Positions 1 through 64,000 of a stretch of DNA of 64,000 nucleotides are shown here, one piece after another. The DNA is taken from contig JAQYLT010000033.1 of NCBI GenBank assembly GCA_028719885.1, positions 1 to 64,000 of the forward strand. The letters run 5' to 3'. Positions within the stretch are counted from its first letter, which is position 1; each line of letters begins with the position of its first letter. The DNA is from Bacillota bacterium. GTDB taxonomy: Bacteria; Bacillota; Clostridia; Oscillospirales; Oscillospiraceae. The position numbers and the translations under genes are program-made. The notes beneath the pieces were generated by a model, which did not search any database, was not told where the DNA came from, and saw only the letters and a program-made list of their open reading frames with translations.

Positions 1-81
1 CTGACTGAGAAATTCTTTTTTCTTTGTCCGCACCTGCGCCAGTTCATCGCTGAATGCGGAAATCGTCATTTGTTTATCCAT
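1..81 (-). CDS. IS5-like transposase, N-terminal fragment cut by window edge
   Basis: Reading leftward from an ATG at 81, 27 codons stay open to the window edge (starts MDKQMTISAFSDELAQVRTK). This opening resembles the N-terminus of IS5-family (DDE) transposases common in Clostridia, which begin with a short polar stretch before the IPW-type motif. The rest lies outside the window, so completeness and the family call cannot be tested here. The element's end must lie between 82 and the dehydratase start at 175, but I could not identify its inverted repeat. It is transcribed away from the glycan locus and may mark its left boundary. Confidence 0.5.
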   Translation of the reverse strand, partial: MDKQMTISAFSDELAQVRTKKKEFLSQ

Positions 82-174
82 GGTTTTATTATATCACACC
101 TGGCGGTATCTGGCACTTTTTTCTGTGCGGTATTGCCTTAAGATTATATGGCAAGAAATGAGGACGTACTAGAA

Positions 175-2130
175 ATGAAAAAATACTATTTCCGGTGGCA
201 ACTCCTGATTTATGATATATTGATTCTATTCGCCGTTGACTTGCTGCTTCTGGTGCTCTTCAGGGGAGATGAAGCGCTCTGCTGGTACAGCGTTCTGTTC
301 CATGGCATTATCTTCGCTGTTTGTGTGTTTGCCGCAAGAATACTTGGAAGAATCTATCAGCAGATTTGGAGATACGGCGGCATCCAGTGTTATATACGGC
401 TTTTAATTGTGGATACAATTGCTTTTGCTGTCACACTGGCCCTTGAATTCATATCTCGTTCGTTTCTTCCGGTTCAGAGTATCGCGTTTCTCAGGCTTCT
501 GTCCATCGCCAGCATGAACCTGCTTGGTGCGTTGGCAATTCGCATGGTTTATCGGTATTGCTTCAAGTGCGGTACCGTTGATACAGGTTACGGAAAATTT
601 CTGCGGCTTGTTCTCAAAACGTTTTCCGGTGAGGATTTGGTCCGCGCCAACGATACCGGGAATCAGAAAATCAAGATTGCCATCATTGGCGCCGGACGTG
701 TCGGTGTCAACCTGGCTGAAGAGTTGTTATCCAACGCTGCGGCAAGCTATATTCCCAGGTGCTTTATTGATGTTAGCCCTGAAAAAGCTGGACGTTCCAT
801 CCATGGCATTCCTGTTCTGATGGAAAATGAATCCACATTGAAGAATATGCAGGAGCATGAGGTACAGGAAGTGGTCTTCGCCATTCCTGATTTGCCCGAT
901 GAAAAGAAGCGAAGCCTCTATGCCCTCTATTCCGGAGCCGGTTATAAGATTAAGGTTTACGACTTCCCTGTGATGCAGACGGCGGGAAAGAAGCGCTATC
1001 TGCGTGAATTCGATATTGAGGAACTGCTGTTTCGCAAGCCCATTGCGATTTCCAATGATAAGACCAGTGGCTGCTATCAGGATAAGGTGATTCTGATTAC
1101 CGGCGGCGGCGGAAGCATTGGTTCGGAGCTTTGCCGACAGCTGGCAAAAATGAATCCGAAGCAGATTATCATTCTGGATATCTATGAAAACGGTGCATAT
1201 GATGTTCAGCAGGAACTGAAGATTGCGTATGGCGACAAGCTGGACCTGCAGATTGAGATTTGCTCCATTACCCACCAAAAAGCATTGGAGTGGGTGTTCC
1301 AGCGGTATCGGCCCCAGATCGTTATCAATGCGGCCGCTCATAAGCATGTGCCTCTGATGGAAAAAAACTGCATTGAGGCCGTGTATAACAATGTTTTTGG
1401 AACCCGTAATCTGGTGGAGCTGTGTGAGAAATATGATGTGGCTCGTTTTATGATGGTTTCCACCGATAAGGCGGTGAATCCCACCAACGTGATGGGCGCG
1501 ACCAAAAGAATGTGCGAGATGATTGTCCAGAGCGCTAGTGTATGGGGCAATACCAAGTATAGTGCCACTCGCTTCGGTAATGTGCTTGGCTCTGCGGGCT
1601 CTGTGATTCCTCTGTTTAAGCGCCAGATTACCAGCGGCGGCCCTGTGACGCTGACGGATAAGCGAATCGTCCGCTACTTTATGACGATTCCGGAAGCTTC
1701 CCAACTGGTGTTGGAGTCCGGCGCTATGGCAAAGAATGGTGAGTTGTTCGTTCTGGATATGGGACAACCAGTGAAAATCCTGGATTTGGCGGAAAGCATG
1801 ATCCGACTGTCCGGTGTTAATGGTATCGAAATCGTGGAAACTGGTCTTCGGCCAGGTGAGAAGCTCTATGAAGAGTTGCTGGTAAAAACGGAAAAGCTGG
1901 ATAAGACAGAGAATCGTTTGATTTTTATTGAGAGGGATGAGCCCCTTCTGAAGGACGAGATTGACCGTCGCCTTCAGCTGCTGGAGGAGGCTTGTAAATC
2001 CGGAAGCGATGATTTGGTGCGCTCTGTGTTGAAGCAGGTGGTTCCCACTTATAAATCTCCGGAAGAGGTCAATGCAAAAGCAGACCAGGCAGAGGAGATG
2101 AGGGTAAAGCGAGAACCAGCGAGGGTGTGA
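175..2130 (+). CDS. Membrane-bound nucleoside-diphosphate-sugar 4,6-dehydratase (CapD/PglF type)
   Basis: Probably converts UDP-GlcNAc to a 4-keto-6-deoxy sugar, the first step toward a bacillosamine-like amino-sugar. The N-terminal ~150 residues hold four hydrophobic segments. A first NAD-binding fold follows (IAIIGAGRVGVNLAEE), and the catalytic extended-SDR domain starts near residue 305 (ITGGGGSIGSE). The T430-D431-K432 triad (STDKAVNP) and the NVMGATK motif, with Met in place of the usual Tyr, are typical of the membrane-bound PglF/FlaA1 class. Length (651 aa from this start) is normal. I prefer ATG 175 over ATG 148 because GAGGA lies 11 bases before 175 and nothing lies before 148. It is first in the glycan cluster and the following genes would use its product. 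Confidence 0.88.
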   Translation: MKKYYFRWQLLIYDILILFAVDLLLLVLFRGDEALCWYSVLFHGIIFAVCVFAARILGRIYQQIWRYGGIQCYIRLLIVDTIAFAVTLALEFISRSFLPVQSIAFLRLLSIASMNLLGALAIRMVYRYCFKCGTVDTGYGKFLRLVLKTFSGEDLVRANDTGNQKIKIAIIGAGRVGVNLAEELLSNAAASYIPRCFIDVSPEKAGRSIHGIPVLMENESTLKNMQEHEVQEVVFAIPDLPDEKKRSLYALYSGAGYKIKVYDFPVMQTAGKKRYLREFDIEELLFRKPIAISNDKTSGCYQDKVILITGGGGSIGSELCRQLAKMNPKQIIILDIYENGAYDVQQELKIAYGDKLDLQIEICSITHQKALEWVFQRYRPQIVINAAAHKHVPLMEKNCIEAVYNNVFGTRNLVELCEKYDVARFMMVSTDKAVNPTNVMGATKRMCEMIVQSASVWGNTKYSATRFGNVLGSAGSVIPLFKRQITSGGPVTLTDKRIVRYFMTIPEASQLVLESGAMAKNGELFVLDMGQPVKILDLAESMIRLSGVNGIEIVETGLRPGEKLYEELLVKTEKLDKTENRLIFIERDEPLLKDEIDRRLQLLEEACKSGSDDLVRSVLKQVVPTYKSPEEVNAKADQAEEMRVKREPARV

Positions 2131-2249
2131 CCCTGATTTATACGACCCAAAAAATATTCTGCCTTATTGCCCTGAGCTTATAATGTTGAATACTATTGAA
2201 AAGCCTGATGACAGATAAATGAGTGAAACTTGTTATTCGTGGAGGGAAA

Positions 2250-3302
2250 ATGATGAAAGTATCTGGAAAGCCAAAGAGAATGTTTGATTTCAGAGGAACA
2301 TTTATTTGCTTTGCATTTATGATTTTTGACATATTTGCGGTCAATTTTTCCTATTTTATCGCTCTTGTCATTCGGTTTTATTTCAACTCTGAATTCAACT
2401 CATACGGATTGGTGTACATTCCAGCGTTCCAAAAAATAGCACCTTGGTATACAGTAGCCTGCATATTGATTTTTTGGATTTTCAGGCTATATAACATCCG
2501 CTGGAAGTACTCTGGCCTCAATGACCTGAATCGTGTGCTGCTTGCCTGCCTTGTAACCTGCGTTGTGCAGGTTTTGGGTTCTACTGTATTTGTGATGACA
2601 ATGCCTATAACCTACTACGTGATCGGCGCAGTGTTGCAGTTCCTTTTGATAGCGGCCAGCCGATTCTCTTATCGGCTGTTCCTGATGGAGAGAAGTAGGA
2701 TATTCAGGCGAAGAGGCACTTCTTTCATGCCTGTGATGATTGTGGGAGTGGGGGAAACCAGTCAAATGGTGCGCCGCCATCTGGAACGTGACCTGAAGAA
2801 CGATGCATATCCTGTGTGTATTGTAGATTTCCGGGGCGAGGAATTCGGAAATTGGCTGGAGGGCCTACCTGTGGTCAGTGGCATAGGGGGAATTGCCAAA
2901 GCCATCAAGAAATACGACATAGAGCGTGTGATCCTGGCGGACAATACCATGCCGAAAGATGTCCGTAAAACGATTCGGGATATCTGTATGGAACAGAACG
3001 TGGAAGTACAGGATTTTGCGGGCTTCTACAAGGAATCCTATGGTGCTATATCATTATATAATCTTATGGAGTATACAAAGGGACGTGTAGAGCTGGTCAT
3101 TGACGACAAGCGTCAGTCCTTTGATAACGGCGACCAAGCGGTTATGTCCGTCAATGGAAAGTATCTGGTAAAATCTGTATCTGCCAGTGAGAACATGTTG
3201 GTGGTGGAACTACAGAGGGATATTGTGGTTCCCAACAATCTGGAGGAGGAATGGGTGCAGAACTATGAAAAGGAAACCGGTGAGGAAATCAGTTTCTTCT
3301 AA
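2250..3302 (+). CDS. CapD N-terminal module only: four-helix membrane domain plus NAD-binding fold
   Basis: This 350-residue protein corresponds to the N-terminal half of CapD/PglF-type enzymes but has no dehydratase domain. Hydrophobic helices fill roughly residues 15-150. A Rossmann-like segment (MPVMIVGVGETSQMVRRHL) follows, then a C-terminal tail (about 270-350) I do not recognise. It is clearly a paralogue of the N-terminal half of the fusion protein at 4808-6841 (shared pattern of YF-ALV-RFY, RLYN--WK-SGL-DLNR, YYV-G-V-Q). The end is a clean stop, with no downstream dehydratase remnant seen, so it may be a real stand-alone module, perhaps a membrane scaffold or sensor. GGAGG at 2241 precedes ATG 2250 and ATG 2253; 2253 has the better spacing. 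Confidence 0.75.
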   Translation: MMKVSGKPKRMFDFRGTFICFAFMIFDIFAVNFSYFIALVIRFYFNSEFNSYGLVYIPAFQKIAPWYTVACILIFWIFRLYNIRWKYSGLNDLNRVLLACLVTCVVQVLGSTVFVMTMPITYYVIGAVLQFLLIAASRFSYRLFLMERSRIFRRRGTSFMPVMIVGVGETSQMVRRHLERDLKNDAYPVCIVDFRGEEFGNWLEGLPVVSGIGGIAKAIKKYDIERVILADNTMPKDVRKTIRDICMEQNVEVQDFAGFYKESYGAISLYNLMEYTKGRVELVIDDKRQSFDNGDQAVMSVNGKYLVKSVSASENMLVVELQRDIVVPNNLEEEWVQNYEKETGEEISFF

Positions 3303-3498
3303 GCGGTAGTGTGCCCTCTCTACTTGTGAGAAATTCTGGCTTAGATTGCAATGAACACCAAGGCGTTGATGATGGTTACTTATAGGTGGCTTGCAATCAA
3401 GCGCTGCCAGTGGAGCTGCTGATTTATATTTGTGGGCAAAGAATTACAGAAATTCACGTACTATGATCCTGGAAGAATCAGAGAATTGGGGTAGTGAC

Positions 3499-4782
3499 AT
3501 GTACATTCGAAAAAAGGATATGAAACCCTTTCAGAATAAAATCTGGCTTGCAAGCCCCACCATGCATGGTGAAGAGCTGAAATACATGACAGAGGCCTAT
3601 GAGACGAACTGGATGTCGACAGTGGGCGTGAATATTAATGAGGTGGAGCGAATCTCAGCAGAAAAGATGGGGGTCAAGTACGCTGTTGCATTGTCTAGTT
3701 GTACCGCTGCTCTCCACCTGTGCGTAAAGTATGCTGGTGAGCAGCTTTATGGCAAGCCTGCTATTGGTCACGGTGCGGTGGAGGGCAAGCGTGTATTCTG
3801 CTCCGACATGACATTTAGCGCAACTGTGAACCCTGTGGTCTATGAGGGGGGTATCCCCGTGCTCATCGATACGGAACGAGACACATGGAACATGGACCCG
3901 GTCGCTCTTGAGAAAGCCTTTGAAATTTACCCTGAGGTCAAGCTGGTAGTTGTAGCGCACTTATATGGTTTCCCAGGCAAGATTGATGAGATAAAAGCCA
4001 TTTGCAGCAAGCATGGTGCACTGCTCATTGAGGATGCTGCCGAGTCTATGGGAGCAACCTACAAAGGAAAGATGACCGGAAGCTTTGGCGACTTCGCTGC
4101 TATCAGTTTCAATGGAAACAAGATTATCACTGGTTCCAGCGGTGGCTGCCTGCTGACCAATGATCTGGAAGTGGCGAACAAATCGAGAAAATGGTCCACT
4201 CAAGCCAGAGAAAACGCTCAGTGGTATCAACACGAAGAAGTAGGCTACAACTACCGGATGTCTAATATTGTTGCCGGCGTTGTTCGCGGACAGTATCCCT
4301 ATCTGGAACAGCATATTGCCCAAAAGAAAGCTATTTGGGAACGATATAAAGACGGACTAAAAGACCTGCCTGTTTCCATGAACCCCTTTGAGGAGGATAA
4401 AGCAGTCCCAAACTACTGGCTGTCCGCAATGATTATCGATAGGGATGCAATGTGCAGACAGGTGCGTGATGATACCCAGGCGCAATACTTCCCAGAACAC
4501 GGCAAGTCCTGCCCCACGGAAATCCTGGAAGCAATCTCCTCCTTAATGGCAGAAGGTCGCCCTATTTGGAAACCGATGCACATGCAGCCTATCTATAGGA
4601 TGAATAGCTTTATTACGGCAGCCGGAGAGGGCAGAGCCAGGACCAACGCCTATATTGCAGGTGGCGTTGAGGATGTGGGCACAGATATCTTCGCAAGGAG
4701 TCTATGTTTGCCCAGTGATAATAAAATGACAGAAGAGCAGCAGAATGTCATTATCGAAGTGATTAAACGATGCTTTGAGTGA
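3499..4782 (+). CDS. DegT/DnrJ/EryC1/StrS-family PLP-dependent sugar aminotransferase
   Basis: Probably aminates the 4-keto sugar made by the dehydratase at 175-2130, as PglE does in bacillosamine synthesis. The opening (KIWLASPTMHGEELKYM-EAYETNWMSTVG) is characteristic of PglE-like aminotransferases. The predicted PLP-binding lysine is K208 in ISFNGNKIITGSSGG, and the phosphate-binding segment is SSCTAALHL. It is 427 aa from ATG 3499, a normal family length. A longer reading frame back to 3391 is open, but its added 36 residues do not look like the family, so I chose 3499. The gene overlaps the start region of the next one, suggesting co-transcription. Confidence 0.85.
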   Translation: MYIRKKDMKPFQNKIWLASPTMHGEELKYMTEAYETNWMSTVGVNINEVERISAEKMGVKYAVALSSCTAALHLCVKYAGEQLYGKPAIGHGAVEGKRVFCSDMTFSATVNPVVYEGGIPVLIDTERDTWNMDPVALEKAFEIYPEVKLVVVAHLYGFPGKIDEIKAICSKHGALLIEDAAESMGATYKGKMTGSFGDFAAISFNGNKIITGSSGGCLLTNDLEVANKSRKWSTQARENAQWYQHEEVGYNYRMSNIVAGVVRGQYPYLEQHIAQKKAIWERYKDGLKDLPVSMNPFEEDKAVPNYWLSAMIIDRDAMCRQVRDDTQAQYFPEHGKSCPTEILEAISSLMAEGRPIWKPMHMQPIYRMNSFITAAGEGRARTNAYIAGGVEDVGTDIFARSLCLPSDNKMTEEQQNVIIEVIKRCFE

Positions 4783-4807
4783 TTCGTTTACAAGGGGGAA
4801 AAACAAT

Positions 4808-6841
4808 ATGAAAAAAACAAGAAATTTGTTTTTCAGACGCAACGCTGTGAAAGCGCTGATGATGATTTACGACGCACTGGCAGTTAACATTGCCTATTTT
4901 TCAGCTCTTGTCCTGCGCTACTACGTGACCTTTGAATTTAATCCGGACGCAGTGGTATTCCTCAACACATTCCGCAAATTTGCCCCGTATTACGGCGTGA
5001 TTTGCGTTGCTGTGTTCTACGTCTTCCGGCTGTACAATACCATGTGGAAGTTTGGCGGTTTGCGGGACTTAAACCGAATTATTTTGGCCTGTGTTGTTAC
5101 CGCCCTGATACAGATATTGGGCACAAGAATCTTCTTGATCCAGATGCCCGAGACCTACTATGTGCTCGGTTTTGTGATCCAGGTGGCATTGATTGTTCTT
5201 GTGCGTTTTGCATATCGGCTCTATCTTCTCGAGCGTAACACCGCTGAAGCAAAACGGAAAGCGTCTACCAATGTAATGGTGATCGGCATTGGCGGCGTCG
5301 GACAGTTCGCCTGGAATCAGATAGAGCAGGATGGTTCCATGAAGGTGGCCTGCGTGGTCAGCAGCAATGAAGAGTGGCCAAATCAGTACCTGAACGGCGT
5401 GCCTGTTATCAGCGGTCTTAACAATCTGGAGCAGGTTGTTGAGAAGAAGAAAATCAGATATGTGATTATTGCGGATGAAACGCTGACCGAAGAGGATAAC
5501 AAGAAGATTCGTTCCATCTGTGACAATAAGAATATTGAGGTTCAGGATTTTATCGAGTTTTTGCAGAGCAGCAATGATGCAGAAGCCCCGATTGCTGTAG
5601 TCGATAATACGGATGGACATCGGGTCATTCCTTTCAGCCCCCCTGACATTACTGACGCAGAAATTGATGAAGTCAAGCGGGCGCTGAAGTCTGGCTGGAT
5701 TACCACCGGCCCGAGAACAAAGGAGTTGGAGCGGAAGCTGGCGGCATATTGCCACACCTCCAAGGTCGTCTGCCTAAACTCCGCCACAGCCGCAGAAGAA
5801 CTGAATTTTCGGATTTGCGGCATCGGCGAGGGTGACGAAGTGATTGTCCCTGCCTATACATATACGGCTTCCGCTTCTGCTGCCATCCACTGCGGCGCAA
5901 AAGTGGTCTTTGTGGACAGCCAGAAAGATAACTGCGAAATGGACTATGACAAGGTCGCCGCTGCCATTACCGAGCGCACCAAAGCTGTCGTGGCTGTTGA
6001 CTTAGGCGGTATCGTTGCTGATTACGACAAGCTGTTCGCTGCCGTAGAAAGCAAGCGCAACCTGTTCCAGCCCAAGCAAGGCAATGATTTGGGTGCACGT
6101 ATCCAGCAAGCAGTTGGAAGAGTACTGGTGTTCGCCGACTGCGCTCATGCGCTGGGTGCTAGATGGCATGGAAAAATGGCTGGTGAAATCGCAGATTTTA
6201 CAGATTTCTCTTTCCACGCAGTGAAAAACTTCACCACTGCCGAGGGCGGCGCTTCCACCTGGCGGGATATCCCCGGCATCGACAACGAAGAGATGTACCA
6301 CCAGTACCAGCTCTACAGCCTCCACGGCCAGAGCAAGGACGCCCTGGCAAAGACCAAGGTGGGCGCCTGGGAGTACGACATCATCGGCCCCTGGTACAAG
6401 TGCAATATGACCGACATCATGGCCGCGATTGGCCTGAAGCAGTTCGATCGCTACGAGGGCCTGATGCAGCGCCGCCATGACATCATCAAGAAGTACGATG
6501 CAGTATGCGACGAGCTGGGTGTCATGCACCTGACCCACGAGGGCGAAGACTTCCGCAGCTCCGGCCACCTGTACATCACCCGGATCCCCGGCATCGACGA
6601 AGCCAAGCGCCAGGAAATCATCGTAAAAATGGCAGAAATGGGCGTCGCTACCAATGTGCACTATAAACCCCTGCCCATGATGACCGCCTATAAAGAACTC
6701 GGCTGGGATATTAAGGATTTCCCCAATGCCTATGACTATTATCACAACCTGATTACACTGCCTCTGCATACCTGCCTGACGGATGCGGATGTGGACTATG
6801 TCTGTGAGAGCTTTAAGAAGGCTGTTAAGGAAACGGTGTAA
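4808..6841 (+). CDS. Fusion: CapD-type membrane/NAD-binding module plus DegT aminotransferase
   Basis: A 677-residue two-part protein. Residues 1-~265 are a four-helix membrane domain plus Rossmann-like fold (VMVIGIGGVGQFAWNQI), normally followed by a dehydratase. Here a complete DegT/DnrJ/EryC1 aminotransferase (about 270-677) takes its place, with predicted PLP lysine K473 in SFHAVKNFTTAEGG and substrate loop NSATAAEE. It thus looks like a membrane-anchored sugar aminotransferase. ATG 4808 has AAGGGGG upstream; the frame is also open back to 4775 but without a better site. Base use changes inside the gene: about 6240-6640 is distinctly GC-rich compared with both flanks, as if patched by recombination. 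The function of the membrane half is inferred. Confidence 0.85.
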   Translation: MKKTRNLFFRRNAVKALMMIYDALAVNIAYFSALVLRYYVTFEFNPDAVVFLNTFRKFAPYYGVICVAVFYVFRLYNTMWKFGGLRDLNRIILACVVTALIQILGTRIFLIQMPETYYVLGFVIQVALIVLVRFAYRLYLLERNTAEAKRKASTNVMVIGIGGVGQFAWNQIEQDGSMKVACVVSSNEEWPNQYLNGVPVISGLNNLEQVVEKKKIRYVIIADETLTEEDNKKIRSICDNKNIEVQDFIEFLQSSNDAEAPIAVVDNTDGHRVIPFSPPDITDAEIDEVKRALKSGWITTGPRTKELERKLAAYCHTSKVVCLNSATAAEELNFRICGIGEGDEVIVPAYTYTASASAAIHCGAKVVFVDSQKDNCEMDYDKVAAAITERTKAVVAVDLGGIVADYDKLFAAVESKRNLFQPKQGNDLGARIQQAVGRVLVFADCAHALGARWHGKMAGEIADFTDFSFHAVKNFTTAEGGASTWRDIPGIDNEEMYHQYQLYSLHGQSKDALAKTKVGAWEYDIIGPWYKCNMTDIMAAIGLKQFDRYEGLMQRRHDIIKKYDAVCDELGVMHLTHEGEDFRSSGHLYITRIPGIDEAKRQEIIVKMAEMGVATNVHYKPLPMMTAYKELGWDIKDFPNAYDYYHNLITLPLHTCLTDADVDYVCESFKKAVKETV

Positions 6842-6851
6842 GACAATAAGC

Positions 6852-6927
6852 AAAACTCAGAAGGCTGCTGCCGTACTGCGTCTGTCCGGTGCAGCGGCAG
6901 CAGCCATGAGTTTTAGTGATGTTTTTT
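6852..6927 (+). terminator. Long interrupted hairpin plus T-run after the aminotransferase fusion
   Basis: Two nested pairs of arms: AAAACTCA (6852-6859) with TGAGTTTT (6907-6914), and GGCTGCTGCCG (6863-6873) with CGGCAGCAGCC (6895-6905). Six Ts lie at 6922-6927. It probably ends or attenuates transcription of the amino-sugar genes before the VanZ-like gene. Spacing from stem to T-run is slightly long for a classical terminator. Confidence 0.6.
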
Positions 6928-6969
6928 GAGGGAGCACCAGGAGAGTGTTTGCAACTTTAGTTTGATTGG

Positions 6970-7854
6970 ATGCTGAGTAAGAAGAAAGATTACATTTTCT
7001 GTATTTTATTTGGAGCATACATAGCTGCTGTTCTGTGGATTACGTTGTTCAGCAGAATTGGAGACGGATATAGAGGTTTCCTCTTACCATTCCACTCCTA
7101 TGTGGAAATCCTGAAAGGTAACAGGCAGTTCCTTCTTGAGAACATAGGGAATGTGATCCTGTTCATACCACTTGGAGTTGCGCTGAAGTGTAGTGGTGTG
7201 AGGGATGTAAAGAAAGCTGGACTACTCGCTTCTCTTCTTATTGAAATCCTTCAGTTCACATTCGCTTTAGGAACATTCGAGTGTGATGACCTCATCCACA
7301 ATACGCTTGGTGCGGTTATTGGTGCCTGGTGTGTTGGAAAGATTGGTGGGGAGATAAAACTGGGAAACCAGATGAGAAGAGTAATTCTTCTCTCCATGGT
7401 TTTGTGTTCTGCGGTTCCATTCGGATATCAGGAAGTGCGGCATCAGAAGATGGCGAGATTAGCTGCTATATATGACCGAGAAGATGGAGCAAAGAATCTG
7501 CTTGTGCTGAACGGCAAGAATGGATACGCCTGGGATACGGATGTGTACGTCGAGTATTTAAACAATGGCAGCATCCGGATTACGGGGGAATCCGATAAAA
7601 GGTCCTGGTGGAGAATTGGGGAGATAACCCTAGAGCCTGGTGTGTATTCGTTCTCTGGGTTATCCGGTGTTGAGAAGAACACTGTGGGATTGGAGCTTGA
7701 AACCGACAATCACAGATTTGTGCCGGATGTTGGCCCGGTTGATGAGGTTAAGTTCACCTTAGAAGAAACCACAAAGTTGATGGTTTATGTGAGTGTTTAT
7801 GACGGATGTGACTGTGATGTGATAGCCACACCGATGATTTATAAAGAGGGGTAA
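6970..7854 (+). CDS. VanZ-like membrane protein with extra C-terminal soluble domain
   Basis: The first ~150 residues match VanZ-like proteins: several hydrophobic helices and the hallmark segments NIGNVILFIPLG and EILQFTFALGTFECDDLIHNTLGA (here split across residues ~55-115). VanZ proteins are polytopic membrane proteins of unclear biochemistry, linked to teicoplanin resistance in the Tn1546 case and common in glycan loci. Unusual here is a C-terminal domain of about 130 residues rich in beta-type alternation (GSIRITGESDKRSWWRIGEI and onward), which would lie outside the membrane after a fourth or fifth helix. I cannot assign it a family. The gene ends just before the phosphoglycosyl transferase, suggesting translational coupling. 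Confidence 0.8.
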   Translation: MLSKKKDYIFCILFGAYIAAVLWITLFSRIGDGYRGFLLPFHSYVEILKGNRQFLLENIGNVILFIPLGVALKCSGVRDVKKAGLLASLLIEILQFTFALGTFECDDLIHNTLGAVIGAWCVGKIGGEIKLGNQMRRVILLSMVLCSAVPFGYQEVRHQKMARLAAIYDREDGAKNLLVLNGKNGYAWDTDVYVEYLNNGSIRITGESDKRSWWRIGEITLEPGVYSFSGLSGVEKNTVGLELETDNHRFVPDVGPVDEVKFTLEETTKLMVYVSVYDGCDCDVIATPMIYKEG

Positions 7855-7858
7855 TTTG

Positions 7859-8575
7859 ATGATCTTGAGGAAATGGGAAGAACTTCCTGAATTCATGCGG
7901 ACTGATGAAGTCAGACCATATTATGAGGTATTAAAGAAAAAGAGGTTGAGTCTCGTCCTCAAAAGAGCGATGGATCTGGTAGGAGGAGTAGTCCTTCTCG
8001 TGCTTCTCGCCATCCCTATGGCAATCATCGCTGTGATGATAAAACTGGACTCCGAAGGTCCGGTATTCTACCGCCAAGAGAGAATTACCACATATGGGAG
8101 GAAGTTTAGAATACATAAATTCCGCACCATGGTGAGTAACGCTGACAAAATCGGAACCGCTGTGACTGTTGGTAATGATAGCAGAATTACAAAAGTTGGA
8201 GCGAAACTTAGAGGATGCCGTCTGGATGAACTGCCCCAGGTGCTGGATTTAATCTCCGGCGACATGAGCTTTGTGGGTACCAGACCGGAAGCCGTGAAAT
8301 ATGTAGAGAAGTATAAGCCGGAGTATTACGCTACTCTCCTTCTTCCAGCGGGAATAACATCTGAAGCCAGCATAAGATACAAGGACGAAGCGGAGCTTCT
8401 GGAAGCAGCAGATGATGTGGACAAGGTCTACATAGAAGAGGTCCTTCCGGGGAAGATGAAGTACAACCTTCAGTCGATCAAGGACTTCTCCTTCATAGGA
8501 GAGATTAAAACGATGTTCAGAACTGTTTTTGCTGTTATGGGGAAAGATTACAGCGATGAAAAGACTAAGGCATGA
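7859..8575 (+). CDS. Initiating phosphoglycosyl transferase (bacterial sugar transferase, PglC/WcaJ-C type)
   Basis: Transfers a sugar 1-phosphate from a UDP-sugar to undecaprenyl phosphate, starting lipid-linked glycan assembly at the inner face of the membrane. It is the short monotopic form: one re-entrant hydrophobic helix (residues ~37-58, VGGVVLLVLLAIPMAIIAVM), then the conserved core GPVFYRQERI, KFRTM, and the catalytic Asp-Glu pair in CRLDELPQVL, ending with FVGTRPEA. ATG 7859 follows GAGGGG with 7-base spacing; a TTG at 7856 is less likely. Given its neighbours, the natural substrate may be the UDP-linked amino-sugar made upstream, but this is inference. Confidence 0.9.
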   Translation: MILRKWEELPEFMRTDEVRPYYEVLKKKRLSLVLKRAMDLVGGVVLLVLLAIPMAIIAVMIKLDSEGPVFYRQERITTYGRKFRIHKFRTMVSNADKIGTAVTVGNDSRITKVGAKLRGCRLDELPQVLDLISGDMSFVGTRPEAVKYVEKYKPEYYATLLLPAGITSEASIRYKDEAELLEAADDVDKVYIEEVLPGKMKYNLQSIKDFSFIGEIKTMFRTVFAVMGKDYSDEKTKA

Positions 8576-8590
8576 GTGAGGAAAAGAGTC

Positions 8591-9376
8591 ATGGAGAAAA
8601 GAAAAGTGGTTGATGGACTGGTTTCTATTATCATGCCATCTTGGAATACCGAAAGATTTATAGCTGAGACGATTCAATCTGTTATCGATCAGACATATCA
8701 GAACTGGGAACTTCTCATTGTGGATGACTGTTCTACCGATAACACAGATGCGGTCGTTGCTTCCTTCAAAGATGACAGAATCAAGTATTTCCACAATGAA
8801 AAAAACAGTGGTGCGGCATTAACCCGTAACCGGGCCATGAGAGAAGCACAAGGAGAATGGATTGCCTTTCTTGACTCTGATGATTTGTGGATGCCGGAAA
8901 AGTTGGAAAAGCAGATTAAGTTCATGGTAGAGAACGGATACACGCTCTCTTATACAGAATATGAAAAGATAGATGAGGAGTCAAAGCCTCTCAATATATA
9001 TGTATCTGGCCCTGAGAAAGTCAATAAGCGCAAGATGTACAACTACGACTATATCGGTCAGCTTACCATGATGTATAGTGCTAAGGAATTTGGACTTATC
9101 CAAATCAAGGATATTAAGAAGAATAATGACTATGCGATAAGACTTCAACTGTACAAGAAGCCTGGGACTTGTGCATACCTGTTGAAGGAGAATCTTGCCA
9201 AGTACAGAGTAAGAAAAGTCAGCATCAGTCATGATAAGTTTAGAAGAAAATTCAAGAGCCATTATGATCTGTTCCATATGTGCGATGAAAAACCTGCGGT
9301 AGTTGCTGCTTGGTATACATGCTGGAATATGTTCTTTGGTTTGCTGAAGAAGAGAAATTATGAGAAGAGTAGGTAA
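8591..9376 (+). CDS. Family 2 glycosyltransferase
   Basis: GT-A fold inverting glycosyltransferase. VSIIMPSWNTERFIAETIQSV at the N-terminus is the usual nucleotide-binding start, followed by LLIVDDCSTDNT and the DXD-type motif in FLDSDDLWMPEKLE. It is 261 aa, short for the family but complete, with a basic C-terminus (KKRNYEKSR). Donor and acceptor sugars cannot be read from sequence. A GTG at 8576 directly after the preceding stop is an alternative start, but ATG 8591 has GAGG nine bases upstream. It probably adds an early sugar after the initiating transferase. Confidence 0.85.
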   Translation: MEKRKVVDGLVSIIMPSWNTERFIAETIQSVIDQTYQNWELLIVDDCSTDNTDAVVASFKDDRIKYFHNEKNSGAALTRNRAMREAQGEWIAFLDSDDLWMPEKLEKQIKFMVENGYTLSYTEYEKIDEESKPLNIYVSGPEKVNKRKMYNYDYIGQLTMMYSAKEFGLIQIKDIKKNNDYAIRLQLYKKPGTCAYLLKENLAKYRVRKVSISHDKFRRKFKSHYDLFHMCDEKPAVVAAWYTCWNMFFGLLKKRNYEKSR

Positions 9377-9382
9377 GGTGGC

Positions 9383-10495
9383 ATGTCAAAAACGATTGCT
9401 TACATAAGAACAACTAATATCTACGATGATTCAAGAGCCACAAAAGAAATCACAACATTGGCTGATAACGGATTTGATGTGGTAGTACTTGGATGGAACC
9501 GGAATGGTAAAGCTCTGGAAAAGTGTAGGGCGATATTTACATCGGGTAGTATCTCATTTAGATTTTTTAATGTGTTATTGCCCCAGGGAATAGGATTAAA
9601 GAACCTCGATAAACTTGTTTCATGGAATAAGTGGATATCAAATGAATTAAAAAGTATAAGCCAGTTATCAGCTGTTCATGCGTGTAATTTGGATGGTGCA
9701 TATGCAGCGTATCGTTTTTGCTTAAAGAAGAATGTTCCACTTGTTTACGATATATATGACTATTATATTGATTCGCATCATATCCCCAATATGCTTTGCA
9801 GTTTTGTGGAGAGATTAGAAATACAAATAATCAATTTTGCTGCATGTACTATCATTTGTACAGAAGAGAGACGTGAGCAAATTCAGAAATCGCATCCTAA
9901 TAAAGTTGTTGTTATTCATAACTCTCCAGATGTCAACTTTGAAGAAAGTGACAAGGCAGAATATGACTATGTATATTGTGGATCACTTTGTGATAGGCGG
10001 TTAATTAAGGAAATACTCAGCGAGTACGCTGTTAATTCTGATTTGCGCATTGCGTTTGCGGGTAATGATATTTATCAGGAAAATGCAAACAATGTATCTC
10101 AACAATATTCTAATTTTGAATACTATGGCACAATTCCATACACGGAAGTAATAGAGCTTGAGAAAAAATCTAAAGTACTATCCGCCATATATGAACCGAC
10201 AATCAGAAATCACAGATTATGTGCACCTAATAAGTTTTATGAGGCTTTGGCCTTAGGAAAGCCGCTGATTGTATGTGAGGGAACTGGAATAGATAAAGTT
10301 GTTAAAGACAATTGCCTTGGAATGGTTATCAGTTATGATGCGAAGGATTTTTATTCTGCGCTAAGAAGATTAATTAATAATCCTGATGAAATGAGAGAAA
10401 TGGGCAACAGAGGACGAAAGCTTTATAAAGAGAAGTATTCCTGGTCAATTATGAAAGAGAGACTAATAAGTGCATATAGTTCTATAGGTTTGTAA
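9383..10495 (+). CDS. Family 4 (GT-B) glycosyltransferase
   Basis: Retaining glycosyltransferase with two Rossmann-like domains. The N-terminal acceptor domain starts with IRTTNIYDDSRATKE. The C-terminal donor domain has the expected features: CGSLCDRRLIKEIL, FAGNDIYQENA and the donor-binding APNKFYEALALGKPLIVCEGTG with its EALALG segment. Length (370 aa) is normal. AGGTGG lies just before ATG 9383. From here to about 16.9 kb the DNA becomes strikingly AT-rich compared with the amino-sugar genes upstream, in keeping with separate acquisition of this glycosyltransferase block. Confidence 0.85.
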   Translation: MSKTIAYIRTTNIYDDSRATKEITTLADNGFDVVVLGWNRNGKALEKCRAIFTSGSISFRFFNVLLPQGIGLKNLDKLVSWNKWISNELKSISQLSAVHACNLDGAYAAYRFCLKKNVPLVYDIYDYYIDSHHIPNMLCSFVERLEIQIINFAACTIICTEERREQIQKSHPNKVVVIHNSPDVNFEESDKAEYDYVYCGSLCDRRLIKEILSEYAVNSDLRIAFAGNDIYQENANNVSQQYSNFEYYGTIPYTEVIELEKKSKVLSAIYEPTIRNHRLCAPNKFYEALALGKPLIVCEGTGIDKVVKDNCLGMVISYDAKDFYSALRRLINNPDEMREMGNRGRKLYKEKYSWSIMKERLISAYSSIGL

Positions 10496-10511
10496 GAAGT
10501 AGGGGTAAAGT

Positions 10512-11657
10512 ATGCAAAAAGCATTATTTGTTGGGTGCTATCCAAATAAAATAGATCCTTATTTAAGATCGTTCTTCTGTGAACTTATTCATGCAATCGC
10601 TGATATGGGCATAGATTGCACAGTTGTAGCACCTGTTTCTATTACGCATTATCGAAATAAAATATCATTGATAGATAAACATGAGTTTGATATCACCGAC
10701 AAAGGCTCCAGAATAGAAGTGTTTCATCCAAGATACATTTCTTATTCTTCTAAGAATATTGGACCATTTAAGACAGGCTATTTATCTGAAAAGGCATTTC
10801 AAAGAGCAGCATTAAGCTGTGTAAAGAATATTGATAAAAAATTCGACTTTGTATATGGCCATTTTTTCTTAACAGGTGGGCTTGCAGCAATAAGGATTGG
10901 AAACAAACTAGGAGTACCTTCATTTGTTGCGTTTGGAGAATGCGATTATGAATCTCAAATTAGAGATGACTATGGAGAACTTAAACACTGCGACATTAAA
11001 GGTATTACTGGTATTATTTCTGTATCAACTAAAAACAAGCAAGTTTTAGATAGTCTTGGCTTGTTTGAGGATGTTCCCATAATAATAGCTCCAAATTCTG
11101 TAGATTTAGCAAAATTCAAAAAGATGGACAAAACAAGTTGCAGACGTAGACTGAATATTCCAACAGAGAAGTTTGTAGTGGGCTTTGTAGGAGGATTTAT
11201 TGAAAGAAAAGGGGACAAAAGACTCCTTGAGGCAGTGAATCAGTTGGAAGGTACTTATGTAGCCTTCGCTGGAAGAGGAGAAGATGAACCTTCCGGAGAT
11301 AGGGTTGTTTTCTGTCAGGCCATGGAACATGATCAAGTACCTGTGTTACTAAATTCCGTAGATGTATTTGTGTTACCTACATTGGCTGAAGGCTCATGCA
11401 ATGCAATCGTTGAAGCTATGGCGTGTGGCTTGCCAATCATCTCCTCGGATTTGCCGTTCAATGATGATGTGCTGGATAATGAAAATTCTATAAGAATCAA
11501 TCCGATGTCTGTGGACGAGATTCGAGATGCTATCAGTACACTCAAAGATGAAAACAAGCGAGAAATAATGGGCGAAAAAGCACTGCTGACAGCACAGAAT
11601 CTTAGCATCGAAAGAAGAGCAGCAAGAATACTCAAGTTTATTCAACAATGCGGTTGA
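10512..11657 (+). CDS. Family 4 (GT-B) glycosyltransferase
   Basis: GT-B glycosyltransferase of 381 aa. Typical marks are the linker-proximal IIIAPNSVDLAKFKKMD, start of the donor domain VVGFVGGFIERKGDKRLLEAV, VALL-type strand VYVAFAGRGED-like region, and the nucleotide-sugar signature LPTLAEGSCNAIVEAMACGLPIIS (E-x7-E arrangement, shown in part). It is AT-rich like its neighbours. RBS AGGGG precedes ATG 10512. Sugar specificity is unknown. Confidence 0.85.
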   Translation: MQKALFVGCYPNKIDPYLRSFFCELIHAIADMGIDCTVVAPVSITHYRNKISLIDKHEFDITDKGSRIEVFHPRYISYSSKNIGPFKTGYLSEKAFQRAALSCVKNIDKKFDFVYGHFFLTGGLAAIRIGNKLGVPSFVAFGECDYESQIRDDYGELKHCDIKGITGIISVSTKNKQVLDSLGLFEDVPIIIAPNSVDLAKFKKMDKTSCRRRLNIPTEKFVVGFVGGFIERKGDKRLLEAVNQLEGTYVAFAGRGEDEPSGDRVVFCQAMEHDQVPVLLNSVDVFVLPTLAEGSCNAIVEAMACGLPIISSDLPFNDDVLDNENSIRINPMSVDEIRDAISTLKDENKREIMGEKALLTAQNLSIERRAARILKFIQQCG

Positions 11658-11700
11658 CGTTGAAAAAACAGAGGAGTAATCAAGATGAGGAGGAACAGAT

Positions 11701-12477
11701 TTGAATCTACAAAAAAATGTAAAACATACAATTATAAAAGTATATGAGCATTTATTCGAAAAAACATTTCAAGCAGATTCCGGAGATATTCTTCATTACA
11801 TATATAGAAAAGGAAAAAGCAATAGATTGATTGTCGTCTTTTCTGGATTTGCTGGTTATTCTGTAAAAGGAAGATATAACTATCTAACATCATTAATGAA
11901 TATACGTGACAATGTTCTGTTTATTAAAGATGATCTTGGTTATTATTCTGTAGGAACATATTATTTTGGAGAAAAGTGTACTTGGCTAGTAAGCAATATT
12001 GTTTGCGAACTAATAGAGTTGATAAGGCGTAAGTCTAATTCAAATCAAATAATAACATGTGGCTCATCCAAGGGAGGGAGCGCCGCACTTTATTATGGTT
12101 TAAAAGTAAATGCTGAAGCAATAATATGTGGATCACCACAGTATAAAATAGCACATTACTTAACAAAGAAAAGAGATAACGAGAGCACATATTGGAAAGA
12201 CATTTTTTCTTATATAGAGGGTAATGGATATGGGCTGGAAGAAATAGACAATATTCTAAATGATTGTATTCGGCAGTATAGAGGAGACACAAAAGTCATC
12301 CTGCTTTATTCATCAAAGGAAGCATCTTGGGGAGAAGATGTGCATCAGTTATACAGTGACTTAAAGGATGCAGGATTGTTGGATTTGGATTACTCAAAGG
12401 ATTTAGAATACACTGTTCATGATGAAATTGGAACATACATGAAGAAGCTACTCGTTAGTATTATTAGCGGGATTTGA
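11701..12477 (+). CDS. Alpha/beta-hydrolase-fold protein of glycan loci (Asp2-like), TTG start
   Basis: A 258-residue protein with the nucleophile elbow GSSKGGSAALYYG (residues ~121-133) preceded by a beta-strand (LIVVFSGFAGYS) that would hold the oxyanion hole, as in alpha/beta hydrolases. A C-terminal HDEIGTY could supply the catalytic histidine. Related proteins in capsule and glycosylation clusters are sometimes grouped with accessory-Sec Asp2, which acetylates glycan on serine-rich adhesins. Here it could add or remove an acyl group; this is inference. TTG 11701 has GAGGAGG seven bases upstream; an ATG at 11685 is out of frame and quickly terminates. Confidence 0.65.
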   Translation: MNLQKNVKHTIIKVYEHLFEKTFQADSGDILHYIYRKGKSNRLIVVFSGFAGYSVKGRYNYLTSLMNIRDNVLFIKDDLGYYSVGTYYFGEKCTWLVSNIVCELIELIRRKSNSNQIITCGSSKGGSAALYYGLKVNAEAIICGSPQYKIAHYLTKKRDNESTYWKDIFSYIEGNGYGLEEIDNILNDCIRQYRGDTKVILLYSSKEASWGEDVHQLYSDLKDAGLLDLDYSKDLEYTVHDEIGTYMKKLLVSIISGI

Positions 12478-12515
12478 ACACAGAATATTGTGTCGGTCAG
12501 AATGAGGAGATTGTG

Positions 12516-13637
12516 ATGCATGATAATAAAAAAAGAAAGGTTATAGTTCATTTAATTTACGATTTAGCACAGGCAGGTGCTCAAACAGTTGTAATGAACT
12601 ATGTGCGAAGCATGTCCAAAGAGGACCGATATGATGTGCATATTGTTCTTTTAGGAAAGGAAAACAATACTATATATGAAAAGGAATGCAAATCAAAAGG
12701 CTATCCAGTTCATTATTGTAACTATTGCGAAACCTCAATTCCGATATTAAGGCCAATTATAAATTGGTATAACCAGCAACGAGCAATTTATAGAACACTC
12801 AAGAATTTAAACGTAGATGTCCTACACACACATATTACGACAATATTGCCTTATTGTATTTTTCCAGCTTTCTTGTTGCATATTAAGAAGAAAGTCCATA
12901 CTCTACATAGTGATCCGTATGCTATTTCGGGTAGATTTGTCCTATTTGGCAAATTGGCTTTTAAATATATGAATTTTAAACCAATCTGTGTGACAGAAGC
13001 ACAGGCGGATAAAGCGAAACAAGTATATAAACTTAAGAATATGGATGTAGTACATAACGGAATAGATTTTGAAAGTTATGGAGTTCACGAGACTGCAGAA
13101 TGCATTCGTGACGATTTAGGTATACCGAAAGATAGCTTTGTAATTGGTTGTGTTGGAAGAATGGATAAGGTAAAGAACCACAATTTTTTACTTGATGTAT
13201 TTGCTGAGGTTCTGAAATATCAAAAAAATGCAAAGTTGTTATTGGTAGGAGATGGATCAGAAAAATTATCAATTGAGCAGTATGCAAAAAACAGAAATAT
13301 AGAACAAGAAGTTATGTTTTTAGGTACAAGAGATGATGTTCGTCGGATATATAGTATATTAGACTGTTTTGTATTAACTTCACTTTCAGAATCAAGCTCA
13401 ATTGTAACTGTAGAGGCACAGTTGTTTAACGTAAGATGTGTGGTATCCACGGCTGTGCCAGAATCGGTCGTATGTCGTAGAAACGTATTTAGGTTGTCAC
13501 TTGAGGAGCCTGTCCAAAAGTGGGCGAGTACAGTATTAGCAAAGGACACAAATAACTGTGAGTTAAACGACATTGATTCATTTTCAATTACTGGGAGTAT
13601 GAAAAAATTAGAACGTATTTATGAGGAAGAATCATGA
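12516..13637 (+). CDS. Family 4 (GT-B) glycosyltransferase
   Basis: GT-B glycosyltransferase. The N-terminus IVHLIYDLAQAGAQTVVMNYVR has the QAGAQ acceptor-side loop typical of EPS-type glycosyltransferases. The donor domain includes VIGCVGRMDKVKNHNFLLDV, LLLVGDGSEK and the signature TSLSESSSIVTVEAQ. ATG 12516 follows GAGGAG with six-base spacing, preferred over TTG 12474, which overlaps the preceding stop. 373 aa, AT-rich. Its last bases overlap the start of the polymerase gene. Confidence 0.85.
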   Translation: MHDNKKRKVIVHLIYDLAQAGAQTVVMNYVRSMSKEDRYDVHIVLLGKENNTIYEKECKSKGYPVHYCNYCETSIPILRPIINWYNQQRAIYRTLKNLNVDVLHTHITTILPYCIFPAFLLHIKKKVHTLHSDPYAISGRFVLFGKLAFKYMNFKPICVTEAQADKAKQVYKLKNMDVVHNGIDFESYGVHETAECIRDDLGIPKDSFVIGCVGRMDKVKNHNFLLDVFAEVLKYQKNAKLLLVGDGSEKLSIEQYAKNRNIEQEVMFLGTRDDVRRIYSILDCFVLTSLSESSSIVTVEAQLFNVRCVVSTAVPESVVCRRNVFRLSLEEPVQKWASTVLAKDTNNCELNDIDSFSITGSMKKLERIYEEES

Positions 13638-14899
13638 GAATAGGTAATATAGTTCTAAATCGGACTAGAATGTTATTGATTATTTTGATTGCCTTTTCAT
13701 TTTGGTCAGGAACATTTAGAAACACAGATTTTTATAGTTCGACAGTTATATACTTAATAATGATAGCGCTACTTGGTTTGGTTTTTACTTTTGTTGCTGT
13801 AGATAAAGCATCAATCGTGACGAAAGATGGGGCTCTTTGGATTCCATATTTTCTATTGATTATCGGTGCTTCCTTAATGTCTCGAAATATCGAGAGAGCT
13901 ATTTATTGGATTTGTTGTTTCTCCTTGTTTATTATTGCTACACAAGATTCGTATCTTGAAAAAATACCATTTAAATTGATTTTTTGCTTCGGCATTGTTG
14001 CATTAATAGGAACATTATTTCAAATGTTTCTCTCCAATATATACTATTCAACAATTGCAATCCACTATACCCGCTATCCTATTCAGTATCTGAAGAGATT
14101 AGCGGAAGTAAAAGGTTATGTGGGATTTGCTTCATCTCCAGGTGAGAATGCAGCCTTTCTAGTGTTTGCTAGTTCTGTTGTAATATGTAATTTATCAGGT
14201 ATAAAAAAAATAGCTGCTAAACGCTTCGTTTATTGTTTATTGATATTAGGGGCTTTTTTAGCTGGCGAAAGATCTTCTGTTTTAATAGCAATTTTGGTTC
14301 CTATTATTACCGAACTATTTGTTGAGAAAAACCTAAGCAAAAAAATGAGAAGAATTTTTATTATAGCCATCGTGGTGATTTCTATTTTAATTGTTTTTAT
14401 AAACAATTTGGCATTTTTTTCTGATACAGTCTTATTTAGAAATTTTGCTAAATCCTTTATAGACATCAATAACGGTAGCGACATAACTTCTGGCCGGACA
14501 GGACTATTTCGTACTGCAATTGAAGCATTTAAGACTAATCCATTATTTGGCATAGGCTTAGGAAATTTCGTAAATTTTACAGGTGCATATACTGATGTAC
14601 ATAATTCATATCTGCAAGTTCTTGCTGAACAAGGAATTGTTGGTGAATTGTTCTTTTTATTTCCAATAATTATTCTCTTGCTGGAGACAATTAAACTCTG
14701 CCGTTTAAATAATATCTCAGCAATTGAGATAAATTATTTACGTTTTTCATTATTTGCACAGCTTTATTTTGTGTTGTATGGGCTTGTTGCAAATGCAACC
14801 ATTGATATGACAGCGTACGTTATGTATTTCGTAGGTGCAAGTATAATGATTTCAATAAAGAGTAATACTGGTTATGAAAGGGAATATTTGTATGCATAG
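13634..14899 (+). CDS. Wzy-like O-antigen/capsule polymerase (O-antigen ligase family)
   Basis: A 421-residue polytopic membrane protein with about ten to twelve hydrophobic helices. The large loop near residues ~300-335 carries the family hallmark of the Wzy_C/O-antigen ligase group (TNPLFGIGLGNFVNF, then DVHNSYLQVLAEQGIVGELFF, written here in two parts), including the conserved H-N-S-Y-L-Q. It probably polymerises the lipid-linked repeat unit on the outer face of the membrane, using units delivered by the flippase at 22640-24202. As usual for Wzy, sequence outside this loop is poorly conserved. Overlaps both neighbours by a few bases, an operon sign. Confidence 0.8.
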   Translation: MRIGNIVLNRTRMLLIILIAFSFWSGTFRNTDFYSSTVIYLIMIALLGLVFTFVAVDKASIVTKDGALWIPYFLLIIGASLMSRNIERAIYWICCFSLFIIATQDSYLEKIPFKLIFCFGIVALIGTLFQMFLSNIYYSTIAIHYTRYPIQYLKRLAEVKGYVGFASSPGENAAFLVFASSVVICNLSGIKKIAAKRFVYCLLILGAFLAGERSSVLIAILVPIITELFVEKNLSKKMRRIFIIAIVVISILIVFINNLAFFSDTVLFRNFAKSFIDINNGSDITSGRTGLFRTAIEAFKTNPLFGIGLGNFVNFTGAYTDVHNSYLQVLAEQGIVGELFFLFPIIILLLETIKLCRLNNISAIEINYLRFSLFAQLYFVLYGLVANATIDMTAYVMYFVGASIMISIKSNTGYEREYLYA

Positions 14900-15815
14900 A
14901 GAGACTAATATTTGCTTTTTAATATTGCATTTTGGATCAGATGAACTAACGTATAACGCTGTTAAATCTGTTCAAGAATTAGATGATTTGGGTAATTCAC
15001 AGATTATTATAGTCGACAATGGACTAGGGTTTAAAAATATATATAGTGATATAAATAATATACACGTCGTTACTTCAGATAAAAACATCGGATTCTCCGC
15101 AGGAAATAATCTTGGATATAAATATATTCTAGATAATTTCTCTCCCGATTTCGTTATTGCAATGAATAATGACATCCTCTTTCCAGATAGAAAATTTATT
15201 ACTGAACTTTATAGCATATACGATGAAACTGCTTTTTATGTATGTGGGCCGGATGTGTTTGTTCCCTACGGAGCATATCACTCCTCCCCGCTTAGAGAGA
15301 AACCATTAAGCATTGAAACAGTTGATGCTGAGATATTGAGATTCAAAAACAGGCTATATAGTTTTACATCGAGAAGTAAAGTGAGAAAATATCTTGGGTA
15401 TATTATCTCTAATAGTTATCTATTTACAAAATACGCTGAAAAAAAATCAAGATCAGATAGGGTCGATGTAAAGGGATGGAATCATCAATCGGAAAATGTT
15501 GTCTTTCAAGGTTCTTTTTTGATTTTTGATAAGCGTTTTATAAGTGATAATGAAAAATTATTTTATCCAGAGACTTTTCTATATATGGAAGAAGATATTT
15601 TGGCTACCAGATGTATTTATAATGGTTGGAAAACTGTATATACACCTAAATTAGTAGTTCATCATTTGGTTCATGGAAGTAATGCTTATAAAAGAATTAA
15701 GTTTCATACATATTGTGACAATGTGATTAGAAAAATTCACATTCAGATAGAAACTAGAACAACATATAAGAATTTCTTACTTGAAAAACATAACACAGAG
15801 AGAATTGAAGAATGA
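14892..15815 (+). CDS. Family 2 glycosyltransferase (rhamnosyltransferase-like)
   Basis: GT-A glycosyltransferase with ICFLILHFGSDELTYNAVKSV, IIIVDNGLGFKN, the NIGFSAGNNLGYKY segment and the metal-binding MNNDI. A later FLYMEEDILATRCIYNGW is the ED-type base region seen in rhamnosyl- and related transferases. This fits the rmlACBD genes 3 kb downstream, although dTDP-rhamnose use is inferred. ATG 14892 has AAAGGG upstream; ATG 14874 inside the preceding gene is less likely. 307 aa, AT-rich. Confidence 0.8.
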   Translation: MHRETNICFLILHFGSDELTYNAVKSVQELDDLGNSQIIIVDNGLGFKNIYSDINNIHVVTSDKNIGFSAGNNLGYKYILDNFSPDFVIAMNNDILFPDRKFITELYSIYDETAFYVCGPDVFVPYGAYHSSPLREKPLSIETVDAEILRFKNRLYSFTSRSKVRKYLGYIISNSYLFTKYAEKKSRSDRVDVKGWNHQSENVVFQGSFLIFDKRFISDNEKLFYPETFLYMEEDILATRCIYNGWKTVYTPKLVVHHLVHGSNAYKRIKFHTYCDNVIRKIHIQIETRTTYKNFLLEKHNTERIEE

Positions 15816-16882
15816 AAAAGATAATAAATGTAGCGTTTCCGTGGCCAAAAGACGATATAACAAAAGCTTGGTCTGGGAGTGCCTATCAAATTAAATGCCA
15901 ATTAGAAAAAGACTATGATGTAAATATTATTGATACCACATTACCTCCTTTGGGGCTCAGAATTGTTAGTTTCTTAGTTCGGTTAAACTTAAGAGGTTTG
16001 GCCAAGTTGATTTCTCTATCTTGGATGAGTAGAATAGTCAACAAAAAATCAATAGCCGGAGATTTATTTACATTTGATACAATAAGGTACAAGAAAGGAA
16101 ATGTCTACTGGTATTCGGATTGTTCATATAGTTATTTGTACAAATTAAGCAAAGAACAACCTGAACTGTTTAAATATACGAATTTTTCTTACTCTAAGCT
16201 AGAATGTAAGTTGCTGAAAAAATTTCAAGATGCATTCTTTTACAAATGCAAGGCTATTTTTGTTATGGGACAGCATTTAAAAGATCATTTTGATAATGAA
16301 TATGATAGAGAAATTGCTCAAAAAGTGTTTGCTGTTGGCGGTGGAATTAATTTTTCTAGCAACGCTATTCAAGCCATAGATAAAGAAAACTCTTTCATTT
16401 TTGTAGGAAAAGATTTTATTAGAAAGTCTGGGGATTTGGTAATAAACGCCTTTAATGAACTTAATAAAGAAAAAAAGGATATAGTACTGTACATTATAGG
16501 CCCGAGCCAGAAACCTGAAAATTGTGATAATGAGAATATAAAGTTTCTTGGAGAATTACCATTTAGTGAAACAAAAAAGTATTTTGAGAAATCAAAGGTT
16601 TTTGTTATGCCCTCAAGGTTTGAAGCATACGGTTTGGTTTTTCTTGAAGCATTATGTTGTGGTTGCGTTCTAATAGCACAAGATAATTTTGAAATGCACT
16701 ATTTTGTTAATAAGAACAATGGTTTATTTACCAAATTGACAGTTGATGACTTAAAGCTTCAGATGAAAACAGCAATAGAGGACCAGAATATGCAACATTA
16801 CGTAGTTGAACAAAATCAATTCTATTGTAAGAGCTTTTCTTGGGACGCAGTTTATAACAGAATGAAACAAGGCATGAATTAA
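15812..16882 (+). CDS. Family 4 (GT-B) glycosyltransferase
   Basis: GT-B glycosyltransferase of 356 aa. The N-terminus (VAFPWPKDDITKAWSGSAYQI) has the glycine/serine-rich nucleotide loop of the acceptor domain. The donor domain contains FVGKDFIRKSGDLVINAF, YIIGPSQ, and the signature MPSRFEAYGLVFLEALCCG with the E-x7-E pattern. ATG 15812 overlaps the previous stop by four bases (ATGA). It is the last gene of the strongly AT-rich block; base use shifts toward higher GC from the next gene. Confidence 0.85.
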   Translation: MKKIINVAFPWPKDDITKAWSGSAYQIKCQLEKDYDVNIIDTTLPPLGLRIVSFLVRLNLRGLAKLISLSWMSRIVNKKSIAGDLFTFDTIRYKKGNVYWYSDCSYSYLYKLSKEQPELFKYTNFSYSKLECKLLKKFQDAFFYKCKAIFVMGQHLKDHFDNEYDREIAQKVFAVGGGINFSSNAIQAIDKENSFIFVGKDFIRKSGDLVINAFNELNKEKKDIVLYIIGPSQKPENCDNENIKFLGELPFSETKKYFEKSKVFVMPSRFEAYGLVFLEALCCGCVLIAQDNFEMHYFVNKNNGLFTKLTVDDLKLQMKTAIEDQNMQHYVVEQNQFYCKSFSWDAVYNRMKQGMN

Positions 16883-16932
16883 CGTTAATATCGTCAAATG
16901 TAATCAATAAAGACCTTGTGGGCAGGTGTATT

Positions 16933-18054
16933 ATGAAGAAAAGAGTAATGTTGGTCTTTGGCACGAGACCCGAAGCAATCAAGATGTGCCCATTAGTAAA
17001 TGAGTTAAAGACTAGAGAGTCTTTAGAAACAATAGTATGCGTAACAGGTCAGCACAGACAGATGCTGGATCAGGTTCTGAATACATTCAACGTAGTTCCC
17101 GATTATGACCTGTCCATCATGAAGCAGGGACAGACTCTGTTTGACATCACAACGGGAATTCTTGAGAGAATCAAGGCGGTACTTGAGGAAGTTAAGCCTG
17201 ATGTGGTCCTGGTTCATGGTGATACTTCCACAACATTTGTAACTGCACTGGCTTGTTTCTACTTACAAATACCAGTAGGCCATGTCGAGGCAGGACTACG
17301 TACATATAATATCTACTCCCCATACCCTGAAGAGTTTAACCGTCAGGCTGTGGGCATTATCTCCCAGTACAATTTCGCTCCAACCCAGATGGCAGCAGAC
17401 AACCTCATCAAAGAGGGAAAGGACCCTTCTAAAATCTACATTACTGGTAATACCGTCATTGACGCTATGCAGCATACGGTGAGGGAAGATTATACTCATC
17501 CTGAACTTGAATGGGTAGGAGATGGTAAGCTCATCTTCATCACAGCTCATAGAAGAGAAAACCTTGGTGAGCCGATGCACCACATGTTCAGGGCTATTCG
17601 CCGTGTACTTGATGAGCATCCTGAGTGCAAGGCTGTATATCCAATCCATATGAATCCGGTTGTGAGAAAGGCAGCGGATGAAGAACTTGGCGGTTGTGAT
17701 CGCATCCACATCATCGAGCCGATTGAAGTATTTGATTGCCACAACTTTGAAGCAAGATGTCACCTTTGCCTGACCGACTCCGGTGGAATCCAGGAAGAAG
17801 TGCCTTCTTACGGCAGACCGGTACTCGTCATGAGAGACACAACTGAGAGACCAGAAGGCGTAAAGGCTGGAACACTCAGACTTGTAGGAACAGATGAGGA
17901 AGTAATCTACAAGAACTTCAAGGAGCTGCTCGAAAACCAGGAAGCCTACGATGCAATGGCTAGGGCATGCAATCCTTATGGTGATGGACATGCTTGTAAG
18001 AGAATAGCAGATATTCTGGAAGGAAAGGAATATCTGCCTTGGGTGGCTGAGTAA
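16933..18054 (+). CDS. wecB: UDP-N-acetylglucosamine 2-epimerase, non-hydrolysing
   Basis: Interconverts UDP-GlcNAc and UDP-ManNAc in the cytosol. The start VMLVFGTRPEAIKMCPLV is the family signature. Also visible are VHGDTSTTF, GHVEAGLRT, PEEFNRQAVG, TAHRRENLG and the C-terminal LTDSGGIQEEVPSYGRPVLVMRDTTERPEG region (in parts), with the catalytic acid/base residues of the family. 373 aa from ATG 16933. An in-frame GTG at 16918 exists, but the preferred start gives the normal N-terminus. UDP-ManNAc would feed one of the cluster's glycosyltransferases or wall teichoic-type linkage units. Confidence 0.92.
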   Translation: MKKRVMLVFGTRPEAIKMCPLVNELKTRESLETIVCVTGQHRQMLDQVLNTFNVVPDYDLSIMKQGQTLFDITTGILERIKAVLEEVKPDVVLVHGDTSTTFVTALACFYLQIPVGHVEAGLRTYNIYSPYPEEFNRQAVGIISQYNFAPTQMAADNLIKEGKDPSKIYITGNTVIDAMQHTVREDYTHPELEWVGDGKLIFITAHRRENLGEPMHHMFRAIRRVLDEHPECKAVYPIHMNPVVRKAADEELGGCDRIHIIEPIEVFDCHNFEARCHLCLTDSGGIQEEVPSYGRPVLVMRDTTERPEGVKAGTLRLVGTDEEVIYKNFKELLENQEAYDAMARACNPYGDGHACKRIADILEGKEYLPWVAE

Positions 18055-18105
18055 TAGAAATCTGTTATTTTTGCTTTAGAATGTTTTTGATCGGGGTAGC
18101 ATGAA

Positions 18106-18993
18106 ATGAAGGGAATAATTCTTGCAGGAGGAGCTGGTACACGGCTCTATCCTTTGACTATGGTTACAAGTAAACAGTTATTGCCTGTGTATGATAAGCC
18201 GATGATTTATTATCCGCTATCCACACTAATGCTGGCGGGGATAAAGGACATCCTTATCATATCCACACCAGTAGACACACCACGGTTTGAATCACTCCTG
18301 GGAGATGGTTCACAGTTCGGAGTAAACCTTTCATACAAGGTTCAGCCATCACCTGATGGTCTGGCACAGGCTTTTATCTTAGGTGAGGAGTTTTTGGAAG
18401 GTGAAGCCGGTGCAATGGTTCTCGGTGACAATATCTTCTACGGTAATGGTTTCAGTAAGATACTGAAAGAAGCAGTCGAAGACGCTGAGGTAAATGGTAG
18501 AGCCACAGTATTTGGTTATTATGTTCCCGATCCAGAGCGTTTTGGTGTTGTTGCTTTTGATGAGAATTGGAAGGCTACCTCCATTGAGGAAAAGCCAAAG
18601 AATCCAAAATCAAACTATGCTGTAACTGGACTTTACTTCTACCCGGCAGGTGTGGACAAGAAAGCAAAAGAAGTCAAACCTTCTGCACGTGGCGAGTTAG
18701 AAATCACGACTCTGAATGAGATGTACTTAAAAGAAGGAAAACTTGATGTGCAGCTCCTGGGACGTGGATTTGCTTGGCTTGACACAGGAACAATGGATTC
18801 TTTGGTAGAAGCAGCGGATTTCGTTCAGATGATTGAGAAGAGACAGGGCATAAAGATTTCTGCTCCTGAAGAAATTGCTTTCCGCTATGGTTGGATTGAT
18901 AAAGACGGGCTTCTGAAGTCCGCAGAAAAGTATGGAAAGAGCCCTTATGGTCAACATCTCAAGGCTGTAGCTGAGGGAAAGGTACGTGGATAA
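18106..18993 (+). CDS. rmlA: Glucose-1-phosphate thymidylyltransferase
   Basis: First step of dTDP-L-rhamnose synthesis: glucose-1-phosphate plus dTTP gives dTDP-glucose. The signature [20 protein letters not shown] (nucleotide binding) starts the protein. [17 protein letters not shown], the metal-binding GDNIFYG and [20 protein letters not shown] follow. 295 aa, normal for the short homotetrameric form. It lies 51 bases after wecB and overlaps rmlC by one base, in the order rmlA-rmlC-rmlB-rmlD. Confidence 0.96.
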
Positions 18994-19568
18994 TGAAAGC
19001 AATTGAAACAAAAATACCAGGTGTCCTCATCATTGAAACTGACGTGTTCGGCGATCATAGGGGATATTTTACAGAAACATATAATAAGCCTAAGTATGAG
19101 GCTTTAGGAATCACCACAGAATTCGTACAGGATAATATGAGTTTTTCCGCTCAGAAAGGTACTCTTCGTGGTCTTCACTGGCAGAATCCTCCTTATGCTC
19201 AGGCAAAGCTTGTTTCCTGTACAAAGGGAGCAGTTATTGATGTGGCTGTGGACATCAGAAAGGGTAGCCCGACATATGGCAATTGGGTGTCGGTAGAATT
19301 ATCTGCAGAGAACCATAGACAATTCTTCATTCCAAGAGGATTTGCTCATGGATTCTTGACCCTGACGGATGATGTGGAATTCAGATACAAGTGTGACAAT
19401 GTCTATAACAAACTGTCAGAAGGCGGCATGAGATATGATGCATCGGAGGTTGCTGTAGATTGGGGTACGCTACTCAATGGAATTGAACCTGTGCTTTCGG
19501 AGAAGGATAAGATTGGGCCGAATCTAACTGATTCAGACAACCAGTTTGTGTACGGAGAGAATTGCTAA
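18993..19568 (+). CDS. rmlC: dTDP-4-dehydrorhamnose 3,5-epimerase
   Basis: Cupin-fold epimerase acting third in dTDP-rhamnose synthesis. VFGDHRGYFTETYN, DNMSFSAQKGTLRGLHWQNP with the catalytic His, KLVSCTKGAVIDVAVDIR and the RGFAHGFLTL segment are standard (quoted in part). 191 aa, normal length. Translation probably couples to rmlA through the one-base overlap. Confidence 0.95.
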   Translation: MKAIETKIPGVLIIETDVFGDHRGYFTETYNKPKYEALGITTEFVQDNMSFSAQKGTLRGLHWQNPPYAQAKLVSCTKGAVIDVAVDIRKGSPTYGNWVSVELSAENHRQFFIPRGFAHGFLTLTDDVEFRYKCDNVYNKLSEGGMRYDASEVAVDWGTLLNGIEPVLSEKDKIGPNLTDSDNQFVYGENC

Positions 19569-19583
19569 GAGGGGAGTGTAGAA

Positions 19584-20615
19584 ATGAAGACTATTTTAGT
19601 GACAGGTGGAACAGGTTTTATTGGAAATTGTTTCTGCAAATTACTCTTAGCCGAAAGACCTGAATATAGGGTAATCAATGTGGACGTTTGTACTTATGCT
19701 GCAAATCCTTCCACTATTGAGGGGGAACTGGAAAATACGAACTATAAGTTCTACAAAACGGATATTAGAGACAGAGAAACTATTGATAAGATTTTTGAAG
19801 AAGAGAAGCCGGATATCGTGGTCAACTTTGCTGCGGAAAGCCACGTAGACCGCTCTATTACTAATCCGTGTATCTTCCTCGAAACCAACATCATGGGCAC
19901 AGCGGTGTTGATGGACGCTTGCAGAAAATACGGAATTGAAAGGTATCATCAGGTTTCGACTGATGAGGTTTATGGTGATTTGCCTCTTGATAGACCTGAT
20001 TTGTTCTTCACAGAAGAGACACCAATACATACATCTTCACCGTATTCTACCTCAAAGGCTTCTGCGGATCTGCTTGTCCTGGCATACCACAGAACATATG
20101 GACTTCCTGTAACGATTTCTCGTTGTTCCAACAACTATGGTCCATACCAGTTCCCTGAGAAGTTGATTCCTCTCATGATTCATAATGCTACTCATGACAA
20201 ACCACTCCCTGTTTATGGCGAGGGCTTGAATGTTCGTGATTGGCTGTATGTTAAGGATCATTGTTATGGAATCCTTGCAGTTCTGGAAAAAGGAAAAGTC
20301 GGAGAAGTTTACAACCTTGGTGGCCATAATGAAAAAGCCAATATTGAGATTGTGAAGATTATTCTTGAGAAGCTCGGCAAACCTGAAAGCCTTATCACAC
20401 ACGTTGCTGACAGACATGGCCATGACCAGAGATATGCAATTGATCCTGCTAAGGCTATGAGAGAGCTTGGATGGGCACCAACCACTATGTTCAAGGACGG
20501 AATTGTTCTCACAATCGACTGGTATATGTCCGAAGAGGGTAGGAAGTGGACAGAGGAATGCACCTCTGGTGAGTACCTCAACTGGATCGAGAAAAACTAC
20601 AAGGAGAGAATGTAA
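19584..20615 (+). CDS. rmlB: dTDP-glucose 4,6-dehydratase
   Basis: Extended SDR enzyme that makes dTDP-4-keto-6-deoxyglucose, second step of dTDP-rhamnose synthesis. TGGTGFIGNCFCKLL is the NAD-binding site, VNFAAESHVDRSI and VSTDEVYGDL carry the catalytic Thr-Asp-Glu, and YSTSKASADLLV gives the Tyr-x3-Lys pair. RCSNNYGPYQFPEKLIPL is also diagnostic. 343 aa. GGGGAG lies upstream of ATG 19584. The stop overlaps the rmlD start by one base. Confidence 0.95.
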   Translation: MKTILVTGGTGFIGNCFCKLLLAERPEYRVINVDVCTYAANPSTIEGELENTNYKFYKTDIRDRETIDKIFEEEKPDIVVNFAAESHVDRSITNPCIFLETNIMGTAVLMDACRKYGIERYHQVSTDEVYGDLPLDRPDLFFTEETPIHTSSPYSTSKASADLLVLAYHRTYGLPVTISRCSNNYGPYQFPEKLIPLMIHNATHDKPLPVYGEGLNVRDWLYVKDHCYGILAVLEKGKVGEVYNLGGHNEKANIEIVKIILEKLGKPESLITHVADRHGHDQRYAIDPAKAMRELGWAPTTMFKDGIVLTIDWYMSEEGRKWTEECTSGEYLNWIEKNYKERM

Positions 20616-21529
20616 TGAAGTTTTTGGTAACTGGTGTTAATGGCCAGTTAGGCCATGATGTCATGAATGAATTATATAAAAGAGGACATGAAGGTATTGG
20701 TTCAGATATTGTTGAAGCTTATGCCGGTGTGGCTGATGGTTCGCCGGTTACAACTATGCCTTATGTTGGACTCGACATCACGGATAAGGAAGCGGTTGGG
20801 AAGGTAATTGGCGAAATCAAGCCTGACGCTGTCATCCATTGCGCCGCATGGACTGCTGTAGATATGGCAGAAGATGATGATAAGGTTGATGCGGTAAGGA
20901 GAGTAAATGCAGGAGGTACGCAGAATATTGCGGACGCCTGCAAGGCATTAGACTGCAAAATGCTGTATCTTTCCACCGATTATGTATTCGATGGCCAGGG
21001 GAAAGAACCATGGAAACCAGATAGTAAGGACTATAAGCCGCTCAATGTTTATGGTCACACTAAGCTTGAGGGTGAGCTGGCAGTTGCCAATACTCTGGAG
21101 AAGTATTTCATCGTGCGCATTGCCTGGGCATTTGGTCTTAATGGTAACAACTTTATCAAGACAATGATCAACGTGGGCAAGACTCATGATGAGGTCAGAG
21201 TTGTTAATGACCAGATTGGCACACCTACCTATACATTCGACCTGGCTAGACTGCTGGTAGATATGTGTGAGTCAGAGAAATATGGATATTATCATGCCAC
21301 AAACGAAGGCGGCTACATTTCTTGGTATGACTTCTGTGTTGAGTTTTACAAACAGTATGGGCTTACCACGAAGGTAATTCCGGTAACTACAGAGGAGTAT
21401 GGCATTTCAAAGGCTAAAAGACCAGTAAATAGTAGACTTGATAAAAGCAAGTTAGTAGAAGCCGGGTTCAAACCACTTCCGACATGGCAGGATGCGGTAA
21501 GTAGATATTTGAAGGAAGCACAGTTATAA
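20615..21529 (+). CDS. rmlD: dTDP-4-dehydrorhamnose reductase
   Basis: Final, NADPH-dependent step of dTDP-L-rhamnose synthesis. LVTGVNGQLGHDVMNEL binds the cofactor, YLSTDYVFDGQG and YGHTKLEGE carry the Ser/Thr and Tyr-x3-Lys catalytic residues. The N-terminal third has a longer loop than usual (about residues 30-50). 304 aa. It ends the rml block; about 100 bases without a clear gene follow before the pyruvyl transferase. Confidence 0.93.
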   Translation: MKFLVTGVNGQLGHDVMNELYKRGHEGIGSDIVEAYAGVADGSPVTTMPYVGLDITDKEAVGKVIGEIKPDAVIHCAAWTAVDMAEDDDKVDAVRRVNAGGTQNIADACKALDCKMLYLSTDYVFDGQGKEPWKPDSKDYKPLNVYGHTKLEGELAVANTLEKYFIVRIAWAFGLNGNNFIKTMINVGKTHDEVRVVNDQIGTPTYTFDLARLLVDMCESEKYGYYHATNEGGYISWYDFCVEFYKQYGLTTKVIPVTTEEYGISKAKRPVNSRLDKSKLVEAGFKPLPTWQDAVSRYLKEAQL

Positions 21530-21631
21530 TTTGCTAGGTACCCTAGTTTAGTTGACTTTGAATGCAAAAAAGATAGATTTCCGTACTAAGAGTTTGAAAT
21601 AGATTTAATGAAATATTGAGGTATGAAAGAA

Positions 21632-22633
21632 ATGAACACAATAGGTATTGTAACGATTGTTAGTCAAAATTACGGAAATCGTCTGCAGAATTATGCTCTT
21701 CAGACTGTTCTCCAAAACATGGGATATACGGTGAATACCATTAGAAGAATAGAGGTTCCTTTTTCGCTGATCGTAAAAAACTATATCCACTATTTATGGC
21801 ATACTAACAATACTACACAGTTTTTCAAATTCAATAGAAAAATTGTATGGAGTAAAAGTGTCTGGGGCGATAACTCACAATTGAAGGAACTACAATCTCA
21901 ATACGATTACTTCATAGCCGGTAGTGATCAGGTATGGAATCCTTATTACACATTTACAGGAACTGATTTAGATTTCTTGACATTTGTTGAAGATGAAAGA
22001 AAAATTGCCTATGCTGCAAGCTTTGGAGTGTCATCTTTGCCGAGTGAGAAAGCCGCTCAATATAAAGAGTACCTATGTGACTTTTCCAAGATATCTACAA
22101 GAGAAGATGCGGGTGCAGATATTGTTTTCTCCCTTACAGGAAGGGGAGTGCCTGTTGTTTTAGACCCGGTATTGCTACTAGAAGCGGAACAGTGGCGAAA
22201 AATTGCGAAAAAACCTCGTAATATGCCTAAAGGACCTTACACCTTAGTATACTCTGTAGAATCAATGAGTGAAGCATTGAAGAATGCTGTTGAAGAGGAA
22301 AAAAAGAATCATCAGGTGTTAGAAGTTCGTAAATTGAATGGAAAAGAATGGGCGGTTGGCCCAGCAGAGTTCTTGTATCTAATTGATCATGCAGATAAGC
22401 TTCTTACAGATTCTTTCCATGGTACTGTTTTTTCAGTGCTATTCCACACTCCATTTTATATCTACGGAAGAGATGGGCATAACATGAGTTCGAGGATGGA
22501 TACGCTGCTTTCATCAGTAGAGCTAAAAGATGTCAGTGAATTTAGTCAGGCGGTATTTGATAGAAGCGATGTGTTGCTAAAAAAGAAAAGGTTAGAATCG
22601 GTAGGCTTCTTAAGAGACGCTTTAGGAAAGTAG
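21632..22633 (+). CDS. Polysaccharide pyruvyl transferase family protein (CsaB-like)
   Basis: Likely transfers pyruvate from phosphoenolpyruvate to a sugar of the glycan, giving an acidic ketal that can anchor S-layer-type proteins. IGIVTIVSQNYGNRLQNYALQ is the usual start. YFIAGSDQVWNP and the C-terminal LLTDSFHGTVFSVLF-type motif (H in SFHGT) are family hallmarks. 333 aa from ATG 21632. ATG 21623 is in frame but too close to the GAGG site (one base); from 21632 the spacing is ten. Pyruvyl transferases in glycan loci often sit with FrhB-like genes, as here. Confidence 0.85.
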   Translation: MNTIGIVTIVSQNYGNRLQNYALQTVLQNMGYTVNTIRRIEVPFSLIVKNYIHYLWHTNNTTQFFKFNRKIVWSKSVWGDNSQLKELQSQYDYFIAGSDQVWNPYYTFTGTDLDFLTFVEDERKIAYAASFGVSSLPSEKAAQYKEYLCDFSKISTREDAGADIVFSLTGRGVPVVLDPVLLLEAEQWRKIAKKPRNMPKGPYTLVYSVESMSEALKNAVEEEKKNHQVLEVRKLNGKEWAVGPAEFLYLIDHADKLLTDSFHGTVFSVLFHTPFYIYGRDGHNMSSRMDTLLSSVELKDVSEFSQAVFDRSDVLLKKKRLESVGFLRDALGK

Positions 22634-22639
22634 GTTAGC

Positions 22640-24202
22640 ATGGCAAAAATAGAAAGAACGAAAAATGCATCAAGGAATATATTCTTTGGTGTTATTCTAA
22701 AAATATACCAGATATTTGTGCCATTCCTGATGCGTACAGCCATGATTTATCTCATGGGAGTGCAGTATCTGGGGTTAAATAGTCTATTCACTTCAATTCT
22801 CCAGGTTCTGAATCTGGCTGAATTGGGTGTGGGCTCTGCGATGGTTTATAGTATGTATAAACCTATTGCGGAAGATGATGAGACTACCATCTGTGCGCTC
22901 ATGAAGCTCTATAGAACATATTATAGAGTGATTGGTTTGGTCATAGCTGTTGTTGGGTGTGTTTTAACACCTTTTATTCCCTATTTAATTAAGAGTGATG
23001 TTCCGGCAGGAATTAATATATATATTCTCTACTTATTGAACTTGGGCGCAACTGTTCTTTCGTATTGGCTGTTTGCGTATAAGAATTCCATTCTCCAGGC
23101 GCACCAGAGGACAGATGTTGTTTCTAAGGTTACCCTAGTAACTAGTACTGTGCAATATGGTTTGCAGATTGCAATATTGTGGCTGTTCCATAATTACTAT
23201 CTTTATGTAATAGTTGCGCTTGCTACACAGGCGTTGACCAACATCGTGACAGCGATATGTGCGAACAAGCTCTATCCACAGTTCAAGCCAAAGGGAAATG
23301 TTGATAAGGTCCAAGTGAAGAGAATTAATCAAAGGATAAGGGATCTATTCACATCCAAAATTGGTAGTATCATCTATGATTCTGCGGACACAATTGTTAT
23401 ATCGGCTTTTCTGGGACTAACCGTACTGGCAGTATACCAGAATTACTTCTATATATTGAACTCGATAACTGGATTAATAACCGTTGTATTCTCAGCGTGT
23501 ACTGCGGGTATTGGTAACAGTATCGTAGTAGAAAGCAAAGAGAAGAATTACCAAGACCTGAAGAAGTTTACATTCATCATCACCTGGATTGCTGGATTCT
23601 GCTCAGTCTGCTTATTATGTATCTATCAGCCATTCATGGAACTTTGGGTTGGAAAAGATTTAATGCTTTCTCTCTCAGCTGTGGTGTGCTTTGTAGTTTA
23701 TTTCTTTGTTCGCCAGTTTAATGCGCTTTTCAATTTATACAAAGACGCTTCTGGAATGTGGCATGAGGACCGGCTCAGACCTTTAACCGCAGCGTTAACA
23801 AACCTTGCATTGAACTTGATACTAGTTCAGTTTATAGGCATCTACGGCATTCTTTTATCTACAGTTCTTGCAATCATTTGTGTTGGTATGCCATGGCTAC
23901 TACACAATCTTTTTACGGTTATTTTTGAAAGGAAACATATGTGGCCTTATCTCAGAAGATTTGCAAAGTACTGCTTTGTGGTTCTCATAAGCTGCACGGT
24001 CACATACCTTATCTGTTCAAGAATCAGCATTGGACTTGTGCCTACCATTTTGATCCGTGGTGTGATTTGCATGATTGTTCCGAATGCTATTTATTTTCTG
24101 GTGTTCAGAAAAACAGAAGAATATAACCAGGCACTTCATCTGGCTGATAATATGACAAAAGGCAAGATGAACAGAGTGTTGGTTAAACTGGGAATGAATT
24201 AA
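22640..24202 (+). CDS. Wzx-like polysaccharide flippase (oligosaccharide flippase family)
   Basis: A 520-residue membrane protein with about 12-14 hydrophobic segments. KNASRNIFFGVILKIYQIFVP and the YLGLNSLFTSILQVLNLAELG region (partial quotes) are typical of Gram-positive Wzx proteins of the MOP exporter superfamily. It probably flips lipid-linked repeat units across the membrane for the Wzy-like polymerase at 13634-14899. Base use is intermediate between the AT-rich glycosyltransferase block and the core genome. Confidence 0.88.
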   Translation: MAKIERTKNASRNIFFGVILKIYQIFVPFLMRTAMIYLMGVQYLGLNSLFTSILQVLNLAELGVGSAMVYSMYKPIAEDDETTICALMKLYRTYYRVIGLVIAVVGCVLTPFIPYLIKSDVPAGINIYILYLLNLGATVLSYWLFAYKNSILQAHQRTDVVSKVTLVTSTVQYGLQIAILWLFHNYYLYVIVALATQALTNIVTAICANKLYPQFKPKGNVDKVQVKRINQRIRDLFTSKIGSIIYDSADTIVISAFLGLTVLAVYQNYFYILNSITGLITVVFSACTAGIGNSIVVESKEKNYQDLKKFTFIITWIAGFCSVCLLCIYQPFMELWVGKDLMLSLSAVVCFVVYFFVRQFNALFNLYKDASGMWHEDRLRPLTAALTNLALNLILVQFIGIYGILLSTVLAIICVGMPWLLHNLFTVIFERKHMWPYLRRFAKYCFVVLISCTVTYLICSRISIGLVPTILIRGVICMIVPNAIYFLVFRKTEEYNQALHLADNMTKGKMNRVLVKLGMN

Positions 24203-24203
24203 A

Positions 24204-25226
24204 ATGAAAACATACGCAGCGATATATAAGGATAATAAAATAAGAGAAAACTCTTCATCAGGTGGTGTCTTTTCTGCTCTGGCTGACATGTTCGATGTAG
24301 TCTATGGTGTGGCTATGACCAAAGACTGCTACGGAGCGGAAATGATTAGAGTGGAAGGGGATATCAGTCCTCTTCGCGGATCTAAGTATTTCCAGGCCAA
24401 AGTAGGAGATGCGTTTAAGCAGGTTAAGAAAGATTTGGAAGAGGGAAGAAAAGTACTCTTTTCTGGAACCGGATGCCAGATAAATGGTCTTTCTCTGTTC
24501 TTGGGTAAAGAATACTCCAATCTCTTTCTCCTGGACATTATTTGCCATGGCACTCCATCACCGAAACTGTGGAGAGAGTACGTGTCATACCAGGAAAAGA
24601 AGCATGGTAAGTTGGAAAGTGTAAATTTCCGTTGTAAGGACGATAGCTGGATTGATTTTGGTATGAAAGAGAATCAACTGTACATATCAAAGGATACAGA
24701 CTTTTTCATGCGCATGTTCCTTCGGGATTACTGCCTTCGTCCTGCTTGCTATGAGTGTCAAGCAAAGCGGTATAGAAAAGCAGACATGACCATTGCAGAC
24801 TTCTGGGGAATACAAGCTGTTGCTCCGGAGATGAATGATGGCAGAGGGACAAGCCTAGTCATCACCAGGACGGAGAAGGGGCAAGAGCTTTTTGAAGGAA
24901 TTAAGAGTGAGTTGAAGTGGAAGGAAGTAAGCTATGAAGAAGGAGTAAAAGGTAATCCTTCTGAGTACAAATCTGTCGCTCGTCCACAGCAAAGAGATAC
25001 ATTCTTTGAAGACTTGGATAAGTTGTCGTTTGATGAAATGGCAAAGAAGTATGCGGCTGATAGAAAGGTTCCGTTCAAAAGAAGAGTTGTCAATAAAATA
25101 AAACGTACCATCAAGAAAATCCTTCGCGGGGGGGGACTGAAAAACACTAAAATGCCAACTATGGCATCCTCTTCACATTCAAGAAGTAATTCTGATTATG
25201 GTATGCTGCTGACTTTCAAGAAGTAA
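24204..25226 (+). CDS. FrhB-like (F420 hydrogenase beta subunit C-terminal) protein lacking its ferredoxin domain
   Basis: NSSSGGVFSALADMF at residues ~13-27, FSGTGCQINGL, DIICHGTPSPKLW and the cysteine-rich CLRPACYECQAKRYRKADMTIADFWG are the standard features of FrhB-like proteins found beside pyruvyl transferases in glycan loci, often described as flavin/Fe-S oxidoreductases. Full-length relatives begin with a two-cluster ferredoxin domain; here the protein starts directly at the catalytic part. A ferredoxin piece of the right kind is encoded alone at 26433-26639, beyond an unrelated gene. Near the 3' end a run of eight Gs (25128-25135) precedes an odd Ser-rich tail (about the last 30 residues); slippage would only shorten the end. 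Confidence 0.8.
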   Translation: MKTYAAIYKDNKIRENSSSGGVFSALADMFDVVYGVAMTKDCYGAEMIRVEGDISPLRGSKYFQAKVGDAFKQVKKDLEEGRKVLFSGTGCQINGLSLFLGKEYSNLFLLDIICHGTPSPKLWREYVSYQEKKHGKLESVNFRCKDDSWIDFGMKENQLYISKDTDFFMRMFLRDYCLRPACYECQAKRYRKADMTIADFWGIQAVAPEMNDGRGTSLVITRTEKGQELFEGIKSELKWKEVSYEEGVKGNPSEYKSVARPQQRDTFFEDLDKLSFDEMAKKYAADRKVPFKRRVVNKIKRTIKKILRGGGLKNTKMPTMASSSHSRSNSDYGMLLTFKK

Positions 25227-25252
25227 CCCACCCACCAACACCATTTAAACTT

Positions 25253-26386
25253 ATGAAAGAAATCATTTGTAAAGACTGTGGCAAAAGCTTCTCCATTTCA
25301 CCTGACGAGGAAAAGTTCTATATCTCAAAAGGACTGCAGATTCCAAAGAGATGCAAAGAATGCCGCAAAAATAGGAATGAAGAAGAAAAAAGAATAAAAA
25401 CAGAACGGGATGAAAAGGAGCTTCAAGGACTTGTAGCACAATTCACTCAAAAGCCCATCGAGTTTACAAACCCCGATAAGTCGCTTGTGATTATCGGCAA
25501 TGGCTTCGACATTATGCATGGTGTAAAATCTTCATATTGGGAATTCCAAAAGACGATAGGGAAGAATAACACGTTGCGATGGGAAATTGAAACATACCTC
25601 GATACTGGTGATTTGTGGTCAAACCTTGAAGATTCGCTCGGCAGACTGAATTACAGTATGTTCCTTAATCCCCATGTGATCGATATGTGGCTTGATAATT
25701 TTGGAGCATACGATCCTGATTGCCAGGCAGCAGATTTTTTTGCCGCTGTGGAGACTGCCATTGGGCCCACATTCAACATTCCAAGAGAACTGAATTCCAG
25801 ATTTAAGAAATGGCTAAAGACTTTAAAAGTCGAGAGCGATGACAGACCATTCTCAATGCTCCATGGTGAATATAAAGTACTGAGTTTCAACTATACGGAG
25901 TTCATCGAAACATTATATGGAGCAAAGAGAGAGAATATCTGTTATATCCATGGTTGCAGGAGGACAGAAAAAGGAAAGAGACCCGATGAAATAATTCTTG
26001 GTCACAAGCCTGGTATGGAAGAAGAACAGTGGGATAAGGTAGAACTGAAACCATTCAAGTTCAAGAATCCATATAAAAGATACATTATGGAAGCGGCTAT
26101 GGAAACGGCGGCGAGAGAAGCAGCATGGTATGATGAATCTACAACCAAGAAGTGTGGGGATATCATTAAGAACCACAAGGACTTCTTTGATGGGTTGAGT
26201 AGCATTGAAGAAGTATTCGTCATCGGTCATTCCTTGTCAGAAGTTGACTATCCTTATTTTGAGGAAGTGAGGAGTAGATGCGATGCGAAGTGGCATATCG
26301 GCTATCATTCACTGGATGATATGAAGAGACTGATTGCTCTTGTAGGATATTTGGGTTTGAAGGATGTAACTGTATTTAGGACGTGA
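25253..26386 (+). CDS. AbiH-like putative phage-defence protein with N-terminal zinc ribbon
   Basis: The core LVIIGNGFDIMHGVKSSYWEF near residues 79-99 matches the start of AbiH-family abortive-infection proteins (NGFD-AHG--TSY). Later landmarks are VLSFNYTEFIETLYG, ICYIHGCR, IILGHKPG and VFVIGHSLSEVDYPYF, the last two resembling the SIR2-like/AbiH nucleotide-binding layout. It is 377 aa. The first 45 residues add a zinc-ribbon-like module (CKDCGKSFSIS...RCKECRK, two CxxC knuckles), then a charged helix. AbiH members act against phage by an unclear route. It sits alone inside the glycan locus, between two pieces resembling a split FrhB gene, and has no visible partner gene. Identification rests on motif memory, not a search. 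Confidence 0.7.
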   Translation: MKEIICKDCGKSFSISPDEEKFYISKGLQIPKRCKECRKNRNEEEKRIKTERDEKELQGLVAQFTQKPIEFTNPDKSLVIIGNGFDIMHGVKSSYWEFQKTIGKNNTLRWEIETYLDTGDLWSNLEDSLGRLNYSMFLNPHVIDMWLDNFGAYDPDCQAADFFAAVETAIGPTFNIPRELNSRFKKWLKTLKVESDDRPFSMLHGEYKVLSFNYTEFIETLYGAKRENICYIHGCRRTEKGKRPDEIILGHKPGMEEEQWDKVELKPFKFKNPYKRYIMEAAMETAAREAAWYDESTTKKCGDIIKNHKDFFDGLSSIEEVFVIGHSLSEVDYPYFEEVRSRCDAKWHIGYHSLDDMKRLIALVGYLGLKDVTVFRT

Positions 26387-26432
26387 GCTCCATTCTGGCG
26401 AACAACAAATATATAAAAAAGGAAAAAACACG

Positions 26433-26639
26433 ATGAAAGATATACCAGTTCTTTTCACCAGAAAAGAAGATTGCTGTGGCTGCACAGCGTGTTATGCGAT
26501 TTGTCCTAAATCCGCAATAAGTATGAAAGAAGACGAGGAAGGATTTGAATACCCGCAAATCGATGAGAAGATTTGTGTAAGGTGCGGGATGTGTTTGAAG
26601 GTATGCCCGATCAAGGAGGCGAAGAAACAGTGTCAGTAA
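26433..26639 (+). CDS. Stand-alone 2x[4Fe-4S] ferredoxin domain, probable detached FrhB N-terminus
   Basis: 68 residues with two clusters of cysteines: CCGCTACYAICP and CVRCGMCLKVCP. The sequence around them (FTRKEDCCGCTACYAICPKS, DEEGFEYPQID) closely resembles the N-terminal domain usually fused to FrhB-like proteins of glycan loci. It ends at a stop just where the linker to FrhB would begin. Either a second FrhB-like gene decayed here, or the original gene was split and the halves reordered around the AbiH-like gene. It could still work in trans with the protein at 24204-25226. Confidence 0.7.
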   Translation: MKDIPVLFTRKEDCCGCTACYAICPKSAISMKEDEEGFEYPQIDEKICVRCGMCLKVCPIKEAKKQCQ

Positions 26640-26728
26640 CCACCTAAAGAAAAAATATATAATCCCCACTCAATATTAGGACTTGCTATGTAGTAAATTC
26701 TGAGTTCTAATGACGTGGAGGTGATAGC

Positions 26729-27517
26729 ATGATTAGTACGGAATACAGTGTCGCGGGTTCCGCTCATATCACGATTGCCATTGTGGCGGACCTGCATGAG
26801 TTTGAACCAAAGCCGGTATTATCAAGACTGTCAGAGATAAGACCCGATGTGATTGCGGTACCCGGCGACCTTTTTGAAAACCACGAGTTTGGGGAGAATC
26901 TGGATAAAGAGGATGACAGCCTGATTTCTCGTATGCTTTGCCGCATTATCCACATGGCGAATCGTCTGGCGGGACTTCGCTGGAGACAGAAGCATGATGT
27001 TAGGAAGCAGAATGCGTATGATTTTCTCATGAAAGCATCGGAGATCGCCCCTGTGGTGATGAGCCTGGGCAACCATGAGCTGTATCTAACTGAGGAAGAT
27101 AAAGCGGTTCTTGCAACTGCAAATGTTGCGTTGCTGAATAACAGTACTGTGGAGATCAAGAACGTCCTGTTCGGAGGCATACCCTCCAAGCAGATCACTG
27201 GGAAGATAGACACAGAGTTTCTGACCAGCTTTAGTGATCTCCCCGGATACAAGGTCCTCCTGTGTCATCACCCGGAGTACTACGACAAGCTGCGGTCCTA
27301 CCCGATTAACCTCTTCCTTTCCGGCCACTGCCATGGCGGTCAGATCAGGATTTGGAATCACGGCATTTTCTCACCAGGGCAGGGGCTATTACCTCGCTAT
27401 CACCACGGTGTGTATGACGGTCGGCTGGTGGTATCATCCGGCTGTGCCAACACAGCGTCGATTCCAAGATGGGGGAATGAACCCGAGGTCGTGGTTGTAA
27501 GGTTGGGGAATAGGTAG
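26729..27517 (+). CDS. Calcineurin-like metallophosphoesterase (YaeI/YkuE type)
   Basis: Metal-dependent phosphoesterase. The metal ligands are visible in order: IVADLHEFEPKP, VPGDLFENHE, SLGNHELYL, LLCHHPEYYD and LSGHCHGGQIR. No signal peptide or membrane helix, so probably cytoplasmic, though related enzymes often act on membrane lipids. 262 aa, normal for this type. GGAGGTGA lies seven bases before ATG 26729. It follows the glycan cluster on the same strand after an 89-base gap and may not belong to it. Confidence 0.88.
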   Translation: MISTEYSVAGSAHITIAIVADLHEFEPKPVLSRLSEIRPDVIAVPGDLFENHEFGENLDKEDDSLISRMLCRIIHMANRLAGLRWRQKHDVRKQNAYDFLMKASEIAPVVMSLGNHELYLTEEDKAVLATANVALLNNSTVEIKNVLFGGIPSKQITGKIDTEFLTSFSDLPGYKVLLCHHPEYYDKLRSYPINLFLSGHCHGGQIRIWNHGIFSPGQGLLPRYHHGVYDGRLVVSSGCANTASIPRWGNEPEVVVVRLGNR

Positions 27518-27778
27518 GTACATTTAATACAGAAAATCAATGTTGCGCGGGAATCTTACTATACTACTGCCTGAGACTGTAGCCATCCGTTCTTGCTTTT
27601 ATCGGCATGATTTGCTATATTTATATTGAAGAATCTGGTATATTATGACGGCTTGTTTCCAACTTTCTCCATCAGATGATACTTATGTACCACCCCGCTA
27701 CGTGGTGCTAAATTGTAAGCGTAAAATCTCCCCGCGACTTGTGTAGCAGAGCAGCAGTATGAGATAATACCCCAAACT

Positions 27779-27815
27779 CTAAATCTCTCCCTTAAACTGC
27801 AATGGAGAGATTTAG
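27779..27815. repeat. Perfect 12-bp inverted repeat just upstream of IS66 tnpA
   Basis: CTAAATCTCTCC (27779-27790) and GGAGAGATTTAG (27804-27815) are exact inverted copies around a 13-base loop. The right arm ends 11 bases before the tnpA start. It could fold in mRNA and influence tnpA translation, or guard against read-through transcription. Function is inferred. Confidence 0.7.
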
Positions 27816-27826
27816 CACAATGGGAG

Positions 27827-28177
27827 ATGGTCTATGTGGAACAGAGTCTGCAAGTAATGTCTAAGCAGGAGCGTTTGGAGAATTGGACAGCCAGGATTAT
27901 GGCCTGCCGGAGCAGTGGCATGACCGTCCGGGCTTGGTGCCGGGAAAACGGACTGTCTGAGAAAACCTATTACTATTGGCAGCGGAGGTTGTTTCAGGCA
28001 CTGTCGGAACAGCAGGCAGCACACGAAACAGCCTTTGCCGAGGTCACGCTGCCGCAGTCGGTCTGTTCTGAAAATGTGGCTGTGACTGTACGTATTGCCG
28101 GAGCTGAGGCGGATATTCATTCCGGCGCAGATGCGGCCACCGTGGAAACTGTGCTGCGGATTCTGAAATCATGCTGA
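27827..28177 (+). CDS. tnpA: IS66 accessory protein TnpA
   Basis: Small helix-turn-helix protein of IS66 elements. CRSSGMTVRAWCRENGLSEKTYYYWQRRL is the family motif region (quoted in part as VRAWCRENGLSEKTYYYWQ). Up to 116 aa from ATG 27827; GTG 27836 and ATG 27857 are possible alternative starts, since GGGAG at 27822 touches the first ATG. Its end overlaps tnpB by seven bases. Required for transposition in known IS66 members, but here the transposase is missing. Confidence 0.8.
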   Translation: MVYVEQSLQVMSKQERLENWTARIMACRSSGMTVRAWCRENGLSEKTYYYWQRRLFQALSEQQAAHETAFAEVTLPQSVCSENVAVTVRIAGAEADIHSGADAATVETVLRILKSC

Positions 28178-28527
28178 GCGATTTCACAGGAGCGGACAAG
28201 GTCTACATTGCCTGCGGCTACACCGACCTGCGGCGGGGCATTGACGGGCTGGCTACCATGGTTCAGCAGCAGTTCAATCTGGATCCTTTCACCAACACCC
28301 TGTTTCTGTTCTGCGGTCGACGCCGGGATAGAATCAAGGCACTGTACTGGGAAGGCAACGGATTTGTTCTGCTGTACAAGCGGTTGGAATCCGGCAGCTT
28401 CCAATGGCCCCGGTCGGAAAGGGAAGCCAGAGCGCTGACCATGCAGCAGTACCGCTGGCTCATGGAAGGGCTAAGTGTGGATCAGCCAAAGGCGCACAGG
28501 CCGGTAAAGGGTCTGGAAATAGTATAA
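28171..28527 (+). CDS. tnpB: IS66 accessory protein TnpB
   Basis: 118-residue IS66 Orf2 protein, apparently full length. Diagnostic segments are VYIACGYTDLRRGIDGLA, LFLFCGRRRDRIKALYWEG and the C-terminal RWLMEGLSVDQPK. Its role in transposition is unclear even in complete elements. The stop lies at the junction with the Mu-like transposon, so the natural downstream tnpC has been lost. Confidence 0.85.
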   Translation: MLSDFTGADKVYIACGYTDLRRGIDGLATMVQQQFNLDPFTNTLFLFCGRRRDRIKALYWEGNGFVLLYKRLESGSFQWPRSEREARALTMQQYRWLMEGLSVDQPKAHRPVKGLEIV

Positions 28528-28528
28528 G

Positions 28529-28555
28529 TGATCTGCCGGACTCAGAATGAGAATA
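28529..28555 (+). repeat. Left terminal inverted repeat of Mu-like transposon
   Basis: Begins TGATCTGCCGGAC and ends TGAGAATA. Aligned without gaps to the reverse complement of 32512-32538, 21 of 27 bases agree. The terminal TG is the usual end of Mu-, Tn7- and retroviral-type DDE elements. It starts one base after the tnpB stop codon. Confidence 0.85.
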
Positions 28556-28643
28556 ATCCCTTATCTTAATTCGGTAAAAAGCTCCACCTGAATATTGATT
28601 ATCTTTACAGCTTCAAAATATGTGGTGGAAATAAAGCCTTATT

Positions 28644-28699
28644 CGGCATATTGGGCAGTACAAACTGAAATGAAATTGAGAAAAATGCACGGCATATTG
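28644..28699 (+). repeat. Two subterminal CGGCATATTG repeats, likely transposase sites
   Basis: CGGCATATTG occurs at 28644-28653 and 28690-28699, 46 bases apart and in the same orientation. A near copy, CGGCATTTTG, lies in mirror orientation at 32497-32506 by the right end. Multiple asymmetric subterminal binding sites are a feature of Mu-like transposons. The 233 bases from 28528 to 28760 contain no gene. Confidence 0.6.
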
Positions 28700-28760
28700 C
28701 GGTAAAAAAGATAAATCCAAGACAGGTGAGATATCCTGTCTTGGATTTCATACGGGAAAA

Positions 28761-29723
28761 TCACATGGTCATTTTGTGATGCAAACAATCATGCAGTAAT
28801 GCGCTATCGATTTGAGATATGGTAAGTGAAGAAGCATCGATCTCAATTCCGACTGGTGAAGGGATTTCTGCTTCAGGGTTGTTGGATTTTTCGATATTTT
28901 CGGTGTTTTCGGGGTCTTCTTTACTATGTTTAATTGCCTTGAATGATTGAGACTTTTCTTTGTGGGTGTGCAGGATGCGCCCGGATTCGTTAATGAGTTG
29001 ATAGCTGATATTTTTCCATTCTGGACGGACTTGGTCGAAGAGAAGTTCAATGATTTCTATGAAGTTTCCAAGGCCACCGCTTTGGCGGTCGCGGCAGATG
29101 GAAACCAGTTCAGATTTTACTTTGGAGCTAAAGGATACGGCATACTGCTGCTCCAGTTGGCGTAAATAGTCGAGTATTTCCCGCTCGTCGATGCGGTCGA
29201 ACTCTTCTTTTCGAAGACGGCGGAATATCTGCGGGCGATTGTGGGTGATGTTATGATCCTTTTTCCGTTCTCCCGAAATCAGATCTTTCAGAACATAAGT
29301 ACCACAGATGATGATGGGGACATCCGTTTCGTCAAATATCTGTCGAAGCACATCAATCTTTGAACCGTTTCCGTTGGCAAGATATTCCGCTTCATCGAAT
29401 ACAAAACAATAGTTGGGATCATCTTGAAGCTTTCTTTGAATACGATCCTGAACTGTGCCATTATCACCTACAACCCGAACGCCGATTGCGTTAGCGATAA
29501 AAACGAGAAGGCTGTTCATTGTTGTGTTTGGAGAACAGCGGTAATAGTAAGCAGGATGCGGATATTGTGTGCAGAAATCCAGCATGGTAACGGTTTTTCC
29601 CTCGCCGGGTTCCCCTAAAACAATGACCATTTTCTTGCTGTTCACATGTTGAATAACGCCTCCGAGAACAGTATCCTGTGTAGCGGTGTACATTCTTGGC
29701 AATATGGATTCTCTCACGATCAA
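28761..29723 (-). CDS. MuB/TniB-like AAA+ transposition ATPase
   Basis: ATP-dependent target-selection partner of the transposase. Walker A is GEPGEGKTVT (residues ~37-46) and Walker B FVFDEAEYL; a conserved arginine-rich RPQIFRRLRKEEFDRI stretch lies near residues 165-180. The last ~70 residues are polar and probably disordered. 320 aa. The start overlaps the transposase stop: TTG 29723 lies four bases after GAGGAGG, while a GTG at 29717 is also possible. Similar ATPases serve Mu, Tn7-, Tn552- and Tn5053-type elements; I call it MuB/TniB-like without choosing a subfamily. Confidence 0.85.
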   Translation of the reverse strand: MIVRESILPRMYTATQDTVLGGVIQHVNSKKMVIVLGEPGEGKTVTMLDFCTQYPHPAYYYRCSPNTTMNSLLVFIANAIGVRVVGDNGTVQDRIQRKLQDDPNYCFVFDEAEYLANGNGSKIDVLRQIFDETDVPIIICGTYVLKDLISGERKKDHNITHNRPQIFRRLRKEEFDRIDEREILDYLRQLEQQYAVSFSSKVKSELVSICRDRQSGGLGNFIEIIELLFDQVRPEWKNISYQLINESGRILHTHKEKSQSFKAIKHSKEDPENTENIEKSNNPEAEIPSPVGIEIDASSLTISQIDSALLHDCLHHKMTM

Positions 29724-31804
29724 TCGCCTCCTCTTCTCTGATTTTTGGATTCCCGGAGTTTTCTGCCGAGTTCCCGATAGGATTGCGTAATTTTTCCTTG
29801 CTTTTCGAGAGAAGGCTCCAAGTTCATCAGATTCTTGGAATATTCTGCTGCTTTTTCTTTTAACTCCTCTGGGATAGACGTGTCATCAATTGCGTCTAGT
29901 GAATCCTTTTCTGTATCGATTGCCTGTCCATAGCGAATGTTGTCCACGGGTGGAATATGACAGACCTGGTCGGCAATATCCGTTTGGAGGACGATGGAAT
30001 GCAGCTGTTCCAGCTTTCCGGAGTAAAAACGGTGCTGCGCTTGCTGCTGCCGAATATGGTTGATGATCTTATATCGGTTTTGCTCCACCACATTCAGTTT
30101 CTCCACCAAATGAGCCTCGCCAATGTACTTGTGGTCATAAACCACAGAGATGTTCCGGTTAAATGGTGTGTCAAAAGCAAAGATACGATATTTGGTACGC
30201 TTCTTTCGCTCAATGAGCGGCGCCAATTCGGAACACCAGTAGAAACGGTTGTTACCGTATTGGATTCCTTTGGTGCGAATGACCCGCTCAGCAGATACAC
30301 TTTTCAGGACGCTGAGTGTCCGCCAGGTTGGCACATAGGAACTGGCTTTTGGAAGCCTCTGATAAAGTGAATTCGGAGATTCCTTTGTGACAGCAAAATC
30401 ATTGTACTTCGGATAAATCACATCGGCAAAATAGTCGGCGAATTGTTCAAAAGTATAGAGCTCATTGGACTTGATTTGCTGTTCCAGTATAAAAGGGCGT
30501 TCATTCGGACTGCAACCGCAGTAACCAGGGAGCGGGCGAATCCATTCTCTGTCAATCGTGTTCCAGATTGACTCAATCGTTTTGCTTCGGCCTCGATAAG
30601 GCAGGGCGTGAATGACTTTGATTCCAAACCATTCCAGGATTCCAGATTCACCGAACTCTTTGTTCAGATAGAGCGGCTCGGGTTCGGAGTTAGGCAGCCC
30701 CTTCATCTTGTTGGAACGATAATCGCGGCCATTATCAATATAGAAGTAATCGCAGATGCCTGAATAGGGTGTGTCAACGGTGAAAGCACAGGCTCTGGCA
30801 AAGCACTCGGCGATGCAGTCTGAGTTTGGTTTCAGGCTGAGGACATAGGATACCATGACATCGCTTGCGTCATCAATGATCGCGGTAATCCAAGGGCGCT
30901 GTACTTCCCAAGAACCGTCGGGGCGTTGCCTGGTACGGACTTCCAAGTCTAGAATTTTGTGGTCGGAGAACCACACGCGGTTCACAATGTTAGACTTTTC
31001 TCTGGCAGGAGCGTAATGGTAGAGCGCTGCCCAAGCTCTTACGCCTGCCCAAGCAAGGACATCCTGCTGTTCCGGTATTCTTCGGATGACGGAGCATACG
31101 GTATCATCGCAGTTTGGCTTTACCATAAATTCAGAATTGCGTGAGCAGGTTGCGGTTGGGATAAAGTCACCTTTTTTGTGAGGCCCATTTTTCACATCAG
31201 GGTGATAAGGGCAGGTTTTGCATGGAAATGGTTTAGAATCACGAATGTCTCTGAAGATTTTAGCCGCAGAGATTTTCCCGGGTTTTTCATGGAGAAAGAT
31301 GATCAGATCGCGGCAGTATAGACAGCAGGTTCGATAGCGGTCTTTGGTATCTTCAGCAGAAGCAGAATGAGACAAAGCCCTATAAAGCGGTGTACTATTC
31401 ATGTAAAGAAATCTCCTTCTGGCTAAGGTGCTATAGGAAATATGGTATTCAGATGCAAGTTCACGCAGATGTGCGGTGAGTGTGCCGGATGAGGCGAATG
31501 CCTGAGAGATTTTGTATGCCCTGCGCATCATCTCCATTTCACGAAACAGTGATTGAACATCGGAGGAGCGTAGCGGCTTTGTAGAATAATCTCTTATCGC
31601 ATCAAGAAATGAGAAATCGATCACTCGATCCCGGAGCAGATACTCCGATACATAGATATCTTGTATGTTCTTCGGAATGTCATTCAGCGGAACACAATCA
31701 TCCTGAATAATCTCACGGTAAAGCTTTTGTAGTTTTCCAGGAGATTGTTTTGTGATTTCAGCCAGAACGGAAATAGAAATCCAGTGGTAGATTGTGTTTT
31801 GCAT
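29720..31804 (-). CDS. MuA-like DDE transposase
   Basis: 694-residue transposase, the size of MuA. After an N-terminal DNA-binding part of ~270 residues with HTH-like segments (SEYHISYSTLARRRFLYM), an RNase H-like integrase core follows. Candidate catalytic residues are D in FSDHKILDLEV, D in FYIDNGRDYRS and E in RSKTIESIWNTI. A Mu-type C-terminal beta-barrel domain follows (GIQYGNNRFYWCSEL). A cysteine-rich patch (CCLYCRDL, CKTCPYHPD, residues ~165-210) may bind zinc, which is not typical of MuA. ATG 31804 is preceded by GAGG at good spacing. A strong promoter lies upstream (31844-31872). Confidence 0.88.
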   Translation of the reverse strand: MQNTIYHWISISVLAEITKQSPGKLQKLYREIIQDDCVPLNDIPKNIQDIYVSEYLLRDRVIDFSFLDAIRDYSTKPLRSSDVQSLFREMEMMRRAYKISQAFASSGTLTAHLRELASEYHISYSTLARRRFLYMNSTPLYRALSHSASAEDTKDRYRTCCLYCRDLIIFLHEKPGKISAAKIFRDIRDSKPFPCKTCPYHPDVKNGPHKKGDFIPTATCSRNSEFMVKPNCDDTVCSVIRRIPEQQDVLAWAGVRAWAALYHYAPAREKSNIVNRVWFSDHKILDLEVRTRQRPDGSWEVQRPWITAIIDDASDVMVSYVLSLKPNSDCIAECFARACAFTVDTPYSGICDYFYIDNGRDYRSNKMKGLPNSEPEPLYLNKEFGESGILEWFGIKVIHALPYRGRSKTIESIWNTIDREWIRPLPGYCGCSPNERPFILEQQIKSNELYTFEQFADYFADVIYPKYNDFAVTKESPNSLYQRLPKASSYVPTWRTLSVLKSVSAERVIRTKGIQYGNNRFYWCSELAPLIERKKRTKYRIFAFDTPFNRNISVVYDHKYIGEAHLVEKLNVVEQNRYKIINHIRQQQAQHRFYSGKLEQLHSIVLQTDIADQVCHIPPVDNIRYGQAIDTEKDSLDAIDDTSIPEELKEKAAEYSKNLMNLEPSLEKQGKITQSYRELGRKLRESKNQRRGGD

Positions 31805-31827
31805 TTTTATGGCCTCTAATAATAAGT

Positions 31828-31853
31828 AAGTTACATTAAACAGATAATAACTT
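31828..31853. promoter_or_regulatory. Candidate operator: AAGTTA/TAACTT inverted repeat over the transposase promoter
   Basis: Half-sites AAGTTA (31828-31833) and TAACTT (31848-31853) face each other across 14 bases, and the second overlaps the -10 box of the transposase promoter. It sits between the divergent transposase and repressor genes, where a cI-like repressor would bind. Six-base arms are short, so this is a suggestion. Confidence 0.4.
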
Positions 31854-31872
31854 GGAATTCTAAAAATGTCAA
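31844..31872 (-). promoter_or_regulatory. Near-consensus sigma-A promoter for the transposase operon
   Basis: On the minus strand: TTGACA (31872-31867), 17-base spacer, TATTAT (31849-31844). The -35 is perfect and the -10 differs at one base. It would fire the transposase and ATPase strongly unless repressed, fitting the divergent HTH gene. Confidence 0.75.
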
Positions 31873-31888
31873 TAGGGTGAAATAGAAA

Positions 31889-32422
31889 ATGAACAAAAAA
31901 ATGCACGAGTTAAGGATATATCTGGGCCTGTCGCTCAGAGCCTTTGGTGAGCCGATTGGTTACACGGGGATGCACATCAGCCGATTTGAGAAAAACGTTT
32001 TGATACCGGATGAACGTGTGATTCAGAAAATCTGCGAGGTGTTTCATGTTGAGCCGTCCTATTTCACAGGTGAACTGAGCGTGGAGCAGGCAGTCCATAA
32101 GGATGCTGAAGACGAAGTAAAAAGCGCAGCCGCACAACGGCTGACAAGCGCAAGACTGGAAAAGGGACTGAGTATGTGGGAACTGTCCAGAAGGGCAGGT
32201 ATCTCACAGCCGCAGATTAGTATGCTGGAGAGCGGAAAATACCAGTTGAAAAGAAAAGCAGGAGCAAAACTTGCAGGGGCTCTGGATGTGGGAGTGGACT
32301 GGCTGCTTACCGGTGATGAAGGAAAGAAGCAGTATCCAGCAGACAGGAAGCTGATTGATTGGCTATGGGAGCACCCAGAAGTAAGAGAAGAATTGTGGAA
32401 GAGAATGGACGATGGAGAGTAG
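31889..32422 (+). CDS. Double-HTH XRE-family repressor of the Mu-like transposon
   Basis: 177 residues with two XRE/cro-type helix-turn-helix domains. The first spans ~5-60 (LRIYLGLSLRAFGEPIGYTGMHISRFEK region) and the second ~80-135 (GLSMWELSRRAGISQPQISML). The tail (LIDWLWEHPEVREELWKRM) is acidic/aromatic and not assigned. Divergent from the transposase, in the position of Mu c repressor. Two HTH domains in one short chain would let one molecule contact two half-sites. A candidate operator overlaps the transposase promoter. Function is inferred from position and fold. Confidence 0.8.
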   Translation: MNKKMHELRIYLGLSLRAFGEPIGYTGMHISRFEKNVLIPDERVIQKICEVFHVEPSYFTGELSVEQAVHKDAEDEVKSAAAQRLTSARLEKGLSMWELSRRAGISQPQISMLESGKYQLKRKAGAKLAGALDVGVDWLLTGDEGKKQYPADRKLIDWLWEHPEVREELWKRMDDGE

Positions 32423-32496
32423 AACGCAGTCGAAAACTGAGAAAGAGCTGATGGAAGTATTCTAAAATACGACTAAAAGTATGGAAGTGGATGAAA

Positions 32497-32538
32497 CAAA
32501 ATGCCGTGTGATATTCTCAGGTTGCGTGCGGTAGATCA
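32497..32538 (-). repeat. Right end of Mu-like transposon: subterminal repeat plus terminal inverted repeat
   Basis: The terminal repeat occupies 32512-32538. Read inward on the minus strand it begins TGATCTACCGCAC and contains CTGAGAATA, matching the left end at 21 of 27 positions. Just inside, CGGCATTTTG (32506-32497) matches the left-end CGGCATATTG sites at nine of ten bases. Immediately outside begins the truncated cyclase pseudogene. Confidence 0.82.
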
Positions 32539-33753
32539 TACGGCGGGAAGCCGGTGAACAGTGAGGATATGACCTGCTGGATACCCTTGCACTTGTGCGC
32601 GATTATGTGACAGATAATCTTTCTGCCGGAATCATTGCGTTGGATGAGGATGATCGGATAATTTATTCCAATCAGCCAGCCATGGACTTTTTCCCGAGTC
32701 TGAAAACCGACGGAAAATCCATCACTTCCAGCCTGATTGAAGCGTACCGAAAAAAAGAGATGGTATTTCTCGACAAACGAGTTTATCGACCCGAGTACCG
32801 GGAGCTTACCAAGGATGGCAGGCGGCGCGGACATATCATCGTTCTCAGCGACATTACGGATAATTATCAATATACAATGCTGATGAAAAAATGACCGAGA
32901 CGGATGTTCTGACGGGACTTCATAACCGGCTAACATACGAATATGCCATTTCGGAATTGAGGAAACAGGCTGTCCTTCCACAGAGCCTGGTATTGTTTTC
33001 CATGGATGTAAATGGGTTGAAAAACGTAAACGATACCTATGGCCATAGTGCTGGAGATGAAATGATTCGTGATGCTGCTGACTGTATTGTTCAGGCGGTA
33101 AAAGACCTGGGAACCTGTTATCGAACAGGCGGTGATGAATTTGCTGTGATTCTAACTTCCCTGGAGGCGGATCCTGAAATCATTTGCCGGCAAATAGACC
33201 AGCGTGCTGCTGCGGTGGCCCAAATACGGTCGCACCCTTTCAGCATCTCAATTGGCTACTGTGCGGCGGAGGGTTGCAGGGGTGACGGGATTGAAGATAT
33301 AAAGGAACAGGCGGACAAAATGATGTACCGCAACAAAGAACACTTTTACCTTTCAAACGGAATCGACCGGCGTACGCAGAGTGAAGCCTTTTTGGCGCTG
33401 TGTGAAAATTACATTAAGGTTATACAGGCAGATCTTGTTACAGAACAGTACAAGATTATCAAAATGGATGCTGAAGAGCAAACGGACATATGGTTTTTTT
33501 CAGACAGTCTTGGTTTATGGCTGCGTCATTTTGCAGAGAGGGGTATGATTGCAGAAAAGGATCGAGATGTTTTTACAGAGTCTACCAAACCCTCACATCT
33601 GGGCCAATTCTTCAAAAAGGAGAAAAGCGTTTTTGCCTCAACTATTCCCGTAGAGTCGGATCGGAGTACCGTAGTGTGATGCTAGAGGTTATTCCGGCCA
33701 GAAATTTTACCTCTGCCTACCAGAGTGTTTATCTGTATGTAAAAGAGGGTTGA
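32539..33753 (+). pseudogene. PAS-GGDEF diguanylate cyclase, 5'-truncated and frameshifted
   Basis: Remnant of a c-di-GMP-forming enzyme. The coding signal starts near 32565 (GYDLLDTLALVRDYVTDNLS), after a stop and without the expected N-terminal membrane part. A PAS domain (AGIIALDEDDRIIYSNQP) runs to a stop at 32892. One missing A in the A-run 32885-32890 explains this; the GGDEF domain continues in the next frame from 32891 (TETDVLTGLHNR, FSMDVNGLKNVNDTYGHSAG, RTGGDEFAVI). A second one-base shift near 33650 moves the C-terminus (EYRSVMLEVIPARNFTSAYQ) to another frame ending at 33753. The lost 5' end coincides with the transposon boundary. Confidence 0.82.
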
Positions 33754-33809
33754 GTTTTCAGGAGACAGTGTAGGGGACTGGATGGCAAGAAACGTCTCTT
33801 TAATAAATG

Positions 33810-33843
33810 AAATCGTGCCGGAGCTTTCACTCCGGCACGATTT
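33810..33843 (-). terminator. Intrinsic terminator after the atp operon
   Basis: A perfect 14-bp stem: 33810-33823 pairs with 33830-33843 around the loop CTTTCA (33824-33829); core ATCGTGCCGGAG. It lies 57 bases beyond the atpC stop on the minus strand. Flanking A/T bases on both sides would let it stop transcription from either direction. Confidence 0.85.
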
Positions 33844-33899
33844 AAAGTTTATGCGATTTTTCCACAACAATTGACATAGAGTCAAAAAGAGCAGTGAGA

Positions 33900-35779
<1,880 letters not shown>

Positions 35780-36622
35780 TTAGGAACCAGCCACAATTTC
35801 GGTGATTTCCTGGGTGATGGCAGCCTGACGGGCCCGGTTGAATTTCAGGCTCAGGTCGGCAATCATTTCCTCTGCGTTCTGGGTTGCATTGTCCATGGCA
35901 GTGCGCCGGGCCGCCTGCTCGGAGGCACGGGACTCGCACAGGGCGCCATAGAGCTGACCACCCAAATACTCCGGAATGATGGCATCGAAAACTTCTTCAT
36001 TGCTGGGCTCATAGACGATGCCGCCGTATTTTCCGTCAGGGTTTGCCTGGGGCCTCTCCAAGGGCAGCAGCTTCATGGAAGCCGGGGACTGGGAGAGCAT
36101 GGATTCAAAATTGGTATAGGCCACATGAATCTCACTGTAGGTTCCGTCGCGGAAGGCTTTGCACAGCTGCTTTGCCACGGAGAAGCAATCTCCAATGGAA
36201 ATCTCCGCTGCTTCGGCGTAGCTTTCGGTGAATGCGTGAATGCCCCGGCTGCGGAAGAAATCCACCGCCTTTTTGCCAATGGGCAGCACTTCGGCATCCT
36301 GGCCCTGAATCTGCTGCTCCACCAGCTTTAAAACATTGCTGTTATAGCCGCCTGCCAATCCGCGATCACCGGCAATGACAATAAACATCACCTTGGATTT
36401 GGGCTGCTCCTGCAAATACTGGGAGGAAAAGTCCCGGTTGGAAACGGAGATATCGGTAATGGTCTGGTGGAGAATCTCAAAATAAGGACGGGAGTTTAAA
36501 ACCTGGGCCTGGGCCCGGCGAAGCTTGGAGGCGGCAACCATTTCCATGGCTTTGGTGATTTGCTTGGTGCTTTCCATGCTTCGGATGCGGTTTTTAATTT
36601 CCTTGGTGGATACGCCAGCCAT
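35780..36622 (-). CDS. atpG: ATP synthase F1 gamma subunit
   Basis: 280-residue rotor shaft. The N-terminal helix (KEIKNRIRSMESTKQITKAMEMVAASKLRRAQ, cited as a region) and the C-terminal helix (RTAMDNATQNAEEMIADLSLKFNRARQAAITQEI, also as a region) form the coiled coil that turns inside the alpha-beta ring. IVIAGDRGLAGGYNSNV is a conserved strand-loop. Separated from atpA by 12 bases and from atpD by about 78. Confidence 0.95.
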   Translation of the reverse strand: MAGVSTKEIKNRIRSMESTKQITKAMEMVAASKLRRAQAQVLNSRPYFEILHQTITDISVSNRDFSSQYLQEQPKSKVMFIVIAGDRGLAGGYNSNVLKLVEQQIQGQDAEVLPIGKKAVDFFRSRGIHAFTESYAEAAEISIGDCFSVAKQLCKAFRDGTYSEIHVAYTNFESMLSQSPASMKLLPLERPQANPDGKYGGIVYEPSNEEVFDAIIPEYLGGQLYGALCESRASEQAARRTAMDNATQNAEEMIADLSLKFNRARQAAITQEITEIVAGS

Positions 36623-36634
36623 AGTCAGCCCTCC

Positions 36635-38146
36635 TTATACAGGGGAGAACTGCTTGACCAGCTCATCCAGTGCTGTTTTCAGCCCGGCCTCGGTTTCGCT
36701 TTCCAGCTTACCGGAGGAACGGATGGCCTCCAGCACATCGGCGTGGAAATTGTTCATATGCTCTTCCAGGCGCTGCTCGAATTCAGGAACCTGCTCCACA
36801 GGAATGCTGTGCAAATATCCATGGGTGACGGCATAAATGATGCAAACCTGCTGGGCAACCTCCTTGGGAGAGTTGTTCTTCTGCTTCAGAACGGCGACAA
36901 TCCGCTCACCCAAAGCAAGACGTTCCTTGGTATCGGCATCCAGATCGGAGCCGAACTGGGCAAAGCTTTGCAGCTCCCGATACTGGGAGTACAGAAGTTT
37001 CAGAGAGCCGGCGACCTTTTTCATGGCCTTTATCTGGGCATCGCCGCCCACACGGGAGACGGAAATACCGGGGTTCACGGCGGGCATGATGCCGGAGTTG
37101 AACAGCTCGGTTTCCAGGAAGATCTGGCCGTCGGTAATGGAGATGACATTGGTGGGAATATAGGCGGACACGTCGCCGGCCTGGGTTTCGATGATGGGCA
37201 GCGCGGTCAGGCTGCCGCCGCCCAATTCGGGAGACAGCTGAGCGGCCCGCTCCAGCAGACGGGAGTGGAGGTAGAACACATCGCCGGGATAAGCTTCCCG
37301 TCCGGGGGGACGGCGAATCAGCAGAGAAATGGCACGGTAGGCGACAGCGTGCTTGCTGAGGTCGTCGTAAATGACCAGAACATCCTTGCCCTGGTGCATA
37401 AAGTACTCGCCCATGGTGCACCCGGAGTAGGGGGCGATATACTGCATGGGAGCCAGCTCAGAGGCGGTTGCAGAGACCACAATGGTGTAGTCCATGGCGC
37501 CGCCCCGTGTCAGATTCTCCACAACCTGAGCAACGGTGGAACGCTTCTGGCCGATTGCAACGTAGATACAAATGACATTCTTTCCCTCTTGGTTCAGAAT
37601 GGTATCGGTGGCGATGGTGGTCTTGCCGGTCTGGCGGTCGCCGATGATCAGCTCACGCTGGCCCCGGCCAATGGGAATCATGGAGTCGATGGCCTTGATA
37701 CCGGTCTGCAGGGGGCGGTTGACATGCTGACGCTCAATGATGCCGGGGGCGGGGGATTCGATGGCCTTGAAATCGGCGGCGGAAATGGTGCCCTTGCCGT
37801 CGATGGGCTCGCCCAGGGCGTTCACGACACGGCCAATCAGTCCTTCGCCAACGGGCACGGAAACCACCTTGCCGGTGCGCTTGACAATGTCGCCCTCTTT
37901 AATTCCCTGGTCAGAGCCAAGGATGACGATGGAAACGGTGTCCTCTTCCAGGTTCTGGGCCATGCCGAAGGAGCCGTCGGGAAATTCCACTAGCTCACCG
38001 GCCATGCACTTTTCCAGGCCGGATGCCTTGGCGATACCGTCGCCCACCAGAATGACGACGCCAGTTTCGGAAACCTCCATCTTGGTTTCGTAATTCTTGA
38101 TTTGATTACGAATGATTTTCGTTATTTCTTCGGGTCTTAATTCCAT
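36635..38146 (-). CDS. atpA: ATP synthase F1 alpha subunit
   Basis: 503-residue regulatory nucleotide-binding subunit. P-loop [28 protein letters not shown], the arginine-finger region [17 protein letters not shown] and [20 protein letters not shown] (in part) are all standard. Its start region ([19 protein letters not shown]) is the stator-binding helix. Follows atpH after an 18-base gap. Confidence 0.96.
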
Positions 38147-38164
38147 ACTGTCCCTGCTTTCTCA

Positions 38165-38704
38165 TCAGAGTACGGTGTTATTTAGCAAATCCCCCAGACG
38201 ATCCAAACGGTTTTTCACCGTTCCGTCCAGGCGCTGACCGTCATAGTCCAGGCGGACGCCGCCCAGACACGCGGGGTTAACCTGATTACGCAGCAGAATG
38301 TTCTTGCCGGTAATGCGGGTGAGTTTCTGCGTGAGGGCCTGGCTTTGCGCTGGGCTCAGGGCCACGGCAGTCACGGCGGTCACGCTGACGATATTGTGGT
38401 CGCGGTTGTAAAGCTGCGTGAACATCTCGCAGCAGCTGGAAAACTGCTTGATGTATCCTTTTTCGGTGAGGATTTTCAGGAAATTCAGAAGATAGATGTG
38501 GATTCTGCCGCGAAAGCTATCGTCCAGAATCTGACAGCGCTCCTGCTTGCTCAAATTGGGAGAGCAAAGCAGCCGGAGAAAATCGGGCTCTGCCCGGAAG
38601 CTTTCGTCCAGCACCAGCATTTGGCCTTTGACTTCCTCAATCAGGTTTTCACTGAGGGCAAGCTCATAAAGAGCCTCGCCATATACGCTTCCAATCTGGG
38701 TCAT
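38165..38704 (-). CDS. atpH: ATP synthase F1 delta subunit
   Basis: 179-residue stator subunit linking the b dimer to the top of F1. The N-terminal helical bundle (VYGEALYELALSENL, DSFRGRIHIYLLNFLKILTEKG in part) and the C-terminal GKNILLRNQVNPACLGGVRLDYDGQRLDG-type region (cited as a region) are typical. The start overlaps the atpF stop by four bases. Confidence 0.92.
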   Translation of the reverse strand: MTQIGSVYGEALYELALSENLIEEVKGQMLVLDESFRAEPDFLRLLCSPNLSKQERCQILDDSFRGRIHIYLLNFLKILTEKGYIKQFSSCCEMFTQLYNRDHNIVSVTAVTAVALSPAQSQALTQKLTRITGKNILLRNQVNPACLGGVRLDYDGQRLDGTVKNRLDRLGDLLNNTVL

Positions 38705-39210
38705 ACCTGATCACCCAATTCGTCAATGAAGCGGTCAATGAGACCGGATTGATCCTCGTCACCCAGCTCACGCTCCACAACCTTGCTGGCAATGGCCATG
38801 GCAAGGCCGGAGATTTCGTTTTTGGCGTCGTTGATGGCCTTTTTCTTCTCCATGGCAATGTCGGCAGAGGCTTTGCTCTTGATTTGAGCGGCTTGCTGCT
38901 GGGCCTCTCCGATGATTTTTTCGGAGCGCTCAGCGGCGGTCTTCTGGGCATTTACCAGGATTTCGTTGGCCTGCTGCGTGGCCTGGAGCATGTTCTGCTC
39001 GTAGGTCTTTTTGATGTCCATGGCTTCCTGCCGGGCAGTCTGGGCCTCGGAGATTTGCTTGTCCGCCGCCTGACGACGCTGGTCCAGGACGGCAAGAATT
39101 TTGTCCAGGAAGAATTTCTTGATGATGAACATCTGGACAAACAGGTTACAGATGGTGGCAATCAGGGTGAGCGGTTCCACTGCCACAAGGGACTGATAAA
39201 GTGTCTCCAT
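38701..39210 (-). CDS. atpF: ATP synthase F0 b subunit
   Basis: 169 residues: one N-terminal membrane helix (about 14-35, LIATICNLFVQMFIIKKFFL), followed by a long charged coiled coil (residues 40-150) with the usual alanine heptads (AEAQTARQEAMDIKK). Two copies form the peripheral stalk. Only one b gene is present, so it is a homodimer type. Confidence 0.93.
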   Translation of the reverse strand: METLYQSLVAVEPLTLIATICNLFVQMFIIKKFFLDKILAVLDQRRQAADKQISEAQTARQEAMDIKKTYEQNMLQATQQANEILVNAQKTAAERSEKIIGEAQQQAAQIKSKASADIAMEKKKAINDAKNEISGLAMAIASKVVERELGDEDQSGLIDRFIDELGDQV

Positions 39211-39256
39211 TGAGTTGCCTCCTTCCGGTTAGAATGAATGATGGGACGCCGGAGGA

Positions 39257-39547
<291 letters not shown>

Positions 39548-39602
39548 CTAAAAAAATTGTTGACAGTTTTATTCAAATGGCCTTTCGGCCTCTTTGATGA
39601 AA

Positions 39603-40475
39603 TTAACCCGCCGCCTGCTTGATGAAGATGGTGGTGAGGGTGCAGAAGATAAATGCCTGGATGCAGCCGCCGAACCAGTCAAAATAGAAGCTGGTGATGG
39701 CGGGAATACCGATGGTCAGCCAGGGGAACTGAATACCCACCAGGCTGATGAGCGCCAGCACACCAAGCACGGCCAGGATGATGCCGATGATTTTGGCAGC
39801 TTTTTTCTTTTTGGATTTCCCCAGGAAAAACAGCGCGGCGCCAATGACCGTGATGCCGATTGAGGCAAACAGGCTGGAACCCAGCAGACGCATGAGACCA
39901 TAGCTGGCGGCGGTCAGAGCGCCGTAGATCAGGGCGCTGATGACGGTGCCGGAGAGGATGTTGCCAAAGTGACGGCAGGCCATGCTGATGGGTGTGAACA
40001 GCTCAGACATCACATTGATGGGCGCCATGATGAAAATGGGGTCCAGGAACCCTTTTAGATAGCCGCCGATGCCGGAGGACTTGATCTTGTGGTATGTGAT
40101 CAGGACGAACACCACCAGAGCCCAACCCAGCTCAGTCATCAGGTCGGCCGTGGGGCTCCAGATGCCCAGCAGGCTGATGAGATTGGAAACCACGCTGGTG
40201 GCAAAAATTGTGCCCACCAGGGGAATGTAGTGGTCGAAATTTGTTCCCATGTTGTCGTGGACAAATTTGACCAGGGATGTGACTGCCATTTCTGCCACAG
40301 CCTGCTTCCGGCTGATGCCGGTGACCTTTAGGCCGGAGCCCAGCCACACGCACAGCACCGTGATGATGAGCATCACCAGCCAGCTGACCACAACTGTCTG
40401 GGTCAGGTTTACCGTACCCAGCAGGGGAAGCTCAAACTGCGCCAGATATTTTGCGCCATTGATTGACATTTCCAT
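39603..40475 (-). CDS. atpB: ATP synthase F0 a subunit with ~50-residue insertion
   Basis: Stator channel subunit facing the c ring. The essential arginine is R168 in ISMACRHFGNILSG. The C-terminal YFDWFGGCIQAFIFCTLTTIF is standard. At 290 aa it is longer than many clostridial a subunits (around 220-250). The extra part lies at about 200-248 and comprises two hydrophobic stretches around a lysine patch (K220-K225, GKSKKKKAAK), which might add a helical hairpin between the last conserved helices. Confidence 0.93.
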   Translation of the reverse strand: MEMSINGAKYLAQFELPLLGTVNLTQTVVVSWLVMLIITVLCVWLGSGLKVTGISRKQAVAEMAVTSLVKFVHDNMGTNFDHYIPLVGTIFATSVVSNLISLLGIWSPTADLMTELGWALVVFVLITYHKIKSSGIGGYLKGFLDPIFIMAPINVMSELFTPISMACRHFGNILSGTVISALIYGALTAASYGLMRLLGSSLFASIGITVIGAALFFLGKSKKKKAAKIIGIILAVLGVLALISLVGIQFPWLTIGIPAITSFYFDWFGGCIQAFIFCTLTTIFIKQAAG

Positions 40476-40513
40476 AAAACATCACCTCAGTTGATTTGTT
40501 CACGCAGGTAAAA

Positions 40514-40993
40514 TTACACTTCAAAGGAATTCAGATGATCCTCCGGTTCGTCCTCCTGGGGAGTGGAACGGGGAGGGGCAGACCCATCTTCTTTTGGCAT
40601 CAGTCTGCCAGTGATCTGGAGAAAATAAATCACAATGGTGGGGAAGAGCAGGGGAATGGCGGCGGCAATCACATTGATAAACGGAATGAAGAAAGCAGCG
40701 GCAACCCAAACAGCCTGGAAGAAAATCCGCAGGTTATAGCTGCCCTGGACCTTGGCCTTGAGCCGCTTCTGGTCCTGGATGCCGGCGGCGTTCTGCACCA
40801 TCAGGCACATCATCGCAAAATTTAACACCGCGACCAGTGTACCGCCTGCGGCTCCGAGGATGATCTGATAGCTGAACCGGACGATTCCAAACAGGTGCAG
40901 CACAATAAACCCCACAATCTCTACCCCGGCGCAAATGCCGCAGCCAATAGCCATGCGGGTAACCTCTTTCCGGGATGCGGGTTGTAATTTCAT
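40514..40993 (-). CDS. atpI: ATP synthase subunit I-like membrane protein
   Basis: 159 residues with four hydrophobic helices (about 14-36, 41-65, 90-112, 115-135), then a proline/acid-rich cytoplasmic tail. The arrangement and position directly before atpB match AtpI-type proteins that help assemble the c ring or move Mg2+. Sequence conservation in this family is low, so position carries much of the call. AGGAGG precedes ATG 40993. Confidence 0.65.
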   Translation of the reverse strand: MKLQPASRKEVTRMAIGCGICAGVEIVGFIVLHLFGIVRFSYQIILGAAGGTLVAVLNFAMMCLMVQNAAGIQDQKRLKAKVQGSYNLRIFFQAVWVAAAFFIPFINVIAAAIPLLFPTIVIYFLQITGRLMPKEDGSAPPRSTPQEDEPEDHLNSFEV

Positions 40994-41026
40994 GGAAAAA
41001 GACCTCCTGAAGAAACGGAACGAAAA

Positions 41027-41281
41027 TCAATCATGGTCATTAAAAGAGACGGGGGGAGGACCGTCCTTTTTCTTTTTGTCAATCAGCGCCATGGCCTTTA
41101 CGGTATCGCGCACCCCCACGGCGGCGGTGATGAGGCCGCACAGAATACCGACCCAGAGCACCCATTGCCCCCAGCCAAAACGGTTCTGCAGCCAAACGGC
41201 CAGCATGACAAAGCCAATCAGGGGAAACACCACGGAAATGCCGAACTGAGGCAGCCAAATCAGCAAGCGCCATTCTTTCAT
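41027..41281 (-). CDS. atpZ: AtpZ-like small membrane protein, first gene of atp operon
   Basis: 84 residues with two hydrophobic helices (QFGISVVFPLIGFVMLAVWLQ region and WVLWVGILCGLITAAVGVRD region), typical of the short AtpZ/ATPase gene 1 family found before atpI. These proteins are proposed to work with AtpI in Mg2+ or Ca2+ transport or F0 assembly. A clear promoter lies 47-75 bases upstream, so it leads the operon. Confidence 0.6.
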   Translation of the reverse strand: MKEWRLLIWLPQFGISVVFPLIGFVMLAVWLQNRFGWGQWVLWVGILCGLITAAVGVRDTVKAMALIDKKKKDGPPPVSFNDHD

Positions 41282-41327
41282 TTTCCAGACGCCTCCCCAC
41301 AGCGCACACGGCCCATAATCTTTTCCT

Positions 41328-41356
41328 AGTATACATTATTTTGCGCGAAGATTCAA
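41328..41356 (-). promoter_or_regulatory. Promoter of the atp operon
   Basis: Minus strand: TTGAAT (41356-41351), 17-base spacer, TATACT (41333-41328). It lies 47 bases before the atpZ start, which has GGGGAGG as ribosome site. No other promoter of similar quality was noticed inside the operon. Confidence 0.7.
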
Positions 41357-41573
41357 GAATAAATAACGAAAAATCCCCTGATGACACAAAAAGTTTTCAT
41401 GTATCGATTTTCAAGTATCGATTACTGGACTGGAAAGAGCCTGCCCTGTTTCCCAGGAAAAATTTAAAACAAGATCTGGAAATCATTGGCCAGGCACTTC
41501 CTTTTTCGCGGGAAATATAGTAAAATACGAACAAACCAAGTCCCCGCTGCATAAATTGCTTGGGGGTGGTCCG

Positions 41574-41873
41574 TTGACTGGGTGGATCATTATTGGATTT
41601 TTTGCGGCATTTGGCATTCTTTCCGCCGGGTTGACCCTGGCGGGCATGCTCTTCTTTTTCTGCTGCCGGGGCACCGGCGGCTGGATGATTCTGACAGAGC
41701 AGGAGCATCTTTTTGTCAGGTATTACCGGTGGCTTTCCACCATGGGAATTCTCAAATGCCGTTTTTTGATCGTTCGTTCTTCCAATGCACTTCGCTGGCT
41801 GGAAGAACAGAACACAGAGAGAACCGGCGGGGAAAATGAACCCCAGCCTTACGACAGGAGCTGTGAAACGTGA
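41574..41873 (+). CDS. Small membrane protein of unknown function upstream of recD2
   Basis: 99 residues from TTG 41574, which follows GGGGGTGG. One strong N-terminal hydrophobic segment (WIIIGFFAAFGILSAGLTLAGMLFFF region), then a basic/aromatic cytosolic part (LFVRYYRWLSTMGILKCRFLIV) and a polar tail. No family recognised. It overlaps recD2 by four bases, which suggests translational coupling and a real gene. Frame also open to TTG 41556. Confidence 0.6.
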   Translation: MTGWIIIGFFAAFGILSAGLTLAGMLFFFCCRGTGGWMILTEQEHLFVRYYRWLSTMGILKCRFLIVRSSNALRWLEEQNTERTGGENEPQPYDRSCET

Positions 41874-44083
41874 CAGAGCAGGAAATGGAGATTCTGCAGG
41901 GCACCATCAGCGCAGTGGTGTTTCAGAATTATGAAAACGGTTATGCCGTGCTCCGGCTGGCGGTGGGAGGCGGGCAGTCCGTCACCGTGGTGGGGACCAT
42001 CCCATTGCCGGCCGTGGGAGAGCAACTGATGGTCACCGGGCGGTGGAGCAACCATTCTAGCTACGGAAAGCAGTTTGAAGCCGAATTTTTGGAGCGGATG
42101 ATGCCCCAATCCTCCACGGAAATACTGGCCTATTTATCCAGCCGCATCATCAAAGGAATCGGCCCGAAAACCGCAGCCCGCATTGTGGAGCATTTTGGAG
42201 AGGAGACTCTGCTGGTTATGGAGCGGGAGCCTCAGCGGCTGGCAGAGATACCAGGCATTTCCCGGGAAAAGGCCATTGGCATCGGGGAGGAGTTCCGGCT
42301 CCAGATCGGTATGCGGCAGCTGATGGAATTTTTTGCGGTTCATCACCTCCCGGCGGAGCTGGCGGTTCGTACATATAAGATTTACGGCGACAGCACCCTG
42401 GACCTATTGTATGACGACCCATATCTTTTGATGGATGAGGGCTTGGAGGCTCCTTTCGGCGCGGTGGATCGATTTGCCATCGAGCTGGGGGTAGCGGGGG
42501 ATGACCCCAGGCGGGTGGAGGCTGGCCTGTTGTTTGAGCTTTCCTACAATCTGTCCGCCGGTCACAGCTTCCTTCCGGAGGAAAAGCTGGCAGCCGCCAC
42601 GGCCCAGCTGCTGTCGGTGGATTTGGAAACGGTCCGTGCTGGGATTGCCCGGGCCAAGGAGGCGGAGCGAATCGTCCCGGATACCCTGGCGGGCATTCAG
42701 GTGGATTATCTGCCCCAGCTCCATGAGGCGGAGTGCTGCTGTGCCCAGAGACTATTGGAGTTTGCTGCCAATTCTTTCCCGGAGAGAAAGGACATGGATT
42801 CGCTTCTGCGGCAGGTTTCCGCGGAAAGCGGCTTCCACTATTCCGGGCAGCAGGAGCAGGCCATCCGGGAGGCTGCCACTTCCGGTCTGTTGGTGATCAC
42901 CGGCGGCCCCGGTACCGGCAAGACCACGGTTTTGCGGGGCATCATGGAGCTGCTGGGACAGATGCAGCTCCGGTTTTTGCTGGCGGCTCCCACCGGCCGG
43001 GCGGCGAAGCGGCTGACCGAGGTGACAGGGGAGGAGGCCTCAACCATCCACCGGCTGCTGGAGGCTGGCATTGACCAGTCCACGGGGAAAATGGCGTTTG
43101 CCAGGGATGAGGACAACCCCTTAAAATGTGACGCGGTGATTGTGGATGAAATGTCCATGGTGGACGTGCTGCTCCTTTCCAGCCTGCTGCGGGCGATCCC
43201 CAGAGGAAAGCGTCTGATTTTGGTAGGGGACCCGGACCAGCTTCCCCCGGTGGGGCCTGGCTTTCCCTTTAACGACATGCTCCGCAGCGGCGTTCTTCCC
43301 ACGGTCCGTTTGACGGAGATTTTCCGGCAGGCCCAGCAGAGCCTGATTGTGATGAACGCGCACCGGGTCAACCGGGGAGAGCTGCCGGAGCTGAAAACCG
43401 TGACCAGTGATTTCTTCTTTATGAGAAGAAACACGGAGGACAGTGTGATTCAGCTGATTCGGGACCTGTGCACCACCCGTCTGCCCAAAAATATGGGTAT
43501 TCAGCCCTCCGAAATTCAGGTTCTGTCCCCCACCCGGAAAGGCGGTGTGGGTACGGCGGCGCTGAACAAAATGCTGCAGTCCGCGCTGAACCCTGCTTCA
43601 CCGGAGAAAAAAGAAAAGGCCTTCGGAGAAATTCTTTTCCGGGAGGGGGACCGGGTGATGCAAATCAGAAACAATTATGATATTATCTGGAAGAAGACGG
43701 ACGGAAGTGCCGTGGGAACCGGGATTTTCAATGGAGATGTGGGTGTGATCACCGCGATTTTGCCGGGGGAAGAGGTGCTCCGGGTTGCCTTTGACGACCG
43801 GGAGGCGGAATACGACTTTACCCAGCTGGGCGAACTGGAGCTGGCCTATGCCATTACCGTCCACAAAAGCCAGGGCAGTGAGTATCGGGCGGTCATTTTG
43901 ACGGCATGGAATGGTTCGCCCTATCTTCTCAGCAGAAGCATTTTGTATACAGCAATTACCAGAGCGAGGGAGTTGCTGATTATTGTGGGTCGGGAGGAGA
44001 CCGTTGCGGTAATGACGGAGAATGCCAAGAAAAACCGCCGGTATTCCGGCTTGAAGCTGCGGCTTCAGGAGAAGACCACATGA
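41870..44083 (+). CDS. recD2: RecD2-type ATP-dependent DNA helicase
   Basis: 737-residue 5'-3' helicase of superfamily 1B. N-terminal OB-like part (GTISAVVFQNYENGYAVLRL), helix-hairpin-helix region (IKGIGPKTAARIVEHFG, LAEIPGISREKAIGIG), then the motor with Walker A TGGPGTGKTTVLRGI, motif II VIVDEMSMVDVLLL, GDPDQLPPVGPG and the C-terminal YAITVHKSQGSEY (motif V/VI). RecD2 acts without RecBC in Gram-positive DNA repair. GTG 41870 is taken as start; ATG 41885 is possible. Confidence 0.93.
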   Translation: MTEQEMEILQGTISAVVFQNYENGYAVLRLAVGGGQSVTVVGTIPLPAVGEQLMVTGRWSNHSSYGKQFEAEFLERMMPQSSTEILAYLSSRIIKGIGPKTAARIVEHFGEETLLVMEREPQRLAEIPGISREKAIGIGEEFRLQIGMRQLMEFFAVHHLPAELAVRTYKIYGDSTLDLLYDDPYLLMDEGLEAPFGAVDRFAIELGVAGDDPRRVEAGLLFELSYNLSAGHSFLPEEKLAAATAQLLSVDLETVRAGIARAKEAERIVPDTLAGIQVDYLPQLHEAECCCAQRLLEFAANSFPERKDMDSLLRQVSAESGFHYSGQQEQAIREAATSGLLVITGGPGTGKTTVLRGIMELLGQMQLRFLLAAPTGRAAKRLTEVTGEEASTIHRLLEAGIDQSTGKMAFARDEDNPLKCDAVIVDEMSMVDVLLLSSLLRAIPRGKRLILVGDPDQLPPVGPGFPFNDMLRSGVLPTVRLTEIFRQAQQSLIVMNAHRVNRGELPELKTVTSDFFFMRRNTEDSVIQLIRDLCTTRLPKNMGIQPSEIQVLSPTRKGGVGTAALNKMLQSALNPASPEKKEKAFGEILFREGDRVMQIRNNYDIIWKKTDGSAVGTGIFNGDVGVITAILPGEEVLRVAFDDREAEYDFTQLGELELAYAITVHKSQGSEYRAVILTAWNGSPYLLSRSILYTAITRARELLIIVGREETVAVMTENAKKNRRYSGLKLRLQEKTT

Positions 44084-44766
44084 GCAGGGCGGCTGGCTGG
44101 CTCAAGGAGCTCCTTTTTCCGAGGCGGTGCATGCTCTGTCGGAAGTTTTTAAAGGCGGACGAGACGGATTTGTGCCGCGGCTGCCGCACCAATGCCCCGG
44201 AATATCCCTTTGGAGCAGAAAATCCGGACCCCTCCGGAAAAAACTCCGGCCAATTTCTTGACAGTTTCACCGCAGTCTGGTACTATGAAGAGGATGTCCG
44301 CAGAAGTATCCTGCGCTACAAGTTCCGAAGAGCCACCTTTTTGGGGCCGAAATTCGGTACGTTGCTTGCGATGAAGCTTCTGCGGGTGGGACCGGGGGAT
44401 ATCGATCTTCTGACCTGGGTCCCGGTGAGTCCCCTCCGCCGATTCCGAAGAGGCTACGACCAATGCCAGCTGCTGTGCAAAGCCATGGGAGAGCAGATGG
44501 GAATCCCGGCAGAAAGGGCGCTTCGCAAGATTCGCCATACGCCGCCCCAGTCCGGCCTGCATTCCGTCTCAGAGCGAAAGGCCAATGTGCTGGGTGCGTA
44601 CAAAGCGGTGAAGCAAATGGACCTCCGGGGGAAACGGGTTGTCCTGGTGGATGACATCTATACCACCGGATCGACCATGAACGAATGTGCCCGCGTTCTC
44701 TTAACGGCGGGGGCAAAGGAAGTACACGGTGCCGCCATTGCGGCAGTACGACACCAGAAAAAATAA
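44080..44766 (+). CDS. comFC: ComF-family amidophosphoribosyltransferase-like protein
   Basis: 228 residues. An N-terminal zinc-binding CMLCRKFLKADETDLCRGC, LTWVPVSPLRRFRRGYDQC, then the PRPP-binding VVLVDDIYTTGSTMNEC are the ComF signature. ComFC works in DNA uptake/transformation with ComFA in competent bacteria; many non-competent Clostridia also keep it. The ATG overlaps the recD2 stop (ATGA). Confidence 0.9.
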   Translation: MSRAAGWLKELLFPRRCMLCRKFLKADETDLCRGCRTNAPEYPFGAENPDPSGKNSGQFLDSFTAVWYYEEDVRRSILRYKFRRATFLGPKFGTLLAMKLLRVGPGDIDLLTWVPVSPLRRFRRGYDQCQLLCKAMGEQMGIPAERALRKIRHTPPQSGLHSVSERKANVLGAYKAVKQMDLRGKRVVLVDDIYTTGSTMNECARVLLTAGAKEVHGAAIAAVRHQKK

Positions 44767-44783
44767 CCAAGTGGGTGAATTGT

Positions 44784-45827
44784 ATGCAGCTTTTTTCAAA
44801 TGACCTGGGTGTTGACCTGGGTACATCCAATGTTTTGATCTATGCCGACGGCAAGGGCCTGGTGGTCCGGGAGCCGGCGGTGGTGGCGCTGGACCGCAAC
44901 ACCGGTAAAATTCTCCAGGTGGGTGCGGCAGCCCGGAATATGCTGAACCGGACGCCCGGCAACGTGGTTGCCATGCGGCCTCTGCGAGAGGGCATCATTT
45001 CCGATCATGAAATGACCGTGCGGATGCTCCAGGAGATGTTTAAAACCGCAACAAAGGCCTCGGTCTTTACGCCCAAGCCCCGTGTGGTCATCAGTGTGCC
45101 CAGCGGCGTCAGCGAGGTGGAGGAGCGCAGTGTCATCAACGCGGCCATCGAAGCAGGTGCCCGAAGAGTGTTCCTGATTGAAGAGCCTCTGGCTGCCGGC
45201 CTTGGCGCCGGTTTGGATTTGAAAGGCGCCGTGGGTCACATGGTGGTGGACATCGGCGGCGGCACAACGGATATCGCGGTGCTGAGTATGAACAGCGTTT
45301 CCGTTTCTTCCTCTCTGAAAATCGCGGGAGATTACTTCGATGAATCCATTGCCCGGTATGTCCGCCGGCAGTATGGCGTGGTCATCGGTGAGGTCACGGC
45401 GGAGGAAATCAAGATTCAGATCGGACAGGTTTACCCCCGGCAGGAAGAGATGAGCATGAACGTCAAGGGCAGGGATTCCAAGACCGGTATGCCCAAAACG
45501 GTTACTCTGACCTCCACGGAGATTTATGAGGTCCTTCGCCGTCCTGCCCGTCAGATTGCCGACGAAGTGCTGGCGGTTCTGGAGCAGACAAGCCCGGAGC
45601 TGGTCAGTGACATCTCCGAGAGCGGCATCACCCTCACCGGTGGATGCAGCCAGATTTGGGGCTTCTGCGAGTTGCTCATTGAGCGCACCGGCATTCCCTG
45701 CATTCTGGCTGATGACCCGGATTCCTGCACGGCTTATGGCTGCGGCAAGAGCCTGGCTTGGATCAACCACATGCAGGAGGGCCCCATCAACATTGCCCGC
45801 CGCCGGATGATGAAGAGCAAATACTGA
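44784..45827 (+). CDS. mreB: MreB/Mbl-family actin-like rod-shape protein
   Basis: Actin-fold ATPase that forms membrane-bound filaments guiding side-wall peptidoglycan synthesis. LGVDLGTSNVLIYADGKGLVVREPAVV is the phosphate-1 region, VSVPSGVSEVEERSV, IEEPLAAGLGAGLD, VVDIGGGTTDIAVLS (phosphate 2) and LTGGCSQIWGF follow. 347 aa from ATG 44784. No mreC/mreD follows, so it is an isolated copy, perhaps the Mbl or MreBH type. Confidence 0.92.
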   Translation: MQLFSNDLGVDLGTSNVLIYADGKGLVVREPAVVALDRNTGKILQVGAAARNMLNRTPGNVVAMRPLREGIISDHEMTVRMLQEMFKTATKASVFTPKPRVVISVPSGVSEVEERSVINAAIEAGARRVFLIEEPLAAGLGAGLDLKGAVGHMVVDIGGGTTDIAVLSMNSVSVSSSLKIAGDYFDESIARYVRRQYGVVIGEVTAEEIKIQIGQVYPRQEEMSMNVKGRDSKTGMPKTVTLTSTEIYEVLRRPARQIADEVLAVLEQTSPELVSDISESGITLTGGCSQIWGFCELLIERTGIPCILADDPDSCTAYGCGKSLAWINHMQEGPINIARRRMMKSKY

Positions 45828-45849
45828 TTTTTGGATGAAAATATGAAAT

Positions 45850-45890
45850 CGCCCTCTGTATGTGACCATACGGAGGGCGGTTCTTTTTTT
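45850..45890 (+). terminator. Intrinsic terminator of mreB
   Basis: CGCCCTCTGTATG (45850-45862) pairs with CATACGGAGGGCG (45867-45879) except for one G-T wobble, around the loop TGAC, followed by a T-rich run to 45890. Confidence 0.85.
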
Positions 45891-45892
45891 GA

Positions 45893-45919
45893 AAAAACGA
45901 GGGCCGCACAGCAGCCCTC
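45893..45919 (-). terminator. Intrinsic terminator of the foldase gene
   Basis: On the minus strand GAGGGC (45919-45914) pairs with GCCCTC (45904-45899), followed by six Ts (45898-45893). It is 15 bases beyond the stop of the parvulin-domain gene and back to back with the mreB terminator. Confidence 0.75.
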
Positions 45920-45933
45920 ATCTTCATTCGGAA

Positions 45934-47562
45934 TTATTTGCTCAGAACGATGTCCTTTCGCATGTAGGAGGTGTCGCCCGTGGTGATGGGGCAATTCTCC
46001 AGCAGGCCCTGATACCAGCTTTCCATATCGCTGTTTGTCAAATCGTTGACGATCTGATACTCGCGGTAGGTCTGGCCGGCGCCGCCCACGAAGTACATCA
46101 CGTGGTAGCCGTAGTTGGTTTCCACAATGCCGGTATCGCCGCTCTTGCGGTCAGCGTCAAAGCACCAGTCATTGAAAGCGGCAACCATCTGGCCGGGGTA
46201 AACGTTCTCATACAGGCCGCCGTTGGTATTGGAACCGGTGTCGGTGGACTTGGCCTCTGCCAGGGCGGCAAAGCTCTCTTCCGTGGCGTCGCCGGACTTC
46301 CACTCGTTCAGAACTTCCTCGGCGCTGGTACGGGCGGCTTCCTTTACCTCGTCGGAGTAGGTGCCGTCCTCCTGGGCCTCGCCGTCGAAGCCAATGAGGA
46401 TGTGACGGACATTCACCAGCTCCGTCTCGTTGTCGTTCTTGCCGTTGAAGAGAACCACGTAGAAAGCGTTGATGGTTTCCAGATCCTCGCCGTTCTCATC
46501 CTTTACGGTGGTGGGAATCTCGATGCAGGTCACATCACCGGCTTTGCGGGAGGCGGCGGTAACCCAGCTGGAAAGGTTGGAGTTGATGCTGGAGGATGCC
46601 TGATCGGTGTAGACGGTGGAAGCGGCGCTCTCGGATCCAGCGTTGATCTCCATGGCAGCGATGGCCTCGTCCAGAGCCTCCACCGTGGTAATGGAGCTGT
46701 CGGTCAAAGGAGCGATGGCGATCTTAGCGGCGGCAATGGCTGCCTCGCGCTCTGCGGCGGTGTAGGTGGTAGCACCGGAATCATCGGTGGTGCCGCCGGT
46801 GAGGAAGCTGGAAACGGGAATGTAGTACTGGGCATAGCTGTAAGAGGAGTACTTCACGGGATCCGCGTCATCAGCCTCCTGAATCTGCTCCGGGGTGTAG
46901 GTCAGGCTGTCCTGATGGCTTTCCTGGTAGGCGCTTGCCAGCAGGCTGCGGCGATAGTAGTCCATATAGCTGGTCTTGGAGGCACCGTTGCCGTACTGGG
47001 CCTTCAGGAAAGAATTGGTGTCGGAGTAGCCGTACAAAGTTGCATAGGAATCCAGGTTGCTGGCCATAATGTCAGCCTGCTCCTGCTGCTCCTGGGGCAG
47101 GGTGAAGCCCTCGGCGGCAGCGGCATCGGCCAGCGCGTAAACGGACTGGGCAGAGGAAGCAGCCTGGGAGATAAAATAGTCAGCCCAGGTTTCACCGGTC
47201 TCCTCGTTGTAAACCTGTTCATTCAGCGCCGCGGAGGAGTCAATGCCAAACAGGGACAGGTAGCTGCCGTAGGTATTGGCATAGTTGTTGACGTAGTCGA
47301 TGTAGTAGTAGCTGAGCTCCGCATTGCTGAGCTGATGCTCGCCAACGGAAGCGGCAACGGTATTCTTCTCGTGAATACCGCTGGCCTGAATGGCGCGGTT
47401 TACGCCGACCACAGCGGCAACCACAACCAACACGGCCAACACAACGCCGAAAGCGATGCTGTAGATTTTGATTTTCTTCGCTTCCTTCTGCTCGGCCAAC
47501 TGACGCTCGGTCAGCTTTTCGCCGCCTTCTGTGCGAAGCTTTTTCTTCTTGGATGCACTCAT
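45934..47562 (-). CDS. Membrane-anchored parvulin-type peptidyl-prolyl isomerase/foldase
   Basis: 542 residues. A basic cytosolic N-terminus (MSASKKKKLR) precedes a single membrane helix (about 32-55, IYSIAFGVVLAVLVVVAAVVG), so the rest is extracellular. A long SurA/trigger-like helical region follows. The parvulin (PpiC) domain lies near residues 390-500, with VRHILIGFDGE and ETNYGYHVMYFVGG as landmarks. It likely helps fold exported proteins, like PrsA, but with an uncleaved anchor instead of a lipobox. The region is unusually rich in Ala, Ser and Asp. A good promoter lies upstream. Confidence 0.85.
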   Translation of the reverse strand: MSASKKKKLRTEGGEKLTERQLAEQKEAKKIKIYSIAFGVVLAVLVVVAAVVGVNRAIQASGIHEKNTVAASVGEHQLSNAELSYYYIDYVNNYANTYGSYLSLFGIDSSAALNEQVYNEETGETWADYFISQAASSAQSVYALADAAAAEGFTLPQEQQEQADIMASNLDSYATLYGYSDTNSFLKAQYGNGASKTSYMDYYRRSLLASAYQESHQDSLTYTPEQIQEADDADPVKYSSYSYAQYYIPVSSFLTGGTTDDSGATTYTAAEREAAIAAAKIAIAPLTDSSITTVEALDEAIAAMEINAGSESAASTVYTDQASSSINSNLSSWVTAASRKAGDVTCIEIPTTVKDENGEDLETINAFYVVLFNGKNDNETELVNVRHILIGFDGEAQEDGTYSDEVKEAARTSAEEVLNEWKSGDATEESFAALAEAKSTDTGSNTNGGLYENVYPGQMVAAFNDWCFDADRKSGDTGIVETNYGYHVMYFVGGAGQTYREYQIVNDLTNSDMESWYQGLLENCPITTGDTSYMRKDIVLSK

Positions 47563-47631
47563 GAAATCATTTCCTCTCGTTGTTCCTTAGTTCGTTTTGG
47601 TTTGTAAAAAAGCATACAAACAGACCCGTGT

Positions 47632-47660
47632 ATTATAATCTATTTTTTTCTCGGTTGCAA
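47632..47660 (-). promoter_or_regulatory. Promoter of the foldase gene
   Basis: Minus strand: TTGCAA (47660-47655), 17-base spacer, TATAAT (47637-47632). The start codon of the foldase is 70 bases downstream. Confidence 0.7.
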
Positions 47661-47715
47661 GAGGTAATTTTGTTAAAAATTAATAAATGACCGTTTTTTC
47701 GTTCCCTTTTTGAAA

Positions 47716-47941
47716 AAATAAAAAACATGGGGGCCGAAGCCCCCATGCCATACCCCGCTTTAGCCGAAGCGCGTCCAATTATGACCTGCACGAAATGGCA
47801 GGTGGGTTGCCGCTCACGACTTTCTCTGCTCCCAACATCCACCCATCGTCGAGGCGTGGGCGGGAGGTCTGCAATCCAGCCGGGAAGTCTAACATCCCGA
47901 TTTAAAAATGTGGGTCCAAAAGGACGCACTCGCACCAAGCA
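47716..47941 (-). ncRNA. Structured ~220-nt noncoding RNA with own terminator (6S or raiA-type candidate)
   Basis: Minus-strand transcript between the DUF1292 gene and the foldase. A closing helix pairs GUGCGUCC (47929-47922) with GGACGCGC (47776-47769), one U-G pair. Inside are further hairpins: CGGGA/TCCCG, CTCCC/GGGAG, ACCTGC/GCAGGT, CGCTT/AAGCG. The first strand can also fold locally with GGACCCAC. The 3' end is a perfect 9-bp stem with a TTCG loop (47726-47747), then Ts. A -10-like TAAAAT (47953-47948) overlaps the preceding stop codon. The 101-codon frame across it is rich in Arg and Pro and lacks a ribosome site. Identity is unresolved: 6S RNA and the raiA motif RNA are the two candidates I would test. 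Confidence 0.6.
47720..47747 (-). terminator. Terminator of the ncRNA, TTCG-capped
   Basis: CATGGGGGC (47747-47739 read on the minus strand) pairs perfectly with GCCCCCATG (47734-47726) around TTCG; six Ts follow. It is one of the strongest intrinsic terminators in the window. Confidence 0.9.
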
Positions 47942-47950
47942 GGAAGTATT

Positions 47951-48229
47951 TTATTCGGTTTCTTCCTCGTAAAGAGAGTCCATAATCAGGTCGTACACAG
48001 CCTGGAGCTCCGCTTCATCCTCGATGGCGCAAAGCAGCGGCTCGCCGTCTTCCTCAATGGATTTGAGAATGGTGACCTCCATGCTGAGCTCGTCTTCACT
48101 GCCGGAGGCCGGAATCACCGCAAGATAGCTCTGGCCGTTGTACTCCACGGTGGTGAGTACCTCCAGCTCGTATTCCTTGCCGTCTTCATCTGCAATGGTT
48201 ATAAAATCGGAGCCGTAGTCCTCTGCCAT
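47951..48229 (-). CDS. DUF1292-family small acidic protein
   Basis: 92 residues, strongly acidic. FITIADEDGKEYELEVLTTVEYNGQSYLAVIP is the core of the DUF1292 family (quoted by region), conserved in Clostridia near Holliday-junction or tRNA genes; its function is unknown. ATG 48229 has GGGAGG seven bases upstream, so the longer open frame to 48286 is not used. The stop codon overlaps the -10-like box of the noncoding RNA that follows on the same strand. Confidence 0.85.
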   Translation of the reverse strand: MAEDYGSDFITIADEDGKEYELEVLTTVEYNGQSYLAVIPASGSEDELSMEVTILKSIEEDGEPLLCAIEDEAELQAVYDLIMDSLYEEETE

Positions 48230-48444
48230 GGTGCACCTCCCAAGTTCTCTTTCCGGTATTCTAACCTGACTGGCCGGTAAAATCAATAGTCAATATTGCA
48301 CAAACTGTACAACTGCCCCTCAGCCGGCCGCCGGACACCTCCTGCATTTTCATGAAATGGGCCTGGCAGCAGGGGAATTGCCGATGTCAGCATTATTTCC
48401 GGAATTTAAAGGATAATTCATAAATTAGGTCTTTCGTTTTGGGC

Positions 48445-48463
48445 ATCATTATGCTATAATGAT
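48445..48463 (+). promoter_or_regulatory. Extended -10 promoter of the PBP gene inside a perfect 8-bp inverted repeat
   Basis: TGCTATAAT (48452-48460) is an extended -10 box. It lies within ATCATTAT-GCT-ATAATGAT, whose 8-base arms (48445-48452 and 48456-48463) mirror exactly. The -35 region is weak. A repressor could bind the palindrome and block the promoter. The 315 bases from 48230 to 48544 hold no gene. Confidence 0.5.
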
Positions 48464-48544
48464 ACGTAGGCATGTTCTGCAATATGCATGCTTCAGTTGA
48501 CAGATTACCGCCCGGCAGCCTCTGCCGGAGTCCCGGAGGTTTTT

Positions 48545-51364
48545 ATGGAACATCAAGATCAAAATAACAGACGGAGGAAAAAAATCCGGCAGGAATGGAA
48601 CCCGCATTGGTCGGTGAAGCTGGGCTACACCATTTGTTCCACCTTGTTTTCCGCTGCGAAAATTGCCATTGGCGCGGCAGCCACGGTTTTGCTGATCTGC
48701 CTGATCAGCGGCGTTGTTTTTGTGGGCGCGCTGGCGGAATATCTTCAGAACGACATTCTGAAAGAAGCCCAGAACTGGTCCTATGAGGATTATGACATTG
48801 AAAAAACGTCCTATGTACACTATGTGGATAATGACGGAAATATTCAGCTGCTTCAGCAGATTTACACCACAACGGACCGCCAGCCCGCAACCTGGGACGA
48901 AATTCCCAAGGCGCTGATCGACGCCACCGTGGCCATTGAGGACAAGCGGTTTTACGAGCATCAGGGCGTGGACTGGATCACCACGGTGAAAGCCTGCGCC
49001 AACATGTTCTTCGGCGGGGATTCCCAGTTCGGCGGCTCCACCATCACCCAGCAGCTTGTGAAAAACACCACGGACGAAAAGAGCATTACGGTTCAGCGAA
49101 AGGTCATGGAAATTTTCCGGGCGCAGCTGCTGGAAAAAGAGTATGACAAAGACGTCATCATGAAAGAATACCTGAACCGTATTTACCTGGGCAAGGGCTG
49201 CTATGGCGTGAAGTCCGCTGCCGCTGCCTATTTCGGCAAGGAGCTGCAAAGCCTGACGGTGGCCGAGTGCGCCAGCCTGATCAGCATTACCAACAACCCC
49301 TCCATGTTCAACCCCTATTCCACCAGCGTGTATATGTACAAGGGCGAGATGCGTGACGGTGCGGGCCGGAACCGCTACCGTCAGGAAAGCGTCCTGAATG
49401 AGATGCTGAATCAGGGCTATCTGACCGACGAGGAATATATCAAGGCTTACAATCAGCCCTTGGTTTTCAAGGATGGCATCGACGATGAGGACCGTTGGGC
49501 CAATTGCGATCACTGCGGCTATGGGGGAACGGTGGGAAGCTACACCCACGAGGGCGACCTGTATTTCTGCCCCCGGTGCGGCTCTCAGACCTCCGTCAGC
49601 CTGAACGCCTCCCAGCATATCTACAGCTGGTTTGTGGATACGGTGATTCTGGATGTGGCTGCGGATATGGCCCTGCAGGACGGCTTCGTGTGGGATGATA
49701 TGGACCAGGCAGCCCGGAACTATTACCTGGAAAAGATTCAAAAGGGCGGCTATCACATCTACACCACACTGGATTTGGATGTTCAGAACCAGGTGGATGC
49801 CATCTATACTGACCTGAACAACATTCCCACCACCAGAAGCACCCAGCAGCTCCAATCCGGTATTGTTGTGATCGACAATTCCACCGGTGACATTGTGGCC
49901 TTGGCCGGCGGCGTGGGAGAGAAAACCGACTTCTTCGCCTACAACAAAGCAACCCAGGCGAAGCTGCAGACCGGCTCTTCCGAAAAGCCCCTGTCCGTGT
50001 ATGCACCCGCCTTTGAAAAGGGAGGCTACAGCCCCGCCACGGTCATCCGGGATATGCCGCTGAGCTATGACGGCGGCGCCTTCCCCAAGAACGACAGCCG
50101 GGTGTACAGCTATTCCAAGACCATTTTCCAGGGCATTGTCTCTTCGGTGAACACCATTGCGGCCAATACCCTGAACCAGATCGGAACGGACTACAGCTTC
50201 AGCTTTGCCAAATATAATTTTGGTCAGAATTACCTGGTTGACCGTTATGTCTCCTCCAGCGGCATGAACATGTCCGATATTGCCATCTCTCCTCTGGCTC
50301 TGGGCGCTTTGACGGTGGGCTCCACCGTCCGGGAGATGTCCGCTGCCTATTCCACCTTTGCCAACAACGGCGTCTACCGCACGGCCCGGACCTACACCAA
50401 GGTCTATAACAGCGACGGCGAAATTGTGCTGGACAACAAGCAGGAGAGCAGGCAGATTCTCAGCGAAAAGACCATCAACTATATCAACTACTGCCTGTAC
50501 AACGCGGCCAATAACGGCACCGGTACGGCGGCGGTTTTCCCCGGACAAAATATCGCCGGCAAAACCGGCACCACCTCCAGCAACCGTGACCGTTGGTTCT
50601 GCGGCTATACCAAGTATTACACCGCTGCGGTCTGGTGCGGCTATAACCAGCCGGAGCAGATCAACCTGACCAACAACTATCAGAACCCCGCAGCCCGTCT
50701 GTGGAAAATGGTGATGCAGCCCATCCACAATGGCCTGCCCCAGGTCGGACTGTACAACGGCAATGCCTTCCGCTATGTGGATGTGTGCCTGGATTCCGGC
50801 TTGCTTGCCACGGATGCCTGCCGCAGCGATGTGCGGGGAATCAACCGGGTGTCCTCCACCAACTGCTATCCCGAGGATGTGCCAAACGGTGTGTGCACCA
50901 AGCATGTGATGGTGGATTACTGCGTCACCGGCGGCGGCGTGGCCACCGAGTTCTGCCGGATGTTCCCCGATGCGGTGATTGAAACCCGGTCCCTGGTGAG
51001 GCTGACCCCTGACGAGATCAATGACATTCGAGCCGGCCTCAATGTGGGCCTGGAAGGCGTGTTTGGCAGCGACAATTATGTTTTCTATGTGGATAGCTAC
51101 GGCAATCCGATGGTATGGACCGGCTTCAGCGGCTATGCCAATAATACCACGGGCACACCCTATCTGACCTGCCCGCTGCACAATCAGGATACCATCCAGA
51201 ATTATCCCACGGAGCCGGATTACAGCTTCGGTGACGGAAGCGGAAACATCATTTATCCGGACGACGACAACAGCTTTGATTTCGGCGGAGGCTTCGGAGA
51301 TTCCGGCAGCGGCACCGGTGATATCTACGGCGATTATTCCGGAAATGGAGACGTATTCTTCTAA
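48545..51364 (+). CDS. Class A penicillin-binding protein with inserted zinc ribbon
   Basis: Bifunctional peptidoglycan glycosyltransferase/transpeptidase, 939 aa from ATG 48545 (GGAGG upstream). A basic cytosolic tail and one membrane helix (~30-62) precede a GT51 domain with catalytic E132 in VAIEDKRFYEHQG, GGSTITQQLVKNT and EYLNRIYLGKG. The transpeptidase has S478-x-x-K481 (SSEKP), S534-V-N and K673-T-G. Between the domains, residues ~321-345 form a zinc ribbon with CDHCG and CPRCG knuckles 18 residues apart, which is not standard for class A PBPs. The C-terminus is a Gly/Ser/Asp-rich tail. Confidence 0.93.
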   Translation: MEHQDQNNRRRKKIRQEWNPHWSVKLGYTICSTLFSAAKIAIGAAATVLLICLISGVVFVGALAEYLQNDILKEAQNWSYEDYDIEKTSYVHYVDNDGNIQLLQQIYTTTDRQPATWDEIPKALIDATVAIEDKRFYEHQGVDWITTVKACANMFFGGDSQFGGSTITQQLVKNTTDEKSITVQRKVMEIFRAQLLEKEYDKDVIMKEYLNRIYLGKGCYGVKSAAAAYFGKELQSLTVAECASLISITNNPSMFNPYSTSVYMYKGEMRDGAGRNRYRQESVLNEMLNQGYLTDEEYIKAYNQPLVFKDGIDDEDRWANCDHCGYGGTVGSYTHEGDLYFCPRCGSQTSVSLNASQHIYSWFVDTVILDVAADMALQDGFVWDDMDQAARNYYLEKIQKGGYHIYTTLDLDVQNQVDAIYTDLNNIPTTRSTQQLQSGIVVIDNSTGDIVALAGGVGEKTDFFAYNKATQAKLQTGSSEKPLSVYAPAFEKGGYSPATVIRDMPLSYDGGAFPKNDSRVYSYSKTIFQGIVSSVNTIAANTLNQIGTDYSFSFAKYNFGQNYLVDRYVSSSGMNMSDIAISPLALGALTVGSTVREMSAAYSTFANNGVYRTARTYTKVYNSDGEIVLDNKQESRQILSEKTINYINYCLYNAANNGTGTAAVFPGQNIAGKTGTTSSNRDRWFCGYTKYYTAAVWCGYNQPEQINLTNNYQNPAARLWKMVMQPIHNGLPQVGLYNGNAFRYVDVCLDSGLLATDACRSDVRGINRVSSTNCYPEDVPNGVCTKHVMVDYCVTGGGVATEFCRMFPDAVIETRSLVRLTPDEINDIRAGLNVGLEGVFGSDNYVFYVDSYGNPMVWTGFSGYANNTTGTPYLTCPLHNQDTIQNYPTEPDYSFGDGSGNIIYPDDDNSFDFGGGFGDSGSGTGDIYGDYSGNGDVFF

Positions 51365-51393
51365 AGAACAGAGAGAAATGGGGAAAAGCATAA

Positions 51394-52260
51394 ATGATGT
51401 GGATTTCCGATGAATGGAAGGATTATCAGGTGCTGGACACCTCCGACGGCGAGCGGCTGGAGCGTTGGGGCGACTATATTCTGGTTCGCCCGGACCCTCA
51501 GGTGATTTGGAGTACGCCCCACGCTGCCCCGGAGTGGAAGCACTATGATGCCCGGTATATCCGCTCCAATACCGGCGGCGGACGCTGGTCCGATCACCAG
51601 CTCCCGGAGCGCTGGCAGATTCGCTATAAAGACTATCTCACTTTCAATGTTAAGCCCATGAATTTTAAGCACACCGGTGTTTTTCCGGAGCAGGCTGCAA
51701 ACTGGGACTTCATCCGGGAAAAGGTTGCCTCCGCCAGGCGGCCTGTCCGGGTGCTGAATCTCTTCGCCTATTCCGGCGGTGCAACCCTGGCGGCTGCGGC
51801 CGGTGGGGCAGAGGTTTATCATGTGGATGCTTCCAAGGGCATGGTGGCCTGGGCCAAGGAGAACGCGGCTTCCTCCGGCCTGGCGGACCGGCCGATTCAC
51901 TGGATCGTGGATGACTGCGGCAAATTCATTCAGCGGGAGATTCGCCGGGGACGCCGGTATGACGGAATCATCATGGACCCACCCAGCTACGGGCGGGGAC
52001 CCAGCGGCGAGATCTGGAAGATGGAAACCAGCTTCTATCCATTCCTGCTGGAAACGGTGAAGCTGCTCAGCGAGAGTCCGCTGTTTGTGATTATCAATTC
52101 CTATACCACCGGCCTGACACCCTCTGCCGTGGCCTATGCCTCCGATGTGGTGTTCGCCAGCCGGTTTGGCGGCAAAACCGCAGCGGGGGAGCTGGGTTTG
52201 CCGGTGAGAGAATCCGGCCTTGTGCTGCCCTGCGGCGCAACGGGCCGGTGGACACCTTGA
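51394..52260 (+). CDS. Class I SAM-dependent methyltransferase (RlmI/RlmL-C-terminal-like)
   Basis: 288 residues. Rossmann motif I VLNLFAYSGGATLAAAAGGAEVYHVDASKG (cited by region) and motif IV IIMDPPSYGRGPSG are characteristic of the 23S rRNA m5C/m7G methyltransferase group and of related SAM_MT proteins, acting on RNA in the cytosol. The N-terminal part (~1-90) lacks a PUA domain, unlike RlmI. The 3' end overlaps the open frame of ecfA1. Substrate is inferred. Confidence 0.8.
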   Translation: MMWISDEWKDYQVLDTSDGERLERWGDYILVRPDPQVIWSTPHAAPEWKHYDARYIRSNTGGGRWSDHQLPERWQIRYKDYLTFNVKPMNFKHTGVFPEQAANWDFIREKVASARRPVRVLNLFAYSGGATLAAAAGGAEVYHVDASKGMVAWAKENAASSGLADRPIHWIVDDCGKFIQREIRRGRRYDGIIMDPPSYGRGPSGEIWKMETSFYPFLLETVKLLSESPLFVIINSYTTGLTPSAVAYASDVVFASRFGGKTAAGELGLPVRESGLVLPCGATGRWTP

Positions 52261-52271
52261 TGGAGGACGGA

Positions 52272-53120
52272 ATGAGAGAAATAATATCTGCGGAGGATCT
52301 GGCGTTTCGCTATCCCGGAATGGACGGCGCACCGGATGTGACTGTTTTTGAGCATCTGAATCTTTCGTTCAAGGAGGGGAGCTTTACCGCAATTCTGGGT
52401 ACCAATGGCTGCGGAAAGTCCACTCTGGCCAAGCATTTTAATTCCATTTTACTCCCCTCCGGCGGCAAGGTATACGTCTGCGGACTGGATACCTCCGACC
52501 CGGACCGGCTGATGGCGGTGCGGCGAAATGTGGGCATGGTGTTCCAGAACCCAGACAATCAGATCGTTGCCAATGTGGTGGAAGAGGATGTGGCCTTTGG
52601 ACCGGAAAATCTTGGCATTGCCAGTCCGGAAATCCGGCGCAGGGTGGATGTGGCCCTGAAGCAGGTTGGCATGTATGAGTACCGGGAGCACGCGCCCCAT
52701 CTGCTTTCCGGCGGACAGAAGCAGCGCATTGCCATTGCCGGTGTGATTGCCATGGAGCCCAGGTGCATTGTTTTGGATGAACCCACTGCCATGCTGGACC
52801 CCCAGGGCAGAAAAGACGTGATGGACACGGTAAAGCGTCTGAATCAGGAAAAGGGAATCACGGTGATTCTGATTACACACCATATGGACGAAGCCGCCCA
52901 GGCGGACCGGGTGGTGGTGCTGAATCAGGGAACCGTTGCGGCGGACGGCACCCCCCAGGAGGTTTTCTCCCAGGTGAAGCTGCTCCATGACATCGGACTT
53001 GCCGCACCGGAGAGCGTAGAGCTTTGCTGGGCGCTGAATCAGCAGGGCTGTGATCTGCCGCTGACCATGCTGGAACCAAAAGAATGTGCCCAGGCACTTT
53101 TTGATTGGATCAAGGCATGA
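52272..53120 (+). CDS. ecfA1: ECF transporter ATPase 1
   Basis: ABC ATPase of energy-coupling factor vitamin/metal importers. Walker A LGTNGCGKSTLAKHF, Q-loop VFQNPDNQIVAN, signature LSGGQKQRIAIAGV and Walker B CIVLDEPTAMLDPQGR with H-loop ITHHMDEA are complete. 282 aa from ATG 52272, which has GGAGG upstream. Forms a heterodimer with EcfA2 (next gene) and couples to EcfT. No substrate-binding S component is encoded here. Confidence 0.95.
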   Translation: MREIISAEDLAFRYPGMDGAPDVTVFEHLNLSFKEGSFTAILGTNGCGKSTLAKHFNSILLPSGGKVYVCGLDTSDPDRLMAVRRNVGMVFQNPDNQIVANVVEEDVAFGPENLGIASPEIRRRVDVALKQVGMYEYREHAPHLLSGGQKQRIAIAGVIAMEPRCIVLDEPTAMLDPQGRKDVMDTVKRLNQEKGITVILITHHMDEAAQADRVVVLNQGTVAADGTPQEVFSQVKLLHDIGLAAPESVELCWALNQQGCDLPLTMLEPKECAQALFDWIKA

Positions 53121-53132
53121 GGCGTGGGAGGA

Positions 53133-54002
53133 ATGAATTTGGAACCCATTTTGCAGGTAAAAGACCTGAATTATATCTACAGCGTGGGTACGCCCTTTGA
53201 GCACAAAGCGCTGGAGAATGTGAATTTTACATTGAATCGGGGAGAGTTCGTGGGAGTCATCGGCCATACGGGCTCCGGGAAATCCACCCTGATGCAGCAG
53301 CTCAACGGACTGCTGAAGCCCACCTCCGGCCAGGTGCTCCTGGACGGGGTGGATATCTGGTCGGACAAGAAAATCACCCGCCAGGCCCGCTTCCGGGTGG
53401 GCCTGGTGTTCCAGTACCCGGAATACCAGCTCTTTGAAGAGACGGTATATCGGGACATTTCCTTTGGCCCTAAGAATATGGGGCTGAGCCAGGAGGAGAT
53501 CGACCGCCGGGTCCGGGAGGCTGCCGGCTTTGTGGGGATTTCCCAGAAGCAGCTTCAAATGTCTCCCTTTGACCTTTCCGGCGGTCAGAAGCGCCGGGTG
53601 GCCATTGCCGGTGTGATTGCCATGGAGCCGGAGGTGCTGATTCTGGATGAGCCCACCGCAGGGCTGGACCCCATCGGCAGAGCGGAGATTCTCAGCAACA
53701 TCGAAAGCTACCGGAAGGCAAAGAACGCAACCATCATGATGGTCAGTCATTCCATGGAGGATGTGGCCAAAATGACCGACCGGCTGCTGGTGCTCTATGG
53801 CTCCCGGCTTGCCATGGATGCCCCTCCGTCGGAGGTGTTCACCCATGCCCAGGAGCTGGTGGACATGGGACTGAATATCCCCCAGGTGACCCAGGTTTTC
53901 CTCCAACTGAAGCAGCTGGGCCTGGATGTTGAGAATGTGTATACCATTGACCAGGCCGTTGCAGCCCTGTTGCAGCTGAAAGGGGGAAAGATACGTGCTT
54001 AA
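53133..54002 (+). CDS. ecfA2: ECF transporter ATPase 2
   Basis: Second ECF ATPase. Walker A IGHTGSGKSTLMQQL, Q-loop VFQYPEYQLFEETVY, signature LSGGQKRRVAIAGV, Walker B LILDEPTAGLDPIGR. Start is ambiguous: GGAGG at 53127 is only one base from ATG 53133, and TTG 53139 has better spacing. About 289 aa. Overlaps the ecfT start by eight bases. Confidence 0.95.
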   Translation: MNLEPILQVKDLNYIYSVGTPFEHKALENVNFTLNRGEFVGVIGHTGSGKSTLMQQLNGLLKPTSGQVLLDGVDIWSDKKITRQARFRVGLVFQYPEYQLFEETVYRDISFGPKNMGLSQEEIDRRVREAAGFVGISQKQLQMSPFDLSGGQKRRVAIAGVIAMEPEVLILDEPTAGLDPIGRAEILSNIESYRKAKNATIMMVSHSMEDVAKMTDRLLVLYGSRLAMDAPPSEVFTHAQELVDMGLNIPQVTQVFLQLKQLGLDVENVYTIDQAVAALLQLKGGKIRA

Positions 54003-54801
54003 AGACATTACCCTCGGTCAGTATTTCCCTGGAAAATCGCCCATTCACCGAATGGACCCCAGAACAAAGCTGATTCTCACGGTTGTGTATATCGTGGCAC
54101 TGTTCATTGCGAACAACTGGTTTTCGTATCTTGCGATGATGACGTTCCTGGTGCTGTGCATCCGGATTTCCACCATCCCGCTGAAATCCATTGTCCGGGG
54201 TATGAAGCCTCTGGTGTTTATCCTCCTGTTTACGGCAATTCTGAACCTGTTTTACACCGATGGCGGCGTGGTTCTGGTTCGCCTGGGCTCTCTGGCCATC
54301 ACCACTGAGGGCTTAAAGCGGGCTTTCTTTATGATTTGGCGGATTCTCATGCTGATTTCCGGCACCTTCCTGCTGACCTACACCACCTCGCCCATTTCTC
54401 TCACCGACGGCTTGGAAAGCCTGTTGAACCCGCTGAAAAAGCTCCGTGTGCCGGTGCATGAGCTGGCGATGATGATGAGCATTGCCCTGCGGTTCATTCC
54501 CACCCTGATTGAAGAGACAGACAAGATCATGAACGCCCAAAAGGCCAGGGGAGCGGATTTTGAAAACGGAAGCATCATCCAGCGGGCAAAGGCTCTGGTC
54601 CCGGTGCTGGTGCCTCTGTTTATCAGTGCTTTCCGCCGGGCGGACGAGCTGGCAACAGCCATGGAGTGCCGCTGCTACCAGGGGGGAGAGGGCCGGACGA
54701 AAATGAAGCTGCTTCGGTTTTCCCGGGTTGACCTGCAGGCTTTCTCTGTCTGCGCCTGCCTGGTGGCCGGAGTCATCACCCTGGCGGCCTTTGGCCTGTG
54801 A
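53995..54801 (+). CDS. ecfT: ECF transporter transmembrane component T
   Basis: 268 residues with about five to six membrane helices. RKARGADFENGS-type coupling motif is present as AQKARGADFENG, and the second Ala-Arg-Gly-like pattern as ECRCYQGGEGR, both of which dock into the ATPases. The start is GTG 53995 inside the ecfA2 end. Together with ecfA1 and ecfA2 it would serve several S components encoded elsewhere. Confidence 0.93.
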   Translation: MLKDITLGQYFPGKSPIHRMDPRTKLILTVVYIVALFIANNWFSYLAMMTFLVLCIRISTIPLKSIVRGMKPLVFILLFTAILNLFYTDGGVVLVRLGSLAITTEGLKRAFFMIWRILMLISGTFLLTYTTSPISLTDGLESLLNPLKKLRVPVHELAMMMSIALRFIPTLIEETDKIMNAQKARGADFENGSIIQRAKALVPVLVPLFISAFRRADELATAMECRCYQGGEGRTKMKLLRFSRVDLQAFSVCACLVAGVITLAAFGL

Positions 54802-54809
54802 GGTTTTCC

Positions 54810-55580
54810 ATGCGGAATATCGCTTTGTTTTTGACATATCTTGGAACAGCATACCATGGCTGGCAGGTTCAGAAGAATCTGGCAACTGTGGCAGAAACCA
54901 TGGAAAAAGCGGCGGCCATGGTGGTGGGGCATCCCGTCCATATGACCGGCTGCGGCAGAACGGATGCCGGCGTTCACGCGAGATGCTACGTGGCCAATTT
55001 CCGAACCACCTCCACCATTCCGGTGGAGCGACTTCCTTATGCGCTGAATACCCATCTGCCCTGTGATATTGTGGTGACAAAGGCCTTTGAGGTCCACGAT
55101 GGCTTCAACAGCATCGGCTCCTGTGTGCGGAAGGAGTATACCTATCAAATCTATAATTCCAGGCTGAAGGACCCTTTTTATGTGGACCGCGCCTGGTTTT
55201 ATCCCAAGCATCTGGACGAAAAAATCATGCAGCAGGCTGCCTCCCAGTTTGTTGGCACCCATGATTTTGCCGCGGTTCGCAGCGTGGGCACGGATGTGAA
55301 ATCCACCGTGCGGACGGTCTATTACTACGATGTGGAGCGGAAAGGGGACCTGATTCTGCTTCGGGTCTGCGCTAACGGATTTCTGTATAATATGGCAAGG
55401 GCCATGGCCGGCACGGTGGTTTACTGTGCGGAGGGGAAGATACGCCCGGAGGAAATCGGCAGCATTCTGGATTCCGGCAACCGAACCGCTGCGGGGCCCA
55501 CGGTGCCCCCCGGCGGCTTATATATGACCCACCTGTGGTATGACGATGGGGTGGAGAAGTTCGAGTGCGCCAGCCGCTGA
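54810..55580 (+). CDS. truA: tRNA pseudouridine(38-40) synthase
   Basis: Converts uridines 38-40 of the tRNA anticodon arm. The catalytic Asp is in MTGCGRTDAGVHARCYVANF. The start is LFLTYLGTAYHGWQVQ, and FCYHMVRAMAGTVV-type region is here FLYNMARAMAGTVVY. 256 aa. ATG 54810 has GAGG at six-base spacing; GTG 54798 overlaps the ecfT stop. The ecfA-ecfT-truA order is conserved in Firmicutes. Confidence 0.94.
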   Translation: MRNIALFLTYLGTAYHGWQVQKNLATVAETMEKAAAMVVGHPVHMTGCGRTDAGVHARCYVANFRTTSTIPVERLPYALNTHLPCDIVVTKAFEVHDGFNSIGSCVRKEYTYQIYNSRLKDPFYVDRAWFYPKHLDEKIMQQAASQFVGTHDFAAVRSVGTDVKSTVRTVYYYDVERKGDLILLRVCANGFLYNMARAMAGTVVYCAEGKIRPEEIGSILDSGNRTAAGPTVPPGGLYMTHLWYDDGVEKFECASR

Positions 55581-55651
55581 AAGTGTTCATAATTTGTTTT
55601 TCCTTTTTTAGAGCGGATGTGCTATACTGCGCTTCAAAGGAGTGAGAGAAT

Positions 55652-57934
55652 ATGCAGCCAAAAATGTGCGTAAAGTGCAAAAAAAACGTTGCAGTGGTAT
55701 TTATTACAAAGATAGAAAACGGAAATACGCTGAATGAGGGTTACTGCCTGAAATGCGCCAGAGGTCTGGGGATTCCCCAGATTGACCAGGTGGTGAAGCA
55801 GATGGGCATTTCGGAAGAGGATTTGGATATGCTCAGCGATGAAATGAGCAGTATGTTCGGCCAGAATGATTCCAGTGACGAGGACGAGAGCCCGGAGCGG
55901 AGAACCGCCACGTTCCCGCTGCTGAATCAGCTGCTGGGGAACGGCAGCCTGCCCATCCCCGGTCGCCCCGGAAAAAAGCAGGAGCCTCCCAAAGAGGAGC
56001 AGGAAAAAAAGAAAGCCAGCAAAAAGCACAAATTTCTGGATAGCTACTGCATGGACCTGACGGGAAGAGCCAGGGCCGGAAAGCTGGACCGGGTCATTGG
56101 CCGGGATGTGGAAACCGAGCGGGTGATTCAGATCTTGAATCGCCGCCAGAAGAACAACCCTTGCCTGGTGGGTGAACCCGGCGTTGGCAAAACAGCCATT
56201 GCAGAGGGACTGGCCCAGCGGATTGTCGCCGGTGATGTGCCCTACAAGCTGCGGGATAAAGAGGTTTTCCTGCTGGATTTGACGGCGCTGGTGGCCGGAA
56301 CCCAGTTCCGGGGTCAGTTTGAAAGCAGAATGAAAAGCCTGATTACGGAAATCAAAGAGTGCGGGAATATCATTCTCGTGGTGGATGAGGTTCATAATCT
56401 GGTGGGAGCAGGTGATGCCGAGGGCAGCATGAATGCGGCCAATATCCTGAAGCCGCCCCTGTCCCGGGGAGACATTCAGATCATCGGTGCAACCACCCAC
56501 ACCGAATACCGGAAGTATATCGAAAAGGATGCGGCCCTGGAGCGCCGGTTCCAGCCGGTTACGGTTTCGGAGCCCACCATGGAGGAAGCCTGCCAGATTT
56601 TGCAGGGGATTTCCAAAACCTATGCCGAATATCACAGCGTGTCCATTTCTCCGGAAATCGCCCGGCAGTGCGTGGTTTTGTCCGAACGGTACATCACTGA
56701 CCGCTTCCTGCCGGACAAAGCCATCGATCTGCTGGATGAGGCCTGCTCCGATGTGAACCTGCGCTGCAAGGAGCTGTCCCAACTGGCGGAGCTTCGCAAG
56801 GAGCGGGACGATTACGAGCTGGAGCTTCGCATGCTCAATGAGGATACGGAGAACCAGAACTTTGAACGCATGGCAACCATCCGGAGCAGACTCTGCCAGC
56901 TTGCGGCCCAGATTGAAGAGCTGGAAAAGAAGCCGCTGCCTGCGGTGACCATGGATAACCTGGCCAGAATCATTGAGCTGTGGACCAAAATCCCCGCTTC
57001 CAAGATCAAGGCCCAGGAATATCAGCAGCTGAAAGGCCTTTCCACCCGGCTGCGGGAGCATATTGTGGGCCAGGACCAGGCGGTTGACGCGGTTGCCCAG
57101 GCAATCCGGCGGAACCGGGTGGGCATTTCTCCCAAGAGGCGGCCTGTTTCGTTCATTTTTGTGGGACCTACCGGCGTGGGAAAAACGGAGCTGGTGAAGT
57201 GCCTGGCTTCCGATTTGTTCGACAGCGTGGACAGCCTGATTCGCCTGGATATGTCCGAGTACATGGAGAAGCATACCGTTTCCAAGCTCATCGGTTCGCC
57301 CCCGGGATATGTGGGCTATGATGAGGCTGGGCAGCTGACGGAGCAGATTCGCCGCCGTCCCTACAGTGTGGTCCTGTTTGATGAGATCGAAAAGGCCCAC
57401 CCCGATGTGCTGAATATTTTGCTGCAGGTGCTGGATGACGGTCGGATTACCGATTCCCAGGGCAGAGTTGTCAACTTTGAGAATGCAGTCATCGTCATGA
57501 CCTCCAACGCCGGCTCCGAGGGAGGCGTCGGCGGCATGGGCTTCGGCAGAACCCAGCAGGACCAGGTGAAAGAAAAGACTATGAAAGCATTGCAGGGCTT
57601 CCTGCGGCCAGAATTTCTCAATCGGGTGGATGAAATCATTACGTTCAATCACCTGTCGGAGGAGAATTTCCGGAATATCGCCGACATCATGCTCAGTGAG
57701 CTTCGCGTCAGCCTGGAGAGCAGAGGCTTGCGCTTTACCTGGGATGATTCCCTCCGGGACTACCTGGTGAAGCAGGCTTTCTCCGTGACCTATGGCGCCA
57801 GAAACCTCCGTCGGACCATCCAGAAAAATCTGGAGGACCCCATCAGTGAAGCGATTATTGACAGCTTTGAAAAGCCCATCAGCGGCATTCATGCCTATTT
57901 GGAAAACAATGAAGTGAAGCTGAAAACAGAATAA
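55652..57934 (+). CDS. clpE: ClpE-like Clp ATPase (Hsp100 unfoldase)
   Basis: 760 residues. Instead of Clp_N repeats it starts with a C4 zinc finger (C6, C9, C32, C35), the mark of ClpE. D1 has Walker [14 protein letters not shown] (~174) and Walker [17 protein letters not shown], a coiled middle region is at ~370-430, D2 has Walker [12 protein letters not shown] (~506) and [16 protein letters not shown]. The ClpP-docking loop reads MGFG (usual pattern I/L/V-G-F) after [11 protein letters not shown]. It likely feeds misfolded proteins to ClpP under stress. Extended -10 TGCTATACT lies upstream; no CtsR site noticed. Confidence 0.9.
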
Positions 57935-57939
57935 AAGAC

Positions 57940-57973
57940 GTGGCAGCCCCGGTTGTGAGGCTGCCACATTTTT
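57940..57973 (+). terminator. Intrinsic terminator of clpE
   Basis: GTGGCAGCC (57940-57948) and GGCTGCCAC (57959-57967) form a perfect 9-bp stem, followed by ATTTTTT. It lies at the end of the convergent tspO gene and may serve both strands. Confidence 0.85.
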
Positions 57974-58450
57974 TCAGCGATTCAATTGCCAGACCTGTTC
58001 ATTCAGCAGTGCCGCAAAGCTCAGCCAGAGCAGATAGGGGATTTGCAGGTTTCCGGCCAGCCGATCCTGTTTTCGGAAAACAATCAGCATCTGTGCCGCC
58101 AGAATCCAAAGCACGCCTAAAAAGGCCAGCGCCAAGCCGTAGGCCTGGGCGTTGAAGAAAACCAGGGGCCAGAAGAAATTTACAATCAGCTGTGAAAGAA
58201 AAAGGTTATCTGCAACGGCTTTCCCGGGCAGGAATCCAAAGAACTGTACCCGGGCCATGCCAATGCCCATCAGCGCATAGAGAATGGTCCAAACGATGGG
58301 AAAGACAACATCAGGCGGCGTAAAAACGGGCTGAACTGCGTTTGTTGAGAAAGCTTTCATTCCCTCCATACTCAGCAGCCCCGAAAGAATTCCCACCGCT
58401 TCGCTGAGAAGAATCCAGAAGGTGTATTGCTTCCATGCTTCCTTTTTCAT
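57974..58450 (-). CDS. tspO: TspO/MBR-family membrane protein
   Basis: 158 residues with five membrane helices, like the translocator proteins that bind tetrapyrroles. QPVFTPPDVVFPIVWTILYALMGIGMA (by region) includes the conserved PP-FP-VW-ILY-L-G pattern, and NFFWPLVFF and LLWLSFAALLNEQVWQLN match helices 4 and 5. Exact role in bacteria is unsettled. Confidence 0.9.
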   Translation of the reverse strand: MKKEAWKQYTFWILLSEAVGILSGLLSMEGMKAFSTNAVQPVFTPPDVVFPIVWTILYALMGIGMARVQFFGFLPGKAVADNLFLSQLIVNFFWPLVFFNAQAYGLALAFLGVLWILAAQMLIVFRKQDRLAGNLQIPYLLWLSFAALLNEQVWQLNR

Positions 58451-58568
58451 ACTACATCACCCAGAAAAGCTTATGCAGGAAAAAAAGAGATATCACCAGA
58501 AGATGCTGCCGGAAGCAACAACGTCCTTTTTATGCAGAGAAATTGGAATTTGGCGAGATGTTTTGTAG

Positions 58569-58938
58569 GGAATGCATTCATGCATTCCGCCCTGGTCGAA
58601 AATCACCGAGGCATTGAATCAAAAAATGTTGTCTTTTGCGTAGGGAACGCATTTATGCGTTCCGAAACGTGGATTAACATCTAAAGTTCGTTGGATGGTA
58701 ACAGGTTCCTGTTTTTTCCGACATTTTTCCATTCAACATACCTCGGTATAAATGTTACCGAGGCGGAACGCATAAATGCGTACCCTACACAAAAATCATC
58801 GTTCTTCGATTCGTAGAACCCTGGTGGTGAATGAACCTTTCGGAATGCATAAATGCATTCCCTACGCAAATAACAGCATTTTATGATGATTGGAAACTGG
58901 ATACTTACCAGAACGGGCGGAACGGATTAATCCGTTCC
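58569..58938. repeat. Cluster of five palindromic repeats of one family
   Basis: Cores of 20 bases: 58569-58588, 58644-58663, 58765-58784, 58842-58861 and 58919-58938. The type copy is GGAACGCATTTATGCGTTCC; others vary mainly in compensating positions, so the palindrome is kept (GGAATGCA..TGCATTCC, GGAACGGA..TCCGTTCC). One flank is GTAGGGA, the other TCCG: copies 1 and 2 read forward, copies 3-5 reversed. A further hairpin CCTCGGTA/TACCGAGG lies at 58741-58763. The whole stretch 58451-59103 has no supportable gene. Confidence 0.85.
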
Positions 58939-59103
58939 CTACGAATCGTTCCGCAAAATTCCAATTTATCTGATTGCAGGGTCAAGCGGATGTGCGTATT
59001 TTTCGATATCACATGCCCCGGCTTCAAACAGCAGAAAACAGGCCGCTTTTGACGAAACCATCAAAAGCGGCCTGGGTTTATTTTGGATTTAAATTGGAGA
59101 GAA

Positions 59104-60315
59104 TCAGTTCATCCGCACATAGTTCATGCAGATCCAGCCGATATCGATTCTGCCCCAGGTGTAGCCCTCGGCCGTGACCGTCTCCAGAATGGTGACCACA
59201 TCGCCGGCGCTCTTGGAGCCAACCACCTGATAGGAGGTGCCTGCACCTGCGCGGATGTTCACGCCGCTGCCGGTAACGGTGGCATTACCGGTGGTTGTGG
59301 TGCCGCCGCCGGTGCCAGTACCTGTGCCGGTTCCGGTACCGGTGCTGCCATCCAGGCTGATATATTCCATGGAGACCCAGCCGCCGCTGACATAGCCCCA
59401 GTTGGTGTTGCCAACCTTGATTTGCTGCAGAACCTGCACCCGGTCGTTGAGATTCAGGGACTTGACCTTCTCGTAGTTGGTGCCCGGTCCGCTGCGGACA
59501 TTCAGCTGGGTTGCGGTAACGGTGCCATAGGCGGCGTTGGCGCCCACCTCGCCGTCCACATAGACGTAGGACAGGCTGACCCAGCCCTTGTCGGTACGGG
59601 CCCAGCCGTTGCTGGTTTCCAGAATGGTGATCCGGTCGCCGTATACGTATCCGCCCACCCGGTCAGCCGTCTGGCTGGCGGAGCTGCGGATGTTCAGCTC
59701 ACTGGCGGTTACAACACCATACTTGGCGTTGGCGGGGGTGGTGGTGGAACCGGTGCCGGTGATGTTGTTCACGGTGGGTTCAGTTGCGGTGGTGGGAGTG
59801 GTGGCACCGGCATTGCCGGGCTCGGTGGTGGGAGCGGTGCTGCCGGGAGTCGTGGTGCTGCCGGTGGACAGCTGCACGTTGCTCATATCCAGCATATCGG
59901 TCACGATCCAGCCCATCACGTTCAGGGATTCGGAGTTGACATAGGCCCACTGAACCGTGCCGATGGGCTCAATACGCAGGACTTCAACCTCTTCGCCGGC
60001 GTCCAGCATGGTGATGACCCGGCTGCCGGTGCTGGGTGAGCTGCGGATGTTCAGCTGTTCTTTCACCACGGCCATATTCTCCTTGGGAGCGCTGGTGGGG
60101 ACGGTGGTAGGAGCAGTGGTGGGAACGGTGGAGGGCTCTGTGTCAACAATGTTGGGAATATCAGAGCTGGGGTCGGTTGGTTCGGTGGAGGGCTCAGTGG
60201 ACCCGGAGCCGGGCAGCAGAGAACAGCCGCTGAGCATTCCAACCATCAGAAACATGGCGACAGCCAGGCTCAGAAAACGGCAGAGAGATGTTTTTTTCTT
60301 GAAGGGGTAATTCAT
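59104..60315 (-). CDS. Lipoprotein with four bacterial SH3 domains
   Basis: 403 residues. A basic start (MNYPFKKK) and hydrophobic stretch lead to the lipobox LSGC near residue 32, so it is anchored to the outer membrane face by lipid. A Thr/Pro/Ser linker with repeated TEPST-like units follows. Four SH3b repeats are seen (roughly 80-150, 190-255, 265-330, 345-403), each with LNIRSS/LNVRSGPG/VNIRAGAG motifs. SH3b domains bind peptidoglycan, so it may act at the cell wall. No catalytic domain is present. GGGAGG precedes ATG 60315. Confidence 0.88.
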   Translation of the reverse strand: MNYPFKKKTSLCRFLSLAVAMFLMVGMLSGCSLLPGSGSTEPSTEPTDPSSDIPNIVDTEPSTVPTTAPTTVPTSAPKENMAVVKEQLNIRSSPSTGSRVITMLDAGEEVEVLRIEPIGTVQWAYVNSESLNVMGWIVTDMLDMSNVQLSTGSTTTPGSTAPTTEPGNAGATTPTTATEPTVNNITGTGSTTTPANAKYGVVTASELNIRSSASQTADRVGGYVYGDRITILETSNGWARTDKGWVSLSYVYVDGEVGANAAYGTVTATQLNVRSGPGTNYEKVKSLNLNDRVQVLQQIKVGNTNWGYVSGGWVSMEYISLDGSTGTGTGTGTGTGGGTTTTGNATVTGSGVNIRAGAGTSYQVVGSKSAGDVVTILETVTAEGYTWGRIDIGWICMNYVRMN

Positions 60316-60350
60316 AGGGTTACCTCCCTTTCTAATTATTTCTCAAGCGT

Positions 60351-60380
60351 ATTATATCGGATTAGGGGGTGGATTGTCAA
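60351..60380 (-). promoter_or_regulatory. Promoter of the SH3 lipoprotein gene
   Basis: Minus strand: TTGACA (60380-60375), 18-base spacer, TATAAT (60356-60351), 36 bases before the start codon. Both boxes are perfect. Confidence 0.8.
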
Positions 60381-60499
60381 TAGGATAAGAATTTTTTAAT
60401 CTTTGATTCATATCCTTAGGATGTGCAGGATTTTTGGGATCCTACATGGAAAAAACGGTAAAAAAACTTTTGAGAATGAGAGATACTGCCAGTTAACAC

Positions 60500-60529
60500 T
60501 TGACATTCACATAGGGATGATGATAAAAT
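60500..60529 (+). promoter_or_regulatory. Promoter of the cysS T-box leader
   Basis: TTGACA (60500-60505), 18-base spacer, TAAAAT (60524-60529). Transcription would start near 60536 and include the whole T-box. Confidence 0.7.
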
Positions 60530-60535
60530 ATGAAA

Positions 60536-60745
60536 GCTTGATACCGCGTTGATCGGAAAGAGTAGCGCAGTCCACCCGGCAGAGAATTTGGGCCCCGGCT
60601 GAAAGCCCGAATGGTTTTGGATGCGTGAACGTGCGTTCGGGAGCGGGAGTATGAGAATAAAAGTGAGAAATGAGAGTGGAACCGCGGCCAACTGCCGCCT
60701 CTTGTACTGCCTGCGGGGTATGTATAAGAGGCGTTTTATTTTGTA
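60536..60745 (+). promoter_or_regulatory. T-box riboswitch controlling cysS
   Basis: Leader of about 210 bases. GATCGGAAAGAGTA near 60553 is a typical stem I opening. The T-box itself is GAGAGTGGAACCGCGG (60672-60687), with TGGA able to pair the NCCA end of uncharged tRNA. The terminator is CGCCTCTT (60696-60703) with AAGAGGCG (60726-60733), then a T-rich run; the T-box strand pairs instead when tRNA is uncharged. The specifier should be a Cys codon; a TGC at 60632-60634 is a candidate, not proven. It would raise cysS expression when charged tRNA-Cys is low. Confidence 0.88.
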
Positions 60746-60770
60746 TATTATTGTAGGAGGAGATAGATTT

Positions 60771-62198
60771 ATGTACCTTTACAACTCTGCCACCCATAAG
60801 AAAGAGCTTTTCACCCCCAATGACCCCAGCCTGGTTAAGATGTATACCTGCGGACCCACGGTGTATCACTATGCCCATATCGGAAACCTGCGTACCTACA
60901 TCATGGAGGATGTGCTGGAAAAGGCTCTTCGCTACCAGGGCTATCCTGTCAAGCGGGTGATGAATATCACGGATGTGGGCCATCTGGCCTCCGATGCGGA
61001 TACCGGCGAGGATAAGATGCTCAAGGGCGCCCGCCGGGAGCACAAAACCGTCATGGAAATCGCAAAATACTACACGGATGCTTTCTTTGCTGACTGCGAT
61101 AAGCTGAACATCAAGCGGCCGGATGTGGTGGAGCCTGCCACAAACTGCATTGATGAATATATCCACATGGTTTCCGTGCTGCTGGAAAAGGGAAAAGCCT
61201 ATCTGGCCGGCGGCAACGTGTACTTTGACACCTCAACCCTGGAGAAGTATTATGTGTTCAACGACCACGACGAAGAGGACCTGGCCGTGGGCGTCCGGGA
61301 GGGCGTGGAGGAGGATACCAACAAGCGGAACAAGAACGACTTCGTTCTATGGTTTACCAAGTCCAAATTTGAGGATCAGGCTCTGAAATGGGATTCTCCC
61401 TGGGGCGTGGGCTATCCCGGCTGGCATATCGAGTGCTCCTGCATCTCCATGAAGCACCTGGGTGACGACCTGGACATTCACTGCGGCGGCATCGACAACG
61501 CCTTCCCCCACCACACCAACGAGATCGCCCAGTCCGAAAGCTACCTTGGGCACAAGTGGTGCAATTACTGGTTTCATGTCCATCACCTGAATGTGGACTA
61601 CGGCGACGGGGTTTCCAAAATGAGCAAATCCAAAGGGGAATTCCTGACGGTATCTCTGCTGGAGGAGAAAGGCTACGACCCCATGGCCTACCGGCTCTTC
61701 TGCCTGCAAAGCCACTATCGCCGCAACCTGGTGTTCAACTGGGAGAACCTGGATAATGCCGCTGCCGCCTATCAGAAGCTGGTGGCGAAAATCGCCGCCC
61801 TGAAGCCTGAGGGAGAGGTGGACGCCGCCGCCTTCGACAGCCTGAAGCAGCGGTTCGTCGGCGCGCTGGACGGAGATTTGAATACCTCTCTGGCGGTGAC
61901 GGCTGTTTATGATGTGCTGAAGGCAAAATGCAATGATGCCACCAAGCTGGCGGCTCTGGCGGACTTTGACTATGTGTTGAGCCTGAATCTGATTCCTGCT
62001 GCCCAGGCGCTTCAGAAGAAGCAGGCCCAGGAGGAGGCTGCCAGTGCAGACCCGGAGATCGACGCCCTGGTTGCGGCCAGAACCGCTGCCAAAAAGGCAA
62101 AGAATTTTGCGGAGGCGGACCGGATTCGGGATGAATTGAAGGCTATGGGCGTCGAGATCATCGATACGCCCCAGGGCACAAAGTGGAGAAAAGTATGA
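60771..62198 (+). CDS. cysS: Cysteinyl-tRNA synthetase
   Basis: Class I aminoacyl-tRNA synthetase, 475 aa. YTCGPTVYHYAHIGNLRTY includes the zinc-binding Cys and the HIGH motif (HIGN). WHIECSCISMKHLG and HCGGIDNAFPHHTNEIAQSE (also zinc binding) and SKMSKSKGEF (KMSKS) are all present. ATG 60771 has GGAGGAG upstream; an open frame back to 60621 runs through the T-box and is not coding. The stop overlaps the polA start (ATGA). Confidence 0.97.
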   Translation: MYLYNSATHKKELFTPNDPSLVKMYTCGPTVYHYAHIGNLRTYIMEDVLEKALRYQGYPVKRVMNITDVGHLASDADTGEDKMLKGARREHKTVMEIAKYYTDAFFADCDKLNIKRPDVVEPATNCIDEYIHMVSVLLEKGKAYLAGGNVYFDTSTLEKYYVFNDHDEEDLAVGVREGVEEDTNKRNKNDFVLWFTKSKFEDQALKWDSPWGVGYPGWHIECSCISMKHLGDDLDIHCGGIDNAFPHHTNEIAQSESYLGHKWCNYWFHVHHLNVDYGDGVSKMSKSKGEFLTVSLLEEKGYDPMAYRLFCLQSHYRRNLVFNWENLDNAAAAYQKLVAKIAALKPEGEVDAAAFDSLKQRFVGALDGDLNTSLAVTAVYDVLKAKCNDATKLAALADFDYVLSLNLIPAAQALQKKQAQEEAASADPEIDALVAARTAAKKAKNFAEADRIRDELKAMGVEIIDTPQGTKWRKV

Positions 62199-64000
62199 AG
62201 CTGCTGATTTTAGACGGCAACAGCGTGATCAACCGCGCCTATTTCGGTGTGAAGCCCCTGACCACCAGGGAGGGGCTTTATACCCACGCCGTGTATGGCT
62301 TTTTGAATATTCTGGAACGGATGGAAAAGGAAGAGCAGCCCGATGCGGTGGCAGTGGCCTTTGACCTCCATGGACCCACGTTCCGCCACCTGCGCTACGA
62401 CGGCTACAAGGCCACCCGCCACGGAATGCCGGAGGAGCTGGCCCAGCAGATGCCCTATGCCAAGGAGATTCTCCGGGCCATGAGCATCCCCATCTATGAA
62501 TGCCAGGGCTGGGAGGCGGATGATGTCATCGGCACCGTCGGACGCATCTGCTCCAACAATGCCTGGCAGTGCGTGATTGTAACGGGGGACCGGGACAGCC
62601 TGCAGCTGATTGACGAGCATGTGAGCGTGAAGCTGGTGATCTCCAAGCCGGGGCAGACCAATACCACGCTGTATACCCCGGAGGTGTTCCGGGAGGAATA
62701 TGGCTTTGAACCGAAAAAGCTCATTGATTTGAAAGCCCTGATGGGGGATTCCTCCGATAATATTCCCGGTGTGGCAGGGGTGGGACCCAAAACTGCCAAG
62801 GAGCTGCTGGCGAAATTCGGCAGCTTGGATGGGGTTTACGCAAACCTTTCAGACGCTTCCATCCGGCCAAAGCTCCGGGAGAAGCTGGAAGCCGGCAAGG
62901 AAAACGCCTACCTTTCCTATGAGCTGGCCACCATCATCCCGGAGGCGCCCATCGATTTTGCCCCGGAGGATGCCATAAAGCATCCGTATCACAAAAAGGA
63001 ACTGTATCAGCTGTTTCAGAAGCTGGAATTTGTCCGACTGATTGATAAATACGGCCTTCGCGGCGCTGATTTTGAAGCGCCTATTGTGGAAACAAAGCTG
63101 GAACGGCTTCCCCAAAAGGATGAAATTCCCGAAAATCTGTCACAGTGCGCGGTGTATGCGGCGGCAGACGGCAGCCTGGGCATCGCCTGGGATGCAGGCG
63201 TCTGCGCCCTGACACCCATGGAGGTGCAGATGCAGCAGCTTTCTATCCCGGCGGATGCAAAGCTGATTCTTCACGATTCCAAAACAACCAGGCACCGTTT
63301 GGCGGAGCTGGACATTTCCTGCCCAGCGGCCTGGTTTGATACTGCTCTGGCTGCCTATGACTTAAATCCTTCCCAATCCGATTATCCGGTGTCCAAGCTC
63401 TCCACCACCTTTTTGGGGCTCAATGTGGAGGATGAGGACGCGGCAGGCTGCGCCGAGGCCATTTGGCTTCTGAAACCCATTCTGGAAAAAGAATTGGAAA
63501 AGAACGGGATGACAGCGCTTTATCAACAAATTGAGCTTCCCCTGTGTGATGTGCTTTATCAGATGGAGCGCCGGGGCATTGCCATTGACCGCAAGCAGCT
63601 GGAGCAATTTGGAAATATGCTCACCCAGAGAATTGCCGACTGTGAAGAATTGATTTACTCCTACTCCGGGGAGGCCTTCAACATCAATTCTCCCAAACAG
63701 CTGGGGGATTTGCTTTTTGAAAAGCTGGGACTGCCCCCGGTGAAAAAAACCAAAACCGGCTATGCTACCAATGCGGATGTACTGGAAAAGCTGAAAGAAA
63801 AGCATCCCATTATTCCGGCAATTATGGACTATCGGATGCTGACGAAACTGAAATCCACCTATGCTGATGGCTTGATGAAAGAAATCCGGGAGGACGGGCG
63901 GATTCACACCACCTTCCAGAATCTGGTCACCGCCACCGGGCGGCTGTCCTCCACGGAGCCCAATTTGCAGAATATCCCGGTCCGTACAGACCTGGGTGCG
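62195..64000 (+). CDS. polA: DNA polymerase I, 5' part (runs off window)
   Basis: 602 codons remain open to the right edge. The 5'-3' exonuclease domain is at ~1-290 (LLILDGNSVINRAYFG, GWEADDVIGTVGRI, IVTGDRDSLQL, MGDSSDNIPGVAGVGPKTA). The central part (~300-460) resembles a 3'-5' exonuclease fold but lacks obvious DEDD residues, so proofreading is probably lost, as in many Gram-positive Pol I. The polymerase part begins (~470, MERRGIAIDRKQL, TATGRLSSTEPNLQNIP). The active-site palm lies beyond the window. Confidence 0.95.
   Translation, partial: MKLLILDGNSVINRAYFGVKPLTTREGLYTHAVYGFLNILERMEKEEQPDAVAVAFDLHGPTFRHLRYDGYKATRHGMPEELAQQMPYAKEILRAMSIPIYECQGWEADDVIGTVGRICSNNAWQCVIVTGDRDSLQLIDEHVSVKLVISKPGQTNTTLYTPEVFREEYGFEPKKLIDLKALMGDSSDNIPGVAGVGPKTAKELLAKFGSLDGVYANLSDASIRPKLREKLEAGKENAYLSYELATIIPEAPIDFAPEDAIKHPYHKKELYQLFQKLEFVRLIDKYGLRGADFEAPIVETKLERLPQKDEIPENLSQCAVYAAADGSLGIAWDAGVCALTPMEVQMQQLSIPADAKLILHDSKTTRHRLAELDISCPAAWFDTALAAYDLNPSQSDYPVSKLSTTFLGLNVEDEDAAGCAEAIWLLKPILEKELEKNGMTALYQQIELPLCDVLYQMERRGIAIDRKQLEQFGNMLTQRIADCEELIYSYSGEAFNINSPKQLGDLLFEKLGLPPVKKTKTGYATNADVLEKLKEKHPIIPAIMDYRMLTKLKSTYADGLMKEIREDGRIHTTFQNLVTATGRLSSTEPNLQNIPVRTDLGA

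Follow-up and report, generated by a model that had tools for sequence, protein, structure and literature searches.

The locus raises the question of whether a compact group of Mu-like genes, lying within a 64,000-nucleotide stretch of a draft genome (hereafter the window), is what remains of a phage, a copy of a known transposon family or a mobile element in its own right. Positions 28529-32538 form a discrete three-gene unit of 4010 bp, in which a transposase, an AAA+ ATPase and a divergent regulator are enclosed between terminal repeats (Table 1), with gene-free gaps of 232 bp, 84 bp and 116 bp. The first-pass annotation had described a minimal Mu-like unit, and each of its parts was recovered within the 4010 bp: the ends, the transposase, the ATPase and the divergent two-HTH protein. 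The absence of phage morphogenesis genes and cargo that it had noted also holds: between 28529 and 32538, the ORF list, Pfam and PHROG revealed the three ORFs and nothing recognisable as cargo or as a virion gene. The features of transposable phages (late activator, Gam, terminase and virion genes) are likewise missing from the element, and no resolvase, TnsA-like nuclease or target selector was recognised inside it. Read from its sequence, it is a real, autonomous-looking, non-phage transposon of the Mu family, which supports the earlier view of a stripped-down, self-regulated Mu relative; its repression and its transposition are what we infer. Altogether, we regard it as very probable that the element is an autonomous, cargo-free transposon of the MuA/MuB kind with a likely repressor of its own, belonging to a virus-free Clostridia clade that is closest to Mu-like phages.

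Table 1. Features of the element, with window coordinates and the evidence for each.
Feature	Positions	Strand	Evidence
Left (ATPase-side) terminal repeat, outer transposase-site candidate	28529..28555	+	21/27 against right end; IS66 match of L142 stops at 28528; rank 23 with L007 matrix
Further CGGCATATTG copy	28644..28653	+	not significant alone
Inner ATPase-side transposase-site candidate, containing CGGCATATTG at 28690-28699	28658..28699	+	rank 6 of ~128,000 with L007-only matrix
Possible terminator of the transposase-ATPase operon, perfect 14-bp hairpin then T-rich run	28713..28748	-	inverted-repeat search; T run read from sequence
AAA+ ATPase, MuB/TnsC-like, without the N-terminal region of MuB	28761..29717	-	AAA_22 4.8e-15; PHROG 296 5.2e-21 (longer TTG-start form)
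MuA-type DDE transposase, 694 aa, D281/D357/E411, C161/C195/C198/C220	29720..31804	-	PHROG, alignment, fold comparison
Candidate operator, AAGTTA-14-TAACTT dyad overlapping the -10	31828..31853	.	6-bp arms; short, may be chance
Predicted transposase promoter, TTGACA-17-TATTAT, 11/12	31844..31872	-	promoter scan
Divergent regulator, two Cro/C1-type HTH domains, 177 aa	31889..32422	+	HTH_3 3.4e-18 in two stretches; PHROG 8
Right (regulator-side) terminal repeat / transposase site	32497..32538	-	rank 1 of ~128,000 with L007-only matrix; L139 homology from 32539

Ends, flanks and related copies

The 27-bp imperfect inverted ends that had been proposed do match at 21/27 positions, a value reached by none of 200,000 random 27-mer pairs drawn from 1.5-kb stretches around both ends (maximum 18). 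A gapped local alignment of the 400-bp flanks scored 15, against a mean of 11.4 (sd 1.5, maximum 20) in 500 shuffles; at about 2.4 sd this is only modest, so that the terminal repeat alone is weak evidence. The ends were also scored with a matrix built solely from the three 42-bp sites of L007, a Lachnospiraceae relative whose transposase is 61% identical to that of the window. These sites lie at contig bases 1, 4425 and 4255, the inner one 170 bp inside the ATPase-side end; a right end of L007 at 4251 had been considered and was superseded by the outer site at 4425 on reading further out. Over the ~128,000 positions scored in the window, 32538 (-) came first with 31.0 bits against 8.5 for the runner-up, 28658 (+) sixth (5.5) and 28529 (+) just 23rd (1.3). 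These ranks indicate that two distant copies have a conserved end sequence on the right and a weakly conserved one at the inner left site, the outer left end being backed through its resemblance to the right end only. From these sequence comparisons, we place the right end firmly at 32538 and the left end, likely but with less certainty, at 28529.

The subterminal decamer CGGCATWTTG had been described as present in mirror orientation near both ends. Exact copies do occur at 28644 (+), 28690 (+) and 32497-32506 (-), but one more is found at 5742. As evidence on its own the decamer was discarded, its 14 occurrences in the window with at most one mismatch being close to the 11.6 expected by chance. 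Two of the three copies within the element sit in longer transposase-site-like stretches.

On the right side, the 30 bp starting exactly at 32539 match the final codons of a DUF6551 gene from a genome of the same genus (L139) at 29/30 positions, which is the single 30-bp match at the junction in a search of 61 genomes. On the left side, the BLAST match to an IS66 tnpA-tnpB derivative (L142) stops at 28528, one base past the tnpB stop codon. The left boundary is the less well supported, because the match ends earlier, between 28351 and 28511, in the other seven of the eight IS66 relatives compared, because coding similarity may in any case be lost at a stop codon, and because a looser alignment with L142 extends some 20 bases beyond 28528, with mismatches.

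The neighbouring DNA has features of its own. An IS66-type tnpA-tnpB pair lies at 27715-28528, with a GTAAGCG motif upstream and no adjoining tnpC seen; in L142 the same pair (1044-1900) is flanked by two GTAAGCG motifs in direct orientation, which suggests a tnpC-less IS66 derivative. Further left, the product of 25253-26386 belongs to the AbiH family of abortive-infection proteins (PF14253, E 5e-48) and carries a treble-clef zinc finger at its N-terminus (zf_Tbcl, E 1e-9). To the right, at 32539-33679, the ~30-bp DUF6551 gene end is succeeded by two overlapping frames with PAS and GGDEF ORFs; gene fragments seem to have been joined here, next to the element.

The short target duplication, about 5 bp long, that goes with the Mu, Tn7 and IS21 mechanism does not surround the window element (flanks ATAAG / TACGG) or the L009 copy (flanks CAAAG / TGTCT), and thus none is present in two of two family copies with both flanks, both from draft assemblies. 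An empty site for L009 was not found in its genus either: four of nine genomes matched, including its own, and none of the other matches extends past base 322 of the 379-bp left flank. Since the two window flanks come from different genes, either the copy was rearranged during or after its insertion or the assembly is chimeric. That unrelated contigs were joined at a repeat would fit with a draft assembly, with unrelated flank genes (IS66 tnpB on the left, the end of DUF6551 on the right) and with the missing duplication. Nonetheless, the element type recurs in independent assemblies, so that just the pairing of the flanks could be artefactual, and we consider an artefact unlikely as an account of the element.

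Indeed, the gene order between terminal repeats is found again in L007, L009 and L011, and the four elements with both ends seen measure 4.0-4.4 kb. L009 and L011 carry the same genes between terminal repeats of a different sequence, TGTCGYGGGGCNTTNAAYYTGTCA; in L011 the repeat matches at 23/24 positions, and a single base separates it from either end of a 4101-bp contig. With 0-1 mismatch, the TGTCGYGGGGCNTTNAAYYTGTCA repeat occurs in four of six genomes, always in a contig holding such an element or part of one, and its reversed control in none. With up to three mismatches, it is no commoner than the control (one extra against none in 9 genomes, none against three in 24 genomes). L008 has the genes though no terminal repeat was found at its contig ends (score 10; shuffles mean 8.7, maximum 14). 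This last result, the missing 5-bp duplication and the weakness of the left end on the independent L007 matrix are among the observations that count against our preferred reading.

Other partial or divergent copies were also noted. L021 (5064-7033) retains the left portion of an L009/L011-type element; its transposase frame is broken and its similarity ends ~2 kb inside. L006 (3792-7462) and L168 (56-3542) represent a second type of transposase-ATPase transposon bearing the same four transposase cysteines (Cys4). Its end motifs are repeated TGTCACGGCCCGC / GTGAGAAT / TGTCCC around the two genes, the flanks being unmatched and the limits uncertain; alignment found no terminal repeats. A divergent gene lies outside the visible ends of both, with a weak HTH match in L006 and none in L168.

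The three genes and their predicted control

The annotation of a MuA-sized transposase with candidate DDE residues was borne out, as the protein presents the MuA catalytic core fold with its DDE triad, and it matches a PHROG family of phage transposases (phrog_310, E 1.1e-42). Its Pfam Mu-transpos_C match is sub-threshold (E 0.05, 14.1 bits against a cut-off of 21.7); the Cys4 phage L041 scores above the cut-off.

The cysteine-rich patch that had been pointed out as unusual proves to be a marker. The four cysteines are invariant across 38 rows (the A1 alignment takes in 37 of the 69 protein relatives). In a wider set of 137 rows, all four are present in 45, none in 90 and a single one, at one column, in 2; among the 90, L018, L032 and L033 are uninformative fragments without the region. 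A second set of 82 rows has four cysteines in 35 and none in 47, one of the latter (L255) being again an uninformative fragment. The 45 four-Cys rows are made up of the window type, the L006/L168 type and Clostridial Mu-like phages; Mushu, BalMu-1, RcapMu and two plasmid rows have none of the four. The cysteines thus mark a clade that includes these phages, and no other row covering the region has all four. From the C...CxxC...C spacing, this region probably binds zinc.

The adjacent gene, proposed as a MuB-like ATPase, was confirmed by its AAA_22 and phrog_296 matches and directly follows the transposase gene. We propose a GTG start, homologous to the ATG of L007, which leaves 2 bp between the ATPase and the transposase stop codon. 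The protein is short in front of its AAA domain: the match starts at residue 27 in the window and in L007 and at 51 in L011, versus 92 in Mu B and 107-124 in the phages L041, L043, L016 and L012 (106-123 residues precede). In L006 it starts at 90, with no HTH match. N-terminal HTH matches fall short of the Pfam cut-offs in Mu B and in three of the four phages, the fourth having none, and Phage-MuB_C (PF09077) has no match in the window ATPase or in the four phage relatives.

The divergent protein of 177 aa does have the two HTH_3 stretches attributed to it, and so do all four family members tested (L007, L008, L009 and L011). Taken alone, the promoter site of the window is no better than chance (0.8 sites expected in the scanned stretch). 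A transposase-facing promoter with at least 10/12 consensus positions is present in five of the six family members examined, namely L008 and L011 (12/12), the window and L009 (11/12) and L021 (10/12), with L007 reaching only 8/12; the divergent region of L007 has perfect dyads of 9 and 10 bp. Judging by gene position, HTH domains and predicted promoters, and by analogy with Mu, the two-HTH protein is likely the repressor of the transposase-ATPase operon.

This arrangement recalls a decayed Mu-like prophage that kept its early region, since divergent repressor, A and B also follow one another at the left end of phage Mu (with ner between them there) and the relatives include phages. However, matched ends flank the same three genes here and in L007, L009 and L011, a single clade of the virus-free transposase type has support of 98/99 and 100/99 (see below), and the short or missing pre-AAA region of the element ATPases tested looks like a lineage trait rather than one recent deletion. 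A prophage remnant is therefore very unlikely.

Distribution, phage kin and direction of descent

The draft source genome has one copy of the element and so gives no direct sign of recent movement. Among 99 kin genomes, a protein search at E <= 0.001 matched three: its own, G030 (33% identical) and G068 (24%). At E <= 1e-60, a match was found in 1 of 394 genomes of the window's order (itself) and in 2 of 397 of the family of L007 (L007's own and G817). Scanning genome contigs yielded 30 loci, among them five (L007-L011) that are 40-61% identical over most of the protein, and a protein database gave 69 relatives, the nearest being 93% identical and representing 360 member sequences. The named relatives are metagenome assemblies, in which chimeric joins are possible.

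Clostridial Cys4 Mu-like phages (L012-L017, L037-L045) have transposases that are 26-33% identical to that of the window. Phage genes were found in four of the six Cys4 loci tested: Gam, late activator and terminase small subunit in L041, Gam in L043, terminase large subunit in L016 and terminase small subunit in L038. L012 showed only a DnaC-like loader, and the tested L044 protein no match; the remaining loci were called phage by ORF content, and L037-L045 also by their place in a viral collection. The nearest Cys-free relatives are mostly phages too, four of five (L194, L196, L198, L199) carrying Gam or late-activator genes, and the protein of the fifth (L201) matching a PHROG of unknown function. 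The presence in Clostridia of Mu-like phages with this transposase type would also suit a satellite packaged by such a helper. Against it, no packaging- or capsid-related gene was recognised in the element, no close relative was confirmed in viral contigs (best match 33%), and the L009/L011-type terminal repeat was not found in them; a satellite is extremely improbable.

The virus-free transposase type forms one clade in tree 1 (98/99, 55 rows) and in tree 2 (100/99, 45 rows), most of its rows being proteins; protein rows in both trees were labelled 'element' or 'phage' by similarity and not by genomic context. In the best trees it is nested among the phages, which are paraphyletic, and a branch at 99/97 in tree 2 puts nine phage rows with the outgroup. 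AU tests did not reject the phages as one clade sister to the virus-free type (p 0.271 and 0.258). In tree 1, 12 outgroup rows (TniA-like and other MuA) separate at 100/99, and L006/L168 join on long branches, a join that may be false. The rows of tree 2 were hand-picked: 196 phage-type candidates were thinned to 57 at 50% identity and most of these were unused, the thinned-out L013, L014, L039, L040 and L044 were put back, and P0062 (long branch), L020, L010, L011, L021 and near-duplicates were left out.

Under either topology, descent of the elements from phages is the simpler reading, because the nearest outgroups are also phages; it is not proven. More specifically, we give an even chance to a scenario in which a Clostridial Mu-like phage lineage lost its virion genes in a single event and turned into a self-regulated, IS-like family that kept the phage-style repressor, trimmed the MuB N-terminus and inherited the four-Cys, probably zinc-binding, transposase. 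If true, this would be a traceable phage-to-transposon conversion. Whether Mu-like phages arise from transposons or vice versa can seldom be tested with ease; in the present case, the virus-free elements and the phages fall in a single transposase clade that has a clean sequence marker, so that the direction becomes testable with more sequences. Moreover, such small, complete-looking units would suit the biochemistry of regulated Mu-type transposition in Firmicutes.

Proposed mechanism and comparison with known systems

We can propose the following mode of action. The near-consensus promoter, which lies in the 84 bp between the divergent genes, would drive the transposase-ATPase operon, under the likely control of the two-HTH protein. 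The transposase would probably recognise one regulator-side site and at least two ATPase-side sites, pair the ends and join them to a target chosen by the ATPase, as in Mu, TnsBC and IstAB. As neither a resolvase nor a TnsA-like nuclease was recognised, strand transfer is expected to be replicative, as in Mu, which would yield cointegrates and, in intramolecular events, deletions or inversions next to the element. Intramolecular replicative transposition of the Mu type leaves unmatched flanks, and such an event would explain those of the window element.

Mu transposases are already known from non-phage elements, since CasMu-I and CasMu-V are described as CRISPR-associated transposons and not as phages (PMC10910872). 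CasMu-I also has an HTH protein, and MuB is named in a figure legend of the same source (PMC10910872). The likeness to our element is one of description, and no CRISPR-Cas gene was recognised inside it. Among the papers listed in the literature searches, whose coverage leaves many subscription papers outside, we found no report of virus-free Mu transposons with an on-board repressor, which is not proof of novelty.

Tn552/Tn5053 (TniA-TniB), IS21 (IstA-IstB) and Tn7/CAST (TnsB-TnsC) have in common with the element a DDE transposase and an AAA+ helper. Membership in one of these families would agree with TnsB being the best PDB match, by sequence (E 1.8e-4) and by structure, and with a weak TniB match (E 0.0039, below cut-off). 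In contrast to Tn552/Tn5053, no resolvase gene is found in the element; IstA/IstB, expected for IS21, have no match at E 0.1 or better in either Pfam or NCBIfam; and neither the TnsA nor the target selector of Tn7/CAST was recognised. Plasmid transposases are 23-27% identical (best 20 of 412), the Cys4 motif is missing from both of the TniA/TnsB-like plasmid rows that were examined, and the outgroup rows separate in tree 1. A plasmid copy with transposase, ATPase and recombinase in a row is presumably of the Tn552 kind. Overall, membership in these families is very unlikely. By the features tested, the element is not a transposable phage, nor is it of the Tn552/Tn5053, IS21 or Tn7-like type.

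A close parallel is the early region of phage Mu (c repressor, MuA, MuB), with which the element shares a divergent repressor, a transposase and an ATPase, the MuA core fold, and an end bearing multiple binding-site-like repeats. It differs from Mu by having no ner, virion or late genes, by its two-HTH regulator and by an ATPase without the MuB N-terminal region or a Phage-MuB_C match; its transposase has the four cysteines, a trait for which Mu A stands outside the comparison, the A1 profile having missed it at E 1e-4. Clostridial Cys4 phages differ from it by the Gam, late activator or terminase genes seen in four of six loci and by their longer pre-AAA region. The element is a member of the MuA group and a virus-free variant of it, with the reservation that its Mu-transpos_C match stays under the cut-off and that the MuB N-terminal region is lacking. 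By analogy, it would work as a two-component transposition system in the manner of Mu, TnsBC and IstAB.
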